From Lawsonibacter asaccharolyticus (GTDB lineage Bacteria; Bacillota; Clostridia; Oscillospirales; Oscillospiraceae): a DNA stretch of 64,000 nt. Of the stretch, positions 1 through 64,000 are shown piece by piece. Location of the stretch: contig BFBT01000001.1 of assembly GCA_003112755.1 (NCBI GenBank), positions 1,426,001 through 1,490,000 of the forward strand, written 5' to 3'. Each line of letters begins with the position of its first letter. Within the stretch, counting starts at the first letter, position 1. The notes under the pieces are model-generated. The model saw only the letters and a program-made list of their open reading frames with translations. It was not told the origin of the DNA and ran no database searches. Both the position numbers and the translations under genes were made by a program.

Positions 1-2
1 CG

Positions 3-275
3 CTCACGGCCAGTGCCCTGCACAGTTATCTGAAGCGGCTGGAGGAGAAGGGCTTTCTATCCTGCAAAAAAACTGGTAAGGTAAACACCTATACAGCAAT
101 GGTGGCCCGGGAGGACTATCAACGCAGCGAGGGAGAGAGCTTTCTGAAAAAGCTCTACGGCAGTTCCATCTCCCGGTTCGCGGCGGCGCTCTACGACGGA
201 AAGAGGGTGGAACCGGCGGAGCTGGAGGAGCTCCAGGCACTGCTGGACCGCCTGAGCGGGGGAGAGGAGACATGA
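3..275 (+). CDS. BlaI/MecI-family transcriptional regulator, C-terminal part
   Basis: This is the last 90 codons of a gene that begins before the window. It opens inside the winged helix (LTASALHSYLKRLEEKGFL) and continues into the helical dimerisation tail that BlaI/MecI/CopY repressors share, ending in GGEET. The reading frame starts at base 3. Its TGA overlaps the ATG of the M56 protease that follows (ATGA), the usual translationally coupled blaI-blaR1 arrangement. Known members are dimeric repressors inactivated by proteolysis when the partner M56 sensor fires; that role here is inferred from family and context. The DNA-binding N-terminus and the operator lie outside the window. Confidence 0.8.
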   Translation, partial: LTASALHSYLKRLEEKGFLSCKKTGKVNTYTAMVAREDYQRSEGESFLKKLYGSSISRFAAALYDGKRVEPAELEELQALLDRLSGGEET

Positions 276-2011
276 CGGCGCTGGTGGAGCGGGTGGTCTG
301 GGTCTCCCTCGCCACCTCCCTGCTCCTGCTCCCGCTGCTGGGGCTGAGCGGCGCCATCCGCAGGCGCTACCGGGCAGGGAGCTGCTACCTGCTGTGGCTG
401 GTGCTGGCCCTGCGCCTGCTGATCCCCCTGCCCGTCCCGGTCCCGGTGGGGACCGCTTTGTCCCAGGTGGTCCCTGCGCCAGCGGCGGAGGAAACACTCG
501 TCCCCCTTCCGGGGATCTCGGGTCCCGCGTCCGTCCGGGGACCGCAGGCAGGCGGAGCGGGAGGCGCCGCCGAACTGACCGAGGCGCTCTCCTGGCTCTG
601 GGCGGCGGGGGCGGTCCTCTTCCTCGGCGTGGGGGGCGGGGGCTACCTGCGGGCCCGAAGAAAGATCCTAGAGGGCAGCCAGGCGCGGGCGGGAGACCAG
701 GCGGCGCTGGAGGCCCTGGGTGGGACGGTGCCGGTGCTGCGAGCCGGGGTGGACACCCCCATGACCCTGGGCCTGCTGCGCCCGGTGATCGTGCTGCCGC
801 CGGAGGTGCCGGAGGCGGACCTGCCCCTGATCCTGCGCCATGAGCTCTGCCATATCCGGCGGAGGGACCTGTGGTACAAGGGAGTCATGCTGCTGGCAAA
901 CGCGGTCCACTGGTTCAACCCCCTGGTGTGGCGGATGGCCGGACAGGCGGGCCGGGATCTGGAATTGTACTGTGACGAGGCGGTGGTGGAGGGACAGGAC
1001 AGCGGCTTCCGCCGCCGCTATGGACAGGTGCTCCTGCAGGCATCGTCAGGGGGCGTGACCGCGGCCCTGACTACCCGGCTGGGGGGCACGGAGATGAAAG
1101 GAAGGATCATGAACCTGTTTTTACAAAAAAAGAAGGGGACCGCTCTGGTGGCGGCTGTGGTGTGCGCCGCACTGCTCTGCGGCGGCGCGGTGGCCTGGGG
1201 GCCCTCTTCCGCCGCCGGGGCCCAGGACCTTCCCCAGGAGGCGGCGGCGCGGCTCCAGCAGGTGACGGAGAGCGTGACCCTCAACGAAGAAGGGAGCCAG
1301 GTGCGCTTCACTCTGCCTGAGCTGGAGGAGGGAGAGGACTGGAGGGTGCAGATCTCCGGCCGCTACGTGGCGGCGGACCAGGTCTCCATGAGCGTCCACC
1401 TGGACACGCCGGGCGTCTGGGAACCGGGGCGCTCCTATGAGATCCCAATAAAGCCCAGGCTGCGGCAGGCGGAGGGAGAGGGATATTACACCCAGCTGAC
1501 CCTCCACATATCTCTGGTCCGAGGGGAGGACAGTTGGGACGGGGAGGCGGACCTGCTGGCCCTGGCGTCACAGCCCCAGGGCGCCGGGAGCGGCTGGCTC
1601 TGGCCGGTGGAGGGGTATCATACCCTGTCCGCCCTGTTCGGCGGCCGGGTCCACCCTGTGACCGGACAGAGGACAGACCATACCGGCATCGACATCCCGG
1701 CTCCGGAGGGGACGCCGGTGCTGGCCGCCGCCTCCGGCACGGTGGAAGCGGCGGGCTGGGACGGGGAGGGCGGACTGGGTGACCGGGTGATCCTGGCCCA
1801 CGGGGGCGGCTGGACCACCACCTACGGCCAGCTCTCCCAAATCACGGCAGTGACGGGGGAGACGGTGGAGCAGGGGGAGGTCATCGGCTATGTGGGCGCC
1901 ACCGGGAGGGCCACCGGCCCCCACCTGCACCTGGAGCTGGCGGAGAACGGCGTCCCCACGGACCCGGCGGCCGCCTATCCGGGCCTGGAGCTGTCTGTGA
2001 CCGGCAGGTGA
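272..2011 (+). CDS. BlaR1-like M56 metallopeptidase fused to an M23 peptidase domain
   Basis: 579 residues. Hydrophobic segments at about 5-25 and 38-55, another near 106-125, then the gluzincin motif HELCH at 190-194 followed by the WFNPLVW stretch that defines M56 (BlaR1/MecR1) proteases, and a further transmembrane helix near 290-310. The extracytoplasmic part does not carry the penicillin-binding sensor of BlaR1; it ends instead in an M23 (LytM/peptidoglycan endopeptidase) domain with the zinc ligands in HTGIDIP (His and Asp) and HLHLE (near 551). M56 proteins cleave a partner BlaI repressor inside the cell after an external signal; M23 enzymes cleave peptidoglycan cross-links. Start ATG overlaps the upstream BlaI stop. 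What the fusion senses or cuts is inference. Confidence 0.85.
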   Translation: MTALVERVVWVSLATSLLLLPLLGLSGAIRRRYRAGSCYLLWLVLALRLLIPLPVPVPVGTALSQVVPAPAAEETLVPLPGISGPASVRGPQAGGAGGAAELTEALSWLWAAGAVLFLGVGGGGYLRARRKILEGSQARAGDQAALEALGGTVPVLRAGVDTPMTLGLLRPVIVLPPEVPEADLPLILRHELCHIRRRDLWYKGVMLLANAVHWFNPLVWRMAGQAGRDLELYCDEAVVEGQDSGFRRRYGQVLLQASSGGVTAALTTRLGGTEMKGRIMNLFLQKKKGTALVAAVVCAALLCGGAVAWGPSSAAGAQDLPQEAAARLQQVTESVTLNEEGSQVRFTLPELEEGEDWRVQISGRYVAADQVSMSVHLDTPGVWEPGRSYEIPIKPRLRQAEGEGYYTQLTLHISLVRGEDSWDGEADLLALASQPQGAGSGWLWPVEGYHTLSALFGGRVHPVTGQRTDHTGIDIPAPEGTPVLAAASGTVEAAGWDGEGGLGDRVILAHGGGWTTTYGQLSQITAVTGETVEQGEVIGYVGATGRATGPHLHLELAENGVPTDPAAAYPGLELSVTGR

Positions 2012-2040
2012 CAGGGGGCTCCTCATTCCCCAAAAGGCGC

Positions 2041-2085
2041 AAAAAAACCCCCGGCGGCGGGAAGCTCCCGCCGCCGGGGGTCCTC
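2041..2085 (-). terminator. Rho-independent terminator of pncB
   Basis: A 15-bp GC stem (CCCCCGGCGGCGGGA against its complement) with a 3-nt loop. On the minus strand it comes directly after the pncB stop and is followed by a run of T. It may also stop transcription arriving from the M56 gene on the plus strand. Confidence 0.9.
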
Positions 2086-3534
2086 TTATGCCATCTCGTG
2101 GCTGGTGAGCAGGGACTGCTTGATGTCCCACAGCTTCTGGGACAGGTCCACGTAGTAATTGTGAGGGTTCTCAAAGCGCTTGACCTCATCCCACAGGGCG
2201 TCCACCTGCCGCTGGCAGTAGGCCCGGCTGGTCTGGAGCTCCGGCACCTGATAGACCAGCTCGCCTCCCCGGAAGATAGGGACCAGCAGCTCCCGGGCCT
2301 CGATGTTGGTGTACACCTTCCGCTTCCAGGTGGCGGCCGGGTCAAAGAGCTCCAGGGGATGGGTGAAGTCGATCTCCTCGTCGTGGACGCAGATCAGGTC
2401 GGCCTCCGCCTTGCCGGTGTCCCGGGAGAAGATGCGGTACACCTTCTTGAAATGGGGGGTGGTGATCTTGGCGGGGTTTTCGCTGATCTTGATCTTGGGG
2501 AGGATGTGCCCCTGGTCATCCTCGATGGCGGACAGCTTATACACGCCGCCGAAGACGGGCTCGGAGCGGGAGGTGATGAGCCGCTCGCCCACCCCGAAGG
2601 AATCGATGCGGGCTCCCTGGCGGATCAGATCCCGGATGATGTACTCGTCCAGGGCGTTGGAGGCCACAATCTTGCAGCCGGTGAGGCCGGCCTCGTCCAG
2701 CATCTCCCGTGCTTTCCGGGACAGATAGGTCAGGTCGCCGGAGTCCAGCCGGATGCCGCACTTGGTGACGCCCAGGGGCTCCAGCACCTCCTTGAAGGCA
2801 CGGATGGCGTTGGGCACGCCGGAGCGCAGTACATTGTAGGTGTCCACCAGCAGGGTGGCATTGTTGGGGTAGAGCTGGCAGTAGGTCTTGAAGGCGGTGT
2901 ACTCGTCGGGAAACATCTGCACCCAGGAGTGGGCCATGGTGCCGGTGGCGGGGGAGCCGTAGTGCTGGTCGGCCATGGTGCAGGCGGTGGCAGAGCAGCC
3001 AGCGATGTAGGAGGCCCGGGCGCCCAGGATGGCTCCCTCCGCCCCCTGGGCCCGGCGGGAGCCGAACTCGGCCACCGGACGGCCCTCCGCCGCCCGGACG
3101 ATGCGGTTGGACTTGGTAGCGATGAGGCTCTGGTGGTTCAGGCACAGCAGCACGAAGGTCTCGATGAACTGGGCCTGGATGGCCGGGGCCCGCACGGTGA
3201 GGATGGGCTCCCCAGGGAAGATGGGGGTGCCCTCCGGCACGGCCCAGATGTCGCCGGTGAAACGGAACTGGCGCAGATAGTCCAGGAAGGGCTCGGCAAA
3301 GCAGCCCTTGGAGCGGAGGTAGGCGATGTCCTCCTCGTCAAAGCGCAGCTTCTGGATATACTCGATGACCTGGGCCAGCCCCGCCGCTATAGCAAAGCCT
3401 CCCTGGTCCGGGACCGAGCGGAAGAACACGTCAAAGTAGCAGATGCGCTCGCCCAGTCCGGTCTGGAAGTACCCGTTGCCCATGGTGAGCTCATAGAAGT
3501 CGCACAGCATGGTCAGATTTGTCTTTTCTTTCAT
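2086..3534 (-). CDS. pncB: Nicotinate phosphoribosyltransferase
   Basis: 482 residues from the ATG reading MKEKTNLTMLCDFYELTMGNGYF-type sequence; a more upstream start is possible but GGAGG lies about 10 nt before this ATG. The enzyme joins nicotinate to PRPP (ATP-coupled) to give nicotinate mononucleotide, the first step of the Preiss-Handler NAD salvage route, in the cytoplasm. The catalytic histidine region GTMAHSW is intact and the length fits the family's longer class (about 480-490). It stands alone between a terminator and its own promoter, with a palindrome just downstream of the -10 box that suggests repressor control. Confidence 0.93.
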   Translation of the reverse strand: MKEKTNLTMLCDFYELTMGNGYFQTGLGERICYFDVFFRSVPDQGGFAIAAGLAQVIEYIQKLRFDEEDIAYLRSKGCFAEPFLDYLRQFRFTGDIWAVPEGTPIFPGEPILTVRAPAIQAQFIETFVLLCLNHQSLIATKSNRIVRAAEGRPVAEFGSRRAQGAEGAILGARASYIAGCSATACTMADQHYGSPATGTMAHSWVQMFPDEYTAFKTYCQLYPNNATLLVDTYNVLRSGVPNAIRAFKEVLEPLGVTKCGIRLDSGDLTYLSRKAREMLDEAGLTGCKIVASNALDEYIIRDLIRQGARIDSFGVGERLITSRSEPVFGGVYKLSAIEDDQGHILPKIKISENPAKITTPHFKKVYRIFSRDTGKAEADLICVHDEEIDFTHPLELFDPAATWKRKVYTNIEARELLVPIFRGGELVYQVPELQTSRAYCQRQVDALWDEVKRFENPHNYYVDLSQKLWDIKQSLLTSHEMA

Positions 3535-3584
3535 CCCTGGGGATGCCTCCTCTTCGGGGAGGGGATGCTCCGCTCCCGCCCCCG

Positions 3585-3600
3585 CGGGTGTCAACACCCG
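3585..3600. promoter_or_regulatory. Candidate operator in pncB leader
   Basis: Perfect inverted repeat CGGGTGT-ca-ACACCCG located between the predicted pncB transcription start and its ribosome site. Firmicutes NAD-salvage genes are commonly controlled by NiaR; assignment to that regulator is only a suggestion. Confidence 0.4.
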
Positions 3601-3614
3601 TGTGTATTTTCATT

Positions 3615-3643
3615 ATTATACCTGGAAAAGAGGGAAAAGGCAA
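3615..3643 (-). promoter_or_regulatory. pncB promoter
   Basis: On the minus strand: TTGCCT, 17-bp spacer, perfect TATAAT, about 80 nt before the pncB ATG. Confidence 0.7.
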
Positions 3644-3814
3644 GGGAAAAGGGCGCGGGGCCCGGCTTCAGCGGGGGATATCTCTCCAAACCTCCCCCGG
3701 AAGGTGGTGCGGCAGATGCCATGTCGGACAGGGAGGCTCTTCCTGATACTGGAATAAGGAGTTTCCCCCGCGGGCATACTGAACGGGAACCAGTTCAGAA
3801 AAGGAGGTAATCTC

Positions 3815-4417
3815 ATGCCAAACAAAGCAGAGACCTTCGCCCGCAGTGAGACCCACATCAACCTGATGCGGGCCTTCGCGGGGGAGAGCCAGGCCCGGAA
3901 CCGCTATACCATCGCCGCCGGTATGGCCAGAGAGAAAAACCTGTACGTGGTCCAGCAGGCCTTTCTGTTCACCGCAGACCAGGAGCTGACCCACGCCAAG
4001 CAGTTTTACCGGCAGCTGGCGGACCTGTCCGGCCAGACCGTCCGGGCGGACGGTACCTATCCGGTGGACCTGTATCCCGACCTGCTCTCCCACCTGCGGG
4101 CGGCCCAGCACAATGAGTTCCAGGAGTGGGAGCACGACTACGCCCACTTCGCCAAGACAGCCAGCGAGGAGGGCTTCCCCCTGGTGGCCAAGCTGTTCGA
4201 CTCCATTGCAGGCATCGAGCGCATCCACGGCGAGCGGTTCGGCCGCTTCGCCGATCTGCTGGAGCGGGAGGAGCTGTTCGTCTCCTCCGTGACCTGTCAG
4301 TGGATGTGTCTGAACTGCGGCTATGTGGTGGAGTCCACCATGGCCCCTGCCAGCTGCCCCGTGTGCCACCACCCTCAGGGCTATTTCGTGCGCATGGAGA
4401 TGGTGCCCTTCCACTGA
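3815..4417 (+). CDS. Rubrerythrin
   Basis: 200 residues. The N-terminal ferritin-like four-helix domain shows diiron ligand motifs (FAGESQA, ELTH, EFQEWEHDY, ERIHGERF); the C-terminal rubredoxin domain has the paired cysteines CLNCG and CPVC. Rubrerythrins reduce hydrogen peroxide in the cytoplasm of anaerobes, passing electrons from the rubredoxin iron to the diiron site. Strong ribosome site (AAGGAGGTAATCTC-ATG) and a strong terminator immediately after indicate a monocistronic, well-expressed gene. Length is typical. The identification is firm; whether it is the main peroxidase in this organism cannot be seen. Confidence 0.93.
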   Translation: MPNKAETFARSETHINLMRAFAGESQARNRYTIAAGMAREKNLYVVQQAFLFTADQELTHAKQFYRQLADLSGQTVRADGTYPVDLYPDLLSHLRAAQHNEFQEWEHDYAHFAKTASEEGFPLVAKLFDSIAGIERIHGERFGRFADLLEREELFVSSVTCQWMCLNCGYVVESTMAPASCPVCHHPQGYFVRMEMVPFH

Positions 4418-4433
4418 TCCCCCAGACTAAGAC

Positions 4434-4475
4434 AGGCGCGGCCCTCCTGGAGAGCAGGAGGGCCGCGCCTCTTTT
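4434..4475 (+). terminator. Terminator of the rubrerythrin gene
   Basis: 15-bp stem AGGCGCGGCCCTCCT with its complement, followed by CTTTTA. Confidence 0.9.
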
Positions 4476-4535
4476 AGGACGATCGCTGCAATATATGTTG
4501 CAGCGATCTGTTAAAGTGATTGACTCGCTGCGGCA

Positions 4536-4904
4536 TTAGGAGTCCGCATCCTCTTCTATAACCTGTTCATACAAAAGATAATACTTTTCCTCCAGTTTTG
4601 CATAGATCTTCGTGTCATCCGTTTCATTGGCAAACAGCTCAGTTCCCGGGTCTAAAGAGTTGGATGTGAAATTTTCTTCTGGAATTTCCTCGGTTTGGGG
4701 CACACGCTGCTCCACCTCTCCCCATAATATCCATCCGTCTGGCAGTTTTGTGACGGCTCTGAACCGTCCTAGGTCATGATAAAGACAATCATTCACATAA
4801 ATGAGAGGGGGATATATATGCGGCGTACTGCTTGCCGCTTCCTGGGCAGAACAGCCTGTGATGGCAAGGAATAAAAGTGCGAGGCCGGCGACAAATCGCT
4901 TCAT
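4536..4904 (-). CDS. Small lipoprotein of unknown function
   Basis: 122 residues with a type II signal: MKRF, a hydrophobic run, and lipobox ITGC at about residue 18, so it should be diacylated by Lgt and processed by LspA. The mature part is acidic and rich in E, D and Y and shows no motif I recognise. Its bases are clearly more AT-rich than the genes on both sides, and the upstream DNA to about 5090 is AT-rich as well, so it may have been acquired separately. It is convergent with rubrerythrin and divergent from glf. Function unknown. Confidence 0.7.
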   Translation of the reverse strand: MKRFVAGLALLFLAITGCSAQEAASSTPHIYPPLIYVNDCLYHDLGRFRAVTKLPDGWILWGEVEQRVPQTEEIPEENFTSNSLDPGTELFANETDDTKIYAKLEEKYYLLYEQVIEEDADS

Positions 4905-4919
4905 TTTTTCAAATCATCC

Positions 4920-4934
4920 CCAATTATAAATTGG
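4920..4934. promoter_or_regulatory. Palindrome upstream of the small lipoprotein
   Basis: Perfect inverted repeat CCAATT-ATA-AATTGG, 15 nt upstream of the lipoprotein ATG on the minus strand. Candidate operator; the partner is unknown. Confidence 0.35.
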
Positions 4935-5052
4935 CTCCGCCCATATATTACCAATCTATATGATATTTGTAAATAAGAATTTTTACATCGTAAAATTTAT
5001 ATCTGCGCCCGTTGTCCGGCACCATTTCAATCCACATTTAATCGATTCTTTA

Positions 5053-5081
5053 TTTCCTTTCAGGGAAATTTATGATATACT
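5053..5081 (+). promoter_or_regulatory. Promoter candidate for glf
   Basis: Extended -10 (TG-A-TATACT) with a poor -35 (TTTCCT) at 17 bp, about 40 nt before the glf start. Confidence 0.5.
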
Positions 5082-5120
5082 GTCCCGGCATGGGGCGTTG
5101 TCCCCAAAAAACAGAAAAAG

Positions 5121-6302
5121 GTGGGAGACCCCTTGGAATTGAATTTTGACGCCCTGGTGGTGGGTGCGGGCTATGCCGGCGCGGTGTGTGCCCGGGAGCT
5201 GGCTGAGCGGGGCGGAAAGCGGGTCCTGGTGCTGGAGCGCCGGGACCACATCGGCGGCAACGCCTATGACCGGCTGGATGAGGCGGGCGTGCTGATCCAC
5301 CAGTACGGCCCCCATATTTTCCACACCAATGACGAGGCGGTATTCCGCTATCTGTGCCGCTTCACCCGGTGGCGGGACTACCAGCACCGGGTGGTGGCCG
5401 ACCTGCCGGCCCCGGACGGCGGCCGGATGCAGATGCCGGTGCCCTTCAACCTGACCTCCCTGCGGAAGGCTTTCGGACCCGAGGAGGGGAAGCGTCTGGG
5501 GGAGAAGCTGATCGCCGCCTACGGCGCAGAGAAGAAGGTCACCATCCTGGAGCTGCGCCAGAATCAGGACCCGGAGCTGGCCAAGGTGGCTGACTACGTC
5601 TATGAGCACGTGTTCGTCCACTACACCATGAAGCAGTGGGGCCAGACCCCGGATCAGATCGACCCCAACACTACTGCCCGGGTGCCTGTCTTCCTGTCGG
5701 AGGACGACCGCTATTTCCAGGACGAGTATCAGGGCATGCCCCTGAAGGGCTACACCCCCCTCTTTGAGGCCATGCTGGACCACCCCAACATTACTGTCCG
5801 GCTGGGGGAGGACGCCATCCCCCACCTGGGACTGGACGGGGACGTGCTGACGGTGGACGGCGTCCCGTTCCAGGGGCCGGTGGTCTACACCGGCGCGGCG
5901 GATGAGCTGTTCGGCCGCCGCTTCGGCCCCCTGCCCTACCGCACCCTGGACTTCCGGTTCGAGACCCTGGACCAGACCTGGTTCCAGAGCCGGGGCACAG
6001 TGAACTACACTGTGGACCAGCCCTACACCCGCATCACCGAATTCAAGCACATGACGGGCCAGGAGCTGGAGGGCAGGACCACTATCGTGAAGGAGTTCTC
6101 CCGGGCCTACACCGGCGCGCCGGAGGAGACGCCCTATTACGCCATCATCAATGGGGAGAACAACGCACTGTATGCCCGATACCGGGCGCTGGCAGAGCGG
6201 TTCCCCAACCTGCACCTGCTGGGCCGCCTGGCGGAATATAAATACTACAACATGGACGCCATCGTGGCCCGGGCGCTGGAGCTGGCCGGACAGCTGATCT
6301 GA
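5121..6302 (+). CDS. glf: UDP-galactopyranose mutase
   Basis: 393 residues from GTG 5121; TTG 5133 is an alternative because AGGTGGGAG sits just before it. The FAD-binding signature VVGAGYAGAVCARELA is at the N-terminus, followed by ERRDHIGGNAYD and the family motif QYGPHIFHTN. The enzyme interconverts UDP-galactopyranose and UDP-galactofuranose using reduced FAD, in the cytoplasm, supplying galactofuranose for surface glycans. A family 2 glycosyltransferase follows 50 bp downstream, which suggests a dedicated Galf-transfer step. Length is normal for bacterial UGM. Confidence 0.93.
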   Translation: MGDPLELNFDALVVGAGYAGAVCARELAERGGKRVLVLERRDHIGGNAYDRLDEAGVLIHQYGPHIFHTNDEAVFRYLCRFTRWRDYQHRVVADLPAPDGGRMQMPVPFNLTSLRKAFGPEEGKRLGEKLIAAYGAEKKVTILELRQNQDPELAKVADYVYEHVFVHYTMKQWGQTPDQIDPNTTARVPVFLSEDDRYFQDEYQGMPLKGYTPLFEAMLDHPNITVRLGEDAIPHLGLDGDVLTVDGVPFQGPVVYTGAADELFGRRFGPLPYRTLDFRFETLDQTWFQSRGTVNYTVDQPYTRITEFKHMTGQELEGRTTIVKEFSRAYTGAPEETPYYAIINGENNALYARYRALAERFPNLHLLGRLAEYKYYNMDAIVARALELAGQLI

Positions 6303-6351
6303 CCCTGCGGCCCGGACCGCGCCCAAAACCTGACAGACAGGAGAAAGAAGT

Positions 6352-7380
6352 ATGGATAAGCTGATCACCTTTGCCGTCCCCTGCTACAACTCGGCGGCCT
6401 ATATGGACCACTGTGTGGAGACGCTGCTCCAGGGGGGCGACGACATCGAGATCATTCTGGTGGACGACGGCTCCACCAAAGACGACACCCCCGCCATCTG
6501 CGACCGCTATGCCCAGCAGTACCCCGATATCGTCCGGGCCATCCACCAGGAGAACGGCGGCCACGGCGAGGGAGTCAATCAGGGTATCCGGAACGCCCGG
6601 GGCGTCTACTACAAGGTGGTGGACTCCGATGACTGGGTGGACGTGCCCGCTCTGAAGAAGGCCCTGGACAAGCTGCGTCAGTTCGTGCGGGACGGCAAGC
6701 TGGTGGATATGCTGGTGTGCAACTACGTCTATGAGCATGTGGAGGACAACACCCAGCGGGTGATGCACTACCGCAATGTGTTTCCCCGCAACCGGGTATT
6801 CGGCTGGGAGCAGATCGGGCGCTTCCGCCCCTCCCAGTATCTGCTGATGCATTCGGTGATCTACCGCACCCAGCTGCTGCGGGACTGCGGGCTGGAGCTG
6901 CCCAAGCACACCTTCTATGTGGACAACATCTTCGTGTATCAGCCCCTGCCCTCGGTGCGGAACATCTACTATCTGGATGTGGACCTGTACCGCTACTTCA
7001 TCGGCCGGGCGGACCAGTCCGTCAACGAGACGGTGATGGTGGGCCGGGTGGACCAGCAGCTGCGGGTCACCTATCAGATGATCGACTCCCACGACCTGCG
7101 GGTCCTCACTGCAGAGCAGCCCAAGCTGGGGCGGTACATGTTCAATTATCTGGCCATGATGATGGCCATCTCCTCCATCTTCCTCACCATCGCCGACACC
7201 CCCGAGTGCCTGGGGAAGAAGACCCAGCTGTGGGAATATCTGCGGACGGTGGACACCGGGATCTATCACAAGATGAAGTACCGGGCCGTCTCCGCCTTTA
7301 CCAATTTCCCGGGTTATCAGGGCCGGCGGCTGTCGGTGGGCCTCTACCGGCTGGCTCGGAAGATCTATAAGTTCAACTGA
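6352..7380 (+). CDS. Family 2 glycosyltransferase
   Basis: 342 residues. GT-A fold N-terminus: FAVPCYNSAAYMDHCVETLL, nucleotide-binding VDDGSTKDDT, and the metal/donor motif DSDDW near residue 100. No transmembrane helices are obvious, so it probably acts at the cytoplasmic face. It lies 50 bp after glf behind a good ribosome site (AGGAGAAAGAAGT-ATG) and ahead of a strong terminator, so the two genes form a transcription unit. A galactofuranosyltransferase role is likely from context but not shown by sequence; the real donor could be another UDP-sugar. Confidence 0.85.
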   Translation: MDKLITFAVPCYNSAAYMDHCVETLLQGGDDIEIILVDDGSTKDDTPAICDRYAQQYPDIVRAIHQENGGHGEGVNQGIRNARGVYYKVVDSDDWVDVPALKKALDKLRQFVRDGKLVDMLVCNYVYEHVEDNTQRVMHYRNVFPRNRVFGWEQIGRFRPSQYLLMHSVIYRTQLLRDCGLELPKHTFYVDNIFVYQPLPSVRNIYYLDVDLYRYFIGRADQSVNETVMVGRVDQQLRVTYQMIDSHDLRVLTAEQPKLGRYMFNYLAMMMAISSIFLTIADTPECLGKKTQLWEYLRTVDTGIYHKMKYRAVSAFTNFPGYQGRRLSVGLYRLARKIYKFN

Positions 7381-7393
7381 ACGCCCAGTTTGA

Positions 7394-7430
7394 CAGCGGG
7401 CCGCCCTTTTGGCGGCCCGCTGTGTATTTT
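7394..7430 (+). terminator. Terminator after the glf-GT2 unit
   Basis: 12-bp stem CAGCGGGCCGCC with its complement, then TGTATTTTG. Confidence 0.88.
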
Positions 7431-7474
7431 GGGCCCCGCCGGCAAGTTTTCCCCCTCCATCGACACGCATGAGA

Positions 7475-7503
7475 TTGACACCCGCCCCTGGGGCGGGTAT
7501 GAT
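7475..7503 (+). promoter_or_regulatory. Promoter with a palindrome filling its spacer
   Basis: TTGACA, 17-bp spacer, TATGAT. The entire spacer is a perfect 8-1-8 inverted repeat (CCCGCCCC-T-GGGGCGGG), so a symmetric DNA-binding protein or DNA distortion could control it. Drives the DUF3048 lipoprotein gene. Confidence 0.7.
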
Positions 7504-7535
7504 AAAGGAAAGAAAGCAAGAGGGGGAGATCTGAG

Positions 7536-8648
7536 ATGCCCACCAAACGCCTGGCCTGCCTGCTGACCTGCCTGCTCCTGGTCCTGACGCTGCCCGCCTG
7601 CGGCGGGAAGGGGGCTGCCAGCGAGCCCGAGGGCCCCAACGAGCCCGCGGTGTCGGTCCTGGTGCCCCAGCCGGAGCCTGAACCGGAGCCCGTCCTGCCC
7701 TACACCAACCCCCTCACCGGCGAGGGCTGCGAGGTGGATGTGGGCGCCCGGCGGCCCATCGCTGTCATGCTCAATAACCTGAAGAAGGCACTGCCCCAGG
7801 TGGGGGTATCCCAGGCGGATGTGATCTATGAGATCCTGGCGGAGGGGGGCATCACCCGAATGATGGCCGTGTTCCAGGATGTGGCGGGGGCGGGAGAGAT
7901 CGGAACGGTCCGCTCCGCCCGGGACTACTATGCCTCCCTGGCCTATGGACACGATGCGGTCTACCTCCACGCCGGGGGCAGCCCCCAGGCATATGAGTTC
8001 ATCAAGAGCCGGGGCGTCACTGCCCTGGACTGCGTCAACGGCCCCTATGAGGGCACCCTGTTCTGGCGGGACCAGGAGCGTCGGCGGAGCGCCGGCCTGG
8101 AGCACTCAGTGCTCACCTCCAGCGAGACCATCCAGGAGCTGCTGCCCACCTACCAGCGGGTGCGTCTGGACCACGAGGAGGGGTTCCAGGTGGGCTGGAC
8201 CTTCCAGGAGGGTCCGGAGGCCGGAGGAGAGGCGGCGGAGATCCTCACCGTCCCCTTCTCCACCTATAAGACCGGCGTGTTTGAATACGACCCGGACAGC
8301 GGGCTGTATCTGGTGGAGGAGTACGGCGAGCCCTATGTGGACGGGAACACCGGAGAGCAGGTGGCGGTGAAAAACGTGCTGGTGCTCTATACCGATGTGT
8401 CCCAGCTCTCAGGGGACAGCGCGGGCCGGCTGAAGGTGCGCACTACCGGCAGCGGCGGCGGACTGCTGGTGCGGGACGGCCTGGCCTGGCCCATCACTTG
8501 GGAGCGGGAGGGAGAGAGCGACCGGCTCTCCTTCTATCGGGAGGACGGCCAGCCAGCGGCTCTGGGCGTGGGCCACAGCTACATCAACATCGTCAAGACC
8601 GGCACGGAGGTGACTTGGGCGGCAAAAAGCCCGGAGGAGGCCGGATGA
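7536..8648 (+). CDS. DUF3048 (YerB-family) lipoprotein
   Basis: 370 residues. Lipoprotein signal MPTKRLACLLTCLLLVLTL with the acceptor cysteine in PACGG (about residue 22), a low-complexity linker rich in P and E, then the DUF3048 region: PLTGE, RPIAVMLNN, SQADVIYEILAEGGITRMMAVF, GTVRSARDYYA. B. subtilis YerB is the known relative; its biochemical activity is not established. The protein should be anchored outside the cytoplasmic membrane. Single gene with its own consensus-like promoter (7475-7503), followed by the separately promoted mgtE. Confidence 0.88.
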   Translation: MPTKRLACLLTCLLLVLTLPACGGKGAASEPEGPNEPAVSVLVPQPEPEPEPVLPYTNPLTGEGCEVDVGARRPIAVMLNNLKKALPQVGVSQADVIYEILAEGGITRMMAVFQDVAGAGEIGTVRSARDYYASLAYGHDAVYLHAGGSPQAYEFIKSRGVTALDCVNGPYEGTLFWRDQERRRSAGLEHSVLTSSETIQELLPTYQRVRLDHEEGFQVGWTFQEGPEAGGEAAEILTVPFSTYKTGVFEYDPDSGLYLVEEYGEPYVDGNTGEQVAVKNVLVLYTDVSQLSGDSAGRLKVRTTGSGGGLLVRDGLAWPITWEREGESDRLSFYREDGQPAALGVGHSYINIVKTGTEVTWAAKSPEEAG

Positions 8649-8661
8649 GCAAAGATTTTAC

Positions 8662-8691
8662 TTGAAAAAATGCGGATGGGAATGCTATACT
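8662..8691 (+). promoter_or_regulatory. mgtE promoter
   Basis: TTGAAA, 18-bp spacer, TATACT. The start would be near 8698, leaving a leader of about 385 nt before the mgtE ATG. Confidence 0.7.
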
Positions 8692-8697
8692 GAGAGA

Positions 8698-9081
8698 TAG
8701 ATACAGGTCACCGCCCGGAGCGGACGGGGACCCATACAGGCAGAAGGGGGAGCCCCCTGAGCATATGCCGGGAGAGGATGTGGGAACGCATGGAAGGCCG
8801 AAGTCGCCATCGGGATCGGGACGACCGCTGTCACGAACGGGGGGCGGCGCAGAACAGGGGCCTGCTGCGGTCCCGCCGCGCCGCCGGTATCTGAACAGAT
8901 CGGGGGATGGGAAGCCCCCGCCCCTTTCGTGTGCGGCCACAGGGTCGAAGTGCATCTGAAAGACGGCAGGAGCCGAAAGCGGGGCTCCGCCCAGCCTGCC
9001 GTTTTCCAGATGTCCGTCGCCCTTGTGGCCTTTTTGCGTCCCGAATTGTTCCAAGCGATGAACAAAAGGGGGAAATAACGC
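8698..9081 (+). promoter_or_regulatory. Long structured leader of mgtE, possible Mg2+ riboswitch
   Basis: No gene fits here. The transcript would contain several stable hairpins (among them GGGGG/CCCCC near 8745-8757 and GATCTG/CAGATC near 8890-8900) and ends its structured part in a terminator-like hairpin (8963-9005). Many Firmicutes mgtE genes are controlled by the M-box (ykoK) Mg2+ riboswitch. The stretch GAAGTCGCCATCGGGAT resembles one M-box core segment, but the hallmark AGGTGAGGCTCCT box is not recognisable, so the class is uncertain. Confidence 0.45.
8963..9005 (+). terminator. Attenuator-like hairpin in the mgtE leader
   Basis: Stem ACGGCAGG/CCTGCCGT with an inner GGAGCC/GGCTCC helix, followed by TTTT, 77 nt before the mgtE ATG. 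Position and form fit premature termination as an expression platform. Confidence 0.6.
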
Positions 9082-10452
9082 ATGCACGAAAACTATGACC
9101 TGGACCTGCTGCTGGAGCTGGTGGAACAGCGGAAGTTCCGCAGCATGAAGGAGCTGCTGTCCCAGATGAACGAGGTGGACATCGCCGAGTTCCTGGACGA
9201 GCTGGACGTGGAGCAGGAGATCCTGGTCTTCCGCCTGCTGCCCAAGGACACGGCGGCGGAGGTGTTCACCTACCTGGAGAACACCGAGGACCAGGAGAAG
9301 CTGATCGGGGCCCTCAGCGACAGGGAGCTGCGGGAGGTGCTGGACGAGCTGTACCTGGATGACACGGTGGACATCATCGAGGACATGCCTGCCAACGTGG
9401 TCTCCAGGATCCTGCGCAACACCGACGCCTCCACCCGCAGCCAGATCAACCAACTGCTGAACTATCCCAAGGACTCCGCCGGCTCCATCATGACCACGGA
9501 GTTCGTCTTTCTCCACCCAGACGCCACGGTGGAGGAGTCCTTTGCCCGCATCCGCAGCGTGGGCATCGACAAGGAGACCATCTACACCTGCTATGTCACC
9601 CAGAACCGGGTGCTGCTGGGGGTGGTCACGGTGCGGCGGATGCTGCTGTCCTCCTATGAGACCCGCATCCGGGACATCATGGAGACTAACGTCCTCTCGG
9701 TCAACACCCATGAGGACAAGGAGGACGTGGCCCAGCTGCTGAACAAGTACGACCTGTCCGCCATCCCGGTGGTGGACGGCGACAACCGGCTGGTGGGTAT
9801 CGTCACCTTTGACGACGCCATGGACGTCATTGAGGAGGAGACCACCGAGGACTTCGAGAAGATGGCGGCCATCCTGCCCTCAGATAAGCCCTACCTGAAG
9901 ACCGGCGTGCTGGAGACCTGGCGCTCCCGCATCCCCTGGCTGATGCTGCTGATGCTCTCCGCCACCTTCACCGGCATCATCATCACCAGCTTTGAGAGCG
10001 CCCTGGCGGCCTGTGTGGTGCTCACCTCCTTCATCCCCATGCTCTCGGGCACCGGCGGGAACTCCGGCTCCCAGTCGTCGGTGGCGGTGATCCGCGCCCT
10101 GTCCCTGGATGAGATCGACTTCTCCGACCTGGTGGCCGTGGTGTGGAAAGAGATCCGTGTGGCGGTGCTGTGCGGCGTGTGCCTGGCTACCGCCAACTTC
10201 GTCAAGATGATGGTGGTAGACCGGTGGCTGATGCACAACCCGGAGGTCACCCCCCTGGTGGCCCTGGTGGTCTGCCTGACCCTGGTCTTTACCGTGCTGT
10301 GCGCCAAGGTGGTGGGCTGCACTCTGCCCATGGCGGCGGAGAAGCTGGGCATCGACCCGGCGGTGATGGCCTCCCCCTTCATCACCACCATTGTGGACGC
10401 ACTCTCCCTGCTGATCTATTTCTTCTTCGCCACCTGGATCCTGCCCCTGTAA
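9082..10452 (+). CDS. mgtE: Magnesium transporter MgtE
   Basis: 456 residues with the full MgtE order: helical N-domain (about 1-125, repeated LLELV/EFLDELD units), a CBS pair (about 130-255; DLSAIPVVDGDNRLVGIVTFDDAMDV), and five transmembrane helices from about 285 (IPWLMLLMLSATFTGIIITSF onwards) including the pore-region GTGGNSGSQSS. MgtE is a homodimeric, Mg2+-gated channel in the cytoplasmic membrane; cytoplasmic N and CBS domains close it when Mg2+ is high. Transcription is probably also controlled by the long leader. Terminator follows at 10461. Confidence 0.95.
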   Translation: MHENYDLDLLLELVEQRKFRSMKELLSQMNEVDIAEFLDELDVEQEILVFRLLPKDTAAEVFTYLENTEDQEKLIGALSDRELREVLDELYLDDTVDIIEDMPANVVSRILRNTDASTRSQINQLLNYPKDSAGSIMTTEFVFLHPDATVEESFARIRSVGIDKETIYTCYVTQNRVLLGVVTVRRMLLSSYETRIRDIMETNVLSVNTHEDKEDVAQLLNKYDLSAIPVVDGDNRLVGIVTFDDAMDVIEEETTEDFEKMAAILPSDKPYLKTGVLETWRSRIPWLMLLMLSATFTGIIITSFESALAACVVLTSFIPMLSGTGGNSGSQSSVAVIRALSLDEIDFSDLVAVVWKEIRVAVLCGVCLATANFVKMMVVDRWLMHNPEVTPLVALVVCLTLVFTVLCAKVVGCTLPMAAEKLGIDPAVMASPFITTIVDALSLLIYFFFATWILPL

Positions 10453-10460
10453 GTGCGCTC

Positions 10461-10492
10461 CCTGCCGGCCTTCTGACCGGCGGGGATTTTTA
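10461..10492 (+). terminator. mgtE terminator
   Basis: Stem CCTGCCGG/CCGGCGGG followed by GATTTTTA. Confidence 0.8.
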
Positions 10493-10589
10493 TATCTGGA
10501 AAGGGGAACTGAGCAGCTGGGATCAAGCGGCGGCGGAGGAAATGGGGTATCATAAGGGGGAAGACACATTAATGGAAGGAGCGGTGGAA

Positions 10590-11582
10590 ATGTATCAGTG
10601 GGAGCGGCAGATCCAGAGCATCGTGGACGAGATAGACCGGTGTATCCGGCAGCAGGACAGCGAGGCGCTGACCCTGCAGGCCCTGTCCCGCAGGCTGGGC
10701 TACTCAGAATCTTATACCACCCGAAAGTTCGGGGAGATCTCGGGCATGCGGCTTCGGGATTATCTGCGGGGCAGGAGGCTGGCCGTTGCCCTGAAGGAGG
10801 TGCGGGACAGCGAGAAAAGCCTGCTGGACATTGCGCTGGCGTATGGCTTTTCCTCCCAAGAGGCGTTCACCCGGGCCTTCCGGCGAGCCTATGGCGTGCC
10901 CCCGGGGGAGTACCGGCGCAACCCCAGGCCCGTGGTGCTGCGTACCAAGCTGCGCCCCATTGACCGGTACTTTTTCGGTACGGAGGAGATAGGCATGATC
11001 GGCTCCTGCCAGGGGGTGAAGATCTACTTTGTCACCATCCCTGCCCACAAATTCCTGTATCTGGAGGACCGGGAGAGCAACGGATACTGGGACTTCTGGC
11101 AGAGACAGGCCGAGATCCCGGGGCAGGACTACGACACCATCTGCGGCCTGCTGGACAGCATCAAGGGAAAGCTGGACGACAGCGGCGGGAGCGAGGCCAA
11201 CTGCGGGAGCGGCCAGATCATGGCCTACCGGAACGACCCGAAAGGCCGTCTGTGCGGCTGGGGGATCCCCCGGACCGAGTGCTGGGGGGTGAGGCTCCCC
11301 TCGGATTACGGGGGCGGGGTGCCGCCCCAGCTGCGGCTGATGGACGTGCCGGAGGGGGAGTACGTGGTGTTCGAGCATGGGCCCTTTGACTACGAGGGAG
11401 AGAACCGTGTCGTGGAAGAGAGGATCGAGGCCGCCATGGCCGGCTTCGACTACACCGGGGCTGGCTGCCGCCTGGATCTCACCCCCGGGCGGCTGATGTA
11501 TTTTTACTATGACCCCGGGCGGTGCTTCAAATACGTCAGGCCGGTGGAGCGCCTGGAGGGCGGGGCGTCCGGACAGGGGTGA
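10590..11582 (+). CDS. AraC-family regulator with GyrI-like effector domain
   Basis: 330 residues from ATG 10590 (AAGGAG 8 nt before it); ATG 10572 in frame is an alternative. Two helix-turn-helix motifs occupy about 10-110 (LSRRLGYSESYTTRKF; DIALAYGFSSQEAFTRAFRRAYG), followed by GEYRRNP typical of AraC members. The C-terminal 180 residues match the GyrI/Rob-type small-molecule binding fold (EFLYLED, FWQRQAEIPGQDYD, PEGEYVVFEHGPFDYE). Such proteins activate efflux or stress genes after binding hydrophobic ligands; the targets here are unknown. It stands alone between two terminators. Confidence 0.88.
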   Translation: MYQWERQIQSIVDEIDRCIRQQDSEALTLQALSRRLGYSESYTTRKFGEISGMRLRDYLRGRRLAVALKEVRDSEKSLLDIALAYGFSSQEAFTRAFRRAYGVPPGEYRRNPRPVVLRTKLRPIDRYFFGTEEIGMIGSCQGVKIYFVTIPAHKFLYLEDRESNGYWDFWQRQAEIPGQDYDTICGLLDSIKGKLDDSGGSEANCGSGQIMAYRNDPKGRLCGWGIPRTECWGVRLPSDYGGGVPPQLRLMDVPEGEYVVFEHGPFDYEGENRVVEERIEAAMAGFDYTGAGCRLDLTPGRLMYFYYDPGRCFKYVRPVERLEGGASGQG

Positions 11583-11599
11583 GGAGAGCGGAACAGGGA

Positions 11600-11631
11600 C
11601 GGGGGCCGGGAGACCGGGCCCCCGTTTTTTT
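11600..11631 (+). terminator. Terminator of the AraC-family gene
   Basis: Stem CGGGGGCC/GGCCCCCG followed by TTTTTTT. Confidence 0.88.
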
Positions 11632-11649
11632 GCCCCCGGCAGGGGGGCC

Positions 11650-11676
11650 GGAACTTTTTGGGAGCGCGGACGTCTA
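11650..11676 (+). promoter_or_regulatory. ECF-type sigma promoter (likely autoregulatory)
   Basis: GGAAC, 16-bp spacer, CGTCTA. This matches the classic ECF pattern (-35 GGAAC, -10 CGTC) rather than sigma-A, and lies about 95 nt before an ECF sigma gene. Confidence 0.65.
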
Positions 11677-11769
11677 AAGGAGCAGAGACAGCAGGCAGAA
11701 AATTTTCCGTTCCGTGCAGCAAAAGGGCGGGCTCATCCGTCTGAAGGGATAGAAAGGGGGGAGCAGGGG

Positions 11770-12246
11770 ATGTCTCAGATATCCAACCGGCCGGTGGATT
11801 GGGAGACGCTGGTGAAAGAGAATGAGGACCGCCTGTACCGGGCGGCGCTGGCCATCCTTGGGGACGCCCAGGAGGCGGAGGACGCGGTGCAGGACACCTT
11901 TTTAAAATTTCTGGAAAAGGCTCCGGCGGAGTTGGACAGTCCTCCCGCCTGGCTGATGCGGGTGCTGGTGAACGGGTGCCGGGACCGGCTGCGGGCCGCC
12001 TGGCGGCGGCGAAGCGTCCCCCTGTGGGAGTCCCTCCCCGCCCCAGAGCCGGAGGAGCGGCAGGAGCTGGAGGAGATCTTTTCCCTCCCGCCGGCAGACC
12101 GGGCTGTCATCCATCTGTTTTACTACGAGGGACTCTCCACCGGAGAGATCGCCCGGCTCACAGGACAGGCGGAGGGGACCGTCCGGTCCCGGCTCTCCCG
12201 GGCCCGGGCCCGGCTCAGGCGATTGCTAGAAGGAGAAACAAAATGA
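11770..12246 (+). CDS. ECF-type RNA polymerase sigma factor (locus 1)
   Basis: 158 residues. Region sigma-2 includes DAQEAEDAVQDTFLKFL (core binding and -10 recognition) and region sigma-4 contains FYYEGLSTGEIARLTGQ followed by GTVRSRLSRARARLR, the -35 recognition helix-turn-helix. Start chosen at ATG 11770 behind GAAAGGGGGGAGCAGGG. A GGAAC/CGTCTA promoter just upstream implies it transcribes its own operon. The stop overlaps the ATG of the membrane protein that follows (ATGA), the usual sigma/anti-sigma coupling. Confidence 0.92.
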   Translation: MSQISNRPVDWETLVKENEDRLYRAALAILGDAQEAEDAVQDTFLKFLEKAPAELDSPPAWLMRVLVNGCRDRLRAAWRRRSVPLWESLPAPEPEERQELEEIFSLPPADRAVIHLFYYEGLSTGEIARLTGQAEGTVRSRLSRARARLRRLLEGETK

Positions 12247-13151
12247 ATCAATACAAAAAGTATATGGACCGGCAGGGGGTATCCCCGTCGCTCCACGCCC
12301 GGCTGACAGCGCTGGCGGAGGGTGACGGGCCCGCCCCTGCGGGGCGGGCTCCCCACCGGTACCGGTGGGGAATACTGGCTGCCTGCTGTGTGCTGGCAGC
12401 AGGACTGGCCTGGGCCGGCGGCGTCCGGCAGCCGGATGGGGCCGCCCAGGCTTACAGCATGGACAGTGCCGGGATGCAGTCCGCCCAGAGCGGGGCCGCG
12501 CACCAGGGGAGCTCCGAGGCCCTGGAGGAGGATGAAAAGCAGCTCTCGCCCCCTGTGTGGGCGGTGAACTACCCGGACATTGGGACGCTGTACCGGGGGG
12601 AGGAGGGCCTGGGGGCAGCCTTGACAGACCAGGCCCCGGCAGCGGAGACACGGAGCCGGGCGCTGACTCCAGAGGAGCTGACCGCCCTCTTTCGGGAGGA
12701 TCTGCTTCGGGAGCTGGGCTGGGACTGCGGCCAGCTGGGGGGAGAGGCCCTGTATGACGCTTCGGGGGCCCTGCTCCGGGTCACGGTACGGGGGGGCGGA
12801 GTCGGGGAGGAGGCGCAGACCTCTTTCGCCCTCACCCTGGCTCCGGGAGACCTGCCCTCCCCAGGGGAGGCCGTCCCCGGCGGGACAGTGACGGAGGTGA
12901 ACGGGACAGAGGTCACTGCCTGGCGACTGACAGGGGACCTGGACGGAGACGGCAGGGCAGAGGGGCTGTGTCACAGCCAGTTTCTGACCGGAGACATGTG
13001 GGTCGTCCTGGAGACTGAGAGCCGGGCGTCTGCCGGGGCGGAGGAGCCCTGGGAGGAGGCCGCGCGATGGAGTGACAGCTTCCTCTCCGCCGTTCTGCAG
13101 GGGGAAGGAGACGCCCTGACGCTGGACCATCTGCTGGAGGCGGAGCCGTAA
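12243..13151 (+). CDS. Membrane-anchored, anti-sigma-like protein
   Basis: 302 residues, start overlapping the sigma stop and preceded by AAGGAG. A 45-residue basic cytoplasmic N-terminus precedes one transmembrane helix (RWGILAACCVLAAGLAWAGG, about 45-64); the rest (about 235 residues) is extracytoplasmic and contains an acidic DLDGDGRAEG stretch resembling a calcium-binding loop. Position and topology fit an anti-sigma factor that holds the ECF sigma at the membrane, but I do not see a clear zinc-binding ZAS motif, so the role is inferred from context. Confidence 0.65.
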   Translation: MNQYKKYMDRQGVSPSLHARLTALAEGDGPAPAGRAPHRYRWGILAACCVLAAGLAWAGGVRQPDGAAQAYSMDSAGMQSAQSGAAHQGSSEALEEDEKQLSPPVWAVNYPDIGTLYRGEEGLGAALTDQAPAAETRSRALTPEELTALFREDLLRELGWDCGQLGGEALYDASGALLRVTVRGGGVGEEAQTSFALTLAPGDLPSPGEAVPGGTVTEVNGTEVTAWRLTGDLDGDGRAEGLCHSQFLTGDMWVVLETESRASAGAEEPWEEAARWSDSFLSAVLQGEGDALTLDHLLEAEP

Positions 13152-13168
13152 GAAAGGAGCGGAGAGAG

Positions 13169-14218
13169 ATGAAAAAATGGATCGTTCCGGCGGCGCTGGT
13201 GTTGATGCTGGCGCTGGCTGCCTGCGCTCCGGCCTGCGTTTCAGAGCGGGCCCCGGCGGGGGGAGAGAGCAGCGGAGCGGGGGAGACCACCGGGACCCAG
13301 GTCCTCTCCGATGGGGAGAAGGCCCTGGAAGAGCTGGCGGAGCCGCCGGCGCTCACCGTATCCTGCGGCTGGGACCAGATCACCCTGTCCTGGTCGGGGA
13401 ACGCCAGCTGGAGCAAAGCGGGACCGGATGGGGAGGGGGAGACCTGGATTGCCTGCGGCCTCCACCCCCTGGACAGTCAGGAATACCCGGTCCTCTATAC
13501 CGGCATCCCCGCGGGGGCGGGACAAACAGAGGGGGGAGGAGTGGCCTCCCTCGCCCCGGCGCTGACGCTGGCCTTCGAGGTCCAGCCCACACAGGTGGCC
13601 CTCCGCCGCTGGCCCGCTGAATATGTGGGGCGGACCCAGGAGGGGGAGGACCAGGCGGAGACCCTGGAGGCAGAGAACGGGACCGTTCTGCTCCCGGGGG
13701 ACGGGGACTGCGTGTATGAGATCTGCGCCCAGTGGGGTGATGTGGGCTCAGCCAGCTATGTGTTCCGCACCCGACCCCAGACCCGGCCGGAGCCCCTGAC
13801 TGGCCTGGCGGAGCTGTACTGCCGGGCCTTGAGGGACCTGTGGGAGACTGATCCGGGCCTGAACAGCGGCGCGGAGCTGCTGGCCTTTGACTGGACCGGC
13901 TGCACCGGTTTGACGGAGCGGGAGCAGGAGGGGGTCATGGAGACCTTAGGTGCCGAACTTGGGCTGGACACCCGCCGGGGCACCCTGGAGGAGCTGGCGG
14001 AGGAGGGTCTGATCCGGGCGGACCCGGACAGCGGCTTTGAGGAGTTCCCCGCCGGGCTGCTGCTCACCGTGGAGGACAGCATCGAGGCGGACGGGAGACA
14101 CACCTTTTCGCTCCAGAAATACCGCTCCAGCCTGGGGGCCTACTGTTTCTATGACTGCACCGCCCGGCAGGAGGGGGACCGCTGGAGCTATGCCGTGGGG
14201 GCGGAGATGATCTCCTGA
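13169..14218 (+). CDS. Lipoprotein of the ECF sigma locus
   Basis: 349 residues. Signal MKKWIVPAALVLMLAL with lipobox LAAC (Cys about 19). The mature protein is acidic with many G, E and P residues and no recognised enzymatic motif. It follows the anti-sigma-like gene by 17 bp with its own ribosome site (AAAGGAGCGGAGAG), so it is probably the third gene of the sigma operon and a target of that sigma. Function unknown. Confidence 0.7.
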   Translation: MKKWIVPAALVLMLALAACAPACVSERAPAGGESSGAGETTGTQVLSDGEKALEELAEPPALTVSCGWDQITLSWSGNASWSKAGPDGEGETWIACGLHPLDSQEYPVLYTGIPAGAGQTEGGGVASLAPALTLAFEVQPTQVALRRWPAEYVGRTQEGEDQAETLEAENGTVLLPGDGDCVYEICAQWGDVGSASYVFRTRPQTRPEPLTGLAELYCRALRDLWETDPGLNSGAELLAFDWTGCTGLTEREQEGVMETLGAELGLDTRRGTLEELAEEGLIRADPDSGFEEFPAGLLLTVEDSIEADGRHTFSLQKYRSSLGAYCFYDCTARQEGDRWSYAVGAEMIS

Positions 14219-14229
14219 AGGGAGGAACC

Positions 14230-14293
14230 AATTTTTAAAATTTTTAAAAGAGAAAAAGTCCCTCTTGCCGAATCGAGGCGAACTGGTTATACT
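14230..14293 (+). promoter_or_regulatory. Promoter of the LCP gene with AT-rich upstream element
   Basis: TTGCCG (14265-14270), 17-bp spacer, TATACT (14288-14293). The AT-rich tract at 14230-14256 lies where an UP element would contact the RNA polymerase alpha subunit. The promoter overlaps the first codons of the open frame, which affects the choice of the LCP start. Confidence 0.65.
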
Positions 14294-14333
14294 GGACAGG
14301 TATATTGCCGAAACAGGAAAGAGGGGAACAGCT

Positions 14334-15407
14334 CTGGCACGCATACAGACACAGCGGGGAGGAAAGCGCCGAAAGCGCAGCCCGCTTTTTCGGATCGGAA
14401 TGGTGCTCTACGGAATACTGGTGGCTTTATCCGCCGTGATCGTGGGGGTGTACGCGGTGTGGAACCTGACGGTCCGGCCGCCTGAGATCCCCCAGGAGCC
14501 CGACCCGGCCCCCCCCGCCGGCAGCGGGAGCCAGGCGGCGGAGCCGGTGGAACAGGAGCAGCCCGCAGGACGGCAGCGGCGGGAGGATGTGTACAATTTC
14601 GTCCTTCTGGGCCGGGACAGGGAGAGCGCCAACACCGACACCATCATCGTGGTCAGCTACGATGTAGCCAACCAGAAGGTGGGGATGATCTCCATACCCC
14701 GGGATACGGCGGTAAACCGGGACTGGAGAAAGGACCCCAAGATCAACGGAGCCTACGCGGGGGCGGGGGTGGATGTGCTGAAGGAGGAGATCGAGCAGAC
14801 CTTCGGCATCCCCATCGACTACTACATCTATGTGGACCTGAAGGGATTCGTGGCCCTGGTGGACGAGCTGGAGGGGGTGGACGTCTATATCCCGGAGGAG
14901 ATGAACTATGACGACCCCTATCAGGACCTGCACATCCACTACACCAAGGGCCAGCACCACCTGAACGGTCAGCAGGCCATGGAGGTGGTCCGCTTCCGCC
15001 ACAACAACGACGGGAGCGGTTACACCGACGTGGGCCGGGCGGAGATGCAGCGCCAGGTGCTGGTGGCCCTGGCCAAGAAAGTGGTCTCCTGGAACTCCCT
15101 GACCAAGGTGCAGGAGTTCGTGGAGATCTTCCAGGAGTATGTCAAGACAGACCTGTCCACCACCGACATGCTCTACTTCGCCAGCCAGGCAGTGGGAGTG
15201 GACCTGGATACCGGCATTACCCAGGGCACTCTGGAGGGCCGGGGCGAGGGCGTGGTCCGGGGATACAAATACTGCTTTGTCTTCCAGGCGGAGGACATCC
15301 TGCCCACCCTGAACGAGCTGGTCAACCCCTACGACCAGCCGCTGACCGAGGAGGATCTGGATCTGCCCCAGGCAGAGTACTACTGGAACGGCACCGTCAT
15401 CGACTGA
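14334..15407 (+). CDS. LytR-CpsA-Psr (LCP) family wall-polymer transferase
   Basis: About 357 residues if translation begins at CTG 14334 (AGAGGGG 7 nt before it). An in-frame TTG at 14265 exists but falls inside the promoter, and the first in-frame ATG (14400) is inside the membrane helix. A basic cytoplasmic N-terminus (KRRKRSP), one transmembrane helix (MVLYGILVALSAVIVGVYAV), a P/E linker, then the LCP domain: FVLLGRDRESANTDTIIV, ISIPRDTAVN, KINGAYAGAG, YVDLKGFVALVDELEGVDV and VRFRHNNDG. LCP proteins attach teichoic-acid-like or capsular polymers from lipid carriers to peptidoglycan at the outer face of the membrane. Confidence 0.85.
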   Translation: MARIQTQRGGKRRKRSPLFRIGMVLYGILVALSAVIVGVYAVWNLTVRPPEIPQEPDPAPPAGSGSQAAEPVEQEQPAGRQRREDVYNFVLLGRDRESANTDTIIVVSYDVANQKVGMISIPRDTAVNRDWRKDPKINGAYAGAGVDVLKEEIEQTFGIPIDYYIYVDLKGFVALVDELEGVDVYIPEEMNYDDPYQDLHIHYTKGQHHLNGQQAMEVVRFRHNNDGSGYTDVGRAEMQRQVLVALAKKVVSWNSLTKVQEFVEIFQEYVKTDLSTTDMLYFASQAVGVDLDTGITQGTLEGRGEGVVRGYKYCFVFQAEDILPTLNELVNPYDQPLTEEDLDLPQAEYYWNGTVID

Positions 15408-15413
15408 AACGAG

Positions 15414-15459
15414 AACACCGCGCCCTCCGGCCCAGAGCCGAGGAGGCGCGGTGTTTTCT
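15414..15459 (+). terminator. Terminator of the LCP gene
   Basis: 11-bp stem AACACCGCGCC/GGCGCGGTGTT with inner pairing, followed by TTCT. Confidence 0.85.
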
Positions 15460-15473
15460 ATTGCGGCGGTCCG

Positions 15474-15908
15474 CTAGGCAGGGAGCTCTTCTGACTCCAG
15501 GGCGGGAGCGGTGCATCGGAGGATGTTGAGGTCATACAGCCGGATCAGAGCAGCCGCCAGCACCAGCAGGGAGGCACGGGCATTGCGCCCGGCCGAGGCA
15601 CAGGCTGCCGCCCCCTGGGATCGAGCGGTGCAGAGAGTCTCCAGGGACAGCAGAAAAAAGTAGCTCAGGGAGCCAACCACCAGGGCGGAGACGGCCAGCC
15701 GGGCCGGGATCAGGTCCGGCTCCGGGATGTCCTCTCCAGAGAGGAGGGAGAGAAGGGCTCCGCGCTGCCGGGAGAGGATGGCCCAGGAGAGGGCGGTGGC
15801 CCCGGTGAGGAGAGCCAGGAACAGCAGAGAGGTGTCCAGGGTGTTCAGCTGGCCCCGCAGGGCGTCCCATCCCGTCTGCTCCAAGCCCGGCACCCCCGTT
15901 TCCACCAT
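15474..15908 (-). CDS. Small membrane protein of unknown function
   Basis: 144 residues with three likely transmembrane helices (about 27-46 SLLFLALLTGATALSWAIL, 70-90 AVSALVVGSLSYFFLLSLE, 108-125 ASLLVLAAALIRLYDLNIL). The ribosome site is weak (GAGG 10 nt upstream). No family recognised. Convergent with the LCP gene and downstream of rluD in the same direction, about 80 bp away. Confidence 0.6.
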   Translation of the reverse strand: MVETGVPGLEQTGWDALRGQLNTLDTSLLFLALLTGATALSWAILSRQRGALLSLLSGEDIPEPDLIPARLAVSALVVGSLSYFFLLSLETLCTARSQGAAACASAGRNARASLLVLAAALIRLYDLNILRCTAPALESEELPA

Positions 15909-15991
15909 GTTTTACAGCCCTCTATCCTATGCCGCCCATGGGGAGCGGGTGAAAAAAACGCCTCCCTGGCTGAAGGACCGGGGAGGCGCAG

Positions 15992-16906
15992 TCAATTCAG
16001 GCGGGAGAGCCGGTCCAGCACATCCTGGAACCAGCCGGGGAGGGGACACTCCAGCTCCACAAGCTGTCCAGTGGAGGGATGGGTGAACCGCAGCCGCCGG
16101 GCGTGCAGGCACTGGCCGGCCAGGCCGGGCACCGGCTTTTTGCTGCCGTAGACCACATCGCCCAGCAGAGGGTGGCCGATGGAGGCCAGGTGGACCCGGA
16201 TCTGGTGGGTCCGTCCCGTCTCCAGGCGGCACTCCACATGGGTGAAGCCCGGGTAGCGCGCCAGCACCCGCCAGTGGGTCACCGCCTCCCGGCCGTTCTG
16301 CCGGTCGACGGCCATCCTCTTCCGGTCCACAGGGTGTCGGCCGATGGGGGCGTCCACGGTGCCGCGATCCTCCCGCAGCCCGCCCACCGCCACCGCCTCA
16401 TAGACCCGGGACAGGCTGTGGTCCTGGAGCTGGGCGGCCAGGGACAGGTGGGCCCGGTCGTTCTTCGCGGCGATGATCAGGCCGCTGGTGTCCCGGTCGA
16501 TGCGGTGGACGATGCCGGGGCGCAGGGTGCCGTTGATCCCAGAGAGGGTATTTCCACAGTGATATAGCAGGGCATTGACCAGCGTGCCGTCCGAATGGCC
16601 GGGGGCGGGGTGTACCACCATCCCCACCGGCTTGTTGACCACGATCACGTCCCCGTCCTCGTACACGATGTCCAGGGGGATATCCTGGGGGACCAGGTCT
16701 ACCGGCTGGGGGGCGGGGATGTCCACCTCCAGCACGTCTCCGGGGGCGGTGCGGTAGTTTTTCCGCACCGGCCTGCCTGCCAGCCGAACCGCGCCGGCCT
16801 CCAGCAGCCGCTGGGCGGCGGAACGGGTCAGGTCAGGCACCACCCGGGCCAGGAAGGCGTCCGCCCGCTCGCCGGGACGGTCAGCGGTCCGCGTCAGCGT
16901 GCTCAT
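15992..16906 (-). CDS. rluD: RluA-family 23S rRNA pseudouridine synthase
   Basis: 304 residues from the ATG reading MSTLTRTADRPGERADAF; this start overlaps the end of lspA by 26 nt and has GGAAAGG upstream. An S4-like RNA-binding segment at about 15-60 (AAQRLLEAGAVRLAGRPVRKNY) is followed by the catalytic motif HRIDRDTSGLIIAAK, where the Asp performs pseudouridylation, and LETGRTHQIRVHLASIGHP. RluD-type enzymes modify uridines of helix 69 in 23S rRNA; the exact target here is inferred. lspA-rluD pairing is common in Firmicutes. Confidence 0.9.
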   Translation of the reverse strand: MSTLTRTADRPGERADAFLARVVPDLTRSAAQRLLEAGAVRLAGRPVRKNYRTAPGDVLEVDIPAPQPVDLVPQDIPLDIVYEDGDVIVVNKPVGMVVHPAPGHSDGTLVNALLYHCGNTLSGINGTLRPGIVHRIDRDTSGLIIAAKNDRAHLSLAAQLQDHSLSRVYEAVAVGGLREDRGTVDAPIGRHPVDRKRMAVDRQNGREAVTHWRVLARYPGFTHVECRLETGRTHQIRVHLASIGHPLLGDVVYGSKKPVPGLAGQCLHARRLRFTHPSTGQLVELECPLPGWFQDVLDRLSRLN

Positions 16907-17369
16907 GGAGGGTCCCCTTTCCTTCCAGCTTCTCATAGAAAAAGACATAATAGACGCAGGCGGCGATCCCGCCCACCACCACGCAGATATCGGCCACATT
17001 GAAGATGGCGAAGTCCATAAAAAGGACGTTGAACATGTCCACTACATAGCCCTGGAGAGCCCGGTCGATCAGATTGCCCACCGCGCCTGCCAGGACCAGG
17101 GTGAGGGCGCAGCGGCCGAAGGGGTGGGCAAAGAACTTCTTCCACACCGCCACGCCCAGCACCACGGACATGACGGCGGAGATCAGGGTGAGCAGCCAGG
17201 TGTGCTCCTCCAGCATGGAGAAAGCGGCGCCGGTATTTTGAAAGTAAGTCAGCTCCACCAGGTGGGGGAGGAAGGGGACATGCCCCCCCAGGGGGATGTT
17301 GTGGCTGACCAGATATTTCACCAGCTGGTCCAAGGCGACAAGGGCGGCGGCGAGCACAGCGTAGGGCAT
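16881..17369 (-). CDS. lspA: Signal peptidase II (prolipoprotein)
   Basis: 162 residues, four transmembrane helices, with the two catalytic aspartates in GNLIDR and FNVADI. LspA cleaves the signal peptide of diacylglyceryl-modified prolipoproteins at the membrane; several substrates are encoded in this window (DUF3048, PrsA-like and sigma-locus lipoproteins). Strong ribosome site AAAGGAGGACCACC-ATG. Its 3' end overlaps rluD, so the two are translationally coupled. Confidence 0.95.
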   Translation of the reverse strand: MPYAVLAAALVALDQLVKYLVSHNIPLGGHVPFLPHLVELTYFQNTGAAFSMLEEHTWLLTLISAVMSVVLGVAVWKKFFAHPFGRCALTLVLAGAVGNLIDRALQGYVVDMFNVLFMDFAIFNVADICVVVGGIAACVYYVFFYEKLEGKGTLHEHADADR

Positions 17370-17416
17370 GGTGGTCCTCCTTTGGACAGCTCCCGAAAAG
17401 CGGGAGTTTTTGTTTT

Positions 17417-17445
17417 ATTTTAGCACCTCGCGGCCGGGAGCACAA
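17417..17445 (-). promoter_or_regulatory. lspA-rluD promoter
   Basis: On the minus strand: TTGTGC, 17-bp spacer, TAAAAT with an upstream TG (extended -10). A small hairpin (CTCCCG/CGGGAG, 17386-17402) lies just after the start. Confidence 0.6.
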
Positions 17446-17496
17446 CAGCGAAATGGGGAAAATCGGCTGGAAAGGGCCGCAGGGGCGGCGCTTCGC

Positions 17497-17525
17497 TTGC
17501 TTCTTGGGGCAGACTATGATAAAAT
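17497..17525 (+). promoter_or_regulatory. Promoter of the DEAD-box helicase gene
   Basis: TTGCTT, 17-bp spacer, TAAAAT; transcription from near 17532 leaves a leader of about 155 nt. Confidence 0.55.
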
Positions 17526-17534
17526 GATACAAAT

Positions 17535-17665
17535 TCCCGCACAGGAGCGGGCTTTTGGGGGGAGGGCAGACCTCCCCAGCTGATTTGAGGCCGCGCCGGG
17601 GAAAGGGCGTGTCTGGTCCGCGGAGCACCGCGGGCGGTGAGAGGGGGCCTTGGATCGGACCAGAC
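17535..17665 (+). promoter_or_regulatory. Structured leader of the DEAD-box helicase mRNA
   Basis: Contains a short hairpin followed by CTTTT (CCCGC/GCGGG, 17536-17555) and a perfect 10-bp inverted repeat, GTCTGGTCCG (17611-17620) with CGGACCAGAC (17656-17665), that ends exactly at an in-frame ATG. A purine-rich GAGAGGGGG lies in the loop. A structure-controlled start is plausible. Confidence 0.5.
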
Positions 17666-17689
17666 ATGCGGAAAAGGATGAACAGAGAT

Positions 17690-18871
17690 ATGGAAATCAA
17701 CGGCGAGATCGTCAACGACAAGGTCCGGTACGCGGACCTGAACCTGTCCCCGGAGCTGATGCGGGCCATCGACAAAAAGGGCTATGTCCAGGCAACCCCG
17801 GTCCAGGCGGGGGCCATCCCCTACTTCATGGAGTGGAAGGACGTGATCGCGAAGGCCCCCACCGGAACGGGCAAGACCTTTGCCTTCGGCATCCCTATGG
17901 TCGAGCACGCCGATCCCCAGGGGACCCAGGTCACCGGCCTGGTGCTGGCCCCCACCCGGGAGCTGGCCATCCAGATCCGGGACGAGCTGCGGGACCTGTG
18001 CGCGTTCAAGGAGGGGGTGCGCACCGTGTGTCTCTACGGCGGGCAGCCCATCGACAAACAGATCCTCCAGCTGAAAAAGGCCCCCCAGATCGTGGTGGCC
18101 ACCCCAGGGCGCCTGATGGACCATGTGAAGCGGCGCACCGTCCGGCTGGACAAGGTGGAGACGGTGGTGCTGGACGAGGCCGACCGCATGCTGGACATGG
18201 GCTTTGTCCGGGATGTGACCCGCATCCTGGACCTGATGCCCAAACGGAAGAACCTGGGCATGTTCTCCGCCACCATTTCCCGGGAAGTGATGGATATCTC
18301 CTGGGTGTACCAGCGGGACCCGGTAGAGATCACGGTGCGCGCTGACCAGGAGAACAAGCCGGATATCCTCCAGTACCGCCTGGAGGTGGAACGGAACCGG
18401 AAGGTGGACACCATGGTACGCCTGATGGAGCTGGGGGGGTATGACCGGGTCATCGCCTTCTGCAATACCAAGAACATGACCGACCGCCTCACCGGTCTGC
18501 TGAAGATGCGGGACATCTCCTGCGAGGGCATCCACGGGGACATCCAGCAGCGAGTGCGGGAGAAGACCCTCCAGCGCTTCCGAAACGGGGAGCTGCGGGT
18601 GCTGGTGGCCACCGATGTGGCCGCCCGGGGACTGGATATCGACGATGTGGACGCAGTGTTCAACTACGACGTGCCCGACGAGAACGAGTATTATATCCAC
18701 CGCATCGGCCGGACGGGCCGGGCCCGCCGCCGCGGGGCGGCCTATACCCTGGTGTCCACCATCACTGAGAGCATCCGGCTGGACGACATCCGCAAGAACA
18801 CCGGCAACGAGATCCGGGCCGTCCGCTTCAACGAGGCGGGGGAGCTGGAGGAAGTGGGAGGGAACGGGTGA
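17690..18871 (+). CDS. DEAD-box ATP-dependent RNA helicase
   Basis: 393 residues from ATG 17690; in-frame ATGs at 17666 and 17678 are alternatives. All core motifs are present: APTGTGKT (I), PTRELA (Ia), TPGR (Ib), DEAD (II), SAT (III), ARGLDI (V), HRIGRTGR (VI). There is almost no C-terminal extension, so it is close to a minimal two-RecA-domain helicase of the CshA/RhlE type. Such proteins remodel RNA in ribosome assembly, mRNA decay or cold adaptation. The leader contains a strong hairpin at the start region. The stop overlaps the GTG of the next gene. Confidence 0.92.
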   Translation: MEINGEIVNDKVRYADLNLSPELMRAIDKKGYVQATPVQAGAIPYFMEWKDVIAKAPTGTGKTFAFGIPMVEHADPQGTQVTGLVLAPTRELAIQIRDELRDLCAFKEGVRTVCLYGGQPIDKQILQLKKAPQIVVATPGRLMDHVKRRTVRLDKVETVVLDEADRMLDMGFVRDVTRILDLMPKRKNLGMFSATISREVMDISWVYQRDPVEITVRADQENKPDILQYRLEVERNRKVDTMVRLMELGGYDRVIAFCNTKNMTDRLTGLLKMRDISCEGIHGDIQQRVREKTLQRFRNGELRVLVATDVAARGLDIDDVDAVFNYDVPDENEYYIHRIGRTGRARRRGAAYTLVSTITESIRLDDIRKNTGNEIRAVRFNEAGELEEVGGNG

Positions 18872-19455
18872 GAAAGTGGCTGCGGCCGGACTGGCGGGCG
18901 CGTCTGCTGGATCTGTTCGCCTGTTTTCTGATCCCGCTCTACACCCTGCTCTTTACCCATGACACCCGCTGGTTCACTACGAATTTTTCCGTGATCGCCG
19001 CCGCCCGGGACCAGCGGCACGGCTTTTTCCTGTGGGGGATGCTGGTGGGGGTCTATCTGCTGTGCGTCCTGCTGCCGGTGATGGCCGCGCTGCCCAGGCC
19101 GCTGTGGCCCCGGCTCTGCCTGTTGGGAGGCTTCCTGCTGCTGCTGTCGGCAGTGGTGCTGCCCTATACCCCGGATGAGCTGCCGAAGATCGCGGATCTG
19201 CATGTGATATGCGCCTTTACGGCCAGCTGCCTGCTGGTGCTGTCCCTGTTTCTGCTCCTGCTCCAGAAAGCGCGGCAGGACCGGCAGCGCTATTGGGACT
19301 GTATGAAGTGGCTGGGAGTGACGGTGCTGCTCTCCCTGGTGCTGTTCGCGATGGTGGGGATCATCAGCAGCGCGCTGGAGATATTTTTCGTCCTCTCCAC
19401 TACCCTGCTGGCCCGGCGGCTGTGGTATCTGGAGCGGGGCGGTGGAAAAAATTAA
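18868..19455 (+). CDS. Polytopic membrane protein of unknown function
   Basis: 195 residues from GTG 18868, which overlaps the helicase stop (GTGA), so it is translationally coupled. About six transmembrane helices (e.g. LLDLFACFLIPLYTLLF, GMLVGVYLLCVLLPVMAAL, LCLLGGFLLLLSAVVL, VTVLLSLVLFAMVGIISSAL) with short basic loops. No conserved motif recognised. Confidence 0.65.
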   Translation: MRKWLRPDWRARLLDLFACFLIPLYTLLFTHDTRWFTTNFSVIAAARDQRHGFFLWGMLVGVYLLCVLLPVMAALPRPLWPRLCLLGGFLLLLSAVVLPYTPDELPKIADLHVICAFTASCLLVLSLFLLLLQKARQDRQRYWDCMKWLGVTVLLSLVLFAMVGIISSALEIFFVLSTTLLARRLWYLERGGGKN

Positions 19456-19558
19456 AGCATTTTTAATCCGTTCCCTATGATTTTTTCAGGTTCTGTGTAG
19501 TATCCTATCCACAGAAAGAACGTTTCGGCGATCTCATGGAAATGGAGTGAAGCATGTC

Positions 19559-19771
19559 ATGGAGAAAAAGAAGCTGTATAAGACAGAGGGGCCCTATAAG
19601 ATGGTGTGCGGCGTGTGCGGCGGCATCGCGGAGTACTTTGACATCGACCCCACTCTGGTGCGGGTAGGCTGGGTGATCGCCACCTTTGTCACCTTCTCCA
19701 CTGCCTTCTGGGTCTATCTGGCCTGTGCCGTCATCATGCCTCGTAAAAGCGACGTGTACCCCGGATACTGA
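19559..19771 (+). CDS. PspC-domain protein
   Basis: 70 residues from ATG 19559 (GGAG 11 nt before); GTG 19547 would add four residues. It has the compact PspC pattern: KMVCGVCGGIAEYFDIDPTLVRV followed by one membrane helix (VIATFVTFSTAFWVYLACAVIM) and a short basic tail. PspC-type proteins take part in the membrane-stress response in Gram-negatives; stand-alone small versions are frequent in Firmicutes with unclear roles. Own unit, preceded by a 90-bp gap. Confidence 0.85.
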   Translation: MEKKKLYKTEGPYKMVCGVCGGIAEYFDIDPTLVRVGWVIATFVTFSTAFWVYLACAVIMPRKSDVYPGY

Positions 19772-19782
19772 GGAGCACAGGG

Positions 19783-19814
19783 CCGCCTGCCCCTCACTGA
19801 GAGAGGGCAGGCGG
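19783..19814 (+). terminator. Hairpin between pspC-like and GNAT genes
   Basis: 10-bp stem CCGCCTGCCC/GGGCAGGCGG without a clear T-run; may stop or stabilise the upstream transcript. Confidence 0.5.
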
Positions 19815-19845
19815 TATGTCTGTCTGAAAAAGAGGAGGATACGGC

Positions 19846-20715
19846 ATGACGCAGATACGTCTTGGGACCCCAGGCGATGCCGCCCGGGAGCGTGAGCTCT
19901 GGCAGTTGGCCTTCGGGGATGACGGGGCCTATGTGGACAACTTTTACCAGACCTATTACAAGCCGGAGCGGATGCTCCTGCTGGAGGAGGACGGCGTGGT
20001 CCAGTCCATGACCGCCTGGTTCGATACTCAGCTGGTCCTCCCCGGGGAGGGCCGCTTCCGGGCGGCGTACCTCTATGCCGTGGCCACCGACCCGGCGGCC
20101 CGGGGCCGGGGGCTGGCGGGCCGGCTGCTGGCGGGGGCGGACGAATACTTCCGCGGTCTGGCCATCCCTGCGGTGACCACCGTCCCGGCGGAGCCCTCCC
20201 TCCACAACTTCTTCGGGGCCAACGGCTTCCGAGAGTGCTTTACCCTGCTCCAGGAGGACCTGGACCCAGGTGAGCTCCCTGCCCCCGCCTGGGACAACCC
20301 CCTGCGCCCCGTCTCTCCGGCGGAATACGGGGCCGTGCGGGAGAAGATCCTGGCAGACTGCCCCCACATCGCCTATCCGGAGGAGGCGCTGGCCTATCAG
20401 GCCGGATGCTGCGCCCTGTCCGGCGGAGGCCTGTTTGCGGGGGAGACGGAGGACGGCCCTGTCTGCGCCTGCGCCGAAGGGGACGGGGCGGGTCTGGTGG
20501 TGTATAAGGAGCTGCTGGGCACGAAGCTGCGGACCGTTCTGCCCCATCTGCCCCGGATGGTCCCGGGGGAGCGCTTTCTGGTGCGGGGCCCTTTGGCCCA
20601 GCGTCCGGCAGCGTCCGGCGGCTGGCAGTTTGGGATGCTCAAGTGGCTCTCCCCGGATCGGGAGGAGGCCTGGGACTGGTCCCGCACCGCCTATCTTGGA
20701 CTGGCATTTGACTAA
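19846..20715 (+). CDS. GNAT-family N-acetyltransferase
   Basis: 289 residues behind a good site (AGAGGAGGATACGGC-ATG). The GNAT core is N-terminal: AYLYAVATDPAARGRGLAGRLLAGA carries the acetyl-CoA pyrophosphate loop (RGRGLAG). The length and the extra C-terminal domain resemble the Eis-like two-domain group. Substrate cannot be told. It is a single gene between the PspC unit and a strong terminator. Confidence 0.8.
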   Translation: MTQIRLGTPGDAARERELWQLAFGDDGAYVDNFYQTYYKPERMLLLEEDGVVQSMTAWFDTQLVLPGEGRFRAAYLYAVATDPAARGRGLAGRLLAGADEYFRGLAIPAVTTVPAEPSLHNFFGANGFRECFTLLQEDLDPGELPAPAWDNPLRPVSPAEYGAVREKILADCPHIAYPEEALAYQAGCCALSGGGLFAGETEDGPVCACAEGDGAGLVVYKELLGTKLRTVLPHLPRMVPGERFLVRGPLAQRPAASGGWQFGMLKWLSPDREEAWDWSRTAYLGLAFD

Positions 20716-20735
20716 AATCCTGCATTTTCTCCGCT

Positions 20736-20769
20736 GCCGCGGCCATCTTATGAGGCCGCGGCCTTTTTT
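20736..20769 (+). terminator. Terminator of the GNAT gene
   Basis: 9-bp stem GCCGCGGCC/GGCCGCGGC followed by TTTTTT. Confidence 0.92.
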
Positions 20770-20772
20770 GGG

Positions 20773-20838
20773 AAAATCGATCGATTTTTTAAATGGGATA
20801 TTTTGTTTTTCTCATACCACAGTTTTTTTGTTGTGGTA
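20773..20838. promoter_or_regulatory. Two palindromes upstream of the gdhA promoter
   Basis: AAAATCGA-TCGATTTT is a perfect 16-bp palindrome (20773-20788); TACCACA-N10-TGTGGTA is a second dyad (20815-20838). Both lie upstream of the -35 box, where activators or repressors would bind. Confidence 0.4.
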
Positions 20839-20857
20839 ACATCCACAAAAAACGTGC

Positions 20858-20885
20858 TTGCGCTCTGCTGGAATTGTGTTATGCT
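20858..20885 (+). promoter_or_regulatory. gdhA promoter
   Basis: TTGCGC, 16-bp spacer, TATGCT with an upstream TG (extended -10). About 100 nt before the gdhA ATG. Confidence 0.55.
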
Positions 20886-20986
20886 ATACATGAAGAGGGC
20901 AAAACGGAGCCCCTTCCCTGAAATGAAGGGAATCCGTCAGATTTTGACCAAACACACACATATATCAATTAGGAGGAATGAGTGCA

Positions 20987-22345
20987 ATGAGCAAGTATAT
21001 CGACCGAGTTCTGGAAGAGTGCCGTCAGAAGAATGCCGGCGAGCCTGAGTTCCTGCAGACCGTGGAGGAGGTCCTGACCTCCCTGGCCCCCGTGATCGAC
21101 GCCCATCCCGAGTATGAGAAGGCATCCCTTCTGGAGCGGATGATCGAGCCCGAGCGGACCATCGAGTTCCGTGTCACCTGGCTGGATGACCAGGGCCACT
21201 ATCAGGTCAACCGCGGCTACCGCGTCCAGTTCAACGGCGCCCTGGGCCCCTACAAGGGCGGCCTGCGGTTCCATCCCTCCGTCAACCTGTCCATCATCAA
21301 GTTCCTGGGCTTTGAGCAGGTGTACAAGGATGCCCTGACCGGCCTGCCCATCGGCGGCGCCAAGGGCGGCTCTGACTTTGATCCCCGCGGCAAGAGCGAC
21401 GCCGAGGTCATGCGTTTCTGCCAGGCCTACATGACCGAGCTGTACCGCCACATCGGCCAGGACATCGACTGCCCCGCCGGCGACCTGGGCTGCGGCGGCC
21501 GTGAGATCGGCTATATGTATGGCCAGTACCGCCGTCTGGTGGGCGCCTCCGAGTTCGGCGCTCTGTCCGGCAAGGCCGTGACCACCGGCGGCTCCATCAT
21601 GCGCGCGGAGGCCACCGGCTTTGGTGCCGTGTACTATCTGGTGGAGGTCCTCAAGCACGAGGGCGAGTCTATCGAGGGCAAGCGGCTGGCCATCTCCGGC
21701 TTCGGCAACGTAGGCTGGGGCGTGGTGAAGAAGACTGCCGAGCTGGGCGGCAAGGTGGTCGCGATCGCTGGCCCCGACGGCTACATCTACGATCCCGATG
21801 GCGCTGTCACCGACGAAAAGATCAACTATCTGCTGGAGATGCGCGCCTCTGGCCGCGACAAGGTCCAGGATTACGCCGACAAGTTCGGCTGTGAGTTCCA
21901 TGCCGGGGAGAAGCCCTGGGGCCTGGGCGCCGACAAGGTGGACATCATGATGCCCTGCGCCACCCAGAACGATGTCAACATGGACTCCGCCAAGAAGATC
22001 GCCGCCAGCGGCATCAAGTACTACATCGAAGTTGCCAACATGCCCACCACCAACGACGCTCTGGAGTTCCTGAAGGAGCAGAAGCACATGGTGATCGCCC
22101 CCTCCAAGGCCGTCAACGCCTGCGGCGTGGCCGTGTCCGCCCTGGAGATGGCCCAGAACGCCGAGCGGCTGTACTGGACCGCCGAGGAAGTGGACGCCAA
22201 GATGCATCAGATCATGGCGAACATCTATCACTCCTCTGTGGCGGCCGCCGAGCGCTACGGCCTGGGCTATGACCTGGTGGCCGGCGCCAATATCGTGGGC
22301 TTCCAGCGCGTGGCCGACGCCATGATGGCTCAGGGCATCTTCTGA
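20987..22345 (+). CDS. gdhA: Glutamate dehydrogenase
   Basis: 452 residues from ATG 20987; AGGAGG lies 10 nt before it and only 1 nt before the alternative ATG 20978. Hallmarks: YKGGLRFHPSVN (substrate lysine), PIGGAKGGSDFDPRGKSD (catalytic lysine), PAGDLGCGGREIGYMYGQYRRL, and the Rossmann FGNVGWG. It interconverts glutamate with 2-oxoglutarate and ammonium. The NADP/NAD preference is not certain, though length and motifs fit the hexameric NADP-type group. Codon usage is strongly biased (GGC, ATC, CTG), suggesting high expression, common in amino-acid-fermenting anaerobes. Confidence 0.94.
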   Translation: MSKYIDRVLEECRQKNAGEPEFLQTVEEVLTSLAPVIDAHPEYEKASLLERMIEPERTIEFRVTWLDDQGHYQVNRGYRVQFNGALGPYKGGLRFHPSVNLSIIKFLGFEQVYKDALTGLPIGGAKGGSDFDPRGKSDAEVMRFCQAYMTELYRHIGQDIDCPAGDLGCGGREIGYMYGQYRRLVGASEFGALSGKAVTTGGSIMRAEATGFGAVYYLVEVLKHEGESIEGKRLAISGFGNVGWGVVKKTAELGGKVVAIAGPDGYIYDPDGAVTDEKINYLLEMRASGRDKVQDYADKFGCEFHAGEKPWGLGADKVDIMMPCATQNDVNMDSAKKIAASGIKYYIEVANMPTTNDALEFLKEQKHMVIAPSKAVNACGVAVSALEMAQNAERLYWTAEEVDAKMHQIMANIYHSSVAAAERYGLGYDLVAGANIVGFQRVADAMMAQGIF

Positions 22346-22692
22346 TCCCGATTTCCTCATCCTGATCCCCCTTCCAACTGTGCAGGGCGCCGCGGTCTCC
22401 CGTCAGGGAGACCGCGGCGCCTCAGCTTATGGAAAAAGCCTCCCAGAGTCCGCACCCGCAGGCGCGGATTAAGACCTGATCTGTTTTCCCCGGCGGCATG
22501 TGTGCTGGGGAAAACATTTCTCAGGCTGTAAGTGTGGGGTTTGTCCGCCGCAGGCGCACAAACCCTGCGCACGGCAGACTGGTGCTTTTTCGAAAAAGCG
22601 GCACAGTCACTCTTTTGACAGTACCGATGCCTTTTTCCGCCGGCCCCTGTTGATAAAGAGTTATTTTGTGTCGCTAATTGGTGATTTCAGTC
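22346..22692. repeat. Noncoding region with strong hairpins and a dispersed repeat
   Basis: No gene is supported. A 16-bp perfect stem (GGCGCCGCGGTCTCCC, 22386-22401, with 22406-22421) probably ends the gdhA transcript although no T-run follows. Next comes TCAGCTTATGGAAAAAGC (22422-22439), which recurs with one change at 27289-27306 after another GC hairpin. Further hairpins: GTTTTCCCC/GGGGAAAAC (about 22482-22514), GGTTTGT/ACAAACC, and the 16-bp palindrome GCTTTTTCGAAAAAGC (22584-22599). Looks like a palindromic intergenic element. Confidence 0.55.
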
Positions 22693-22693
22693 C

Positions 22694-22722
22694 TTGTTTT
22701 TTCCCTCCGCTGTCTATATACT
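22694..22722 (+). promoter_or_regulatory. Promoter of the RHH gene
   Basis: TTGTTT, 17-bp spacer, TATACT, with a leader of about 115 nt. Confidence 0.55.
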
Positions 22723-22846
22723 ATAAGGCAGAGAGAACCCCGCCCCTTTGAGGCCCCTGCCAAGGGGGACCGGCAGAGAGGGAGACTTCGCCCCGGGAGC
22801 GCAGAGCGGAATGGGGCGCAGAATAAAATGGTGCAGGAGGCGCAGC

Positions 22847-23017
22847 ATGGCTGAGGCAATTTTGGTGAACCGGACCCGGTTCACCTCTTCCCTGAAAAAT
22901 GAGCTGATGAAGGATTTTGATATCCTTGCTCAAAAGACCCGGATCCCCAAATCCAGACTGCTCGATGAGGCCATCGAGGACCTGCTCAAGAAATACGAAA
23001 AGCGGCTGGCGGAGTAA
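22847..23017 (+). CDS. Ribbon-helix-helix (CopG-like) DNA-binding protein
   Basis: 56 residues, start ATG 22847 behind GCAGGAGGCGCAGC. The sequence NRTRFTSSLKNELMKDFDILAQKTRIPKSRLLDEAIEDLLKKYE matches the RHH fold: a short beta strand followed by two helices with the K/R-S-x-L-x-D-E-A signature. It is probably a dimeric transcriptional regulator. No toxin gene follows (asnS is convergent), so a toxin-antitoxin role is unlikely. Confidence 0.78.
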   Translation: MAEAILVNRTRFTSSLKNELMKDFDILAQKTRIPKSRLLDEAIEDLLKKYEKRLAE

Positions 23018-23039
23018 AAGGCTCCAGACAAAAAGGACA

Positions 23040-23063
23040 GGACCGCCCCTGCGGGGGCGGTCC
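23040..23063. terminator. Hairpin between the RHH gene and asnS (convergent)
   Basis: 10-bp stem GGACCGCCCC/GGGGCGGTCC placed between the two stops; T-runs are weak on both sides. Confidence 0.6.
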
Positions 23064-23080
23064 CGGTCAAAACGGGCCGA

Positions 23081-24475
23081 TCAGAATTCCGCGTTGCCCA
23101 CCGTTCTCGGGTGCAGCTCCACGTCCCGGATATTGCTGATGCCGGTGAGGTACATGACCATCCGCTCGAAGCCCAGGCCGAAGCCGGCGTGCCGGCAGGA
23201 GCCGTACCGCCGCAGATCACAGTACCACCAGTAGTCCTCCGGATTCATGCCCAGCTCCTGGATGCGGGCCTCCAGCACATCCAGCCGCTCCTCACGCTGG
23301 GAGCCGCCGATGATCTCACCAATGCCGGGGACCAGGCAGTCCGCCGCAGCCACGGTCTTTCCGTCGTCGTTCTGGCGCATATAGAAGGCCTTGATCTCCT
23401 TGGGGTAATCGGTGACAAAGACGGGGCGCTGGTACACCTGCTCCGTCAGATAGCGCTCGTGCTCGGTCTGGAGGTCGGCGCCCCACTCCACCTTGTAGTC
23501 GAATTTGTCATTATTCTGCTTCAGAAGCTCCACTGCCTCGGTGTAGCTCACCCGGGCGAAGTCAGAGGAGGCTACGTGCTCCAGCCGCTCCTTGAGGCCC
23601 TTGTCCACAAAGGAGTTGAAGAAGTTCATCTCATCGGGGCACTTCTCCATCACAGTGCGGATGATATACTTGATCATGGCTTCTGCGGTGTCCATGTAGT
23701 CGTTCAGATCGGCAAAGGCCATCTCCGGCTCGATCATCCAGAACTCGGCGGCGTGGCGCTGGGTGTTGGAGTTTTCCGCCCGGAAGGTGGGGCCGAAGGT
23801 GTACACGTTGCCGAAGGCCATGGCGAAGTTCTCGCAGTTGAGCTGGCCGGAGACGGTGAGGCTGGCCCGCTTGCCGAAGAAGTCCTGGGTATAGTCCACG
23901 GTGCCGTCAGGATTTTTGGGCACGTTGTTCAGGTCCAGGGTGGTCACCTGGAACATCTCGCCCGCCCCTTCGCAGTCGCTGGCGGTGATGATGGGGGTGT
24001 GGACATAGACGAAGCCCCGGTCCTGGAAGAAGCAGTGGATGGCGTGAGCGGCCACGGAGCGCACCCGGAAGGCGGCGGAGAACAGGTTGGTCCTGGGCCG
24101 CAGGTGCTGGATGGTGCGCAGATACTCCACAGTGTGGCGCTTTTTCTGAAGGGGGTAGTCGGGGGTGGAGGCTCCCTCCACAGCGATGGTCTGGGCCTTG
24201 ACCTCCAGAGGCTGCTTGGCCTGGGGGGTCAGGACCACGGTGCCGGTGATGATGAGGGCGGCCCCCACGTTCTGGCTGGCGATGTCCTTGTAGTTGTCCA
24301 GCATGTTGGCGTCCATGACGACCTGAAGATTTTTGAAGCAGGAGCCGTCATTCAGTTCGATAAAGCCGAAGGTCTTCATGTCCCGGATGGTCCGGGCCCA
24401 GCCGCAGACGGTGACCGTCTTTCCGCCCAGCTTGTCCTGGTCGGCGAAGATGGCGGCGATGGTGGTGCGGTTCAT
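23081..24475 (-). CDS. asnS: Asparaginyl-tRNA synthetase
   Basis: 464 residues from the ATG reading [19 protein letters not shown], with GGAGAGGA upstream. N-terminal OB-fold anticodon domain (about 15-110, [25 protein letters not shown]) and class II core: motif 2 [21 protein letters not shown] and motif 3 [22 protein letters not shown]. It charges tRNA-Asn with asparagine in the cytoplasm. The [21 protein letters not shown] segment and TKR-free N-terminus fit AsnRS rather than AspRS. Single gene. Confidence 0.95.
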
Positions 24476-24616
24476 AGGTGATCCTCTCCATTTTCTGTGA
24501 CTCCGGGGCGCCGCGGGCGTCCCGGGTATTCTTTTGTCCATTATAGATGCTTTTCCGCTAATTTACAAGGGAAAACGGCGATTTTATGTGGATGGGGCTG
24601 TTTCTGGCCCGAGTCA

Positions 24617-24645
24617 TTGAAAAGCGCGGGGAGGTATGATATGAT
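24617..24645 (+). promoter_or_regulatory. Promoter of ECF sigma locus 2
   Basis: TTGAAA, 17-bp spacer, TATGAT: a sigma-A-type promoter, unlike the ECF-type one of locus 1. Confidence 0.65.
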
Positions 24646-24679
24646 GGACCCCGCCAATTGTGTGAAGGGAGGGTAAAAA

Positions 24680-25180
24680 GTGTCGGATTTTGACTGTGAT
24701 CCGCTGTTTTCCAGGCTTTGCCTGGAGATGTTGGAGCAAATGACGGCCTACTCCGCGCGCAGGCTGGGCGATATCGGTCTGGCGGAGGACGTGGCGCAGG
24801 ACACATTCGCGGAATGTTGGAAGAACTGGGAGCAGGGACAGCGGGTGAAGCACCATCCAAATCCCAGGGGCTGGCTCTGGGAGGCCCTGAAGATCAAACT
24901 CAAGAAGATGCGGGAGGACATGGAGAAGGTCCGCACGGTGCCGCTGGACGAGCTGGCCCACCCGCCTGCGGCACCTGTGGAGCGGAGGCTGTATCTGAGT
25001 GACTACCTTCCGCCCGACACATCCCGGGCGGACCGGCGGATCGTGCGCCTCCGGCTGGAGGGCTACCGCTATCAGGAGATCGCGGAAAAGATGGGCATGA
25101 CGGAGATCCAGTGCCGGGTGCGCCTGTTTCGTCTGAGGGAGAAGCTGAAAAAATTTGAAGAAACTTTGGGGAACCTGTAA
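24680..25180 (+). CDS. ECF-type RNA polymerase sigma factor (locus 2)
   Basis: 166 residues from GTG 24680, with GAAGGGAGGG upstream. Sigma-2 region: LAEDVAQDTFAECWKNWEQ; sigma-4 region: RLEGYRYQEIAEKMGMTEIQCRVRLFRLREKL, the -35 recognition helix. The next gene, 45 bp downstream, carries one transmembrane helix and a DUF4367 domain and is the likely anti-sigma partner. Target promoters are unknown. Confidence 0.88.
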   Translation: MSDFDCDPLFSRLCLEMLEQMTAYSARRLGDIGLAEDVAQDTFAECWKNWEQGQRVKHHPNPRGWLWEALKIKLKKMREDMEKVRTVPLDELAHPPAAPVERRLYLSDYLPPDTSRADRRIVRLRLEGYRYQEIAEKMGMTEIQCRVRLFRLREKLKKFEETLGNL

Positions 25181-25225
25181 CGAAATGAAGTTTTTTAAGG
25201 ATATAAAAAGTAAGGAGGTGTCGAG

Positions 25226-26134
25226 ATGTCGGAAAAGCGAGTCGCCCCGCCGGACGGGGGGAGTGGGGACTTGGTTTTAATCCAGCGGCATCTGGAAAAT
25301 TTATCTGCCGGCGAGATCCTGAAGGAATTGGACGCGCGGATGGAGGAGATGACGGATCAGAGCTGTGACCCGGAGCTGATCCGCCTCTATCTGGACGTCC
25401 TGGAGGAGAAGGAGCCCCTGGGCCTGGAACTGGACCCGGAGGCATCCCTCCAGCGGTTCCTGGAGGAGCGCGCCGGCGAGGAAAGCAGGTCCACGCCGCC
25501 GGAGGAGCCGGCGGCCCAAGCGGCAGTGTCCCGTCCTGCCGGCCTCCGCCGTTTCCGCCATTTTCCGCGCACACTGATCGCTGCCGCCGTGGTCGCCGTC
25601 CTCTTTGGCCTGGGGAGCATGGCCGGCAGTTCCAGGCTGTGGGAGTCCGTGGTCCATCTGACCCAGGGCACGCTTCAGATCGTCCCCCCCGGGGCCAGCC
25701 AGTCCGGCCAGACCTCTGCCCAGCCGCCCCTGGAGGAGCTGGAGTTCACCTCCCTGCAGGAGGCGCTGGATGCGTATGGCATCACCGAGCCGCTGGCGCC
25801 CAAGTGGCTGCCGGAGGGGTTTGAGTTTGCTAAAGTGACAGTAAATTTTGATGCTGAATTTTTAAGGATTGCAGCAACATATAAAGACAATGAAAAAGAG
25901 GCAAAGATTGTTGTTCGACGTTGCAATTCAGAGGAAGTCCTTGACAAGTTTTCTCTTGAAAAACAAGAAGGACAGCAGGATACAAAATATATTAAAGGTG
26001 GCGTGGTGCATTCGGTTGCACAAAACAATGCGGCCTATACAGCGTCTTGGACCAATGGACTCAATATGGTATCAATTATGGGAGATGTGACGGAGGAGGA
26101 GCTGGAGCGGATGATCGACTCCATCTATACTTAG
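25226..26134 (+). CDS. DUF4367 membrane protein, likely anti-sigma partner
   Basis: 302 residues behind AAGGAGGTGTCGAG. Acidic cytoplasmic N-terminus of about 110 residues, one transmembrane helix (TLIAAAVVAVLFGLGSMAGS, about 118-137), then an external DUF4367 domain (TSLQEALDAYGITEPLAPKWLPEGFEFAKVTV ... MVSIMGDVTEEELERMIDSI). DUF4367 proteins often sit beside ECF sigma factors. Bases 25828-26088 are far more AT-rich than the rest of the same gene, with a sharp boundary on both sides, which suggests a recombined or recently acquired segment encoding most of the external domain. Confidence 0.75.
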   Translation: MSEKRVAPPDGGSGDLVLIQRHLENLSAGEILKELDARMEEMTDQSCDPELIRLYLDVLEEKEPLGLELDPEASLQRFLEERAGEESRSTPPEEPAAQAAVSRPAGLRRFRHFPRTLIAAAVVAVLFGLGSMAGSSRLWESVVHLTQGTLQIVPPGASQSGQTSAQPPLEELEFTSLQEALDAYGITEPLAPKWLPEGFEFAKVTVNFDAEFLRIAATYKDNEKEAKIVVRRCNSEEVLDKFSLEKQEGQQDTKYIKGGVVHSVAQNNAAYTASWTNGLNMVSIMGDVTEEELERMIDSIYT

Positions 26135-26162
26135 AAAAGAGAACAGAGAGGAAAGAGAACCG

Positions 26163-26600
26163 ATGAAAAAGAAGATTTCCCGCGGCTGCGCCGTGCTGCT
26201 GGCCTGTGCCATGCTGGCCGGGCTGCTGATGACCACCGCCTTTGCCCGTGCCAGTGACTACCTGGGAGCCTACGGTGTGTGGGCCACCGCGAAGAGCGAC
26301 GGCGTGGTCCGCATCCACGCGGATGTGGAGGCGGTCCGAACTTCCGATGAGGTGGGAGTCACTTATATTACAGTTCAGGAGTCCGCAGATGGGGGAAAGA
26401 CCTGGACCACTTTGGAGACCTTCATCAAAGAGGATTTGAACATGTATGAAGAGGATTCAGCTTTGTACTATGGCACCTTTGATTTTGATGACACAGTCAT
26501 TGGTCGGGACTACCGTGCCCTGGTTGGTGTCTATGCGATGCGGAATGGCGGCAGCGACGGCCGCTCCGTCTACACCAACGAGGTGACGGCCAAAAGATGA
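26163..26600 (+). CDS. Secreted protein of the ECF sigma 2 locus
   Basis: 145 residues. Signal peptide MKKKISRGCAVLLACAMLAG with a likely cleavage after AFA (about residue 28). The mature part (SDYLGAYGVWATAKSDGVVRIHADVEAV) looks like a small beta-rich exported domain. No known motif. It follows the DUF4367 gene by 28 bp with its own ribosome site, so it is probably co-transcribed with the sigma factor. Confidence 0.68.
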   Translation: MKKKISRGCAVLLACAMLAGLLMTTAFARASDYLGAYGVWATAKSDGVVRIHADVEAVRTSDEVGVTYITVQESADGGKTWTTLETFIKEDLNMYEEDSALYYGTFDFDDTVIGRDYRALVGVYAMRNGGSDGRSVYTNEVTAKR

Positions 26601-26747
26601 CGGATGGTACACCATATGGAGCGGACTCGCCCCGCTGGTGACACGGAGGTGGAGCGGACGGACCGTTCTGGTCCTGTCTGTGCTGCTTCTGTGGCAGACG
26701 GGTGCGGGCCGGAGGACGGGCTGATCCTTCAGACCGGCGGGGAGCTG

Positions 26748-26990
26748 ATGGCGCTGAAATGGCGCTTTTCCAGGCTCCTGTACACCTGGAGGAGGGAGAA
26801 CGAGCTGACCCAGGAGGAAGCGGCCGAGCGGTGCGGGGTGTCTCCCCGGCACTATCTGGACATGGAGGCCGGCCGGGTCAACCCCAAGCTGTCCACGGTG
26901 ATCCATATCGCCAGCGAATCAAATATCAGTTTAGATGTGTTGAAAAGCGAGGTGAGAGGGACTCATGCAGTATCTCTACCGCCCGAATGA
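26748..26990 (+). CDS. XRE-family helix-turn-helix regulator
   Basis: 80 residues if started at ATG 26748 (GGGGAG just before it, slightly close); an in-frame ATG at 26604 would add 48 residues with no domain. HTH: RRENELTQEEAAERCGVSPRHYLDMEAGRVNPKLSTVIHIASESNISLDVL, a standard Cro/C1 fold. Partner and targets are unknown. It overlaps the next small gene by 26 bp. Confidence 0.75.
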   Translation: MALKWRFSRLLYTWRRENELTQEEAAERCGVSPRHYLDMEAGRVNPKLSTVIHIASESNISLDVLKSEVRGTHAVSLPPE

Positions 26991-27198
26991 GTGCCAGATG
27001 ACCTTTCAGGAGACAGGGGCACGGCAGGTGTACGGGATCGACTGCTACCGGCGGGACAGGAAAGACGCGCCGCCGGTGGCGCAGTACCGGGACGTCTCCA
27101 TTGACCGGGGAGAGATGGACCGGCTGGCCGATCGGTGCAACCGGGGCCAGCTGGACCCCCTCCAGCTGGAAGACGTGATCCTGGACGCGATCCTGTAA
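26965..27198 (+). CDS. Small DUF6514-like protein
   Basis: 77 residues, start inside the XRE gene (GAGAGGGACTC-ATG). The pattern YGIDCYRR ... VAQYRDVSIDRGEMDRLADRCNRGQLDPLQLEDVILDAIL resembles the DUF6514 family of short Clostridia proteins (disease- or function-neutral, uncharacterised). The overlap with the XRE gene suggests coupled translation. Confidence 0.65.
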   Translation: MQYLYRPNECQMTFQETGARQVYGIDCYRRDRKDAPPVAQYRDVSIDRGEMDRLADRCNRGQLDPLQLEDVILDAIL

Positions 27199-27256
27199 AG
27201 AGAGCACAGAGCCAATGAAAACCGGCCCGGCCGGCGGACCTTGAAAATTGAAATAG

Positions 27257-27330
27257 ACGGCGCCCCCGCCACAGGCGGGGGCGCCGTTTCAGCTTGTGGA
27301 AAAAGCGGAAAAGCCGCTTCTTCGACAGCC
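27257..27330. repeat. GC hairpin plus dispersed inverted repeat
   Basis: A 14-bp stem ACGGCGCCCCCGCC/GGCGGGGGCGCCGT followed by TTTC serves as terminator for the upstream genes. Directly after it TCAGCTTGTGGAAAAAGC (27289-27306) matches 22422-22439 at 17 of 18 bases, and the right arm (GCCGCTTCTTCGACAGCC) is its imperfect inverted repeat. Confidence 0.6.
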
Positions 27331-27351
27331 CCGTTTTCTTTTGAACGGGGG

Positions 27352-29718
27352 TCAGCCGGTGATGGTGGTCCCCTGGACCCGCTGGTTGAGCATCTCCAGC
27401 AGCAGGGCGTGCTCCACCCGGCCGTCCAGGATGGACACCTCGCCCACCCCGGCGCGGATGGCCTGGATACAGCCCCGCACCTTGGGCACCATGCCCCCGG
27501 CAATGAGCCCGGTGTCGATCAGCTCCTCCGCCCGCTTCACATCCATGTGGGGGACGGCAGTCTTGCTGTTGTGGCTGTCGATAAGCACCCCGGCGGTGTC
27601 GGTGAGGAAGATCAGCTTGTCCGCCCCCAGAGCCGCCGCCACCGCCCGGGCCGCGTCGTCGGCATTGCAGTTGAAGCCGCCGCCGTCCTCCCCCGCGGCG
27701 ATGGGGGAGACCACCGGCAGGAAGTCCCCGTCCAGCAGGGTCTGAAGGATACGGGGCTCCACCCGGGTGATGGACCCCACCCGGCCCAGGGCCGGGTCCT
27801 TCTCCACAGCGGTGAGCAGGCCGCCGTCCTTGCCGGACAGGCCTACGGCAGACACCTCCAGCTGGCTCAGACGGGAGACGATGGCCTTGTTTACCTGGGC
27901 GGAGAGGGCCATTTCCGCCGTCTCCAGCACCGCCTGGTCGGTATAGCGGTAGCCGTTCTCGAAACGGGTGGGCACCTGGAACTTGTCCAGCAGGGCGGTG
28001 ATGTGCTTGCCGCCGCCGTGGACCAGCACCACCCGGACGCCCACCATGCGCAGGGCGGCCACGTCCTGGAGGGTGGTGTCGGTGGCCGCCTCCGCCCCCA
28101 GGGCGGAGCCGCCGTATTTCACCACAACGGTCCGGCCCTCGTCCCGCTTGAGGATGGGCAGAATGGACAGCAGGGAGCGCACCTTCTCCATGCCGTCCAG
28201 GCCATGGCGCACGTCGTACTCCTGAAGAAAGGACTGGACATAGTCCACGTCAGAGGGGGTGTCGATATACTCGGTGCCCCGCTTCTGGCGGGTCTCCGCC
28301 CCTTTGCCGGTGATGAGGAGGACGGAGGGCTCCCGGCAGCCCAGCACCGCCTGGCGGATGGCCTCCCCCCGGTTGGGCTCGATGGAGTAGTCGCAGCCCT
28401 GGGCCTCCACATAGGAGGCGATCTCCCGGCAGATGGAGAGGGTGTCCTCCTCCCCGGAGTCCTCCTCCGTCAGCACCACCAGGTCGGAGCAGCGGCCGGA
28501 GATCTCCCCCAGGTCCCGCCGGCGGTCCAGGGCCTTTTTCCCCGGACAGCCGAACACGGTGACCACCCGGCGGCCGGGGTACTCCGTTTGAACGGAGCGG
28601 AACAGGGTCTCGAAGGACATGCGGTTGTGGGCGTAGTCCACGATGGCCACGATGTGGCTGTCCGCATTGGTGTACACCTCCATGCGGCCGGGGACCCGGG
28701 CCTTCATCAGCCCCACATAGACGGCCCGCTCCGGGATGTTCAGCCCCTCGCACACCGCGATGGCTGCCAGGGCGTTCTCCACGTTGAACAGGCCGGGCAT
28801 GGTCAGCCGGAACTCCCGGGAAAAGCGGCGGGAACGCACCCGGAACAGGATGTCGTTGCCCCGCTTGCGTACCTGGGAGGCATAGATGTCCGCCTCCGGG
28901 TCCTTCTGGGAGAAGGTGATGACCTGGCGGCTGCCCGCCTGGGCGGCGACCAGCACCCGGCCGGCGTGTTCGCAGTCCAGATTGACGCACCCCACCTCCG
29001 CCTGGGCGAAGATCCGCAGCTTGGAGGAGAAGTAGTCCTCAAAGTCGGGGTGCTCGATGGGGGAGATGTGGTCCAGGCCGATGTTCAGGAAGCAGGCGGC
29101 GGCGAAGCGGGTGCACAGGGTGCGGTGGTACTTCAGCGCCTGGCTGGACACCTCCATGGTGAGGTAGGGGATGCCGGCCGCCACCGCGTGGGCAAAGTGC
29201 CGCTGGAGATCCAGGGGCTCCGGCGTGGTGAGGTGGGACTCGAAGCGCTCCGAGCCGTCGTAGGTGTCGATGGAGGAGATGATGCCGCTCTCCGGCCCGC
29301 CCTGCTCCGCCAGATACTCATCCAGGATATACTTCAGATAATAGGCGGTGGAGGACTTGCCCTTGGTGCCGGTGATGCCGATGACCGACAGGAGCCCGGA
29401 GGGATGGCCGTAGTACCGGTCGGCCAGGGGGGCCATCACCTGGCGCATGTCGGACACCAGGATGCAGGGCAGATCCACGGCAGGGTAGGGGGTCTGGCTC
29501 ACATAGGCCACCGCGCCCCGCTGGGCGGCCTGGGACAGATAGGCCTCCTTGAAGTGGGCGCCCTTGCACAGAAAGAGAGTGCCGGGGACCACCTCCTGGC
29601 TGTCGCAGGAGACCAGGGCGACGGACTGGGACAGGTCCAGCCCCTCGGGCAGAGGAGCGGCCAGCTGGGGCTCCAGCAGGGCGCAGTATTCGCCCAGGGT
29701 GTGGGGCGTGAGATCCAT
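27352..29718 (-). CDS. MurE-type Mur ligase fused to an ArgB-type (N-acetylglutamate) kinase
   Basis: 788 residues, start ATG 29718 behind GGAGG. Residues 1 to about 500 are a MurE-like ligase: ATP loop GTKGKS (117-122), MEVSSQAL (188-195), DHISP, the carbamyl-lysine candidate K233, DYAHN (361-365), GKGAE (471-475). The position of the usual substrate motif DNPR is EEDSGEED (418-425). From Met510 to the end is a complete amino-acid kinase of the ArgB type: KYGGSAL, VLVHGGGKH, GLSGKDGGLL, NCNADDAA, LTDTAGVL, GGMVPKV. No stop or strong ribosome site separates the halves. Known MurE adds the third residue to UDP-MurNAc-dipeptide; ArgB phosphorylates N-acetylglutamate. The joint function is unknown. 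Last gene of the 27.3-33 kb operon. Confidence 0.88.
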   Translation of the reverse strand: MDLTPHTLGEYCALLEPQLAAPLPEGLDLSQSVALVSCDSQEVVPGTLFLCKGAHFKEAYLSQAAQRGAVAYVSQTPYPAVDLPCILVSDMRQVMAPLADRYYGHPSGLLSVIGITGTKGKSSTAYYLKYILDEYLAEQGGPESGIISSIDTYDGSERFESHLTTPEPLDLQRHFAHAVAAGIPYLTMEVSSQALKYHRTLCTRFAAACFLNIGLDHISPIEHPDFEDYFSSKLRIFAQAEVGCVNLDCEHAGRVLVAAQAGSRQVITFSQKDPEADIYASQVRKRGNDILFRVRSRRFSREFRLTMPGLFNVENALAAIAVCEGLNIPERAVYVGLMKARVPGRMEVYTNADSHIVAIVDYAHNRMSFETLFRSVQTEYPGRRVVTVFGCPGKKALDRRRDLGEISGRCSDLVVLTEEDSGEEDTLSICREIASYVEAQGCDYSIEPNRGEAIRQAVLGCREPSVLLITGKGAETRQKRGTEYIDTPSDVDYVQSFLQEYDVRHGLDGMEKVRSLLSILPILKRDEGRTVVVKYGGSALGAEAATDTTLQDVAALRMVGVRVVLVHGGGKHITALLDKFQVPTRFENGYRYTDQAVLETAEMALSAQVNKAIVSRLSQLEVSAVGLSGKDGGLLTAVEKDPALGRVGSITRVEPRILQTLLDGDFLPVVSPIAAGEDGGGFNCNADDAARAVAAALGADKLIFLTDTAGVLIDSHNSKTAVPHMDVKRAEELIDTGLIAGGMVPKVRGCIQAIRAGVGEVSILDGRVEHALLLEMLNQRVQGTTITG

Positions 29719-29831
29719 AGAGCAAACCTCCTGGTGTTGTCATGTGTGGATGGGGGCGCCACCCCCATTTTCAATTTGCGGAGTACGTTCCAACGGCGGG
29801 CGTGGGCAGGCACCGCCCCGGAGATGTTTTC

Positions 29832-30578
29832 TTAGATGGTGCGCAGCTGTTTGCCGCAGCGGACGACGGCCAGCTCGGCCAGCACCTCCATGGCGTCCAC
29901 GTAGAAGGGGGGCAGGCTGTGGTAGCTGCGGAAGACGGACAGCTCGGTGCAGCCCAGAATGGCGCAGTCACAGCCCATGGAGGCCAGAGCGCGGTCGATC
30001 TGGGCAAATTTCTCCCGGCTGCCCCGCTCCCCCCGTTTGATCTCCTCGTAGATGATGGACATGACCAGACGCTGGACAGCGGGCTCCGGAGGGGCGGCCT
30101 CCAGGCCGAAGGCGGCGCACTCCTTCTGATACAGGCCGGTGCGGATGGTGCCGTCGGTGGCAAGGATGGCGGGGCGGCGCTTCCCCTGGGCCACCAAGGT
30201 CCGGGCGGTCTCCCGGATCATGTGGAGGATGGGGATGCCGATCTCCTGCTGGATGCGGTCCACGAAGTAGTGGGAGGTGTTGCAGGGGATGGCGATGACG
30301 GTGCAGCCGCACTCCTCCAGCAGGCGGGCGTCGGCCAGCAGGCGCTGGTACATAGGCTCGGTGTTCCCGGTGAGGATGGAGGCGGTCCGGTCCGGGACCC
30401 CGGTGTCAGACAGGATCAGGGCGGGCAGATGCTCCTGGTCGCAGGAGGCCTCTGTCCGGTCCAGCACGTACTGATAGAACACCTGGGTGGCCTGGGGCCC
30501 CATCCCCCCCAGCACGCCCAGCTTGGGCTCCCGGGGCTCTCTGGCGCCCTTGGCGCCGCGGGTCTTGACAGTTGACAT
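29832..30578 (-). CDS. Aspartate/glutamate racemase-family protein
   Basis: 248 residues. Typical start motif LGVLGGMGPQATQVFY, and both active-site cysteines: IPCNTSH (about 99) and ILGCTELSV (about 202). Cofactor-independent racemases of this family interconvert L- and D-aspartate or -glutamate by two-cysteine acid/base catalysis in the cytoplasm. GGAGGG lies 6 nt before the ATG. It is 18 bp after the ATP-grasp gene and 113 bp before the MurE-ArgB gene, so it probably supplies a D-amino acid to these ligases. The exact substrate (Asp versus Glu) is inferred. Confidence 0.85.
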   Translation of the reverse strand: MSTVKTRGAKGAREPREPKLGVLGGMGPQATQVFYQYVLDRTEASCDQEHLPALILSDTGVPDRTASILTGNTEPMYQRLLADARLLEECGCTVIAIPCNTSHYFVDRIQQEIGIPILHMIRETARTLVAQGKRRPAILATDGTIRTGLYQKECAAFGLEAAPPEPAVQRLVMSIIYEEIKRGERGSREKFAQIDRALASMGCDCAILGCTELSVFRSYHSLPPFYVDAMEVLAELAVVRCGKQLRTI

Positions 30579-30596
30579 GGCTTCCCTCCAGTCTGC

Positions 30597-31814
30597 TCAG
30601 TTCTCCGGGACCTTGTTGTGGCGGTCAAAGCGGACCATGTTGCCGATGTGGGTCTTCCATACCCGCCAGATGCGGGCCGGGGTATAGTCCCGGTGGTACT
30701 CCAGGCTGTGGGTGGACGCCCCCGCCCGGATCAGGGCCTTCATCTGGGGGTGATATGCCTTGGGGATGAATTTGAAGGCCACCTTTTTGGGAACCATCCG
30801 CCACAGGGCGTGGTTTTTGGTGATGACGAAGGGCAGCTCCCGGTGTTCGATCCGGTCCTCCACCAGCAGCTTGGCGATGTTGTATCCCGCGCCAGTGACG
30901 TAGTAATTGCTGCGCCCCTGGCGGCAGTTGATCTCGAAGAGCTTGTACTTGCCGTCCCGGCTGTCGTACTTGATGTCAAAGTTGGAGAAGCCGGTGTAAT
31001 GCAGCTCCTCCAGCAGCTGTTTGATCTTCAGGGAAAGGGCCTCGTCGTACTCGGTGATGATGACGGCGTGGTTGCCGATGCCGTGGGGGGAGTGCTCCTC
31101 CAGCAGCACATGGCCCAGGCACATCAGCTTCACCTGGCCGCTGCGGTCGGAGTAGTTGGTCATCACCCGCATGTAGGTGTCGTCTCCGGGGATGAACTCC
31201 TGGATCACCATATGGTCGGGGTAGCCGGAGGCGTACACCAGGTCCAGAGCATGGAGCAGCTCCTCCCAGGTCTGACAGATGAAGACCTTCTTCACCCCCT
31301 CGAATTCGTGCTCCCAGTAGGCCACGCTGTCGGCCGGCTTGGCCACATAGGGGGGGCCGAAGGGCAGGGTGAAGTCGTGGCCCATGGAGCCATCGTAGAT
31401 AAAGGTGGCCGGGTGGTCGATGCCGTGCTGGTCGCACAGCTCGTAGAAGTGCTCCTTGTTGATGAGGCGGTCCAGCAGGGCGCCGTCGATGTAGGGGGCC
31501 ACCACGTTTCGGGGAAACTGGTCCTTCAGGTGGGCGCACAGCTGCACATAGCTGTCCCCGCAGCCCAGGACGATGACGGTCTTGTGGGAGAACTCCAGGG
31601 CCACCTTCTCTACATTGGAGAGGAAGACGGCGGGGTCCTCATTGTCGGGGCAGGTGCGGTAGTCGATGATGGAGCTGAAGGCACAGGGGAAGGTGTGGAA
31701 CTTGCCGAAGGCCACGCTCTTCACCCCATAGGCCTCGTGAAAGGCACGGGCCACACTGTAAACATTGATATCGCCGCCGAAGAGCAGCGGCTGAAAAGAC
31801 ACCGTTCTGGACAT
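30597..31814 (-). CDS. ATP-grasp ligase, D-aspartate-ligase-like
   Basis: 405 residues from the ATG reading MSRTVSFQPLLFGGDINVYSVARAFHE (AAAGGTG upstream). ATP-grasp landmarks: a lysine-containing nucleotide loop (PPYVAKPADSV), VIQEFIPGDDTYMRVMTN, and the metal-ligand block FEINCRQGRSNYYVTGAG. The overall form recalls carboxylate-amine ligases such as the D-aspartate ligase Asl that extends peptidoglycan side chains in Enterococcus. Neighbour racemase strengthens that reading. It would join a D-amino acid (acyl phosphate intermediate) to an amine; acceptor unknown. Confidence 0.75.
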   Translation of the reverse strand: MSRTVSFQPLLFGGDINVYSVARAFHEAYGVKSVAFGKFHTFPCAFSSIIDYRTCPDNEDPAVFLSNVEKVALEFSHKTVIVLGCGDSYVQLCAHLKDQFPRNVVAPYIDGALLDRLINKEHFYELCDQHGIDHPATFIYDGSMGHDFTLPFGPPYVAKPADSVAYWEHEFEGVKKVFICQTWEELLHALDLVYASGYPDHMVIQEFIPGDDTYMRVMTNYSDRSGQVKLMCLGHVLLEEHSPHGIGNHAVIITEYDEALSLKIKQLLEELHYTGFSNFDIKYDSRDGKYKLFEINCRQGRSNYYVTGAGYNIAKLLVEDRIEHRELPFVITKNHALWRMVPKKVAFKFIPKAYHPQMKALIRAGASTHSLEYHRDYTPARIWRVWKTHIGNMVRFDRHNKVPEN

Positions 31815-31848
31815 AGCAAACACCTTTTTCTTGAAATCGCAGGGAGGA

Positions 31849-32913
31849 TCACCGGTACTGGCGGACACAGCCCCGGGCGTACATGGGGTCCAGGTCGAAG
31901 GAGACCACATCTCCGGCGGAGCACTTCAGATCGGTGACATCCACCAGGGTCTCGCTCACGCCCACAGAGCCGATGACCCGGGCCCGCTGGCCGTTCACCC
32001 GGACATAAAGCCGCCTGCCCCGCCGCCAGCGGCCCAGGGTGCCCAGCAGGCCGGCGGGACGGGGCCGCTCCACCCCGAAGCCGTGCTGATAGCCCACAGG
32101 GACCACCGCTACCCGGGTGGGCGCTTTCAAAACGGCGGTCTTTTCCGCACCCACGGTGTGCCCCTTGGGCAGCCAGCGCATCTCGGCGATGCCGGCCTCC
32201 CCGTGGCCCACGGTGGAGAGCCCGTCGTCTTTGGTGCGGCGGCAGCGGCCCAGCAGGACCGAGCCCGCCCGCACCGCGTCCATGCGGGCAAGATCGCAGT
32301 GCATCAGGGCGTAGGACCCCGCGGCGTGGACGGTGCCGGTCTCAAAGCCGGCGGCGTGGATGGCGTCCAGCACCCGCTGGAACTGCTGGAGCTGGTGCTC
32401 CGCCTCCTGGCCGGCTGGGGCGGCGTGGATCTGGGTGTAAATGCCGGACAGGGCCACGTTGGGCAGGGAGCGGTAGGCCAGCAGGATCTTCTCCGGCTCC
32501 CCCACCAGGAAGCCGCCGAAGCCCATGCCGGTGTCCACCTGGATGTGGGCCTCGGCCACGGTGGAGCGGTTCTCCGCCAGGGCGTTGAGGGCCAGGCCCG
32601 TGTCCACGGAGGAGATGGTGCACACCACGTTCAGGTCCACCAGCCGCTCCAGCACCTCCCGGTCGGTGGTGGAGCGGAGCATGAGGATCTCCTCGTCCAC
32701 AAAGCCGGCCTTCCGCAGCGCCTCGGCCTCCTCCGCCTCGCTGACGGCGAAGCGGCCGATGCCCTCGGCCCGGAGCAGCTCGGCCATCTCGGCGATGCCG
32801 GCGCCCCCGGCGTCTCCCGAGAGGACGCCGTAGACGGCGGCCCCTCCGGCACGGCGCTTCACCACCCTGATGTTCTGCTTTACGGCCGCCTTCTCAATGA
32901 CCAGCACCCGCAT
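31849..32913 (-). CDS. Alanine-racemase-like protein lacking catalytic Lys and Tyr
   Basis: 354 residues with the two-domain Alr fold: N-terminal barrel including HIQVDTGMGFGGF and HAAGSYALMHC, and a C-terminal beta domain beginning near VAVVPVGYQHGF. In known Alr the PLP lysine lies in a V-K-x-D/N-A-Y-G-x-G segment; here the aligned segment is VLSGDAGGAG, so Lys becomes Ser32 and Tyr becomes Gly37. The second catalytic Tyr (YGA) aligns with VGA near 255, and the MDQ block reads GVSE. It is therefore unlikely to be a normal racemase. First gene of the four-gene operon. Confidence 0.75.
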   Translation of the reverse strand: MRVLVIEKAAVKQNIRVVKRRAGGAAVYGVLSGDAGGAGIAEMAELLRAEGIGRFAVSEAEEAEALRKAGFVDEEILMLRSTTDREVLERLVDLNVVCTISSVDTGLALNALAENRSTVAEAHIQVDTGMGFGGFLVGEPEKILLAYRSLPNVALSGIYTQIHAAPAGQEAEHQLQQFQRVLDAIHAAGFETGTVHAAGSYALMHCDLARMDAVRAGSVLLGRCRRTKDDGLSTVGHGEAGIAEMRWLPKGHTVGAEKTAVLKAPTRVAVVPVGYQHGFGVERPRPAGLLGTLGRWRRGRRLYVRVNGQRARVIGSVGVSETLVDVTDLKCSAGDVVSFDLDPMYARGCVRQYR

Positions 32914-32987
32914 GGCACAGCCCCCTTTTTCTCTCTGTTGGGAAGGAGAGAGATACGTCTCCCTCCAGTGTAACCATTTAACGATTC

Positions 32988-33016
32988 ATTCTATCACCCT
33001 TTTGAGAGAAACGCAA
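32988..33016 (-). promoter_or_regulatory. Promoter of the racemase/ATP-grasp/MurE-ArgB operon
   Basis: On the minus strand: TTGCGT, 17-bp spacer, TAGAAT with TG-A upstream (extended -10). About 75 nt before the Alr-like ATG; a small GGAGGGAGA/TCTCTCTCC hairpin is in the leader. Confidence 0.6.
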
Positions 33017-33115
33017 CGGAAAACCGCGAGGGGGCCCGCATTTTTCCAGGGAGGGGCGGAGAGCCGCGCCCTGCGGGGACCGGGTGGAAAAGCGGCGAAA
33101 AGCAAAAGTCCGGCC

Positions 33116-33144
33116 TTGTGCTTTTTCGGGAAAAATGGTATGAT
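33116..33144 (+). promoter_or_regulatory. miaB promoter
   Basis: TTGTGC, 17-bp spacer, TATGAT with TG-G upstream; divergent from the operon promoter at 32988-33016. Confidence 0.6.
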
Positions 33145-33216
33145 TATTCGATCGGTGTCTCCATGCAGCAGGAGGGGCCGGACGACCATCAAATCCCCCT
33201 CAGGAGGTTGCGATCT

Positions 33217-34632
33217 ATGAGACAGCAGACCACCCGAATTTCCCCGGAGGACATCTCCCGCCAGCTCCAGTACTGCCGGGAGGTCGCGGCCCTCAGCGCC
33301 GCCCGGCCCGCCCAGCCCCTGGCCTTTGTGGACACCTACGGCTGCCAGCAGAACGAGGCGGACTCCGAGCGCATCCGGGGCTATCTCCGGGAGATGGGCT
33401 ACAGCTTCACCCAGGACGAGGAGCAGGCCCAGATCATCGTGCTCAATACCTGCGCCATCCGGGAGCACGCAGAGCAGCGGGTGCTGGGCAACCTGGGCGC
33501 CCTGGTCCACGTGAAGCGCCGCCACCCGGAGCAGATCATCTGCGTGTGCGGCTGCATGGCCCAGGAGGCCCATGTGGCGGAGAAGATCAAGCAGTCCTTC
33601 CGCCACGTGGACCTGGTGTTCGGGCCCCACGCCCTCTGGCGCTTTCCCGAGTTCATCCACACCCTGCTCACCCAGCGGGGGCGGGTGTTCCAGGTGGCGG
33701 AGGAGGCGGGCTCCATCTCCGAGGGCATCCCGGTGGTGCGGCAGGACCGGGTAAAGGCCTGGGTGTCCATCATGTACGGGTGCAACAACTTCTGCTCCTA
33801 CTGCATCGTGCCCTATGTGCGGGGCCGGGAGCGCTCCCGCAGGCCGGAGGACATCCTGGCCGAGGTGGAGCAGCTGGCGGCGGAGGGGTACCGGGATATC
33901 ACCCTGCTGGGCCAGAACGTGAACTCCTACGGCAAGGACCTGGAGGAGCCCCTGGACTTCGCAGACCTGCTGGAGCGGGTGAACGCCGTGCCCGGGGACT
34001 TCCTGATCCGCTTTATGACCTCCCACCCCAAGGACGCCACCCAGAAGCTGTTCGAGACCATGGCCCGGTGCGGGAAGGTGGCCCCGGTGCTCCACCTGCC
34101 CTTCCAGGCGGGCAATGACCGGGTGCTCCGGGCCATGAACCGCCACTATGACCGGGCGCAATACCTGGACGAGGTGCGGCGGCTGAAGGAGCTCATCCCG
34201 GACATCGTGCTCACCTCCGACGTGATCGTGGGCTTTCCCGGGGAGACCACGGAGGAGTTTGAGGAGACCCTGTCCCTGCTGGAGCAGGTGCGGTTCGACG
34301 CCCTGTTCACCTTTATCTTCTCCCCCCGGGTGGGGACCCCCGCCGCCCAGATGGACGACCCCATGCCCCACCAGCAGAAGCAGGCCAACTTCCAGCGCCT
34401 GGTGGACCTCCAGAACCAGATCTCCGCGGAGAAGCACGCGGCCTATGTGGGGAAGACCCTGCGCTGCCTGATCGACGGGGACAGCGGGGACGCCCGGTAT
34501 CCCCTGGCCGCCCGCACGCCGGGCAACCGGCTGGTGCGGCTGGACGGCCCGGCGGAGCTGATCGGCCAGTTCCGGCAGGTGCGGATCACCGACGCCAACA
34601 CCTGGTCCCTGTTCGGGGAGCTGGCGGAGTGA
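33217..34632 (+). CDS. miaB: tRNA-2-methylthio-N6-dimethylallyladenosine synthase
   Basis: 471 residues, AGGAGG 9 nt before ATG 33217. N-terminal UPF0004 domain with cysteine motifs (VDTYGCQQNEAD, NTCAIREHAEQR, CVCGCMAQ), radical-SAM cluster CNNFCSYC (MYGCNNFCSYCIVPYVRGRERSR), and C-terminal TRAM domain. MiaB methylthiolates i6A37 of tRNAs using two [4Fe-4S] clusters and SAM. The order miaB-mutS-mutL is common in Clostridia. Confidence 0.94.
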   Translation: MRQQTTRISPEDISRQLQYCREVAALSAARPAQPLAFVDTYGCQQNEADSERIRGYLREMGYSFTQDEEQAQIIVLNTCAIREHAEQRVLGNLGALVHVKRRHPEQIICVCGCMAQEAHVAEKIKQSFRHVDLVFGPHALWRFPEFIHTLLTQRGRVFQVAEEAGSISEGIPVVRQDRVKAWVSIMYGCNNFCSYCIVPYVRGRERSRRPEDILAEVEQLAAEGYRDITLLGQNVNSYGKDLEEPLDFADLLERVNAVPGDFLIRFMTSHPKDATQKLFETMARCGKVAPVLHLPFQAGNDRVLRAMNRHYDRAQYLDEVRRLKELIPDIVLTSDVIVGFPGETTEEFEETLSLLEQVRFDALFTFIFSPRVGTPAAQMDDPMPHQQKQANFQRLVDLQNQISAEKHAAYVGKTLRCLIDGDSGDARYPLAARTPGNRLVRLDGPAELIGQFRQVRITDANTWSLFGELAE

Positions 34633-34680
34633 GGGGGGAGCCCCCGCCCCAAGGGCCCCGCAGGGGGACGGGAGGCGGGG

Positions 34681-34956
34681 CTACTCCAAGTCCCGGACCC
34701 GGCCGCCCAGGGCCAGGCCCATGGACAGCCCGGCCCGGAAGAGGGCCTGCTCCTCCAGGCTGTGCAGCTCCTGCTGCTCCTCCCAGAGGCGGCGGAAGGA
34801 GCGGGCGGCGGGGCCCCGCAGCAGGTCCTCCAGCCCCCGCCGGCGGGCGTCCGTCTGGATGGAGAGCCGGCCGTAGCCGGTGGGCTCCTCCTGGAGATAG
34901 CGGACGACCAGATGTTCCTGGGCGTATTGATATAAGTGGTCCCAAAAAGAAGTCAT
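34681..34956 (-). CDS. Small helical protein of XRE module 1
   Basis: 91 residues from ATG 34956; TTG 34962 is an alternative (GGAG at the right distance for it). Predicted mainly helical, acidic/basic, with a C-terminal GLSMGLALGGRVRDL stretch. A similar C-terminal pattern (GLALGLELGQEL) is seen in the 84-residue protein at 53737. Both genes are divergent from an XRE regulator and both are driven by a near-perfect sigma-A promoter whose spacer holds a palindrome. Function unknown. Confidence 0.65.
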   Translation of the reverse strand: MTSFWDHLYQYAQEHLVVRYLQEEPTGYGRLSIQTDARRRGLEDLLRGPAARSFRRLWEEQQELHSLEEQALFRAGLSMGLALGGRVRDLE

Positions 34957-34994
34957 AAACAATAGCGCTCCCTTCTGCGGGTTATCGTATTTTG

Positions 34995-35023
34995 ATTATA
35001 ACATGCCAAAAATGGCATGTCAA
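34995..35023 (-). promoter_or_regulatory. Perfect consensus promoter with embedded operator (module 1)
   Basis: On the minus strand TTGACA, 17-bp spacer, TATAAT. The spacer is occupied by an inverted repeat: ACATGCCA-aaaa-TGGCATGT on the plus strand (35001-35020). A repressor bound there would block the promoter; the divergent XRE protein is the obvious candidate. Confidence 0.8.
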
Positions 35024-35037
35024 TACGAGGTGTGTAA

Positions 35038-35262
35038 ATGGCGACGTTTTCAACGCGGCTTCAGGAACTGAAAGAGACCAAGAAACTGTTGCAGAAAGAT
35101 GCGGCAAAGGCGCTGGATGTGCCCCTCCGCACCTATCAGAGGTATGAACACGGTCAGCAGGAACCCCAACTGTCCACCCTGATCCGGATGGCGGATTTTT
35201 ACGGGGTCACCCTGGACTATCTGGCGGGACGGAGCGACCAGGGGGGGCCGGAGGAGAGCTGA
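35038..35262 (+). CDS. XRE-family regulator (module 1)
   Basis: 74 residues. HTH: LQELKETKKLLQKDAAKALDVPLRTYQRYEHGQQEPQLSTLIRMADFYGVTLDYLAGRSD, matching Cro/C1-type repressors. Ribosome site is AGGTG. It is divergent from the small gene at 34681; the shared region contains a palindrome in the spacer of a consensus promoter. The C-terminal ADFYGVTLDYLAGR ending resembles that of the module 2 regulator (ADYFGVSVDYLLGR). Autoregulation and repression of the small gene are inferred. Confidence 0.85.
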   Translation: MATFSTRLQELKETKKLLQKDAAKALDVPLRTYQRYEHGQQEPQLSTLIRMADFYGVTLDYLAGRSDQGGPEES

Positions 35263-35378
35263 CCCCCGGGAGGCGCGCTGGCGGTTAGTGCGCCTCCTGT
35301 CTGTTTCGTTGTACTTTTCCACACTTTCCACAGGATTTTGCACTTTTTACTTTTATTTTACCGAAAGGCGGTGCCGAT

Positions 35379-37994
35379 ATGGCTGAGATCACCCCCATGA
35401 TGCGCCAATACCTGGAGATGAAGGAGCGGTATCCCGATTCCATCCTCTTCTTCCGGCTGGGGGATTTTTATGAGATGTTCAACGAGGACGCCAAGTTGGT
35501 CTCCCGGGAGCTGGACCTGACTCTCACCACCCGGGACCGGAACAAGCCCCCGGAGGAGCGCACCCCCATGTGCGGCGTGCCCTACCACTCCTGCGAGAGC
35601 TACATCGCCCGCCTCATCGCCAAGGGCTACAAGGTGGCCATCTGCGAGCAGACCGAGGACCCGGCCCAGGCCAAGGGGCTGGTGGACCGGGACATCATCC
35701 GCATCATCACCCCCGGCACCCTCATCGACTCCTCCATGCTGGAGGAGGGGAAAAACAACTACATCGGCGGGGTGTACGCCGACTCCCGGGCGCTGGGGCT
35801 GTGCCTGTGCGACATCTCTACCGGCGAGTTCTATGTCACCTCCTTTCCGGCGGGGGCGGAGGCCATGGACCACCTGAAAAACGAGCTGGGCCGCTTCTCT
35901 CCCCGGGAGGCGGTGCTCTCCGACGGGGCCTGGAGCCTGGAGGGCCTGCCCCAGTTCCTGCGGGAGCGGCTGGACTGCCGCTGTGAGAACGGGGGGGAGG
36001 CCCGCTTCCGCTATGAGGCCGCCCTGCCCCTGGTGCAAAAGCAGTTCCGCACCGGGCTGGACAGCCTGCCCCCGGAGGACCAGGCCTGTGTGCAGTGCGC
36101 CGGGGGGCTGCTCTCCTACCTGTACGAGACCCAGAAGACCGACCTGAGCCACATCGCCGCCCTCACCTGCTACACCGCGGGCCAGTTCATGGAGCTGGAC
36201 CTGAACGCCCGGCAGACCCTGGAGCTCACCGAGACCCTGCGGGGCAAGGAGAAGAAGGGCTCCCTGCTGTGGGTGCTGGACAAGACACGCACCGCCATGG
36301 GGCGGCGGCTGATCCGGGGATGGATGGAGCGCCCCCTCCTCTCCCCGGTGCAGATCAACCGCCGGCAGCAGGCGGTGAGCGATCTGGTGGAGGACATCAT
36401 CACCCGGGAGGAGGTGGTGCTCTGCCTGAAGGAGATCACCGACCTGGAGCGCCTGATCGGCAGGGTGGTGTACGGAACCGCCGGGGGCCGGGACCTGGCC
36501 GCCCTGTCCGCCGGACTGGGCAGGCTGCCCCGGCTGCGGGAGCTGCTGGAGGGCTGCCCCTCCGCCCTGATCCGGTCCCTGCGCCGGGAGATGGACGACC
36601 TGCCCCAGCTGCGGGCGCTGCTCAGCTCCGCCCTGGTGGACGAGCCCCCCTTCTCCGTGCGGGAGGGCAAGTTCATCCGTCCGGGGTACAGCGAGGAGGT
36701 GGACCGCCTGCGCAACGTGATCGACCACGGGGCAGAGATGCTGGCCGACCTGGAGACCCGGACCAAGGAGCAGACCGGCATCAAGAACATGAAGGTGAGC
36801 TACAACAAGGTGTTCGGCTACTACATCGAGGTGGCCAAGTCCCAGACCGGGCTGGTGCCCCCCGACTGGGCCCGGAAGCAGACCACCGTCAACGCCGAGC
36901 GGTACATCAGCCAGGAGCTGAAGGACCTGGAGCACACCATCCTCTCCGCCCAGGACAAGGTGGTGGCCCTGGAGTACCAGCTCTTCTGCCAGCTGAAGGA
37001 GCAGACCTGCGCCCACGTGGCCCAGATCCAGAAGGCTGCCGCCGCCGTGGCCCAGGTGGATGTGCTCACCTCCTTCGCGGTGGTGGCCGCCGTCAACGGC
37101 TACTGCATGCCCCAGGTGGACGGCTCCGACTCCCTGAGCATCTCCGAGGGGCGCCACCCGGTGGTGGAGAAGGTGCTCCCCGCCGGCACCCCCTTTGTCC
37201 CCAACGACACCCACATGGACAGCGGAGAGGACCTGTGCGCCATCATCACCGGCCCCAACATGGCGGGCAAGTCCACCTACATGCGCCAGGTGGCCCTCAT
37301 CGTCCTCATGGCCCAGATGGGCTCCTTCGTCCCCGCCCGCTCCGCCCGCATCGGCGTGGTGGACCGGGTGTTCACCCGCATCGGGGCCAGCGACGACCTC
37401 TCCTCCGGGCAGTCCACCTTCATGGTGGAGATGAACGAGGTGGCCGGACTGCTGAAGAACGCCACCGCCCGCTCCCTGCTCATCCTGGACGAGATCGGCC
37501 GGGGGACCTCCACCTATGACGGCATGGCCATCGCCCGGGCGGTGCTGGAGTACTGCGCCGACCGGAAGCGGCTGGGGGCCAAGACCCTGTTCGCCACCCA
37601 CTACCACGAGCTCACCGCCCTGGAGGGGGAGATCCCCGGGGTGAAGAACTACAACATCGCCGCCAAGAAGCGGGGGAACGACCTGATCTTCCTGCGGAAG
37701 ATCGTCCGGGGGGGCGCGGACCAGAGCTACGGCATCGAGGTGGCCAAGCTGGCCGGGGTGCCCGACCGGGTCATTCGGCGGGCCCGGACCATCCTGGAGG
37801 AGCTGGAGTCGGGGAGCGGCGTCCTCCCCGCCGGGGGACCGGCCCTTCCGGCGGACGGGGAGCAGGTCTCCCTGATGGACCTGGGCAGCCAGACGGTGCT
37901 GAAAAAGCTCCGGATGACCGATGTGAACATCCTGTCCCCCATCGAGGCCCTCAACCTGCTGGCGGAGCTGAAGCAGGACCTGCAGGAGAGCTGA
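35379..37994 (+). CDS. mutS: DNA mismatch repair protein MutS
   Basis: 871 residues. Mismatch-sensing motif FFRLGDFYEMF (Phe-x-Glu near residues 28-38), central clamp domains, and C-terminal ABC ATPase with Walker A GPNMAGKSTYMRQ and Walker B/D-loop LLILDEIGRGTSTYDG. MutS detects mispairs and recruits MutL. Length is normal for bacterial MutS1. A small membrane protein gene separates it from mutL. Confidence 0.97.
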   Translation: MAEITPMMRQYLEMKERYPDSILFFRLGDFYEMFNEDAKLVSRELDLTLTTRDRNKPPEERTPMCGVPYHSCESYIARLIAKGYKVAICEQTEDPAQAKGLVDRDIIRIITPGTLIDSSMLEEGKNNYIGGVYADSRALGLCLCDISTGEFYVTSFPAGAEAMDHLKNELGRFSPREAVLSDGAWSLEGLPQFLRERLDCRCENGGEARFRYEAALPLVQKQFRTGLDSLPPEDQACVQCAGGLLSYLYETQKTDLSHIAALTCYTAGQFMELDLNARQTLELTETLRGKEKKGSLLWVLDKTRTAMGRRLIRGWMERPLLSPVQINRRQQAVSDLVEDIITREEVVLCLKEITDLERLIGRVVYGTAGGRDLAALSAGLGRLPRLRELLEGCPSALIRSLRREMDDLPQLRALLSSALVDEPPFSVREGKFIRPGYSEEVDRLRNVIDHGAEMLADLETRTKEQTGIKNMKVSYNKVFGYYIEVAKSQTGLVPPDWARKQTTVNAERYISQELKDLEHTILSAQDKVVALEYQLFCQLKEQTCAHVAQIQKAAAAVAQVDVLTSFAVVAAVNGYCMPQVDGSDSLSISEGRHPVVEKVLPAGTPFVPNDTHMDSGEDLCAIITGPNMAGKSTYMRQVALIVLMAQMGSFVPARSARIGVVDRVFTRIGASDDLSSGQSTFMVEMNEVAGLLKNATARSLLILDEIGRGTSTYDGMAIARAVLEYCADRKRLGAKTLFATHYHELTALEGEIPGVKNYNIAAKKRGNDLIFLRKIVRGGADQSYGIEVAKLAGVPDRVIRRARTILEELESGSGVLPAGGPALPADGEQVSLMDLGSQTVLKKLRMTDVNILSPIEALNLLAELKQDLQES

Positions 37995-38035
37995 GGCGGG
38001 GCGGAGAGGCCCGGATGAAAGAGGAGGTGAGCGGC

Positions 38036-38533
38036 ATGGGGCGTCCAAATTCTCGGGCGGAGCTGTGCGCCTGGGTGCTGGGACTGATGGGGGCGTTTTT
38101 CCTCCTGTTCGGCGGGGCCGTCCTGCTGTGGGACATCCCGGTGGGGGGCGCGGGGCCCGACTGGGCCTTCCTGCCCATAGGGGCCGCCCTGCTGGCGGCG
38201 GGGGGCGGGTGCGCCCTGGCCTGCCTGGCCCGGCGGCGGAGCCAGGCGCGGCTGCGGCGGGAGGGCACGGCGGTCTCCGGCACCGTCCGCTCGGTCCGCC
38301 ACCACATCTTCGTGACCTGGAACACCCAGTCCTTTGTCAATGTCCCGGGCCGGAACTCGCCCTGGAGCGCGGTGTGCGGGTACACCTGGGGCGGCCGGGA
38401 CTATACCGTGTCCACCGGCCTGCTGTGGGGGGAGCCCCAGGAGGGGGCGGAGGTCCTCGTTTGGCTGGACCCGGACCGGCCGGGGCGGGCCTTTGTGGAC
38501 CCGGATTCTGTCCGGCTGGACCTTATGGGATAA
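38036..38533 (+). CDS. DUF3592-like membrane protein
   Basis: 165 residues from ATG 38036 (AGGAGG 9 nt before; ATG 38015 is earlier in frame). Two transmembrane helices (about 14-33 and 42-62) separated by a short loop, then a soluble domain with VSGTVRSVRHHIF, YTVSTGLLWG and VLVWLDPDRPGRAFVD, the general pattern of DUF3592 proteins. Function unknown; wedged between mutS and mutL. Confidence 0.65.
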   Translation: MGRPNSRAELCAWVLGLMGAFFLLFGGAVLLWDIPVGGAGPDWAFLPIGAALLAAGGGCALACLARRRSQARLRREGTAVSGTVRSVRHHIFVTWNTQSFVNVPGRNSPWSAVCGYTWGGRDYTVSTGLLWGEPQEGAEVLVWLDPDRPGRAFVDPDSVRLDLMG

Positions 38534-38633
38534 GGGGCGGGGGAGGCCCGGCCCCGTCCCGGGATCTGTATTCTGACTATTATGACCAAAAACGGCCCGC
38601 AGGAGCGGAGCTTTGAATTTCTGGAGGTGCTCT

Positions 38634-40679
38634 ATGCCTGAGATCCAAGTGTTAGATCCCCACGTTGCCGACCTGATCGCCGCCGGCGAGGTGGTGGAGC
38701 GGCCGGCCAGCGTGGCCAAGGAGCTGATGGAAAACGCCATCGACGCGGGGGCGAGATCGGTGACCGTGGAGATCGCCCACGGCGGCCTCACTTTCCTCCG
38801 GGTCACCGATGACGGCTGCGGCATCCCGGCCCCCCAGATGAAGACCGCCTTCCTCCGCCACGCCACCAGCAAGCTGCGCACGGAGTATGACCTGGAGGCC
38901 ATCGGCACCCTGGGGTTCCGGGGGGAGGCACTGGCCGCCATTTCCGCCGTCTCCCGCATCGACGTGATGAGCCGCACCCAGGATGCCCCGCTGGGGGCCT
39001 CCCTGTCCCTGGAGGGGGGCGTGGCCGGGCCGGTGGAGCAGGCGGGCTGCCCCCTGGGCACCACCATGGTGGTGCGGGACCTGTTCTACAACACCCCCGC
39101 CCGGCTGAAGTTCATGAAAAAGGACGCCGCCGAGGGGGCCGCCGTATTCGGCGTGGTCCAGCGGGTGGCCCTGTCCCACCCGGAGGTGGCAGTGAAATTC
39201 CTCCGGGACGGAAAGCAGGAGCTGGCCACCCCCGGGGACGGACAGCTGCGCTCCGCCGTCTACGCGGTGCTGGGCCGGGATCTGGCCCTGGGCTTCACCC
39301 AGGTGGACAGCTCGGACGAGGGCATGTCCGTGTCCGGCTTCGTCTCCCAGCCCTCCTGCTGCCGGGCCAGCCGGAACTGGCAGTTCTTCTTCGTCAATGG
39401 GCGGCAGGTGAAGTCCCGGCTGATGATGGCCGCCCTGGAGGAGGCCTACCAGAATCAGAAGATGGTGGGCAAATTTCCCGGCTGTGTCCTCCATCTGACC
39501 ACCAGGCTCAGCGCGGTGGACGTGAATGTGCACCCGGCCAAGACGGAGGTGAAGTTCGGCAGCGAGCGGGGGGTGTTCAGCGCGGTGTACCACGCGGTCC
39601 TCTCCGCCCTGGAGCGGGACCATGTCCGCCCCGCCGTGGCGCTGGAGAAGCCCCGGGCCCACGACACCGTAACCCCCAACCAGACCAGGCTGTCCGCCGG
39701 GGAGCTGCCCCTCCACGACGTGACCTACAGCCGTCGGGAGGTGCCCGGCCTGTCCCGGATGCCCTCCGCCGCCTCTTTCCTCTCGCCCCAGCAGCGGGAG
39801 CGCACACCCCAGCCCGCCCCGGCGGAGCCTCCCCGCCCCAGGGGCCCGATCTCTGGAGAAATGACCGCCCCCGGGGAGCGGAAGACCGGGGAGGCCCCGG
39901 CCCCCGCCTGCCCCGGTGAAGCCCAGGGCGGGATGACCTGCCACGACCGGATGGCGCCGGAGGACTTCGACCTCCTGGCCGGGACCCGGACGGAGCGCCC
40001 CGCCCCCGCGCCGGCGGAGACGCCCGCACCAGACCCGGGCCCGGCTCCGGCCTTGGAGGAAGGGCCCGCGCCCCAGATCTCCGCCCCGGCGGAGCCTGAG
40101 CCTGAGGGAGAGGCAGCCCCCTGGCGCATCGCCGGGGAGGTGCTGAACACCTACATCATCGTGGAACAGGGGGACACCATCCTGTTTATCGACAAGCACG
40201 CCGCCCACGAGCGGATGAACTTCGACCGCATGAAGGCGGAGGGCTACACCCCCATGGTGCAGACCCTGCTCACCCCGGTCACCCTTCATCCCCCGGCGGA
40301 GGAGGGGGCCGCCCTGCTGGCCAACCTGCCGCTGCTGGAGGAGTTCGGCTTCTACGCCGAGGACTTCGGCGGGGGGGCGCTGGTGGTGCGGCAGGCCCCC
40401 TTTGACGTGGACCCGGGGGACATCGAGGACACCCTGCTGGAGATCGGGGGCAGGCTGCTCACCACCGGGCGGGCGGACCCCTCCGCCGCCCGGGACGAGC
40501 TGTTCCACACCATGGCCTGCAAGGCGGCCATCAAGGGGGGCTGGCGCACCAGTCCCCAGGAGCTGGAGAAGGTGGCGGGAGCCGTCATGCGGGGAGAGGT
40601 CAAATACTGCCCCCACGGCCGGCCGGTGGCCATCGAGCTGACCCGAAAGGACCTGGAGAAGCAGTTCCGGCGGGCATGA
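38634..40679 (+). CDS. mutL: DNA mismatch repair protein MutL
   Basis: 681 residues from ATG 38634 with GGAGGT upstream. GHKL ATPase N-terminus: ELMENAIDAG, DDGCGI, GFRGEALAAI. A long low-complexity Pro/Ala/Glu linker (about 345-490) precedes the C-terminal dimerisation/endonuclease domain: FIDKHAAHERMNFD, ACKAA and CPHGRP. The metal motif normally reads DQHA-x2-E-x4-E; here it is DKHA-x2-E-x4-D, two conservative changes that do not obviously abolish nuclease function. MutL couples MutS to strand incision. Confidence 0.96.
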   Translation: MPEIQVLDPHVADLIAAGEVVERPASVAKELMENAIDAGARSVTVEIAHGGLTFLRVTDDGCGIPAPQMKTAFLRHATSKLRTEYDLEAIGTLGFRGEALAAISAVSRIDVMSRTQDAPLGASLSLEGGVAGPVEQAGCPLGTTMVVRDLFYNTPARLKFMKKDAAEGAAVFGVVQRVALSHPEVAVKFLRDGKQELATPGDGQLRSAVYAVLGRDLALGFTQVDSSDEGMSVSGFVSQPSCCRASRNWQFFFVNGRQVKSRLMMAALEEAYQNQKMVGKFPGCVLHLTTRLSAVDVNVHPAKTEVKFGSERGVFSAVYHAVLSALERDHVRPAVALEKPRAHDTVTPNQTRLSAGELPLHDVTYSRREVPGLSRMPSAASFLSPQQRERTPQPAPAEPPRPRGPISGEMTAPGERKTGEAPAPACPGEAQGGMTCHDRMAPEDFDLLAGTRTERPAPAPAETPAPDPGPAPALEEGPAPQISAPAEPEPEGEAAPWRIAGEVLNTYIIVEQGDTILFIDKHAAHERMNFDRMKAEGYTPMVQTLLTPVTLHPPAEEGAALLANLPLLEEFGFYAEDFGGGALVVRQAPFDVDPGDIEDTLLEIGGRLLTTGRADPSAARDELFHTMACKAAIKGGWRTSPQELEKVAGAVMRGEVKYCPHGRPVAIELTRKDLEKQFRRA

Positions 40680-40710
40680 GACCCGGCGGGAGCGGGAAAG
40701 GAGCGGACTT

Positions 40711-41412
40711 ATGAGCTGGAACGAGATGCTTTACGCCTATCAAAAGGAGAAGGGGGGCGTATTTATGGGCAGCCGGGCAGCAGACTGGGACGGGGAGCTG
40801 GTGCTGAGCTACCGGGACGAACCGCTCATCATCCGGACGGTGGGGGAGAGCAATGGCCGGTACACTACGACCTCCATCCGCGTCCGGCTGGCGATCCATC
40901 TGGAGCGGGACTATGAGCTGCGCATCCGCCCCAAAAGTGCCATGTCCACCGGCCTCAACACGGTGCTGGGCGTCCTGGACCGGGGACTGGAGAAGCTGCC
41001 CTCCGGACCGGACCTCCACGAGGACTACGGCTGCCCGGAGGTGACCCGGGGCCGGACCATCACCACCACGGACCGGTCCTTTACCAAGCTGGTGCTGCGG
41101 GACCTGGAACTGCGCAATGCCCTGCTTGCCTCCCCCAAGGACGGCCTGCTCATCCTGCCCGGGCCGGGGCGGGAGGGGCTGCACCTGGTAGAGAGTTACT
41201 CCTATCCGGACTCCATGTACACAGATTGGTACTCGGAGCCGATGAATACCGGGCCGGACTGGACGGATACAGAGGAGGAGCGCGCCGAGAAGGAAGAGAA
41301 GCTGGCGGAGCTGGCCCAGGATACCTTCTTTCCCCGGCTGGAAAAGGTGATCGGCCTGACCAAGGCTGCCCGGGGGGCGGCCCTGACCTGGAGGATGGGG
41401 ACGCCGGGATGA
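40711..41412 (+). CDS. Conserved hypothetical protein
   Basis: 233 residues, ribosome site GAAAGGAGCGGACTT. Soluble, no signal peptide or transmembrane helix; mixed charged sequence with LVLSYRDEPLIIRTVGES and a C-terminal coiled EEERAEKEEKLAELAQ. I recognise no family with confidence. It follows mutL by 31 bp and may be co-transcribed. Function unknown. Confidence 0.6.
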   Translation: MSWNEMLYAYQKEKGGVFMGSRAADWDGELVLSYRDEPLIIRTVGESNGRYTTTSIRVRLAIHLERDYELRIRPKSAMSTGLNTVLGVLDRGLEKLPSGPDLHEDYGCPEVTRGRTITTTDRSFTKLVLRDLELRNALLASPKDGLLILPGPGREGLHLVESYSYPDSMYTDWYSEPMNTGPDWTDTEEERAEKEEKLAELAQDTFFPRLEKVIGLTKAARGAALTWRMGTPG

Positions 41413-41478
41413 TTCGAAGGAGCGGCTGTGGTGAGCTGCGGCCGGGCGGGGCTTGACTGCCGGAGGGAAAAGTTTTCG

Positions 41479-41506
41479 TTGACAAACAGGATAGAGCCGC
41501 TATAAT
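41479..41506 (+). promoter_or_regulatory. Promoter of the EIIC-like gene
   Basis: TTGACA, 16-bp spacer, perfect TATAAT. Confidence 0.75.
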
Positions 41507-41546
41507 AGGCCATACAAGTGTCTTGACACCTGTATGGCCTTTTTGC
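41506..41546 (+). promoter_or_regulatory. Hairpin at the transcript 5' end (operator or attenuator)
   Basis: AGGCCATACA-a-GTGTC-tt-GACAC-c-TGTATGGCCT begins right at the -10 box and is followed by TTTTT. As DNA it is a near-perfect operator at the start site; as RNA it would be a terminator just after +1. Confidence 0.65.
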
Positions 41547-41584
41547 CGGCAGGTGCGGGACTATCACGAAAAAAGGTGAGAGAA

Positions 41585-42673
41585 ATGGAAAAGCTCCGCG
41601 CGTTTTTAAAGCGCAAAAACATTGAGATCTCAGCCAAGCGGTATGGCATCGACGCCCTGGGAGCCATGGCCCAGGGCCTGTTCTGCTCCCTGCTCATCGG
41701 CACCATCGTCAAGACGCTGGGCCAGCAGCTGGGGATGGAGTTCCTCATCGAAGTGGGGGGATACGCCTCGGCCATGAGCGGGGCGGCTATGGCGGTGGCC
41801 ATCGGCTACGCCCTGAAGGCCCCCCCGCTGGTCCTCTTTTCCCTGGTCACGGTGGGCTATGCGGCCAATGCCCTGGGCAGCGTCACCCTGTCCGGGGGCA
41901 GCGGCGCCGGAGGCCCTCTGGCGGTGCTGTTTATCGCGGTCATCGCCGCGGAGCTGGGCAAGGCGGTGTCTAAGGAGACCAAGATCGACATCCTGGTCAC
42001 CCCTCTGGTGACCATCCTGGCGGGGGTGGCCCTGTCGGCCTGGTGGGCCCCGGCCATCGGCACGGCGGCCTCCGCGGTGGGGGACTTCGTCAAGTGGGCC
42101 ACTGTGCTCCAGCCCTTCTGGATGGGCATCCTGGTGTCGGTGGTCATCGGCGTGGCCCTGACCCTGCCCATCTCCTCTGCCGCCATCTGCGCCGCCATCG
42201 GGCTGACCGGCCTGGCCGGCGGGGCCGCAGTGGCGGGGTGCTGCGCCAACATGGTGGGCTTCGCCGTCCTGTCCTTCCGGGAGAACCGCTGGAGCGGCCT
42301 GATCTCTCAGGGGCTGGGCACCTCCATGCTCCAGATGGGCAACATCGTCCGCAATCCCCGGATCTGGCTCCCCGCTATCCTCGCCTCCGCGGTCACCGGC
42401 CCCCTGGCCACCTGTGTGTTCCAGTTTGAGATGAATGACCCCGCCGGGGGTGTGGCGGCTGGAATGGGGACCTGCGGTATGGTGGGCCCCATCGGAGTCT
42501 ATGCCGGCTGGGTGAACGATGTGGCCACGGGGGCCAAGGCTGCCATCACCGGCATGGACTGGCTGGCCATGGCGCTGATCTGCTTTGTACTGCCCGCCGT
42601 CCTCGCTTGGCTGTTCGGGCTGTTTTTCCGTCGGATCGGCTGGATCCGGGAGGGGGACCTGACCCTGGAGTGA
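41585..42673 (+). CDS. PTS EIIC_2-type membrane transporter (orphan)
   Basis: 362 residues from ATG 41585 (AAGGTGAGAGAA upstream). About nine to ten hydrophobic segments with glycine-rich re-entrant stretches (GGSGAGGPLAVLFIAV, ALTLPISSAAICAAIGLTGLAGGAAVAGC, TCGMVGPIGVYAGW), matching the PTS_EIIC_2 family. Such proteins translocate sugars or related molecules when partnered with EIIA/EIIB, but none are nearby, and many stand-alone homologues have no known substrate. Expression is probably gated by the 5' hairpin. Confidence 0.8.
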   Translation: MEKLRAFLKRKNIEISAKRYGIDALGAMAQGLFCSLLIGTIVKTLGQQLGMEFLIEVGGYASAMSGAAMAVAIGYALKAPPLVLFSLVTVGYAANALGSVTLSGGSGAGGPLAVLFIAVIAAELGKAVSKETKIDILVTPLVTILAGVALSAWWAPAIGTAASAVGDFVKWATVLQPFWMGILVSVVIGVALTLPISSAAICAAIGLTGLAGGAAVAGCCANMVGFAVLSFRENRWSGLISQGLGTSMLQMGNIVRNPRIWLPAILASAVTGPLATCVFQFEMNDPAGGVAAGMGTCGMVGPIGVYAGWVNDVATGAKAAITGMDWLAMALICFVLPAVLAWLFGLFFRRIGWIREGDLTLE

Positions 42674-42699
42674 GCCGGGAGGATTCGCAGGACCGTTTG

Positions 42700-42729
42700 G
42701 GCGGCCGGCACGCTTGCGTGCCGGCCGCC
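42700..42729 (+). terminator. Hairpin after the EIIC-like gene
   Basis: 14-nt arms GGCGGCCGGCACGC/GCGTGCCGGCCGCC with a 2-nt loop; no T-run. The remaining 120 bp up to the next promoter shows no feature. Confidence 0.55.
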
Positions 42730-42850
42730 TGTCCGTCCCTGGCGACCGCCTGTTCTGCAGGTACCTGGCCAGTTTTCTGGTGATGGGCCGGGTGTGCTGC
42801 TGGCGGCAGGATTGGCAGGGCCTGTCCCTGATGGTGGGACGAACACCCTC

Positions 42851-42886
42851 TTGACAGCCTCTTCTGTATTTGATAAAGTTACAGAA
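42851..42886 (+). promoter_or_regulatory. Rrf2 promoter with overlapping operator
   Basis: TTGACA (42851-42856), 17-bp spacer, TAAAGT (42874-42879). The dyad TTCTGTA-N11-TACAGAA (42862-42886) overlaps the -10 box, fitting autorepression by Rrf2. Confidence 0.65.
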
Positions 42887-42912
42887 AATAGCTCCCTGGG
42901 AGGAGAACCATT

Positions 42913-43347
42913 ATGAACAGCGATTTCTGCGTGGCGGTCCACGCTCTGGTCTATCTCAACCGAAGAGGGTGCGTCCTGTCCAGCGAGGAGCTGGCCCGGA
43001 ACATCTGCACTAACCCCGCCCGGGTGCGGAAGGTGCTCGCCCGTATGAAAAAGGACGGCCTGGTGGAGACCAAGGAGGGCAGCTCCGGCGGAGGCTACCG
43101 CTTTGCCAAGGGGGCGGGGGAGGTGTCCCTGGCCCAGGTGGCCCGGGCGCTGGAGGTGCGCTTCGTCTCCACCTCCTGGCACAGCGGCAGCCAGGAGGTG
43201 AAGTGTCTGGTGGCCACCGGCATGGCTCAGGTGATGGATGCTCTTTTTGATGACCTGGACGGCCGGTGCATGGCCCGGCTGGAGGAGATCACAGTGGAAC
43301 AGGTGGACCGGAAGCTCTCCGGCGGACCCTGCCCCGGCGGCGGATGA
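42913..43347 (+). CDS. Rrf2-family transcriptional regulator
   Basis: 144 residues, GGGAGGAG before ATG. Winged helix typical of Rrf2: NSDFCVAVHALVYLNRRG, SSEELARNICTNPARVRKVLARMKKDGLVETKEGSSGGGYRF. The three-cysteine cluster-binding loop of IscR is absent (only a single Cys in VKCLVATGM), so an iron-sulfur sensor is unlikely; it resembles redox- or metabolite-sensing Rrf2 members. It is 36 bp upstream of a CcdA-TlpA redox protein, suggesting control of thiol-redox export. Confidence 0.85.
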   Translation: MNSDFCVAVHALVYLNRRGCVLSSEELARNICTNPARVRKVLARMKKDGLVETKEGSSGGGYRFAKGAGEVSLAQVARALEVRFVSTSWHSGSQEVKCLVATGMAQVMDALFDDLDGRCMARLEEITVEQVDRKLSGGPCPGGG

Positions 43348-43383
43348 TCCCGCCGCAGAGAACAGTGCGAATGGAGGTTTTTT

Positions 43384-44643
43384 ATGGGGTTTGATCTGGA
43401 GATCAGCGTTCCGGCGCTGACGGTTTTCATACAGGGCATCCTCAGCTTCTTCTCCCCCTGCGTCCTGCCTCTGGTCCCCTTATATGTGGGCTATCTGGCA
43501 GGCGGGGCCAAGACGGTGGAGGCGGACGGCACCATCCGCTACCCCAGGGGGCGGGTGATGTGGAACACCCTGTTTTTTGTGCTGGGGATCAGCGCCACCT
43601 TTTTCCTGCTGGGCTTCGGCTTCACCGCTTTGGGGCAGTTTTTCAGCGATAACCGGCTGTGGTTTGCCCGGATCAGCGGCATTATCATGGTGCTGTTCGG
43701 GCTGTACCAGCTGGGGGTGTTTGGACATTCCATGGCGCTGGAGCGGGAGCACAGGCTGCCCTTCCGGCTGGGCGGCCGGACCATGGGGCCGCTGGTGGCC
43801 CTGGTCCTGGGCTTTACCTTCAGTTTCGCCTGGACCCCCTGTGTAGGGCCGGTGCTGGGGAGCGTGCTCCTGATGGCCTCATCCTCGGCTTCGGCCCCGG
43901 CAGCGGCGCTGCTCATCGGGGTGTACACCTTGGGCTTTGTGCTGCCCTTCCTAGCGGTGGGGCTGTTCACCGGCGGGGTGCTGTCCTTCTTCAAGCGGCA
44001 CCAGCAGGTGGTGCGCTGGACGGGGAAGGCGGGGGCGGCTCTGCTGATCCTGATGGGGGTGATGACCTTTACCGGCTTTATGAACGGCTTCACCGAATAT
44101 CTGTCCCAGACCGGCTCCGCCGTGCCTCAGAGTCAGAGCGTCGGCAGCGGGGAGGGGCCGTCCGCCTCCACAGATGCAGACAACGGTGCGTCGGAGCCGC
44201 CGGTGGTCCCTGCCCCTGACTTCACCTTGGTGGACCAGTACGGGGGGGAGCACAGTCTGTCCGATTACAAGGGCAAGACCATTTTTCTCAATTTCTGGGC
44301 CACCTGGTGCGGCCCCTGCCGGGGGGAAATGCCGGATATCCAGGCGCTGTATGAGGAGTATGGCGGGAACCAGGGGGACCTGGTGGTACTGGGAGTGGCC
44401 GCCCCTGGGCTGGGGCAGGAGGGGACCCAGGAGGAGATCGCCATCTTCCTGGAAGAGAACGGCTATACCTTCCCCACAGTGATGGACACGGAGTACCAGC
44501 TCACCTATCAGTACGGCATCCGGGCCTACCCCACCACCTGGATGATCGACGGGGAGGGCAATCTCTACGGCTATGTGGAGAGCGCCATGACAGGGGAGAT
44601 CATGAGGGATATCGTGGAACAGACCATGGAGGCCCAGCCATAA
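43384..44643 (+). CDS. CcdA-type transmembrane thiol transporter fused to a TlpA/ResA thioredoxin domain
   Basis: 419 residues. Six-helix CcdA/DsbD-beta region with paired redox cysteines in FFSPCVLPLVPLYVGYL and WTPCVGPVLGSVLL, then a Ser/Gly linker (about 245-280) and a thioredoxin-fold domain with WATWCGPC and the cis-proline loop RAYPTTW. CcdA moves electrons from cytoplasmic thioredoxin across the membrane; the external domain then reduces disulfides. The order combines both steps in one chain. It follows the Rrf2 gene and ends in an 18-bp bidirectional terminator. Confidence 0.9.
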   Translation: MGFDLEISVPALTVFIQGILSFFSPCVLPLVPLYVGYLAGGAKTVEADGTIRYPRGRVMWNTLFFVLGISATFFLLGFGFTALGQFFSDNRLWFARISGIIMVLFGLYQLGVFGHSMALEREHRLPFRLGGRTMGPLVALVLGFTFSFAWTPCVGPVLGSVLLMASSSASAPAAALLIGVYTLGFVLPFLAVGLFTGGVLSFFKRHQQVVRWTGKAGAALLILMGVMTFTGFMNGFTEYLSQTGSAVPQSQSVGSGEGPSASTDADNGASEPPVVPAPDFTLVDQYGGEHSLSDYKGKTIFLNFWATWCGPCRGEMPDIQALYEEYGGNQGDLVVLGVAAPGLGQEGTQEEIAIFLEENGYTFPTVMDTEYQLTYQYGIRAYPTTWMIDGEGNLYGYVESAMTGEIMRDIVEQTMEAQP

Positions 44644-44650
44644 AAAAGAA

Positions 44651-44690
44651 ACATGCCCCGCCCGCTCCAATGGGAGCGGGCGGGGCATGT
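44651..44690. terminator. Bidirectional terminator between CcdA-TlpA and the ABC exporter
   Basis: Perfect 18-bp stem ACATGCCCCGCCCGCTCC with its complement, AATG loop; T-runs on both sides (TTTG on plus, TTCTTTTTTA on minus). Confidence 0.93.
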
Positions 44691-44707
44691 TTGACTGTGT
44701 GGGTCCA

Positions 44708-46609
44708 TCAGGGGGAGGTGGTGTAGAGGGAAGAAGTATCCTCAGCTCCATCCGTCATGGCGTACCAGCGATCGGCTTGGGCATGGGTGCGGGCGATGCG
44801 GGTGTCGGTGAGAACGCCCAGCTCCTCCAGAACGGCCAGGGTGTGGGAGGCCTGGGGGGTGAGGGTGATGGTCACAGAGCCGCCCCGGTGCACCATGCTG
44901 TCCTGTTCCGTCAGGTAGAAGCTGAAGTCCAGGTCAGCCTCACAGGTGTTCTCCAGGCGGTCCTGGTCCTCAAAAAGGTAGCGGGTGCCGATGGTGCCCG
45001 CGTCGAAATCGGTCAGCACGGCCTGCCACAGCTGCTCCGCCTGGGCGGCGGAGAGGGAGGCGGACTCGTGGCTCTGGGTCTGGATGTCCCAGAGATCGTA
45101 GACGTACGCCTCCGTCAGGCTCCAGTCCGCGGACTGGTCAAGTCCATAGCCGGCCCGGACGAAGCTCCGGTCAGAGACCAGCTGATCCAGAGCCCATGTG
45201 ACGGTGCCCTCCATCCCCTGCTCCGCCCGGTACAGCGGAACGCCGTGGTAGTAGCGGCGGATGCTCTGTCCGTTGGACAGGGTGTAGGAGAGGGAGATGT
45301 AGAAGGAGTCGTCATAGATGCTATCCTCCCTGGAGCGGGCAGCTACGATGGCCTGGTGGAGGGCGGTGATCTGGGCGACCTGCTCCGGGTCGGTGATCTG
45401 GACGCTCCCGCCGAAGCCGTCGCTGGGATAGGTGCTGCCCTCCAGATCCACAGTCACCTGGCTCACCTCGCCGGAGGCGGGGATGTAGTCCTGATAGCCG
45501 GTGAGATCCAGCCGGATGCACAGGAACAGGGCGGAGAGCAGCGCCAGCAGGACCAGGCAGCCCGGCCAGGCGGAGAAGACGCGGAAGGACTTGCGCAGCA
45601 GCATCTCCGCCAGAAAATAGCCCACTGCAGCCCAGAAGAGGATGGACAGCACCAGGGAGAGCTGGCCGTCTCCGAACAGCACATAGTAGGTAAAGGTGCC
45701 GCCGGAGAGACCGGCGCAGACGGCCACCCCGTACTTGAAGATGGGGCGGACCACCCGCACGGAGACCACGTCTCCCGCCGACTCCATCTGGCGGGCGCGG
45801 TAGATCAACAGGGCGGCCGCAGACAGGGCCACCCCCACACCGGCGTAGACCGCCACCACGGCGGGCTGGGCAAGCTGATAGGCCCCGCTGTCCGCAGCCT
45901 GGGTCCAGGATACAGCACCGCCCAGTTTCTCCAGAGGGGTGAGCCAGGCCACAGCCTGCTGGGTGGTGCCGCTCAGGCCGTTGTAGCCGTAGAGAAACAG
46001 GTAGAGCACCGAGTCCATCAGCGCGCTGATGATAGCCGCCAGGCAGTTCAGCACCCCGTAGAAGACAGGCAGGGCCAGCAGATGGCCGGTGAACATGGCA
46101 CAGAAGACGGCAAAGGAGTAGAAGAAGAGGCAGGAGGCGGACTGGACCAGCAGCCAGATGGCCAGCGCCTTCAGATCCAGACAGTTCCCCACAGCCTCGC
46201 CGGCCAGGGTGAGGCCAAAGATGGCGGCGTTGGGCAGCAGCAGGAAGCTGAGCCCGGACAGATAGTTGGTGAAAAACAGAGCCTCCCGCCGCAGGGGCAG
46301 GGCGTGCATCATGCAGGCGGAGCGGCTGGCATCCAGATAGCTGAACACCGCCATAGCGGCCAGCAGGCCAAAGATGACGGCCAGCACCGTGCCCAAGTTC
46401 AGGGAGTAGCCCACCGAGACCCGGGAAAAATAGTCCAGGCTGTGCGCAAGGTCCTCCAGAGCCCAGTTCTGCCCCCGCTGGATCGTGGTGAGCAGATTGA
46501 GGGGCAGGGCAAACAGCCAGATCACCGAGTACAGGGCCCAGATGGGCCAGAAGCGGCTGAGGTTTTTGCGGTAGAGGGTGGAATTAAAGCATGATGTCAC
46601 GGACCGCAT
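44708..46609 (-). CDS. ABC transporter permease (large, ABC-2-like)
   Basis: 633 residues from the ATG reading MRSVTSCFNSTLYRKNLSRFWPIWALY, preceded by GGGAGGTGAGGACT and overlapping the ATPase stop by 26 nt. N-terminal transmembrane block (about 20-330, some ten helices) and a large C-terminal part (about 340-633) with hydrophilic, Asp/Ser-rich sequence outside. It works with the adjacent ATPase as an exporter; substrate unknown. Confidence 0.8.
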   Translation of the reverse strand: MRSVTSCFNSTLYRKNLSRFWPIWALYSVIWLFALPLNLLTTIQRGQNWALEDLAHSLDYFSRVSVGYSLNLGTVLAVIFGLLAAMAVFSYLDASRSACMMHALPLRREALFFTNYLSGLSFLLLPNAAIFGLTLAGEAVGNCLDLKALAIWLLVQSASCLFFYSFAVFCAMFTGHLLALPVFYGVLNCLAAIISALMDSVLYLFLYGYNGLSGTTQQAVAWLTPLEKLGGAVSWTQAADSGAYQLAQPAVVAVYAGVGVALSAAALLIYRARQMESAGDVVSVRVVRPIFKYGVAVCAGLSGGTFTYYVLFGDGQLSLVLSILFWAAVGYFLAEMLLRKSFRVFSAWPGCLVLLALLSALFLCIRLDLTGYQDYIPASGEVSQVTVDLEGSTYPSDGFGGSVQITDPEQVAQITALHQAIVAARSREDSIYDDSFYISLSYTLSNGQSIRRYYHGVPLYRAEQGMEGTVTWALDQLVSDRSFVRAGYGLDQSADWSLTEAYVYDLWDIQTQSHESASLSAAQAEQLWQAVLTDFDAGTIGTRYLFEDQDRLENTCEADLDFSFYLTEQDSMVHRGGSVTITLTPQASHTLAVLEELGVLTDTRIARTHAQADRWYAMTDGAEDTSSLYTTSP

Positions 46610-47486
46610 AGTCCTCACCTCCCAGTTCATAGATAAAGATCTCCTCCAGCGTCAGAGGCAGGGCCTCCATCAGGATGGGCTGGAACGCGGCGAGCCGGCT
46701 TTTGATGACGTCGGAGCTGCCCCGGACGATCAGGGTGTGGATGCGGCCCACCTGGGTGACATGGAGCAGGTCCAGGTCCTCCGGCAGCTTGGGCATCTCC
46801 GGCTCCTGAAATACGATCTGCATCTTGACCACGTTGTCCTGAAGATCGGTGAGGGAGCGCTGCAGGAGCACCTTGCCCCGGCTGAGGATGCCCACGTGGT
46901 CGCACACGTCTTCCAGTTCCCGCAGATTGTGGGAGGAGACCAGCACCGTGGTCCCCCGCTGGGCCACGTCCCCCATGAGCAGGGACCAGACCTGACGCCG
47001 CATCACCGGGTCCAGGCCGTCTACCGGCTCGTCCAAGACCAGCAGGTCGGGGTTGCAGCACAGAGCCAGCCAAAAGGCGGACTGCTTCTGCATCCCCTTG
47101 GACAGGCGGCGGATGGGCTGTTTCTCGTCTACTGCCGGGAAGGCCTCCTTCAGCACCTGATAGCGCTTGTCATCAAAGGCGGGATACAGCCCCCGGTAAA
47201 ACTTCATCATGTCCCGGGTGGAGGCGGACAGAAAGTAGTACAGGTCGTCGGGGATAAAGGCCACCCGGGACTTCACCGCCGGATTTTCGTACACCGGCGC
47301 CCCGTCCACCGTGATGGTGCCCGAGTCGGGGCGGTAGATGCCGGTGATGTGCCGCAGGATGGTGGACTTTCCCGCGCCGTTAGGGCCCACCAGCCCATAG
47401 ATGGAGCCCTTCTCCACCTCCATGGTGAGCCCATCCAGGGCGCGGAAGCCGTCGAAGGTCTTGACGACGTTGTTTACCTTGATCAT
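46584..47486 (-). CDS. ABC transporter ATP-binding protein
   Basis: 300 residues. Walker A GPNGAGKST, signature LSKGMQKQ (a K replaces the usual second G), Walker B LLVLDEPVDGLD and switch SSHNLRELEDVC. The C-terminal extension is typical of YtrB/drug-exporter ATPases. Its ATG overlaps the GntR stop (ATGA). Energises export by the downstream permease. Confidence 0.92.
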   Translation of the reverse strand: MIKVNNVVKTFDGFRALDGLTMEVEKGSIYGLVGPNGAGKSTILRHITGIYRPDSGTITVDGAPVYENPAVKSRVAFIPDDLYYFLSASTRDMMKFYRGLYPAFDDKRYQVLKEAFPAVDEKQPIRRLSKGMQKQSAFWLALCCNPDLLVLDEPVDGLDPVMRRQVWSLLMGDVAQRGTTVLVSSHNLRELEDVCDHVGILSRGKVLLQRSLTDLQDNVVKMQIVFQEPEMPKLPEDLDLLHVTQVGRIHTLIVRGSSDVIKSRLAAFQPILMEALPLTLEEIFIYELGGEDYAVRDIML

Positions 47487-47851
47487 TGGACCTCTCCCCC
47501 TTTTTCCCGGATGCGGGCGATCAGCCGATCCCGCGTGACCCCCAGGTACAGCAGCTCGGCTGTCAGACTGTCGAACTGCCCCAGCAGCCGGTCCCGCCGC
47601 TCCTCATCCACCCCGGTGCGGGGGGCCGCGAAGCTGCCCTTCCCAGGGATAGAATAGACATAGCCCTCCGCCTCCAGGGACTCATAGGCCCGCTGGATGG
47701 TGTTGGGGTTGATGGCAAGATTGCTGGCCAGGGACCGCACAGAGGGGAGCTTTTCCCCCTCCTGGATGGCGCCGCTCACCATCAGCCGGCGCAGATTGTC
47801 CCGCACCTGCTCGTAGATGGGCCGGGCATCCCGGTAGTCCAGATTCAGCAT
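47483..47851 (-). CDS. GntR-family (YtrA-type) regulator
   Basis: 122 residues from the ATG reading MLNLDYRDARPIYEQVRDNLRR. Winged HTH: GAIQEGEKLPSVRSLASNLAINPNTIQRAYESLEAEGYVYSIPGKGSFAA, followed by a short helical tail, the YtrA layout. GGGAGG upstream. First gene of the GntR-ATPase-permease operon; a palindrome at the start region is its likely operator. Confidence 0.9.
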   Translation of the reverse strand: MLNLDYRDARPIYEQVRDNLRRLMVSGAIQEGEKLPSVRSLASNLAINPNTIQRAYESLEAEGYVYSIPGKGSFAAPRTGVDEERRDRLLGQFDSLTAELLYLGVTRDRLIARIREKGGEVQ

Positions 47852-47878
47852 ACTGCCGCCTCCCTTCAAACTGTATTC

Positions 47879-47924
47879 ACTGTATTAGTACAGTTAGTCT
47901 ATGCGGACGGGACCGAAAAATCAA
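47879..47924 (-). promoter_or_regulatory. Promoter and operator of the GntR/ABC operon
   Basis: On the minus strand: TTGATT, 17-bp spacer, TAGACT (47896-47924); perfect dyad ACTGTA-ttag-TACAGT at 47879-47894 covers the start point. Confidence 0.65.
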
Positions 47925-48033
47925 GCAAGAAATCCTTAAGATTTTCTTAGGATTTATCTCAGGGGGAGAGAGGACCGTCAGATCTCCACGCAAAAAGGGA
48001 GAAGATTTACCATTTCTTAATCTGTTTCCGTTT

Positions 48034-48062
48034 GAAAAAGGCGAGCGGCCGTGATATAGTAT
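48034..48062 (+). promoter_or_regulatory. pro operon promoter
   Basis: TTGAAA, 17-bp spacer, TATAGT, 38 nt before the proC ATG. Confidence 0.65.
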
Positions 48063-48099
48063 AGGCGAAAAGAGCATCAGAAGAAGGAGGCTCCCACAC

Positions 48100-48906
48100 A
48101 TGACTGCGACTGTCGGATTTATCGGAACGGGGAACATGGGCGCTGCTCTGGCCCGGGCCGTCTGTAAAACTGTGCCCCCCCAGCAGGTGCTGCTGGCCAA
48201 CCGCACCCCCGCCAAGGCGGAAGCCCTGGCCGAAGAGCTGGGCTGCGCCGCAGGTACCAATGAAGAGGTTGCCCGCGCCTGCCGGCTGATCTTTCTGGGA
48301 GTGAAGCCCCAGGTGATGGGGGAGATGCTGGCCTCTCTTACCCCTGTGCTGAAGGAGCGGGAGGACTGCTTTGTGCTGGTGACCATGGCCGCCGGCCTGA
48401 CCTGCGCCCGGATCCGGGAGATGGCGGGGGTGGACTGCCCGGTGATCCGGGTGATGCCCAACACCCCCGCGGCCATCGGCGAGGGGGTGCTCCAGTTCTG
48501 CGGCCTGGGGACCACGGAGGAGGATATGGCCTCCTTCCGAAACCTGATGGCCCCCGCCGGGCTGGTGGATCAGGTGCCTGAGGGGCTGATAGACGCAGCC
48601 AGCTGCGTGTCCGGCTGCGGCCCCGCTTTTGCCTACCTGTTCCTGGAGGCCCTGGCGGACGGCGGGGTGGCCTGCGGCCTGCCCCGGGACAAGGCGCTGG
48701 CCTACGCCGCCCAGATGCTGGCCGGGTCGGCCCGGATGGTGCTGGAGACCGGCGCTCACCCCGGTGCCCTGAAGGACGCGGTGTGCTCCCCCGGGGGCAG
48801 CACCATCCAAGGGGTGCGGGCGCTGGAAAAGGGCGGTCTGCGGGCCGCCGCCATGGACGCGGTGCTGGCCGCCTATGAAAAGACGCAGGAATTAGGGACA
48901 AAATAA
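48100..48906 (+). CDS. proC: Pyrroline-5-carboxylate reductase
   Basis: 268 residues behind AGAAGGAGGCTCCCACAC. NAD(P)-binding GFIGTGNMGAALAR, GVKPQVM, VIRVMPNTPAAIGEGV and the C-terminal signature DAVCSPGGSTIQGVRALEKGG are all present. It reduces pyrroline-5-carboxylate to proline, last step of the pathway. proB and proA follow in the same direction, giving the full route from glutamate. Confidence 0.96.
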   Translation: MTATVGFIGTGNMGAALARAVCKTVPPQQVLLANRTPAKAEALAEELGCAAGTNEEVARACRLIFLGVKPQVMGEMLASLTPVLKEREDCFVLVTMAAGLTCARIREMAGVDCPVIRVMPNTPAAIGEGVLQFCGLGTTEEDMASFRNLMAPAGLVDQVPEGLIDAASCVSGCGPAFAYLFLEALADGGVACGLPRDKALAYAAQMLAGSARMVLETGAHPGALKDAVCSPGGSTIQGVRALEKGGLRAAAMDAVLAAYEKTQELGTK

Positions 48907-48924
48907 GGGACAGGCGGAGCCAGG

Positions 48925-48952
48925 GAGGACAGGGGAACGGCCCTGTCCTCCG
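48925..48952 (+). terminator. Hairpin between proC and proB
   Basis: 11-bp stem GGAGGACAGGG/CCCTGTCCTCC without a T-run; may protect the upstream mRNA. Confidence 0.4.
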
Positions 48953-48983
48953 GTTCCCGAGCTGAATAAAGGGGTTTGATGCT

Positions 48984-49754
48984 ATGAAGATCGTGGTCAA
49001 GGTGGGCACCTCCACTCTGGCGCATGCCACGGGGCGGCTGAACATCCGCCATGTGGAGGAGCTGGTCAAGGTGCTCTCCGACCTGAAGAATGCAGGACAC
49101 CAGATCATCCTGGTGTCCTCCGGCGCCATCGGCATGGGGGTGGGCAAGCTGAATCTGCCCTGCCGGCCCACTGACATGCCCGGCAAGCAGGCGGCCGCCG
49201 CCGTGGGACAGTGCGAGCTGATGTACACCTACGACCGGCTGTTCACCCAATACAACCACACTGTGGCCCAGATCCTCCTCACTGGGGAGGACATCGACCA
49301 CAGCGACCGGAGGGAGAACTTCCAGAACACCATCTTCCGCCTGCTGGAGCTGGGCGCCCTGCCGATCATCAACGAGAACGACACCGTGGCCACCGCTGAG
49401 ATCAAGGTAGGGGACAACGATACCCTGGGGGCCGTGGTGGCCTGCACGGTGAAAGCGGACCTGCTGGTCCTGCTCAGCGATATCCAGGGGCTCTACACCG
49501 CAGATCCCCGCAAGGACCCGGGTGCCCGGCTGATCCCGGTGGTGGAGGAGATCACTGCCGACATCGAGGCGCTGGCCGGCGGGGCTGGCTCCGGCCTGGG
49601 CACGGGGGGCATGGCCACCAAGCTGCGGGCCGCCCGCATGGTGACCGGCCAGGGCTGCGACATGATCATCACCAACGGGGACCAGCCCCAGCTGCTCTAT
49701 GATATCGTGGAGGGGAAGCAGGTGGGGACCCGGTTCCTGGGCCGGCGGGCCTGA
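48984..49754 (+). CDS. proB: Glutamate 5-kinase
   Basis: 256 residues: the amino-acid-kinase domain alone, without the C-terminal PUA domain of the E. coli enzyme. Motifs: KVGTSTLAH, VSSGAIGMGVGKL, INENDTVATAEI, GDNDTLGAVVA, GLGTGGMATKLRAA. Phosphorylates glutamate to gamma-glutamyl phosphate for ProA. Second gene of the pro operon. Confidence 0.95.
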   Translation: MKIVVKVGTSTLAHATGRLNIRHVEELVKVLSDLKNAGHQIILVSSGAIGMGVGKLNLPCRPTDMPGKQAAAAVGQCELMYTYDRLFTQYNHTVAQILLTGEDIDHSDRRENFQNTIFRLLELGALPIINENDTVATAEIKVGDNDTLGAVVACTVKADLLVLLSDIQGLYTADPRKDPGARLIPVVEEITADIEALAGGAGSGLGTGGMATKLRAARMVTGQGCDMIITNGDQPQLLYDIVEGKQVGTRFLGRRA

Positions 49755-49793
49755 CGGGGCTCAAAGGCGAAGGACCACAAGGAGGCGGAAGGG

Positions 49794-51050
49794 ATGACCA
49801 CACAAGAACTGCTTGCGCGTGCCAGACAGGCCAGAGGGGCCATGGCTCTGGCGGATACACAGACCAAGGACCGGGCCCTGCTGGCCATGGCGGAGGAGCT
49901 GGAGGCGGACACGGCCCCCATCCTGGCGGCCAACGCCCTGGATCTGGAGGGGGCCCGGGGCCGCATCTCCGAGGTGATGCTGGACCGGCTGGCCCTCAGC
50001 CCGGACCGGATCGCCGGCATGGCGAAGGGGATCCGGGAGGTGGCGGCCCTCCCTGACCCGGTGGGGGCTGTCCTCAGCCGGGTGGAGCGGCCCAACGGGC
50101 TGGTGATCGAGAAGACCGCCGTCCCAATGGGGGTCATCGCCATCATCTATGAGAGCCGGCCCAATGTCACCAGCGACGCCGCAGCCCTGGCCCTGAAGGC
50201 GGGCTCCGCCTGTGTGCTCCGCTGCGGGAAGGAGGCCCACCGCTCCGCCGCGGCCATCGTCTCCGCCCTGTGCCGGGGCCTCTCCCGGGCCGGACTGCCC
50301 CAGGAGGCCCTGTGTCTGGTGGAGGACACCACCCGGGCCTCCGCACACGAGCTGATGACCGCCAGCGGATACGTGGACCTGCTCATCCCCCGGGGGGGCG
50401 CGGGGCTGATCCGGGCCTGTGTGGACAATGCCACCGTCCCCGTCATCGAGACGGGCACCGGCATCTGCCACGTCTATGTGGACCGGGCGGCGGACCTGGA
50501 CATGGCGCTGGACATCCTGGAGAACGCCAAGTGCAGCCGGCCCAGCGTGTGCAACGCCGCCGAGGTGTGCCTAGTCCACCGGGAGGCGGCCCCGGTCTTT
50601 CTGCCCCGGATGCGGGAGCGGCTGACGGATGCCAGGGCAGCCCGGGGGGAGCGGCCGGTGGAGCTGCGCCTGGACGGGACGGCGGCCGGGATCATCCCCG
50701 GCACGCCCGCGGGTCCGGAGGACTTCGACACCGAGTTTTTGGACTATATCCTGGCTGTCCGGGTGGTGGACGGGACGGAGGAGGCCATCCGCCACATCGC
50801 AGCCCACTCCACCGGCCACTCGGAGGCCATCGTGACAGAGGACGGGGAGGCGGCCCGGCGCTTCCTGGCGGCAGTGGACTCAGCGGCGGTGTACTGGAAC
50901 GCCTCCACCCGCTTCACCGACGGGGGGGAGTTTGGCCTGGGCTGCGAGATGGGCATCTCCACCCAGAAGCTCCACGCCCGGGGCCCCCTGGGGCTGGCCG
51001 AGCTGTGCAGCTTCAAGTTCGTGATCCGGGGCGGGGGCCAGATCCGCTGA
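49794..51050 (+). CDS. proA: Gamma-glutamyl phosphate reductase
   Basis: 418 residues, ribosome site AAGGAGGCGGAAGGG. Aldehyde-dehydrogenase fold with the active-site Cys in [13 protein letters not shown] context ([13 protein letters not shown]) and the substrate/NADP regions [52 protein letters not shown]. It makes glutamate semialdehyde from gamma-glutamyl phosphate; with ProB it forms the first two steps of proline synthesis. Confidence 0.96.
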
Positions 51051-51071
51051 GGCGCCCCCTCTCTTTTCCAG

Positions 51072-51100
51072 CTGACAAATGCGCGGTCTCCGGGTATGAT
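51072..51100 (+). promoter_or_regulatory. Promoter candidate before the HD gene
   Basis: CTGACA, 17-bp spacer, TATGAT, about 145 nt before the HD start. Confidence 0.5.
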
Positions 51101-51245
51101 GGGAGCAGAGCGACACTCTCATCAGAGCCGTGAGCCAGATATCGCGGGGACGGCCCAGAACCGCCCGCCGCGGCATCCCATTTCCGCCCCCCTTTTCCCA
51201 ACTGGGTGAAAGGGAGGAAAATACCCATGAAAGGACTGATATCCG

Positions 51246-51755
51246 ATGCACAAGCATCTGCTGGAGTTCTGCCGCCTGACGGGAGAGCTCCTGGAAAGCG
51301 AGCCGGTGCGGATGATGGGCCGCTGGCAGCACCACGGCCGGATCACCACCCTGGACCACTCCCTGTTCGTGGCCTACCTGTCCTTCCGGGCAGCCCGGTG
51401 GCTGCGTCTGGATGAACGGGCCGCCGCCCGCGGGGGCCTGCTCCACGACCTGTACCTCTATGACCCCCGGGACAAGTCCGCCCACCCCGGCAGCCAGTGC
51501 TTCGACCACCCCAGGGCCGCAGCCCGGAATGCCGAGCAGGTGACCAAGCTCTCCGATAAGGAGCGCAACATTATCCTGTCCCACATGTGGCCCCTGGGCG
51601 GGGCACTGCCCCGGTCCCTGGAGGCCCTGCTGGTGGACCTGGTGGATACCTTCTGCGCGGGGCTGGAGCTCTCCCACATCTATCACCCAGGCCGCCTGCG
51701 GGAGAAGCTGGGCGTGGTCCCCCTGGCGGGTTCCCCCCAGGCCGACGCGGCCTGA
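51246..51755 (+). CDS. HD-domain phosphohydrolase-like protein
   Basis: 169 residues. HD-type metal ligands: TTLDHSLFVAYL (His), GGLLHDLYLYD (His-Asp), ILSHMW (His) and VDLVDTFC (Asp). Such domains hydrolyse phosphate esters of nucleotides. In frame there is a TGA 7 nt upstream of ATG 51246, so it cannot start earlier; the only good ribosome site nearby (AGGGAGG) is 25 nt upstream and fits a different-frame ATG (51227). The start is thus odd. Confidence 0.75.
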   Translation: MHKHLLEFCRLTGELLESEPVRMMGRWQHHGRITTLDHSLFVAYLSFRAARWLRLDERAAARGGLLHDLYLYDPRDKSAHPGSQCFDHPRAAARNAEQVTKLSDKERNIILSHMWPLGGALPRSLEALLVDLVDTFCAGLELSHIYHPGRLREKLGVVPLAGSPQADAA

Positions 51756-51773
51756 TCTGCTCCGCACCTCCTC

Positions 51774-51808
51774 ATGCCCCGGCAGCGTCTGCTGCCGGGG
51801 CATTTTTA
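51774..51808 (+). terminator. Terminator after the HD gene
   Basis: 13-bp stem ATGCCCCGGCAGC/GCTGCCGGGGCAT followed by TTTTTA. Confidence 0.93.
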
Positions 51809-51850
51809 GACATTTTCAGGAAAAGAGAGGCAGGAATAAAAATTCCCGGA

Positions 51851-51917
51851 AAATTTTCGAAAATTTCTCGAAAAATTCTCTTGAACCCAGGAAACTTTCT
51901 TGCTATTATGCTATAAT
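51851..51917 (+). promoter_or_regulatory. prs promoter region with AT-rich palindrome
   Basis: TTGAAC (51881), 17-bp spacer, TATTAT (51904-51909), overlapped by an extended-10 TG-C-TATAAT (51912-51917). A perfect palindrome AAATTTTC-GAAAATTT (51851-51866) lies upstream where an UP element or operator would be. Confidence 0.65.
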
Positions 51918-52085
51918 GGTTGGGGGTATCCGCATAACGTGCCGGATCTGTGCAGTTTGATGGAGAAGCCCCACGCATATCCGTGCTGATCGGCACTGCC
52001 GTCACAATAGAGGAACAGAGAGCAAGCAGATTTGGTGACCGACCCGGCCAGGTACCGGCGGTCCGCGTAAGGAAGGAAGTTGTTT

Positions 52086-53069
<984 letters not shown>

Positions 53070-53102
53070 GAGAGAGCGGGGACCGGAAGGGCGCGAAAAC
53101 AG

Positions 53103-53127
53103 GGGGCGGGTAGCCAATACCCGCCCC
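53103..53127 (+). terminator. Hairpin between prs and pth
   Basis: 10-bp stem GGGGCGGGTA/TACCCGCCCC followed by TCTTC; weak terminator or mRNA end. Confidence 0.45.
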
Positions 53128-53153
53128 TCTTCAGACTGTTTGAGGAGACCGAT

Positions 53154-53747
53154 ATGCTGTTTGGAAATGGAACCGGCGGGGTGGACTGGGTCCTGGTCTG
53201 CCTGGGCAACCCGGGGGAGAAATACGAAAACACCCGGCACAATGTGGGCTTCATGGTAGCTGACGAGCTGGGCGAGCGCCAGCGCGCCCCCATCCAGAGG
53301 CTGAAATATAAGGCGCTGACCAACGTGTTCACCATCTCCGGCCAGAAGGTGCTGGTGATGAAGCCCGTCACCTTCATGAACCTGTCCGGGGAGGCGGTGC
53401 GCCAGGCGGTGGACTTCTATAAGGTGGCGCCGGACCACGTGCTGGTGGTCTCTGACGACACCGCCCTGGCTGTGGGCCGTCTGCGTATCCGCAGGGGAGG
53501 CTCGGCCGGGGGTCATAACGGCCTGAAAAACATCATCCTCCACTTGGGGACAGACCAGTTTCCCCGGCTGCGGGTGGGGGTGGGGGAGAAGCCCCACCCG
53601 GATTATGATATGGCGGACTGGGTGCTGGGCAAGTTCCAGGGGGAGGACAAAAAGGCCATCGACCAGGCGGTGAAGCGGGCCGCCGACGCAGTGGAGTGCA
53701 TCCTGGCCGAGGGCATCGACCGGGGGATGAGCCGGTTCAACGGCTGA
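53154..53747 (+). CDS. pth: Peptidyl-tRNA hydrolase
   Basis: 197 residues; TTTGAGGAGACCGAT-ATG start. Motifs: CLGNPGEKYENTRHNVGFMV (catalytic His), KPVTFMNLSG, VSDDTALAVGRLRIRRGGSAGGHNGLKNII, FPRLRVGVG. Pth releases peptides from peptidyl-tRNA that drops off ribosomes. prs-pth order is common in Firmicutes. Its 3' end overlaps the convergent small gene by 11 bp. Confidence 0.95.
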   Translation: MLFGNGTGGVDWVLVCLGNPGEKYENTRHNVGFMVADELGERQRAPIQRLKYKALTNVFTISGQKVLVMKPVTFMNLSGEAVRQAVDFYKVAPDHVLVVSDDTALAVGRLRIRRGGSAGGHNGLKNIILHLGTDQFPRLRVGVGEKPHPDYDMADWVLGKFQGEDKKAIDQAVKRAADAVECILAEGIDRGMSRFNG

Positions 53748-53991
53748 GGGAGAGCTGGTCCAGCTCCTGTCCCAGCTCCAGGCCCAGGGCCAGCCCGGTG
53801 AGGAGCATCTGCCGGCCCTCGGAGGCGCCCACCTCCATGGCCGCGCCCCAGATGCGGTCCGCCTCGTCCTCGCCTGTCAGCTGATACAGCCGCTGCAGGA
53901 AGGGAAAGCTCTCTTCGGATACCCGGTCCATGTCCGGGGTGGGGGGAAGGGCCTCCACATAGTCCAGAAGGATGGAGATCAGGTCATACAT
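53737..53991 (-). CDS. Small helical protein of XRE module 2
   Basis: 84 residues, AAAGGAG 9 nt before the ATG. Acidic, helical: ISILLDYVEALPPTPDMDRV, FPFLQRLYQLTGEDEADRIWGAAMEVG, and C-terminal GLALGLELGQELDQL. Shares its tail pattern, size, orientation and promoter design with the 91-residue protein at 34681. Overlaps pth tail to tail. Function unknown. Confidence 0.7.
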   Translation of the reverse strand: MYDLISILLDYVEALPPTPDMDRVSEESFPFLQRLYQLTGEDEADRIWGAAMEVGASEGRQMLLTGLALGLELGQELDQLSLSR

Positions 53992-54021
53992 ACTAGGCGC
54001 TCCTTTCGTGTTCGGGACTTG

Positions 54022-54059
54022 TTACGTTATATTATATCGTGGGATATTATATCCGTCAA
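54022..54059. promoter_or_regulatory. Divergent promoters with embedded operator (module 2)
   Basis: Minus strand: TTGACG, 17-bp spacer, TATAAT (54031-54059). Plus strand: TTACGT, 17-bp spacer, TATTAT (54022-54050). A 13-bp perfect palindrome GGATAT-T-ATATCC (54042-54054) lies in the minus spacer and over the plus -10, so one bound dimer could repress both. Confidence 0.75.
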
Positions 54060-54076
54060 GAGGAAAGGGCAAAAAA

Positions 54077-54298
54077 ATGGAGATTTTAGGCGCGCGCTTG
54101 AAAATATTGCGCAATGAGGCCGGAAAAACTCAGCAGGGAATGGCGGATTTCCTAGGATGCCAGGTCCGGCATTATCAGTTGATTGAAGCCGGAGGCAGCA
54201 ATTTGCCGATTCCAAAGCTGATGAAAGTGGCGGACTATTTCGGCGTGTCGGTGGACTATCTTCTGGGGCGGACGGAGAACCGGGAGATCAACCGCTGA
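54077..54298 (+). CDS. XRE-family regulator (module 2)
   Basis: 73 residues from ATG 54077 (AGGAAAGGG upstream). HTH: LKILRNEAGKTQQGMADFLGCQVRHYQLIEAGGSNLPIPKLMKVADYFGVSVDYLLGRTEN. Nearly the same size and ending as the module 1 regulator. Likely represses the divergent small gene and itself through the palindrome at 54042-54054. Confidence 0.85.
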   Translation: MEILGARLKILRNEAGKTQQGMADFLGCQVRHYQLIEAGGSNLPIPKLMKVADYFGVSVDYLLGRTENREINR

Positions 54299-54398
54299 CC
54301 CGGGCGGGGGAGACAGAGGTCTTCCCCGCTGTTTTGGTTCCGGCCTTTACACAGGAGGCGGGCCCTGCCCGCCATTCCCGGACCTGTGACGTGCCGCA

Positions 54399-55207
54399 GG
54401 GGCGCGCAAAGACCGAAGGCATCCCGTAGGGGCGGCTTCCAGAACCGCCCCCAAAGCCTTCCCCCCGCCGGGGGGAAGGTGTCACGGCGCATGCCGTGAC
54501 GGATGAGGGGTCTTCCTCCCCCCATCCCAGCCGCAGGATGGCCCCCAAAGGGTTCCGCCCTGCGGAGCGGCTGGCGGGCGCGCAAAGCGCGCCCCTACGC
54601 AGAGACCGAAGGCATCCCGTAGGGGCGGCTTCCAGCGACGCCCCCAAAGCCTTCCCCCCGCCGGGGGGAAGGTGTCACGGCGTATGCCGTGACGGATGAG
54701 GGGTCTTCCTCCCCCATCCCAGCCGCAGGATGGCCCCCAAAGGGTTCCGCCCCGCAGGGCGGCCGGCGGGCGCGCAAAGCGCGCCCCTACGCAGAGACCG
54801 AAGGCATCCCATAGGGGCGGCTTCCAGCGCCGCCCCCAAAGCCTTCCCCCACGCCGGGGGGAAGGTGTCACGGCGTATGCCGTGACGGATGAGGGGTCTT
54901 CCTCCCCCCATCCCAGCCGCAGGATGGCCCCCAAAGGGTTCCGCCCTGCGGGGCGGCCGGCGGGCGCGCAAAGCGCGCCCCTACGCAGAGACCGAAGGCA
55001 TCCCGTAGGGGCGGCTTCCAGCGCCGCCCCCGAAGCCTTCCCCCCACCGGGGGGAAGGTGTCACGGCGTATGCCGTGACGGATGAGGGGTCTTCCTCCCC
55101 CCATCCCAGCCGCAGGATAGCCCCCAAAGGGTTCCGCCCCGCAGGGCGGCTGGCGGGCGCGCAAAGCGCGCCCCTACGCAGAGACCGAAGGCATCCCGTA
55201 GGGGGCC
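54399..55207. repeat. Tandem palindrome-rich repeat, four full units plus a partial one
   Basis: Units of 192-194 bp begin at GACCGAAGGC: 54411, 54604, 54796, 54990, and a fifth partial copy at 55183. Each unit holds several inverted repeats: GGGGCGGC/GCCGCCCC-like, CCTTCCCCC/GGGGGAAGG, GTCACGGC-gtat-GCCGTGAC, and GGGCGCGC-aaa-GCGCGCCC. Copies differ by point changes. Unit length is not a multiple of three and no start with a ribosome site exists, so it is noncoding. It occupies the whole space between the XRE gene and the mfd promoter. Confidence 0.92.
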
Positions 55208-55257
55208 CGGACCCGCCCCTGAATGGAGACCGGGGGCGGAAATCCCCGGGAATTTCC

Positions 55258-55286
55258 TTGACGGACCGGAGAAAAGGCGATATACT
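55258..55286 (+). promoter_or_regulatory. mfd promoter
   Basis: TTGACG, 17-bp spacer, TATACT, 50 bp after the repeat array ends. Confidence 0.7.
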
Positions 55287-55372
55287 GTTGGAAAATGACC
55301 CCCTCCCTAAAGTCGGGAACGGGGGGCTTTGTCGCGTTTGCGATTTCCATATTTTTCTATTTGGTGGCCGCT

Positions 55373-58300
55373 ATGAAACTTTTGAACGACATCTTGAACA
55401 ATGTGCCGGAGTTCGGCCAGCTGCTGGCCGCCATGGACAGCGGCCGCTGTCCTGTGGCCCTGTCCGGGCTGTCGGCGGTCCACCGGGCCCACTTTGCCGC
55501 CGGGGTCTACGCCCGCACCGGCCGGCCGGTGGTGCTGGTGTGCGCCGACGAGGGGGAAGGGGAGCGGCTGGCCCGGGATCTGGAGTCCCTGACGGGGCAG
55601 CGGGTGCCGGTGCTCGCCCCCCGGTCCTACATCTTTCACAACGCGGCCACTGTCTCCCGCCAGTGGGAGCACCGGCGGCTGGCCCTGATGCGGGCCATGG
55701 CGGCGGGGGAGGTGCCCCTGCTGGTGGCGGCGGTGGAGGGACTGCTTCAGCGGACCCTGCCCCCGGAGGAGCTGGACCGGGCCTGGGCGGAGCTGCGGAC
55801 CGGGGGGAGCTATGACCTGAACCAGCTGGCTGAGACACTGACTGCCGCCGGGTACAGCCGGTGCGACCAGGTGGAAGGCGTGGGACAGTTTGCCCTGCGG
55901 GGCGGGATCTTGGATGTCTACTCCCCAGGGATGGAGCAGCCCGTGCGGGCGGAGTTCTTCGGAGACGAGCTGGATGCTATGGGGCTGTTCGACCCCGCCA
56001 CCCAGCGCCGGACGGAGAACGTGGAGCGGGCGGTGCTGCTGCCGGCGGCGGAGGCGCTGCCCCATCTGGCGCCCGGAGGGACGGCGGGGCTGGCAGCCCG
56101 GCTGGAGAAGCTGGCCGCAGGGGCGGAGAAGGCGGGGCGGCATGAGCTGGCCCAGACTCTGCGGCAGGACCGGGAGGCGCTGGAGCAGGGGCGGAGCTTC
56201 CCCGCCACGGACCGCTATCTGGCGCTGATCTATCCCCAGCTGGCCACGGCGGCCGACTACCTGCCGCCGGACGCCTGTGTGCTCTTTTCTGAGAGCAGCC
56301 GGGTGGGGGAGCGGGCCAAGACCTACCAGTGGCAGCTGGAGGAGGATGCCAAGTCCCTGATGGAGCGGGGGGAGCTGGACGGCTCCTGCGCCGTACTGTC
56401 CCGCACCTTCCCGGAGCTCAACGCCCGGCTGTCCGACTGGCCGACGGCCTATCTGGACTCCTTCACTCTGTCGGCTTATCCGGTGCCCCCCGGCTGCCTG
56501 CTGTCGGTGACGGCCAAGCAGCTGCCCTCCTTTGGCGCCAGCCTGGAGACGGCGGTCTCCGACCTGGACCACTACCAGCGCTCGGGCCTGGGCACCCTGG
56601 TGCTGGTGTCCAGCGAACAGAGGGCCCTGAATCTCCAGACGCTGCTGCGGGAGCAGGGCCTCCGGGCGGCGGTGGAGTTCCAGCCCCAGACCCTCCCTGG
56701 GCCGGGGGAGACCCTGGTCTCGGTGGGCGGCCTGTCCGCCGGGATGGAGTACCCGGAGGCCCGTCTGGCGGTACTCACCGAGGGACAGGGGGCGGCACTG
56801 AAAAAGCCCCGGCCCCGGAAGGCGGCCACCAACCGGGAGAAGCTGAAGTCCTATGCCGACCTGTCCCCCGGAGACCTGGTGGTCCACGAGCATCACGGTG
56901 TGGGCCGCTACATGGGGATGGTGAAACTGCCTGCCGACGGGGTGGAGAAGGACTATGTGAAGATCGCCTACGCCGGCTCCGATGTGCTCTACGTCCCCGC
57001 CACCCAGCTGGACCTGGTGAGCAAGTACATCGGCGGGGGCGAGGACGCGGCGGAGACCAAAAAGCTCTCCCGCCTGGGGGGCACCGACTGGGAGAAGGCC
57101 AAGAGCAAGGCCAAAAAGGCGGTGAAGGATCTGGCCAAGGGCCTGATCCAGCTCTATGCCCAGCGGCAGCGGCAGCCCGGCTTCGCCTTCTCTCCCGACT
57201 CCCCCTGGCAGCGGGAATTCGAGGAGGAGTTCGAGTACGCGGAGACGGAGGACCAGCTGCGCTGCGTGGAGGAGATCAAGCGGGACATGGAGCGCCCGGT
57301 GCCCATGGACCGGCTGCTGTGCGGCGACGTGGGCTACGGAAAGACGGAGGTGGCCTTCCGGGCCGTCATGAAATGTGTGCTGGACGGCAAGCAGGCCGCT
57401 GTGCTGGTGCCCACCACGGTGCTGGCCCGGCAGCATTTTCTCAACGCCCTGCGGCGCTTTGCCAAATATCCGGTGACCATCGATGTGGTCTCCCGCTTCC
57501 GCACCAGCGCCCAGATGAAGGAGACCCTGCGGCGGGTGGAGAGCGGTGAGGTGGACATCCTCATCGGCACCCACCGCCTGTTCAACCGGGACGTGCGCTT
57601 CAAGGACCTGGGTCTGCTGGTGGTGGACGAGGAGCAGCGCTTCGGCGTCCAGCACAAGGAGAAGCTGAAGGAGAACTTCCGTCAGGTGGATGTGCTGACC
57701 CTGTCCGCCACCCCCATCCCCCGGACGCTGAACATGGCCCTCAGCGGCATCCGGGACATGTCCACCCTGGAGGAGCCCCCCGCCGACCGCCAGCCGGTGC
57801 AGACCTATGTGCTGGAGCACGACTGGGGGGTGCTGGGGGACGCCATGCGCCGGGAGCTGGAGCGGGGCGGGCAGGTGTACTACCTCCACAACCGGGTGGA
57901 GACCATCGACCGCACCGCCAGCCGCATCCAGGCCATGCTGGGGGAGGATGCGGCGGTGGGGGTGGCCCACGGCAAGATGACCCAGGAGGCCATCGACGAG
58001 GTGATGAGCCGGATGACCGACGGGGAGCTGAACGTGCTGGTGTGCACCACCATCATCGAGACGGGCATCGACCTGCCCAACGCCAACACCCTCATCATCG
58101 AGGACGCCGACCGCCTGGGCCTGGCCCAGCTCCACCAGATCCGGGGCCGGGTAGGGCGGTCCAGCCGCCGGGCCTACGCCTACCTCACCTACCGCCGGGG
58201 CAAGGTGCTCACCGAGGTGGCCGCCAAGCGGCTGAGCGCCATCCGGGAGTTCGCCGAGTTCGGCTCCGGCTTCAAGATCGCCATGCGGGACCTGGAGATC

Positions 58301-58870
58301 CGGGGTGCGGGCAACGTGCTGGGGCCGGAGCAGAGCGGCTTCCTGTTGTCGGTAGGCTACGACATGTACTTGAAGCTGCTGGAGGAAGCGGTGCTTCAGG
58401 AGCAGGGCCAGCCGGTGCCTCCCAAGACCGAATGTGCCGCCGACCTGAGCGTGGCGGCGTCGGTGCCCGACCGGTACGTCCCCTCCCCGGAGCAGCGGAT
58501 GGACCTGTACCGCCGCATCGCCGCCATCCGCAGCGAGGCGGAGGCGGACGACCTGGTGGATGAGCTCATCGACCGGTATGGCGAGCCCCCCCGCACGGTG
58601 AACAACCTGATCTCCGTGGCCCTGCTCCGCGCCGCGGCGGCGGAGGCCGGGATCACCGACATCGCCCAGAAGCAGGGGCAGCTGGTCTTTACCCTGGCCC
58701 GGTTCAGTCTGGAGCAGTTTTCCGCCCTGTGCGCCATGGACCGGTATCAGAACCGGCTGCTGCTCACTCCGGGGGAGGTGCCCCGCTTTACCTTCCGGCT
58801 GAAAAAGGGGGAGGACGCCCTGCGGGCCGCACGGCAGGTGGTGGACGACTTCGCGGGGGCGGAGGGCTGA
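55373..58870 (+). CDS. mfd: Transcription-repair coupling factor
   Basis: 1165 residues from ATG 55373; the ribosome site is weak (GGTGG). UvrB-like N-terminal domain, RNA-polymerase-interacting domain ([23 protein letters not shown], about 500-560), RecG-like translocase with Walker [86 protein letters not shown], and C-terminal TRCF domain. It removes stalled RNA polymerase and recruits UvrA. Length is normal. Confidence 0.95.
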
Positions 58871-58912
58871 AGCCGCCCCGCATTTCAGAGTGGGGAGTTT
58901 TTCCCTTCTCCA

Positions 58913-58941
58913 TTGAAACCGGAAGACAGATGTGGTATGAT
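58913..58941 (+). promoter_or_regulatory. Promoter of the PrsA-like gene
   Basis: TTGAAA, 17-bp spacer, TATGAT with an upstream TG (extended -10). Confidence 0.65.
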
Positions 58942-59010
58942 ATCAAACTGTATCCGGCCCTGCGGACCGGAACAGATCTGAATTGGATGAAACAGAAAGG
59001 AACTGCTCTT

Positions 59011-60279
59011 ATGAGATCGATGAAACGGGCGGGGGCCCTGACCCTCGCGGCCCTGATTCTGGCCTTTTCCCTGACCGCCTGCGGTAAGGACGGCGGGAGC
59101 TCCGGGAGCGGCGCTTCTTCCAGTGCCGCCGGGAGCACCTCCAGCAGTGAACCGATCACCGTGGACCTGGACGCCGTCACGGATGTGTTCCTCACCACCG
59201 CCGGCATCCCGGGTGACACTGTGGTGGCCCAGGTGGGAGATGTGGACATCACCGCCGCTGAGCTGCTGTACTGGGTGGCGTACAGCGCCGACAGCATGCT
59301 CAGTTATTACAGCACCTATTTCGGCATCACCGAGCTGCCCTGGGATACGGAGGACGCCTCCGGCGTCACCCTGACCCAGGGGACTTTGGACAACGCGCTG
59401 AGGACTGCGGCCCTGTACGCCCTGATCCCCGGGATAGCGGAGGAGGAGGGCGTGACCCTGTCCCAGGACTTCCAGGACACCTTTGCCGATCAGCTGGCCA
59501 CTATGACTGAGGCCATGGGGGGCGAGGACGTGATGGCCATGTACCTGTGGCAGTATCCCCTGACTCCTGAGCTCTACACCCAGCTGTGTGAGAGCGAGGA
59601 CCTGAACGGCCAGCTTCAGGATAAGTATTTTGGAGAGAACGGCACCATGAAGCCCACCGACGCCGACCTGCTCTCCTACATCCAGAACGACCGGAAGCTG
59701 TACTCCGTCAAGCACATCCTGCTGCTGACCCAGGACCCGGAGACCGGAGAGCCCCTGGACGAGGCTGCCGCGGCGGAGAAGAAGGCTCAGGCGGAGGATC
59801 TGCTCCGCCAGCTGCGGGAGAGCAGCGACCCCGCCGCCCTGTTCGACCAGCTGATGAACGATTACAGCGAGGACACCGGACTGGCCACCAACCCGGACGG
59901 CTATCAGGCCGTGGAGGCAGGTCAGATGGTCCCCGAGTTCGAGGAGGCGTCCCTGGCCCTGGAGCCCGGCGAGATCAGTGACATCGTGGAGAGCGATTAC
60001 GGCTACCACATCATCCTGCGCCTTCCCCTGGAGGTGGAGCCGGCCGACTATCAGGCGGACTTTGTGCAGGAGAAGATGACCCAGCTCCAGCAGGGCTGGC
60101 TGGATGAGCATGAGATCGTTACCAACGATGCCTTTGACCAGCTGGACGTGCCCGCCTTCTATGAGACGGTCACCGCCCTGCGGCAGGCGGTGAGCACCCG
60201 GATGGAGGAGCTGAGCGCCCAGGAGGACGCCTCCGCCTCCGCCAGCGCCCCCGCCGCCAGCGGCAGCGCGCAGAACTGA
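59011..60279 (+). CDS. PrsA-like peptidylprolyl isomerase lipoprotein
   Basis: 422 residues from ATG 59011 (AAAGGA upstream; ATG 58987 in frame). Lipoprotein signal KRAGALTLAALILAFSLTAC (lipobox LTAC, Cys about 23), a Ser/Gly linker, a SurA-like N-lobe, and a parvulin domain (about 230-345: YSVKHILLLT, LFDQLMNDYSED, QMVPEFEEASLALEPGEISDIV, GYHIILRL). Extracellular lipid-anchored foldase that helps secreted proteins fold. The very C-terminus is Ala/Ser-rich. Single gene. Confidence 0.9.
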   Translation: MRSMKRAGALTLAALILAFSLTACGKDGGSSGSGASSSAAGSTSSSEPITVDLDAVTDVFLTTAGIPGDTVVAQVGDVDITAAELLYWVAYSADSMLSYYSTYFGITELPWDTEDASGVTLTQGTLDNALRTAALYALIPGIAEEEGVTLSQDFQDTFADQLATMTEAMGGEDVMAMYLWQYPLTPELYTQLCESEDLNGQLQDKYFGENGTMKPTDADLLSYIQNDRKLYSVKHILLLTQDPETGEPLDEAAAAEKKAQAEDLLRQLRESSDPAALFDQLMNDYSEDTGLATNPDGYQAVEAGQMVPEFEEASLALEPGEISDIVESDYGYHIILRLPLEVEPADYQADFVQEKMTQLQQGWLDEHEIVTNDAFDQLDVPAFYETVTALRQAVSTRMEELSAQEDASASASAPAASGSAQN

Positions 60280-60296
60280 GACCCTTCACAGCGTAT

Positions 60297-60342
60297 AAAA
60301 ACCTCCGCCCTGCCCCCATGTGGGGGCAGGGCGGAGGTTTTT
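60297..60342. terminator. Bidirectional terminator (PrsA-like gene and BlaI operon)
   Basis: Perfect 22-bp stem AAAAACCTCCGCCC.../...GGGCGGAGGTTTTT; the minus-strand membrane protein gene ends inside it. Confidence 0.9.
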
Positions 60343-60952
60343 ATATACCGGGGCCCTCCGGCAAAACGGGGCCTGCCCGCCGGAGAGCGGAGGAGAAGCG
60401 AAACAGGAGAACGGTGGTGCATAGGATCTGGACCACCAGCACCACCAGCAGGAACAGGGTCAGCGCGATGGAGAAGGAACTCAGGGGGCCGGAGCTGTCC
60501 ACCCCCAGGTAAAACAGGACGGAGGCGGCGGTGGAGAGGACGGTGACCACCGTGCGGGCCCGGAGCAGGGCGGGGGAGAAGTCACGGCCCGTCTCTCCGG
60601 CGTGGCGGGCGGCGATGTCTGCCAGGTCTGTGAGGAACTGGAAGTGGAAATACAGGGTGGTGAGCTCCACCGCCAGCGCCAGCCAGCTCAGCAGCCAGGA
60701 GAACTGGGACAGGTCCCAGGCTGGTAGGAGGAAGGCATACTGCTTCAGCGCCCAGAGGCCCAGGGGGAAGGTGAGGGGGCCCAGGAGCCGCAGGTCTGGA
60801 TGTTCCTCCTCCAGGGTGGTGACGGCCCGGCTCAGCAGATACCACCCCACCGCATTGGGGAGGAGGGAGAAGCGGTTAAGGTTGATGTCCAGATAGAGGA
60901 AGAAGTAGGCCCAGGCGGCGTACTGGACCCCGCGGATCAGTTTTGAGTTCAA
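60341..60952 (-). CDS. Polytopic membrane protein of the BlaI/M56 operon
   Basis: 203 residues from TTG 60952, overlapping the M56 stop (TTGA) with GGGAGG upstream, hence coupled. About five to six transmembrane helices (e.g. GVQYAAWAYFFLYLDINL, LGPLTFPLGLWALKQYAFLL, LLSWLALAVELTTLYFHF, TVVTVLSTAASVLFYLGV, LTLFLLVVLVVQILCTTVLL). No family recognised; probably the target or an accessory of the sensor system. Confidence 0.7.
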   Translation of the reverse strand: MNSKLIRGVQYAAWAYFFLYLDINLNRFSLLPNAVGWYLLSRAVTTLEEEHPDLRLLGPLTFPLGLWALKQYAFLLPAWDLSQFSWLLSWLALAVELTTLYFHFQFLTDLADIAARHAGETGRDFSPALLRARTVVTVLSTAASVLFYLGVDSSGPLSSFSIALTLFLLVVLVVQILCTTVLLFRFSSALRRAGPVLPEGPGI

Positions 60953-63033
60953 TCCAGATGCACCTCCCGCTCCAGTGGGATGGGGACCTCGTTCCCCTGG
61001 CTGTCCGTATAGACGGCCTCCAGCCAGTCCGCCATGACGCAGTCCGCGGCGGGGATGCGGTTGGCATACCCCTTGCCGCGGCCGCCGTAATAGAGGATCT
61101 GGGTCTCACCGGGCGCCAGCTCCAGCCCCAGCTCCACTACATCATATCCGGTATAGTTGCTGTCCCTAGGCTGTCCCCAGAACATGCTGGACAAAAAGCC
61201 GGGGCTGGAGCCTTCCTGGGAAGCGGGCCCATCCAAGGCAGAGCGGCTCTCTCCCCAGTTTTGGGTCACATTCAGTGTCAGGGACTTGTGTGTTCCGGTG
61301 GTGTTGGTGAGGCAGATCCGCATGATGCCCTCCACACTGGTGAACTGGGCGTCCAGGTCTGGCGCGTCGGTGTGGATAGAGGCCCCAAATTCATTGAGAT
61401 GCAGGTCCTTGACCTCATAGCCCTCTATATAGGCAGACTGAACCCGGAGCTCCGCCTCGGGCCACAGTTCCAATTTTACTCCGTCCGCCTCCCCACGCCA
61501 GGTAAAGACCGGGGGCTCCTGGGCGGGGAAGGGGATGTGGTCTGTGGGAGCAGAATAGAAGGAGTCCTCCAGCTCATCCAGCAGCCCGGATGCTGCCGAC
61601 AGGGGCGAGACCGTCCAGGTGCCGTCCTCCCGGCGCTGGAGGTGGAGGGTGTGGCGGCGGTAGCCGATGGAGCGCTCAGTGCCCTCCCGCGGCCCGCCCT
61701 CGTCCCGGAAGAAGTACATCTGGGTCCAGTAACCCCCCTCCCCATCATAGGAGAGTCCCCGGAAGATGGGGCCGGTGCGGTAGGACGCCGATCGGGGATC
61801 GGTCCCCGGGAGCACGCTCCAGCTCGCCCGGTCCGTCTGCCGCCACTCCTCCACCAGGTCGGGGAGCTGCTCCTGGGGGAGGGTCATGGCCTGGTAGGCG
61901 TAACAGTCCTGAACGTCGTGATACTGGGCGTAGATGCCCTTGCTGTATGCGTCCAGGGCGCCCCCTACGGTGGCGGGCCGGTGGGACAGGGCGTAGGAGA
62001 GACTGCCCACGGGGCCCAGCAGGCGGACAGCGCCGGGGAGGGGATCGGCGGCGGAGACCGGCAGGCCCACTACCAGGGAGAGGGTCAGCGTCACCACCAT
62101 GCAGACGGAGACCAGTCCCATTCCCCGGGGAAAGGCCTTGAACCGGGTGATGGCCTGGATGCGTGCCTTGATGTTCTGTCCTCCGTTGGCCATGGTGGTG
62201 GCGCCGGGGAAGCGGCGCCGGCCGTCATCCGCCATGGACAGCAGGACCCGGCCGTAGTCCCGGCGGTCCTCCCCCTCCAGCCGCTCCAGCACCAGCTGGT
62301 CACAGCGCTGCTCCCGCTGGTTGTCGATGCGGTCAAAGATGCGCCACAGGAAGGGGTTGCACCAGTGGACGCACCGGAACAGGGCGGTGACCCACCCGGC
62401 GGCCACGTCCCGCTGTTTCAAATGGATCAGCTCGTGGAGGATCACCTTGCGGTCCGGGGCCCAGCCCATGGGGAGCACCAGCACCGGACGGACCACCCCC
62501 ACCAGGAAGGGGGTGGAGGCGGCGCGGCTCTCCACCACCCGCCGGGGCATGGACAGACCGAAGCGCTCCGCCAGGGCGGCGACGGCCTCCAGCCGGGCTC
62601 CGGCCACCGGCACGGCCTCCCCCAGGGAGCGGCGCAGCCGCAGCCCGCCCGCCGCCAGCCACAGGGCGGACAGGAGGACCCCCGCCAGATAGAGGAGGAA
62701 CAGCCAGTCAGTGACAGAGCGGGGCAGTCCGCCCGCCGGGGGGATGGGGATGCCCGCCAGGGGCAGGGAGGGGGTCCAGGGGGAGGACCAGGCGGAGTCC
62801 AGCCCCAGCTCGACCCAAGTCCGCAGGGCCTCGCCCAGCCCCGTCAGGTCGGCTATGGCAGAGCGGCCCAGCCAGCCCACCGGCAGGATCAGCCGGAGCA
62901 CCACAACCATCCAGACCGCGTACTGCCACTGGGGGGAGAGCTTGTCCCGGAAGATGTGCTGGAGCACGAGCACGAAGAGGGCGGCCATGCTGGCCGCCGC
63001 CGTCTGATGGAGGAAGGACCAGAGATCGAACAC
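60949..63033 (-). CDS. BlaR1-like M56 metallopeptidase
   Basis: 694 residues. Four transmembrane helices (about 8-28, 38-55, 108-127, 305-325) flank the cytoplasmic zinc protease with HELIH and HWCNPFLWRIFDRIDN. The external C-terminal part (about 330-694) is large but has no penicillin-binding SxxK sensor signature that I can see, so the signal may not be a beta-lactam. Follows blaI by 3 bp. Partner regulator is at 63036. Confidence 0.9.
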   Translation of the reverse strand: MFDLWSFLHQTAAASMAALFVLVLQHIFRDKLSPQWQYAVWMVVVLRLILPVGWLGRSAIADLTGLGEALRTWVELGLDSAWSSPWTPSLPLAGIPIPPAGGLPRSVTDWLFLLYLAGVLLSALWLAAGGLRLRRSLGEAVPVAGARLEAVAALAERFGLSMPRRVVESRAASTPFLVGVVRPVLVLPMGWAPDRKVILHELIHLKQRDVAAGWVTALFRCVHWCNPFLWRIFDRIDNQREQRCDQLVLERLEGEDRRDYGRVLLSMADDGRRRFPGATTMANGGQNIKARIQAITRFKAFPRGMGLVSVCMVVTLTLSLVVGLPVSAADPLPGAVRLLGPVGSLSYALSHRPATVGGALDAYSKGIYAQYHDVQDCYAYQAMTLPQEQLPDLVEEWRQTDRASWSVLPGTDPRSASYRTGPIFRGLSYDGEGGYWTQMYFFRDEGGPREGTERSIGYRRHTLHLQRREDGTWTVSPLSAASGLLDELEDSFYSAPTDHIPFPAQEPPVFTWRGEADGVKLELWPEAELRVQSAYIEGYEVKDLHLNEFGASIHTDAPDLDAQFTSVEGIMRICLTNTTGTHKSLTLNVTQNWGESRSALDGPASQEGSSPGFLSSMFWGQPRDSNYTGYDVVELGLELAPGETQILYYGGRGKGYANRIPAADCVMADWLEAVYTDSQGNEVPIPLEREVHLD

Positions 63034-63035
63034 GG

Positions 63036-63398
63036 CTACACCTCCATCTCGTCCAGCAGGCGGCGCAGCTCCTCCCGCTCCTGGGGGGAGAGGCTGCCGT
63101 CCTTCACAAAGGCGGCCACCAGTTGGCCCGCCGAGCCGTCATAGACCCGGTCCACCAGATCCCGCCGCTCCCGGGCGGCGCACGTCTCCCGGCTGGGGAT
63201 AGCGGCGTACCGCCGGGGAGAGGACTGGTCCATGGATACCAGCCCCTTGGCGGCCATCCGGGTGAGGTAGGTGTGCACGGTGGTGCGGCTCCAGCCGGTC
63301 TCCGGCGCCAGGGCGCCCAGGATCTGCCCCAGATGCTGGGGCCCGCCGGCCCAGAGGGCCTCCAGCACCTTCCACTCGCTGTCCGTCAGCTTCCACAT
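63036..63398 (-). CDS. BlaI/MecI-family transcriptional repressor
   Basis: 120 residues behind AGGAGGGG. Winged HTH typical of BlaI: LTDSEWKVLEALWAGGPQHLGQILGALAPETGWSRTTVHTYLTRMAAKGLVSMDQ, followed by the dimerisation and cleavage region. Two BlaI-type operators lie just upstream. Represses its own operon until cleaved by the M56 protease, as known for BlaI/MecI. Confidence 0.92.
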   Translation of the reverse strand: MWKLTDSEWKVLEALWAGGPQHLGQILGALAPETGWSRTTVHTYLTRMAAKGLVSMDQSSPRRYAAIPSRETCAARERRDLVDRVYDGSAGQLVAAFVKDGSLSPQEREELRRLLDEMEV

Positions 63399-63409
63399 AA
63401 AGACCCCTC

Positions 63410-63463
63410 CTACACATGTAGAATTTCTGAGATGATTCTACATATGTAGGAGGAACTTGTCAA
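63410..63463 (-). promoter_or_regulatory. BlaI operon promoter with two operators
   Basis: On the minus strand: TTGACA, 17-bp spacer, TAGAAT (63435-63463). Two TACANNTGTA-type dyads, CTACACATGTAG (63410-63421) and CTACATATGTAG (63438-63449), with centres 28 bp apart, cover the spacer and the region after the start. This is the classic BlaI/MecI operator motif. Confidence 0.85.
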
Positions 63464-63563
63464 GCCTTGTCGGGAAAAAGCCTGTCCCAGCCCCCTGGAT
63501 TCTGCAAAAAATGGACAGGCCGGGGTCTATACTGAGCGGTACAAAGGAAGGGAGCGTGAGGTC

Positions 63564-64000
63564 ATGGACAGCTGGCACAGCCGGCCGCAGGCCGATCTTT
63601 TTCAGGAACTGGACGCGCGGCCCGGGGGACTGACCCGGCGGCAGGCGGAGGAGCGGCTGGCCCGGTACGGGCCGAATCAGCTGGAGCCCCCCAGGCGGCC
63701 GGGGCTGCTCTCCCGGGTGATGGCCCAGATGAAGGACCCCATGATCTTGGTGCTGCTGGGGGCGGCGGGGCTGTCCCTGGCGGCCAGCCGGGGGGAGGAC
63801 TGGCTGGATGCGGCCATCATCCTGGTCATCGTGGTGGTGAACAACATCATCTCCATCTCCCAGGAGGACCACGCCCACCGGGCCCTGGAGGAGCTGCGGA
63901 AGATGACCTCCCCCCACGCCACCGCCCTGCGGGGGGGCGCGCCCGTCCGGGTGGAGGCGGCGGAGCTGGTGCCGGGGGACGTGATCCTGCTGGAGGCGGG
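63564..64000 (+). CDS. P-type cation-transporting ATPase, N-terminal part
   Basis: About 145 residues visible; the gene runs off the window. It starts at ATG 63564 (GAAGGGAGCG upstream). N-domain pattern of P2-type ATPases: DLFQELDARPGGLTRRQAEERLARYGPNQL, then two transmembrane helices (MILVLLGAAGLSLAAS; AAIILVIVVVNNIISISQE) and the start of the actuator domain (ALEELRKMTSPHATALR, VRVEAAELVPGDVILLEAG). Likely a Ca2+ or other divalent-cation pump; the ion cannot be told from this part. Confidence 0.85.
   Translation, partial: MDSWHSRPQADLFQELDARPGGLTRRQAEERLARYGPNQLEPPRRPGLLSRVMAQMKDPMILVLLGAAGLSLAASRGEDWLDAAIILVIVVVNNIISISQEDHAHRALEELRKMTSPHATALRGGAPVRVEAAELVPGDVILLEA

Follow-up and report, generated by a model that had tools for sequence, protein, structure and literature searches.

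A candidate second peptidoglycan-precursor route encoded beside the diaminopimelate route in a relative of Flavonifractor

Why would a bacterium whose ordinary MurE looks diaminopimelate-type carry another MurE, fused to a kinase and encoded next to a putative D-amino-acid ligase? We addressed this question for a locus in a 64-kb stretch of DNA (the window) from a bacterium related to the gut organism Flavonifractor. An open-reading-frame check of positions 27352-32913 showed four real, co-directional genes, all on the minus strand, with gaps of 34, 18, and 113 bp along the operon, confirming the spacing and shared strand reported in the initial annotation; from this spacing we infer a single transcript. 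The promoter placed by that annotation at 32988-33016 was not confirmed: a scan requiring 9 of 12 consensus matches gave no hit there, and the by-eye match, TTGCGT-17-TAGAAT, agrees with the consensus at 8 of 12 positions. Terminator-like stem-loops, recognized by consensus match only, lie 3' of the operon (27221..27332, minus strand), and Rfam at gathering scores gave no match within the 64-kb window.

The ATP-grasp ligase (30597..31814, minus strand; 405 aa from the ATG at 31814) is a putative AslA-like D-aspartate ligase. Its Pfam match was only sub-threshold, a PDB sequence search with the single protein found no match, and a ligase profile run against the PDB gave matches, all weak, to carbamoyl-phosphate synthase, VanA, D-Ala-D-Ala ligases, biotin carboxylases, an L-amino-acid ligase, and cyanophycin synthase. 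Its predicted structure has the ATP-grasp fold expected of AslA (pLDDT 95.5), and it is 38% identical over 98% of its length to ligases of Lactobacillus crispatus and Latilactobacillus curvatus. Of 120 relatives listed for the L. curvatus ligase, 5, sharing 61-69% identity with it, are named ‘D-aspartate ligase’ in at least one record, as are 3 of 120 listed for the window's own ligase; full-length homology to ligases of this name was traced via the lactobacillar protein. One lactobacillar ligase gene is flanked by those for a racemase and an Asp transaminase, and another follows asnB. The window ligase likewise shares its operon with an aspartate racemase (RacD-like; 29832..30578, minus strand; 248 aa), which matches Asp_Glu_race, scores 208.7 bits on TIGR00035 (cut-off 93.1), possesses both catalytic cysteines, as expected of RacD, and is 38% identical to the racemase adjoining the L. 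curvatus ligase. Against our best reading, its score of 196.5 also exceeds the cut-off of 190 in a model for cysteate racemase. With 185, the L. curvatus racemase comes close to this value, so the model does not distinguish aspartate from cysteate, and we rejected a cysteate-racemase identity. The proposal that the ligase is of D-aspartate-ligase type was thus borne out by full-length lactobacillar homology, fold, and racemase neighbour, and TIGR00035, the two cysteines, and linkage to the ligase agree with a racemase that would supply the D-amino acid. Because the ligase is 38% identical to the lactobacillar ligases, one of which adjoins a homologous racemase, the ligase-racemase core is, judged by homology, an AslA-RacD-like D-aspartate module and not an unknown pathway.

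The MurE-ArgB fusion (27352..29718, minus strand; 788 aa) was recognized with TIGR01085 and TIGR00761. Its first domain (28219..29718, minus strand) scores 287.7 on TIGR01085 (cut-off 257.3), retains the N-terminal MurE domain, and carries GTKGK, the carbamylated-Lys position, and GKGxE, in line with its earlier assignment as a MurE-type ligase. The complete ordinary MurE is also kept in the genome, and at 11 loci a DNPR MurE lies within 0.8 kb 3' of the operon on the same strand. The arginine of DNPR binds the diaminopimelate carboxylate, as stated in a passage of one paper (PMC3829189). At the aligned residues 419-422 (28453..28464, minus strand) the window domain reads EDSG and so lacks this mark of a diaminopimelate-adding enzyme. 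None of 100 legible ligase-adjacent MurE motifs (95 distinct; three sample sets) keeps the arginine, whereas MurE away from the ligase keeps that of DN[PSA]R in 16/16 order-level genomes, a count that leaves out G810 and G618, the latter for an illegible MurE, and in all 26 legible of 30 family-level genomes. In G810, a MurE reading DNPK adjoins a distant ATP-grasp protein, 20% identical. Two motifs run against our best reading: in a further set the ligase-adjacent MurE of locus L310 reads EDPR, and the MurE of G296, with no ligase on its contig, reads DDPD.

In a phylogenetic tree, the window MurE type groups with the E. faecalis Lys-MurE (DDPA) and the L. curvatus MurE (DDPG) with support 1.0, and ligase-adjacent copies reading DNPG or DNPD form a separate clade (support 0.986); by tree position, two separate MurE lineages accompany the ligase. 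The window MurE reaches 309.2 of the 536 set for the L-lysine equivalog NF010628, and, against our best reading, it scores best on a model named for diaminopimelate, again short of the cut-off (333.1 of 762). The L. curvatus MurE is itself annotated as a diaminopimelate ligase and passes such a model, which again counts against this reading; we take it to be Lys-type in view of the wall of this species. That assignment also leans on a phrase, ‘most lactobacilli’, in an excerpt of a review. Altogether, the motif changes suggest that the ligase-adjacent MurE takes a building block other than diaminopimelate.

The initial annotation would have been contradicted had these genes not been conserved together; a synteny search upheld their joint conservation for the core three: within 4 kb and on the same strand, a racemase was found at 69 and a MurE at 64 of 80 named ligase loci, a recurrence that unlinked genes would hardly show. 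Judged by this synteny, ligase, Asp/Glu racemase, and second MurE are a conserved module across families. Flavonifractor sp. An100 (L100) and Evtepia gabavorous (L134) are examples of cultured bacteria with the complete module. In the reverse search from MurE, 9 of 13 distant top matches had a ligase within 6.5 kb, and all 5 ArgB fusions among the 13 (from two other families) had racemase and ligase directly upstream; the remaining 4 operon-type MurE showed no ligase in the examined stretch, against our best reading. Seven of the lower matches were looked at. From 39 ligase matches, those of G131, G072, and G024 (L063-L065) were dropped at E > 1e-5 and the fragmentary ligase of G121 (L066) was kept; the 145 loci represent 139 distinct ligases, with six contigs present in both the named and the unnamed set, and loci close to contig ends stay in the denominators. 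RelA/SpoT and RecJ recur upstream, and subsets of loci have MurJ/polysaccharide-flippase-like, nucleoside phosphorylase, amidohydrolase, MazG, QueG-like, or HTH proteins as neighbours. A horizontal island was not supported by synteny: the module recurs in the family, often after RelA and RecJ. What is new, as read from these motifs and neighbourhoods, is the recurrence of the module in Clostridia that retain DN[PSA]R in their other MurE but have lost its arginine in the ligase-adjacent copy.

The second domain of the fusion, ArgB (acetylglutamate kinase; 27352..28194, minus strand), scores 235.5 on TIGR00761 (cut-off 151.3) with intact catalytic motifs. The fusion recurs as a single open frame in relatives, mostly of ~780-860 aa, and is therefore not a sequencing artefact; among paper titles in one open-paper library, none concerned it. 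The earlier suggestion that the kinase acts on a Mur-like peptide found no support and was rejected, the checked motifs being those of acetylglutamate kinase. The C-terminal G-x-G-T reads V-Q-G-T in the window and is kept in 0/22 fused versus 15/15 separate ArgB copies. Its glycine is presumably part of the arginine-inhibition site, a signature that the fused copies, which form one old clade of their own (support 1.0), would then lack. Loss of this glycine suggests a feedback-free ornithine supply, but many relatives have no ArgB, and in L027, L098, L109, and L129 it is eroded, which weakens the link to ornithine.

The Alr-like protein (31849..32913, minus strand; 354 aa) contains the Ala_racemase N and C domains (Pfam, 143 and 49.2 bits), with the PLP-binding Lys39 replaced by Ser (codon 32818-32820, minus strand) and the catalytic Tyr265 by Ala, and so lacks both residues of an active alanine racemase. 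The Lys is absent in 26/28 and the Tyr in 28/28 copies (25/26 and 26/26 distinct copies), and the designation as a pseudoenzyme stands. The gene has a median dN/dS of 0.35 (27 relatives), by which measure the protein is under constraint despite the lost catalytic residues. Only some members of the family have the gene, and loci with the module but without it also occur. The protein would no longer racemise and would play a structural or regulatory role.

We consider it probable that, in addition to its diaminopimelate route, the cell has in this operon a second route to peptidoglycan precursors, leading to an L-Orn or L-Lys + D-Asp branch. From homology, synteny, and motif changes we infer every reaction, the choice of substrates, and that the wall uses the product. 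The second MurE would add L-Orn or L-Lys as residue 3. The racemase would make D-Asp; the ligase would activate this as beta-aspartyl phosphate and attach it to the side-chain amine left free on residue 3, so that an A4-type (Orn/Lys)-D-Asp branch results. As the committed step of ornithine synthesis, the fused ArgB would form N-acetylglutamyl phosphate, and it would do so free of feedback by arginine. Rather doubtful is the further idea of two switchable wall chemotypes, diaminopimelate and ornithine-D-aspartate, in which the fusion would couple feedback-free ornithine supply to its use at residue 3, one protein thereby setting the amount of alternative precursor, and the dead Alr would serve the D-amino-acid step as a regulatory subunit.

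Part of the evidence fits other explanations. The ligase could place D-Asp on the amine of diaminopimelate (A4-gamma-like), making the module a bridge-forming system of the ordinary wall with the second MurE used otherwise. In three order-level genomes (G171, G362, and G396), ligase and racemase are present but only one MurE was detected at E 1e-60, and it reads DN[PS]R; these genomes count against our best reading, and because of them the ligase may also be active on diaminopimelate. Within the family, L057 and L058 (ligase and racemase) and L056 (ligase alone) lack a MurE neighbour, and one MurE passes the cut-off in G005 (L057) and in G071 (L056). We nonetheless regard this bridge as unlikely given the missing arginine in every one of the 100 legible neighbouring motifs, across both lineages, with L310 of the further set as the exception.

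Still less likely is a soluble or non-wall product of Mur-like chemistry, such as a signal, siderophore-like, or storage peptide. Cyanophycin, a parallel for such a product, is made by MurE-like and ATP-grasp domains, and retention of the complete ordinary MurE would also fit; yet no further peptide-synthesis enzyme occurs among the recurring neighbours in annotated clusters, the fusion keeps the N-terminal MurE domain, and the lactobacillar homologues are encoded near a racemase or asnB. That the genes serve separate roles (arginine-synthesis kinase, spare MurE, D-amino-acid catabolism) and are linked incidentally seems very improbable: ArgB and Alr do come and go among relatives, but ligase, racemase, and MurE co-occur across families and in the reverse search, and 12 of 13 fusion genomes also hold a separate ArgB.

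Among the papers listed in one open-paper library, we found no wall analysis of a named carrier. The consulted part of the Intestinimonas massiliensis description (PMC6341035) has no mention of diaminopimelate, ornithine, or peptidoglycan, and a review (PMC11382707) tabulates diaminopimelate for Faecalibacterium but has no entry for Oscillibacter. If our reading is true, ‘diaminopimelate-type’ labels conceal a second chemistry in gut Oscillospiraceae. The third residue governs cross-linking, transpeptidase use, and host proteins acting on the wall; NOD1 senses diaminopimelate fragments. According to the same review (PMC11382707), muropeptides with L-Lys or L-Orn are acted on by PGLYRP-2.

Among known systems, the window MurE shares a clade and 37.8% identity with the L-lysine-adding MurE of E. 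faecalis (PRK14022/NF010628; DDPA versus EDSG) and differs in scoring below the equivalog cut-off and in its fusion to ArgB. The ArgB domain has the catalytic motifs of ordinary ArgB and passes the same TIGR00761 cut-off, but stands in its own clade, without G-x-G-T and fused to MurE. PylC, an ATP-grasp enzyme, joins D-ornithine to the side-chain amine of lysine; the ligase is 14% identical to it, and since the PurK and biotin carboxylase scores lie within 1 of the PylC score, this likeness is one of fold only. Enterococcus faecium Racfm and Aslfm are a racemase and a D-Asp ligase, a pairing alike in described function, the role of Aslfm being named also in a paper title cited in two reference lists; no MurE-ArgB fusion or Alr-like gene is known to us in that system. 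In Lactococcus lactis, aslA and racD share one operon and the bridge is Lys-D-Asp, as given in a section of one paper (PMC4155827). The adjacent ligase and racemase described here are alike in arrangement and homologous over their full length to the L. curvatus pair; the L. curvatus MurE, however, lies ~11 kb from its ligase, whereas here a MurE-kinase fusion sits inside the operon of a diaminopimelate-type genome. ‘Undescribed pathway’, as first proposed, was too strong, since the core resembles the aslA-racD operon and the lactobacillar locus. To our knowledge, aslA-racD includes no extra MurE of changed motif in a diaminopimelate-type genome, no fused kinase, and no inactive-looking Alr.

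Open reading frames in the window bore out the four minus-strand genes at 27352..32913 (Alr-like gene, ATP-grasp ligase of the AslA-like D-aspartate ligase type, Asp/Glu racemase and MurE-ArgB fusion) and the intergenic gaps described in the initial annotation, with the ligase starting at 31814 and spanning 405 aa. The promoter claimed there had no match in a strict scan. Because the upstream neighbour, a radical SAM and TRAM domain gene at 33118-34632, is oriented the other way, the Alr-like gene is first in the unit; terminator-like stems lie downstream of the last gene. About 1.2 kb past the operon end, on the opposite strand, 24680-26134 (+) encodes a sigma-70-like factor and then a 302 aa DUF4367 protein with, judged by eye, one membrane helix, likely an ECF sigma/anti-sigma-like pair.

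The operon MurE carries EDSG at the position of the DNPR motif, whose Arg marks the diaminopimelate-adding type. According to one study (PMC3829189), diaminopimelate-adding MurE bind the extra carboxylate through the last of the four DNPR residues, and the pocket of the S. aureus Lys-MurE, which reads DNPA, is negatively charged. Since, in the same study, introducing Arg into the S. aureus motif failed to confer diaminopimelate activity (PMC3829189), we treat the motif as a pointer rather than proof. Arg occurred in 0/100 legible motifs of ligase-adjacent MurE (95 distinct; 94 of 101 proteins, plus six from another reading), and in one exception outside those sets, L310, which has EDPR. MurE copies away from the ligase kept Arg in 16/16 order genomes, a count that leaves out G810, G618 and a further G296 copy (DDPD, on a contig without ligase), and at family level in 26/26 legible motifs of 30, from carriers and non-carriers alike. 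In the MurE tree, the window's type grouped with E. faecalis, L. curvatus, Collinsella and Vescimonas MurE (support 1.0), and DNPG/DNPD copies formed a separate clade (0.986). Thus, two changed-motif MurE lineages are paired with one ligase family. In 11 loci (L030, L113, L115, L118, L121, L123, L125-L127, L130, L167), a co-directional DNPR MurE forming its own clade lay no more than 0.8 kb behind the operon, and in L132 a DNPR copy followed on the opposite strand. This DNPR MurE was the sole over-cut-off MurE besides the operon copy in G145, among the 11; in G066, of the same genus, the only such copy is a DNPR MurE on another contig.

In the window's genome, a separate MurE (33% identical to the operon copy, motif DNPR), a separate ArgB (C1:2019579, 40% identical to the fused copy) and two further Alr-family proteins scoring over 200 bits were found, and the aspartate racemase model gave no second match over cut-off; by this census, the operon copies are extra. 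The window's genome (G000) also encodes, at C1 near 3383068 (L279:448-2631), a racemase-domain protein of 727 aa that scores above the cut-off of the VanT-G catalytic-subunit model (515.9 bits against 460) and below that of the model for full membrane-bound VanT (596 against 900).

The ligase was present in 36/150 family genomes (39 matches listed, three weak ones dropped) and, at E 1e-20, in 46/295 order and 25/398 phylum genomes, 13 of these 25 matches being distant (<135 bits). Named carriers include Flavonifractor, Pseudoflavonifractor, Lawsonibacter, Intestinimonas, Evtepia and Flintibacter, not all with the whole module; neither racemase nor MurE stood beside the ligase at Intestinimonas locus L139. 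Within 4 kb on the same strand, racemase accompanied 29/35 family-sample ligase loci, MurE 24/35 and both 21/35, with downstream sequence exceeding 4.5 kb at just 26 of the 35. The corresponding counts were 69, 64 and 58 in 80 named loci, the best of 565 found, and 14, 13 and 7 in 30 order and phylum loci of at least 140 bits; six contigs count in two of the locus sets. Because some order-level genomes with ligase and racemase hold a single MurE, of DN[PS]R type, the ligase can exist without a second one. A reverse search with operon-type MurE exceeded 640 bits in 15/291 class genomes; excluding the window's genome and G066, ligase lay within 6.5 kb in 9/13 and racemase in 6/13, with neither in the stretch fetched for 4/13, nor at any of seven lower-scoring matches inspected. 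ArgB fusions accounted for five of the 13, in two other families, and each of these five is immediately preceded by racemase and ligase.

RelA/SpoT and RecJ genes (Pfam) often precede the ligase outside the window's lineage (e.g. L112, L113, L115); within it, the Alr-like gene occupies their place. A MurJ/polysaccharide-flippase-like gene, a candidate member of the module, lies upstream on the opposite strand in 16/80 named loci (e.g. L099:2185-4041). L111:1943-3325 encodes a 460 aa DUF1963-domain protein between racemase and MurE, with similar proteins at three other named loci.

The fused ArgB has intact catalytic motifs. Fused copies grouped in a single clade (1.0), outside which the stand-alone ArgB of family genomes fell. 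Separate ArgB was also present in 12/13 fusion genomes and was not found in G037 (93% complete). The C-terminal G-x-G-T, which we take to be part of the arginine-inhibition site, occurred in 15/15 separate versus 0/22 fused ArgB, four eroded domains being left out and one separate G128 copy not recovered. Its loss would suit a feedback-free ornithine supply; ornithine as substrate is not thereby proven, because a MurE of this kind also occurs in relatives that lack ArgB. At L027, L098, L109 and L129 the ArgB domain is shortened and its nucleotide-binding motif gone, with MurE intact; the genome that carries L027, G128, encodes two stand-alone ArgB-like genes.

Among 28 Alr-like sequences (26 distinct), none has Tyr265. 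Lys39 is kept in just two records, both from a single contig, and the other 26 carry T, A or S at that position. Median dN/dS, by a simple method that leaves base-composition bias unmodelled and with the window copy excluded, was 0.35 for 27 relatives (309 pairs) versus 0.29 for 43 ligases (825 pairs). An Alr-family protein near the ligase at L200, L225 and L231 keeps both catalytic residues, and the stretches fetched there held no Asp/Glu racemase, which hints at an exchange of racemase types (n = 3, one perhaps the ordinary Alr).

Altogether, these sequence comparisons lead us to read the operon as a putative D-aspartate branch module whose hosts also keep the diaminopimelate enzyme and which, in part of the class, would include a dedicated kinase. 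Such a module appears related to known ones, with its own, probably non-diaminopimelate, MurE.
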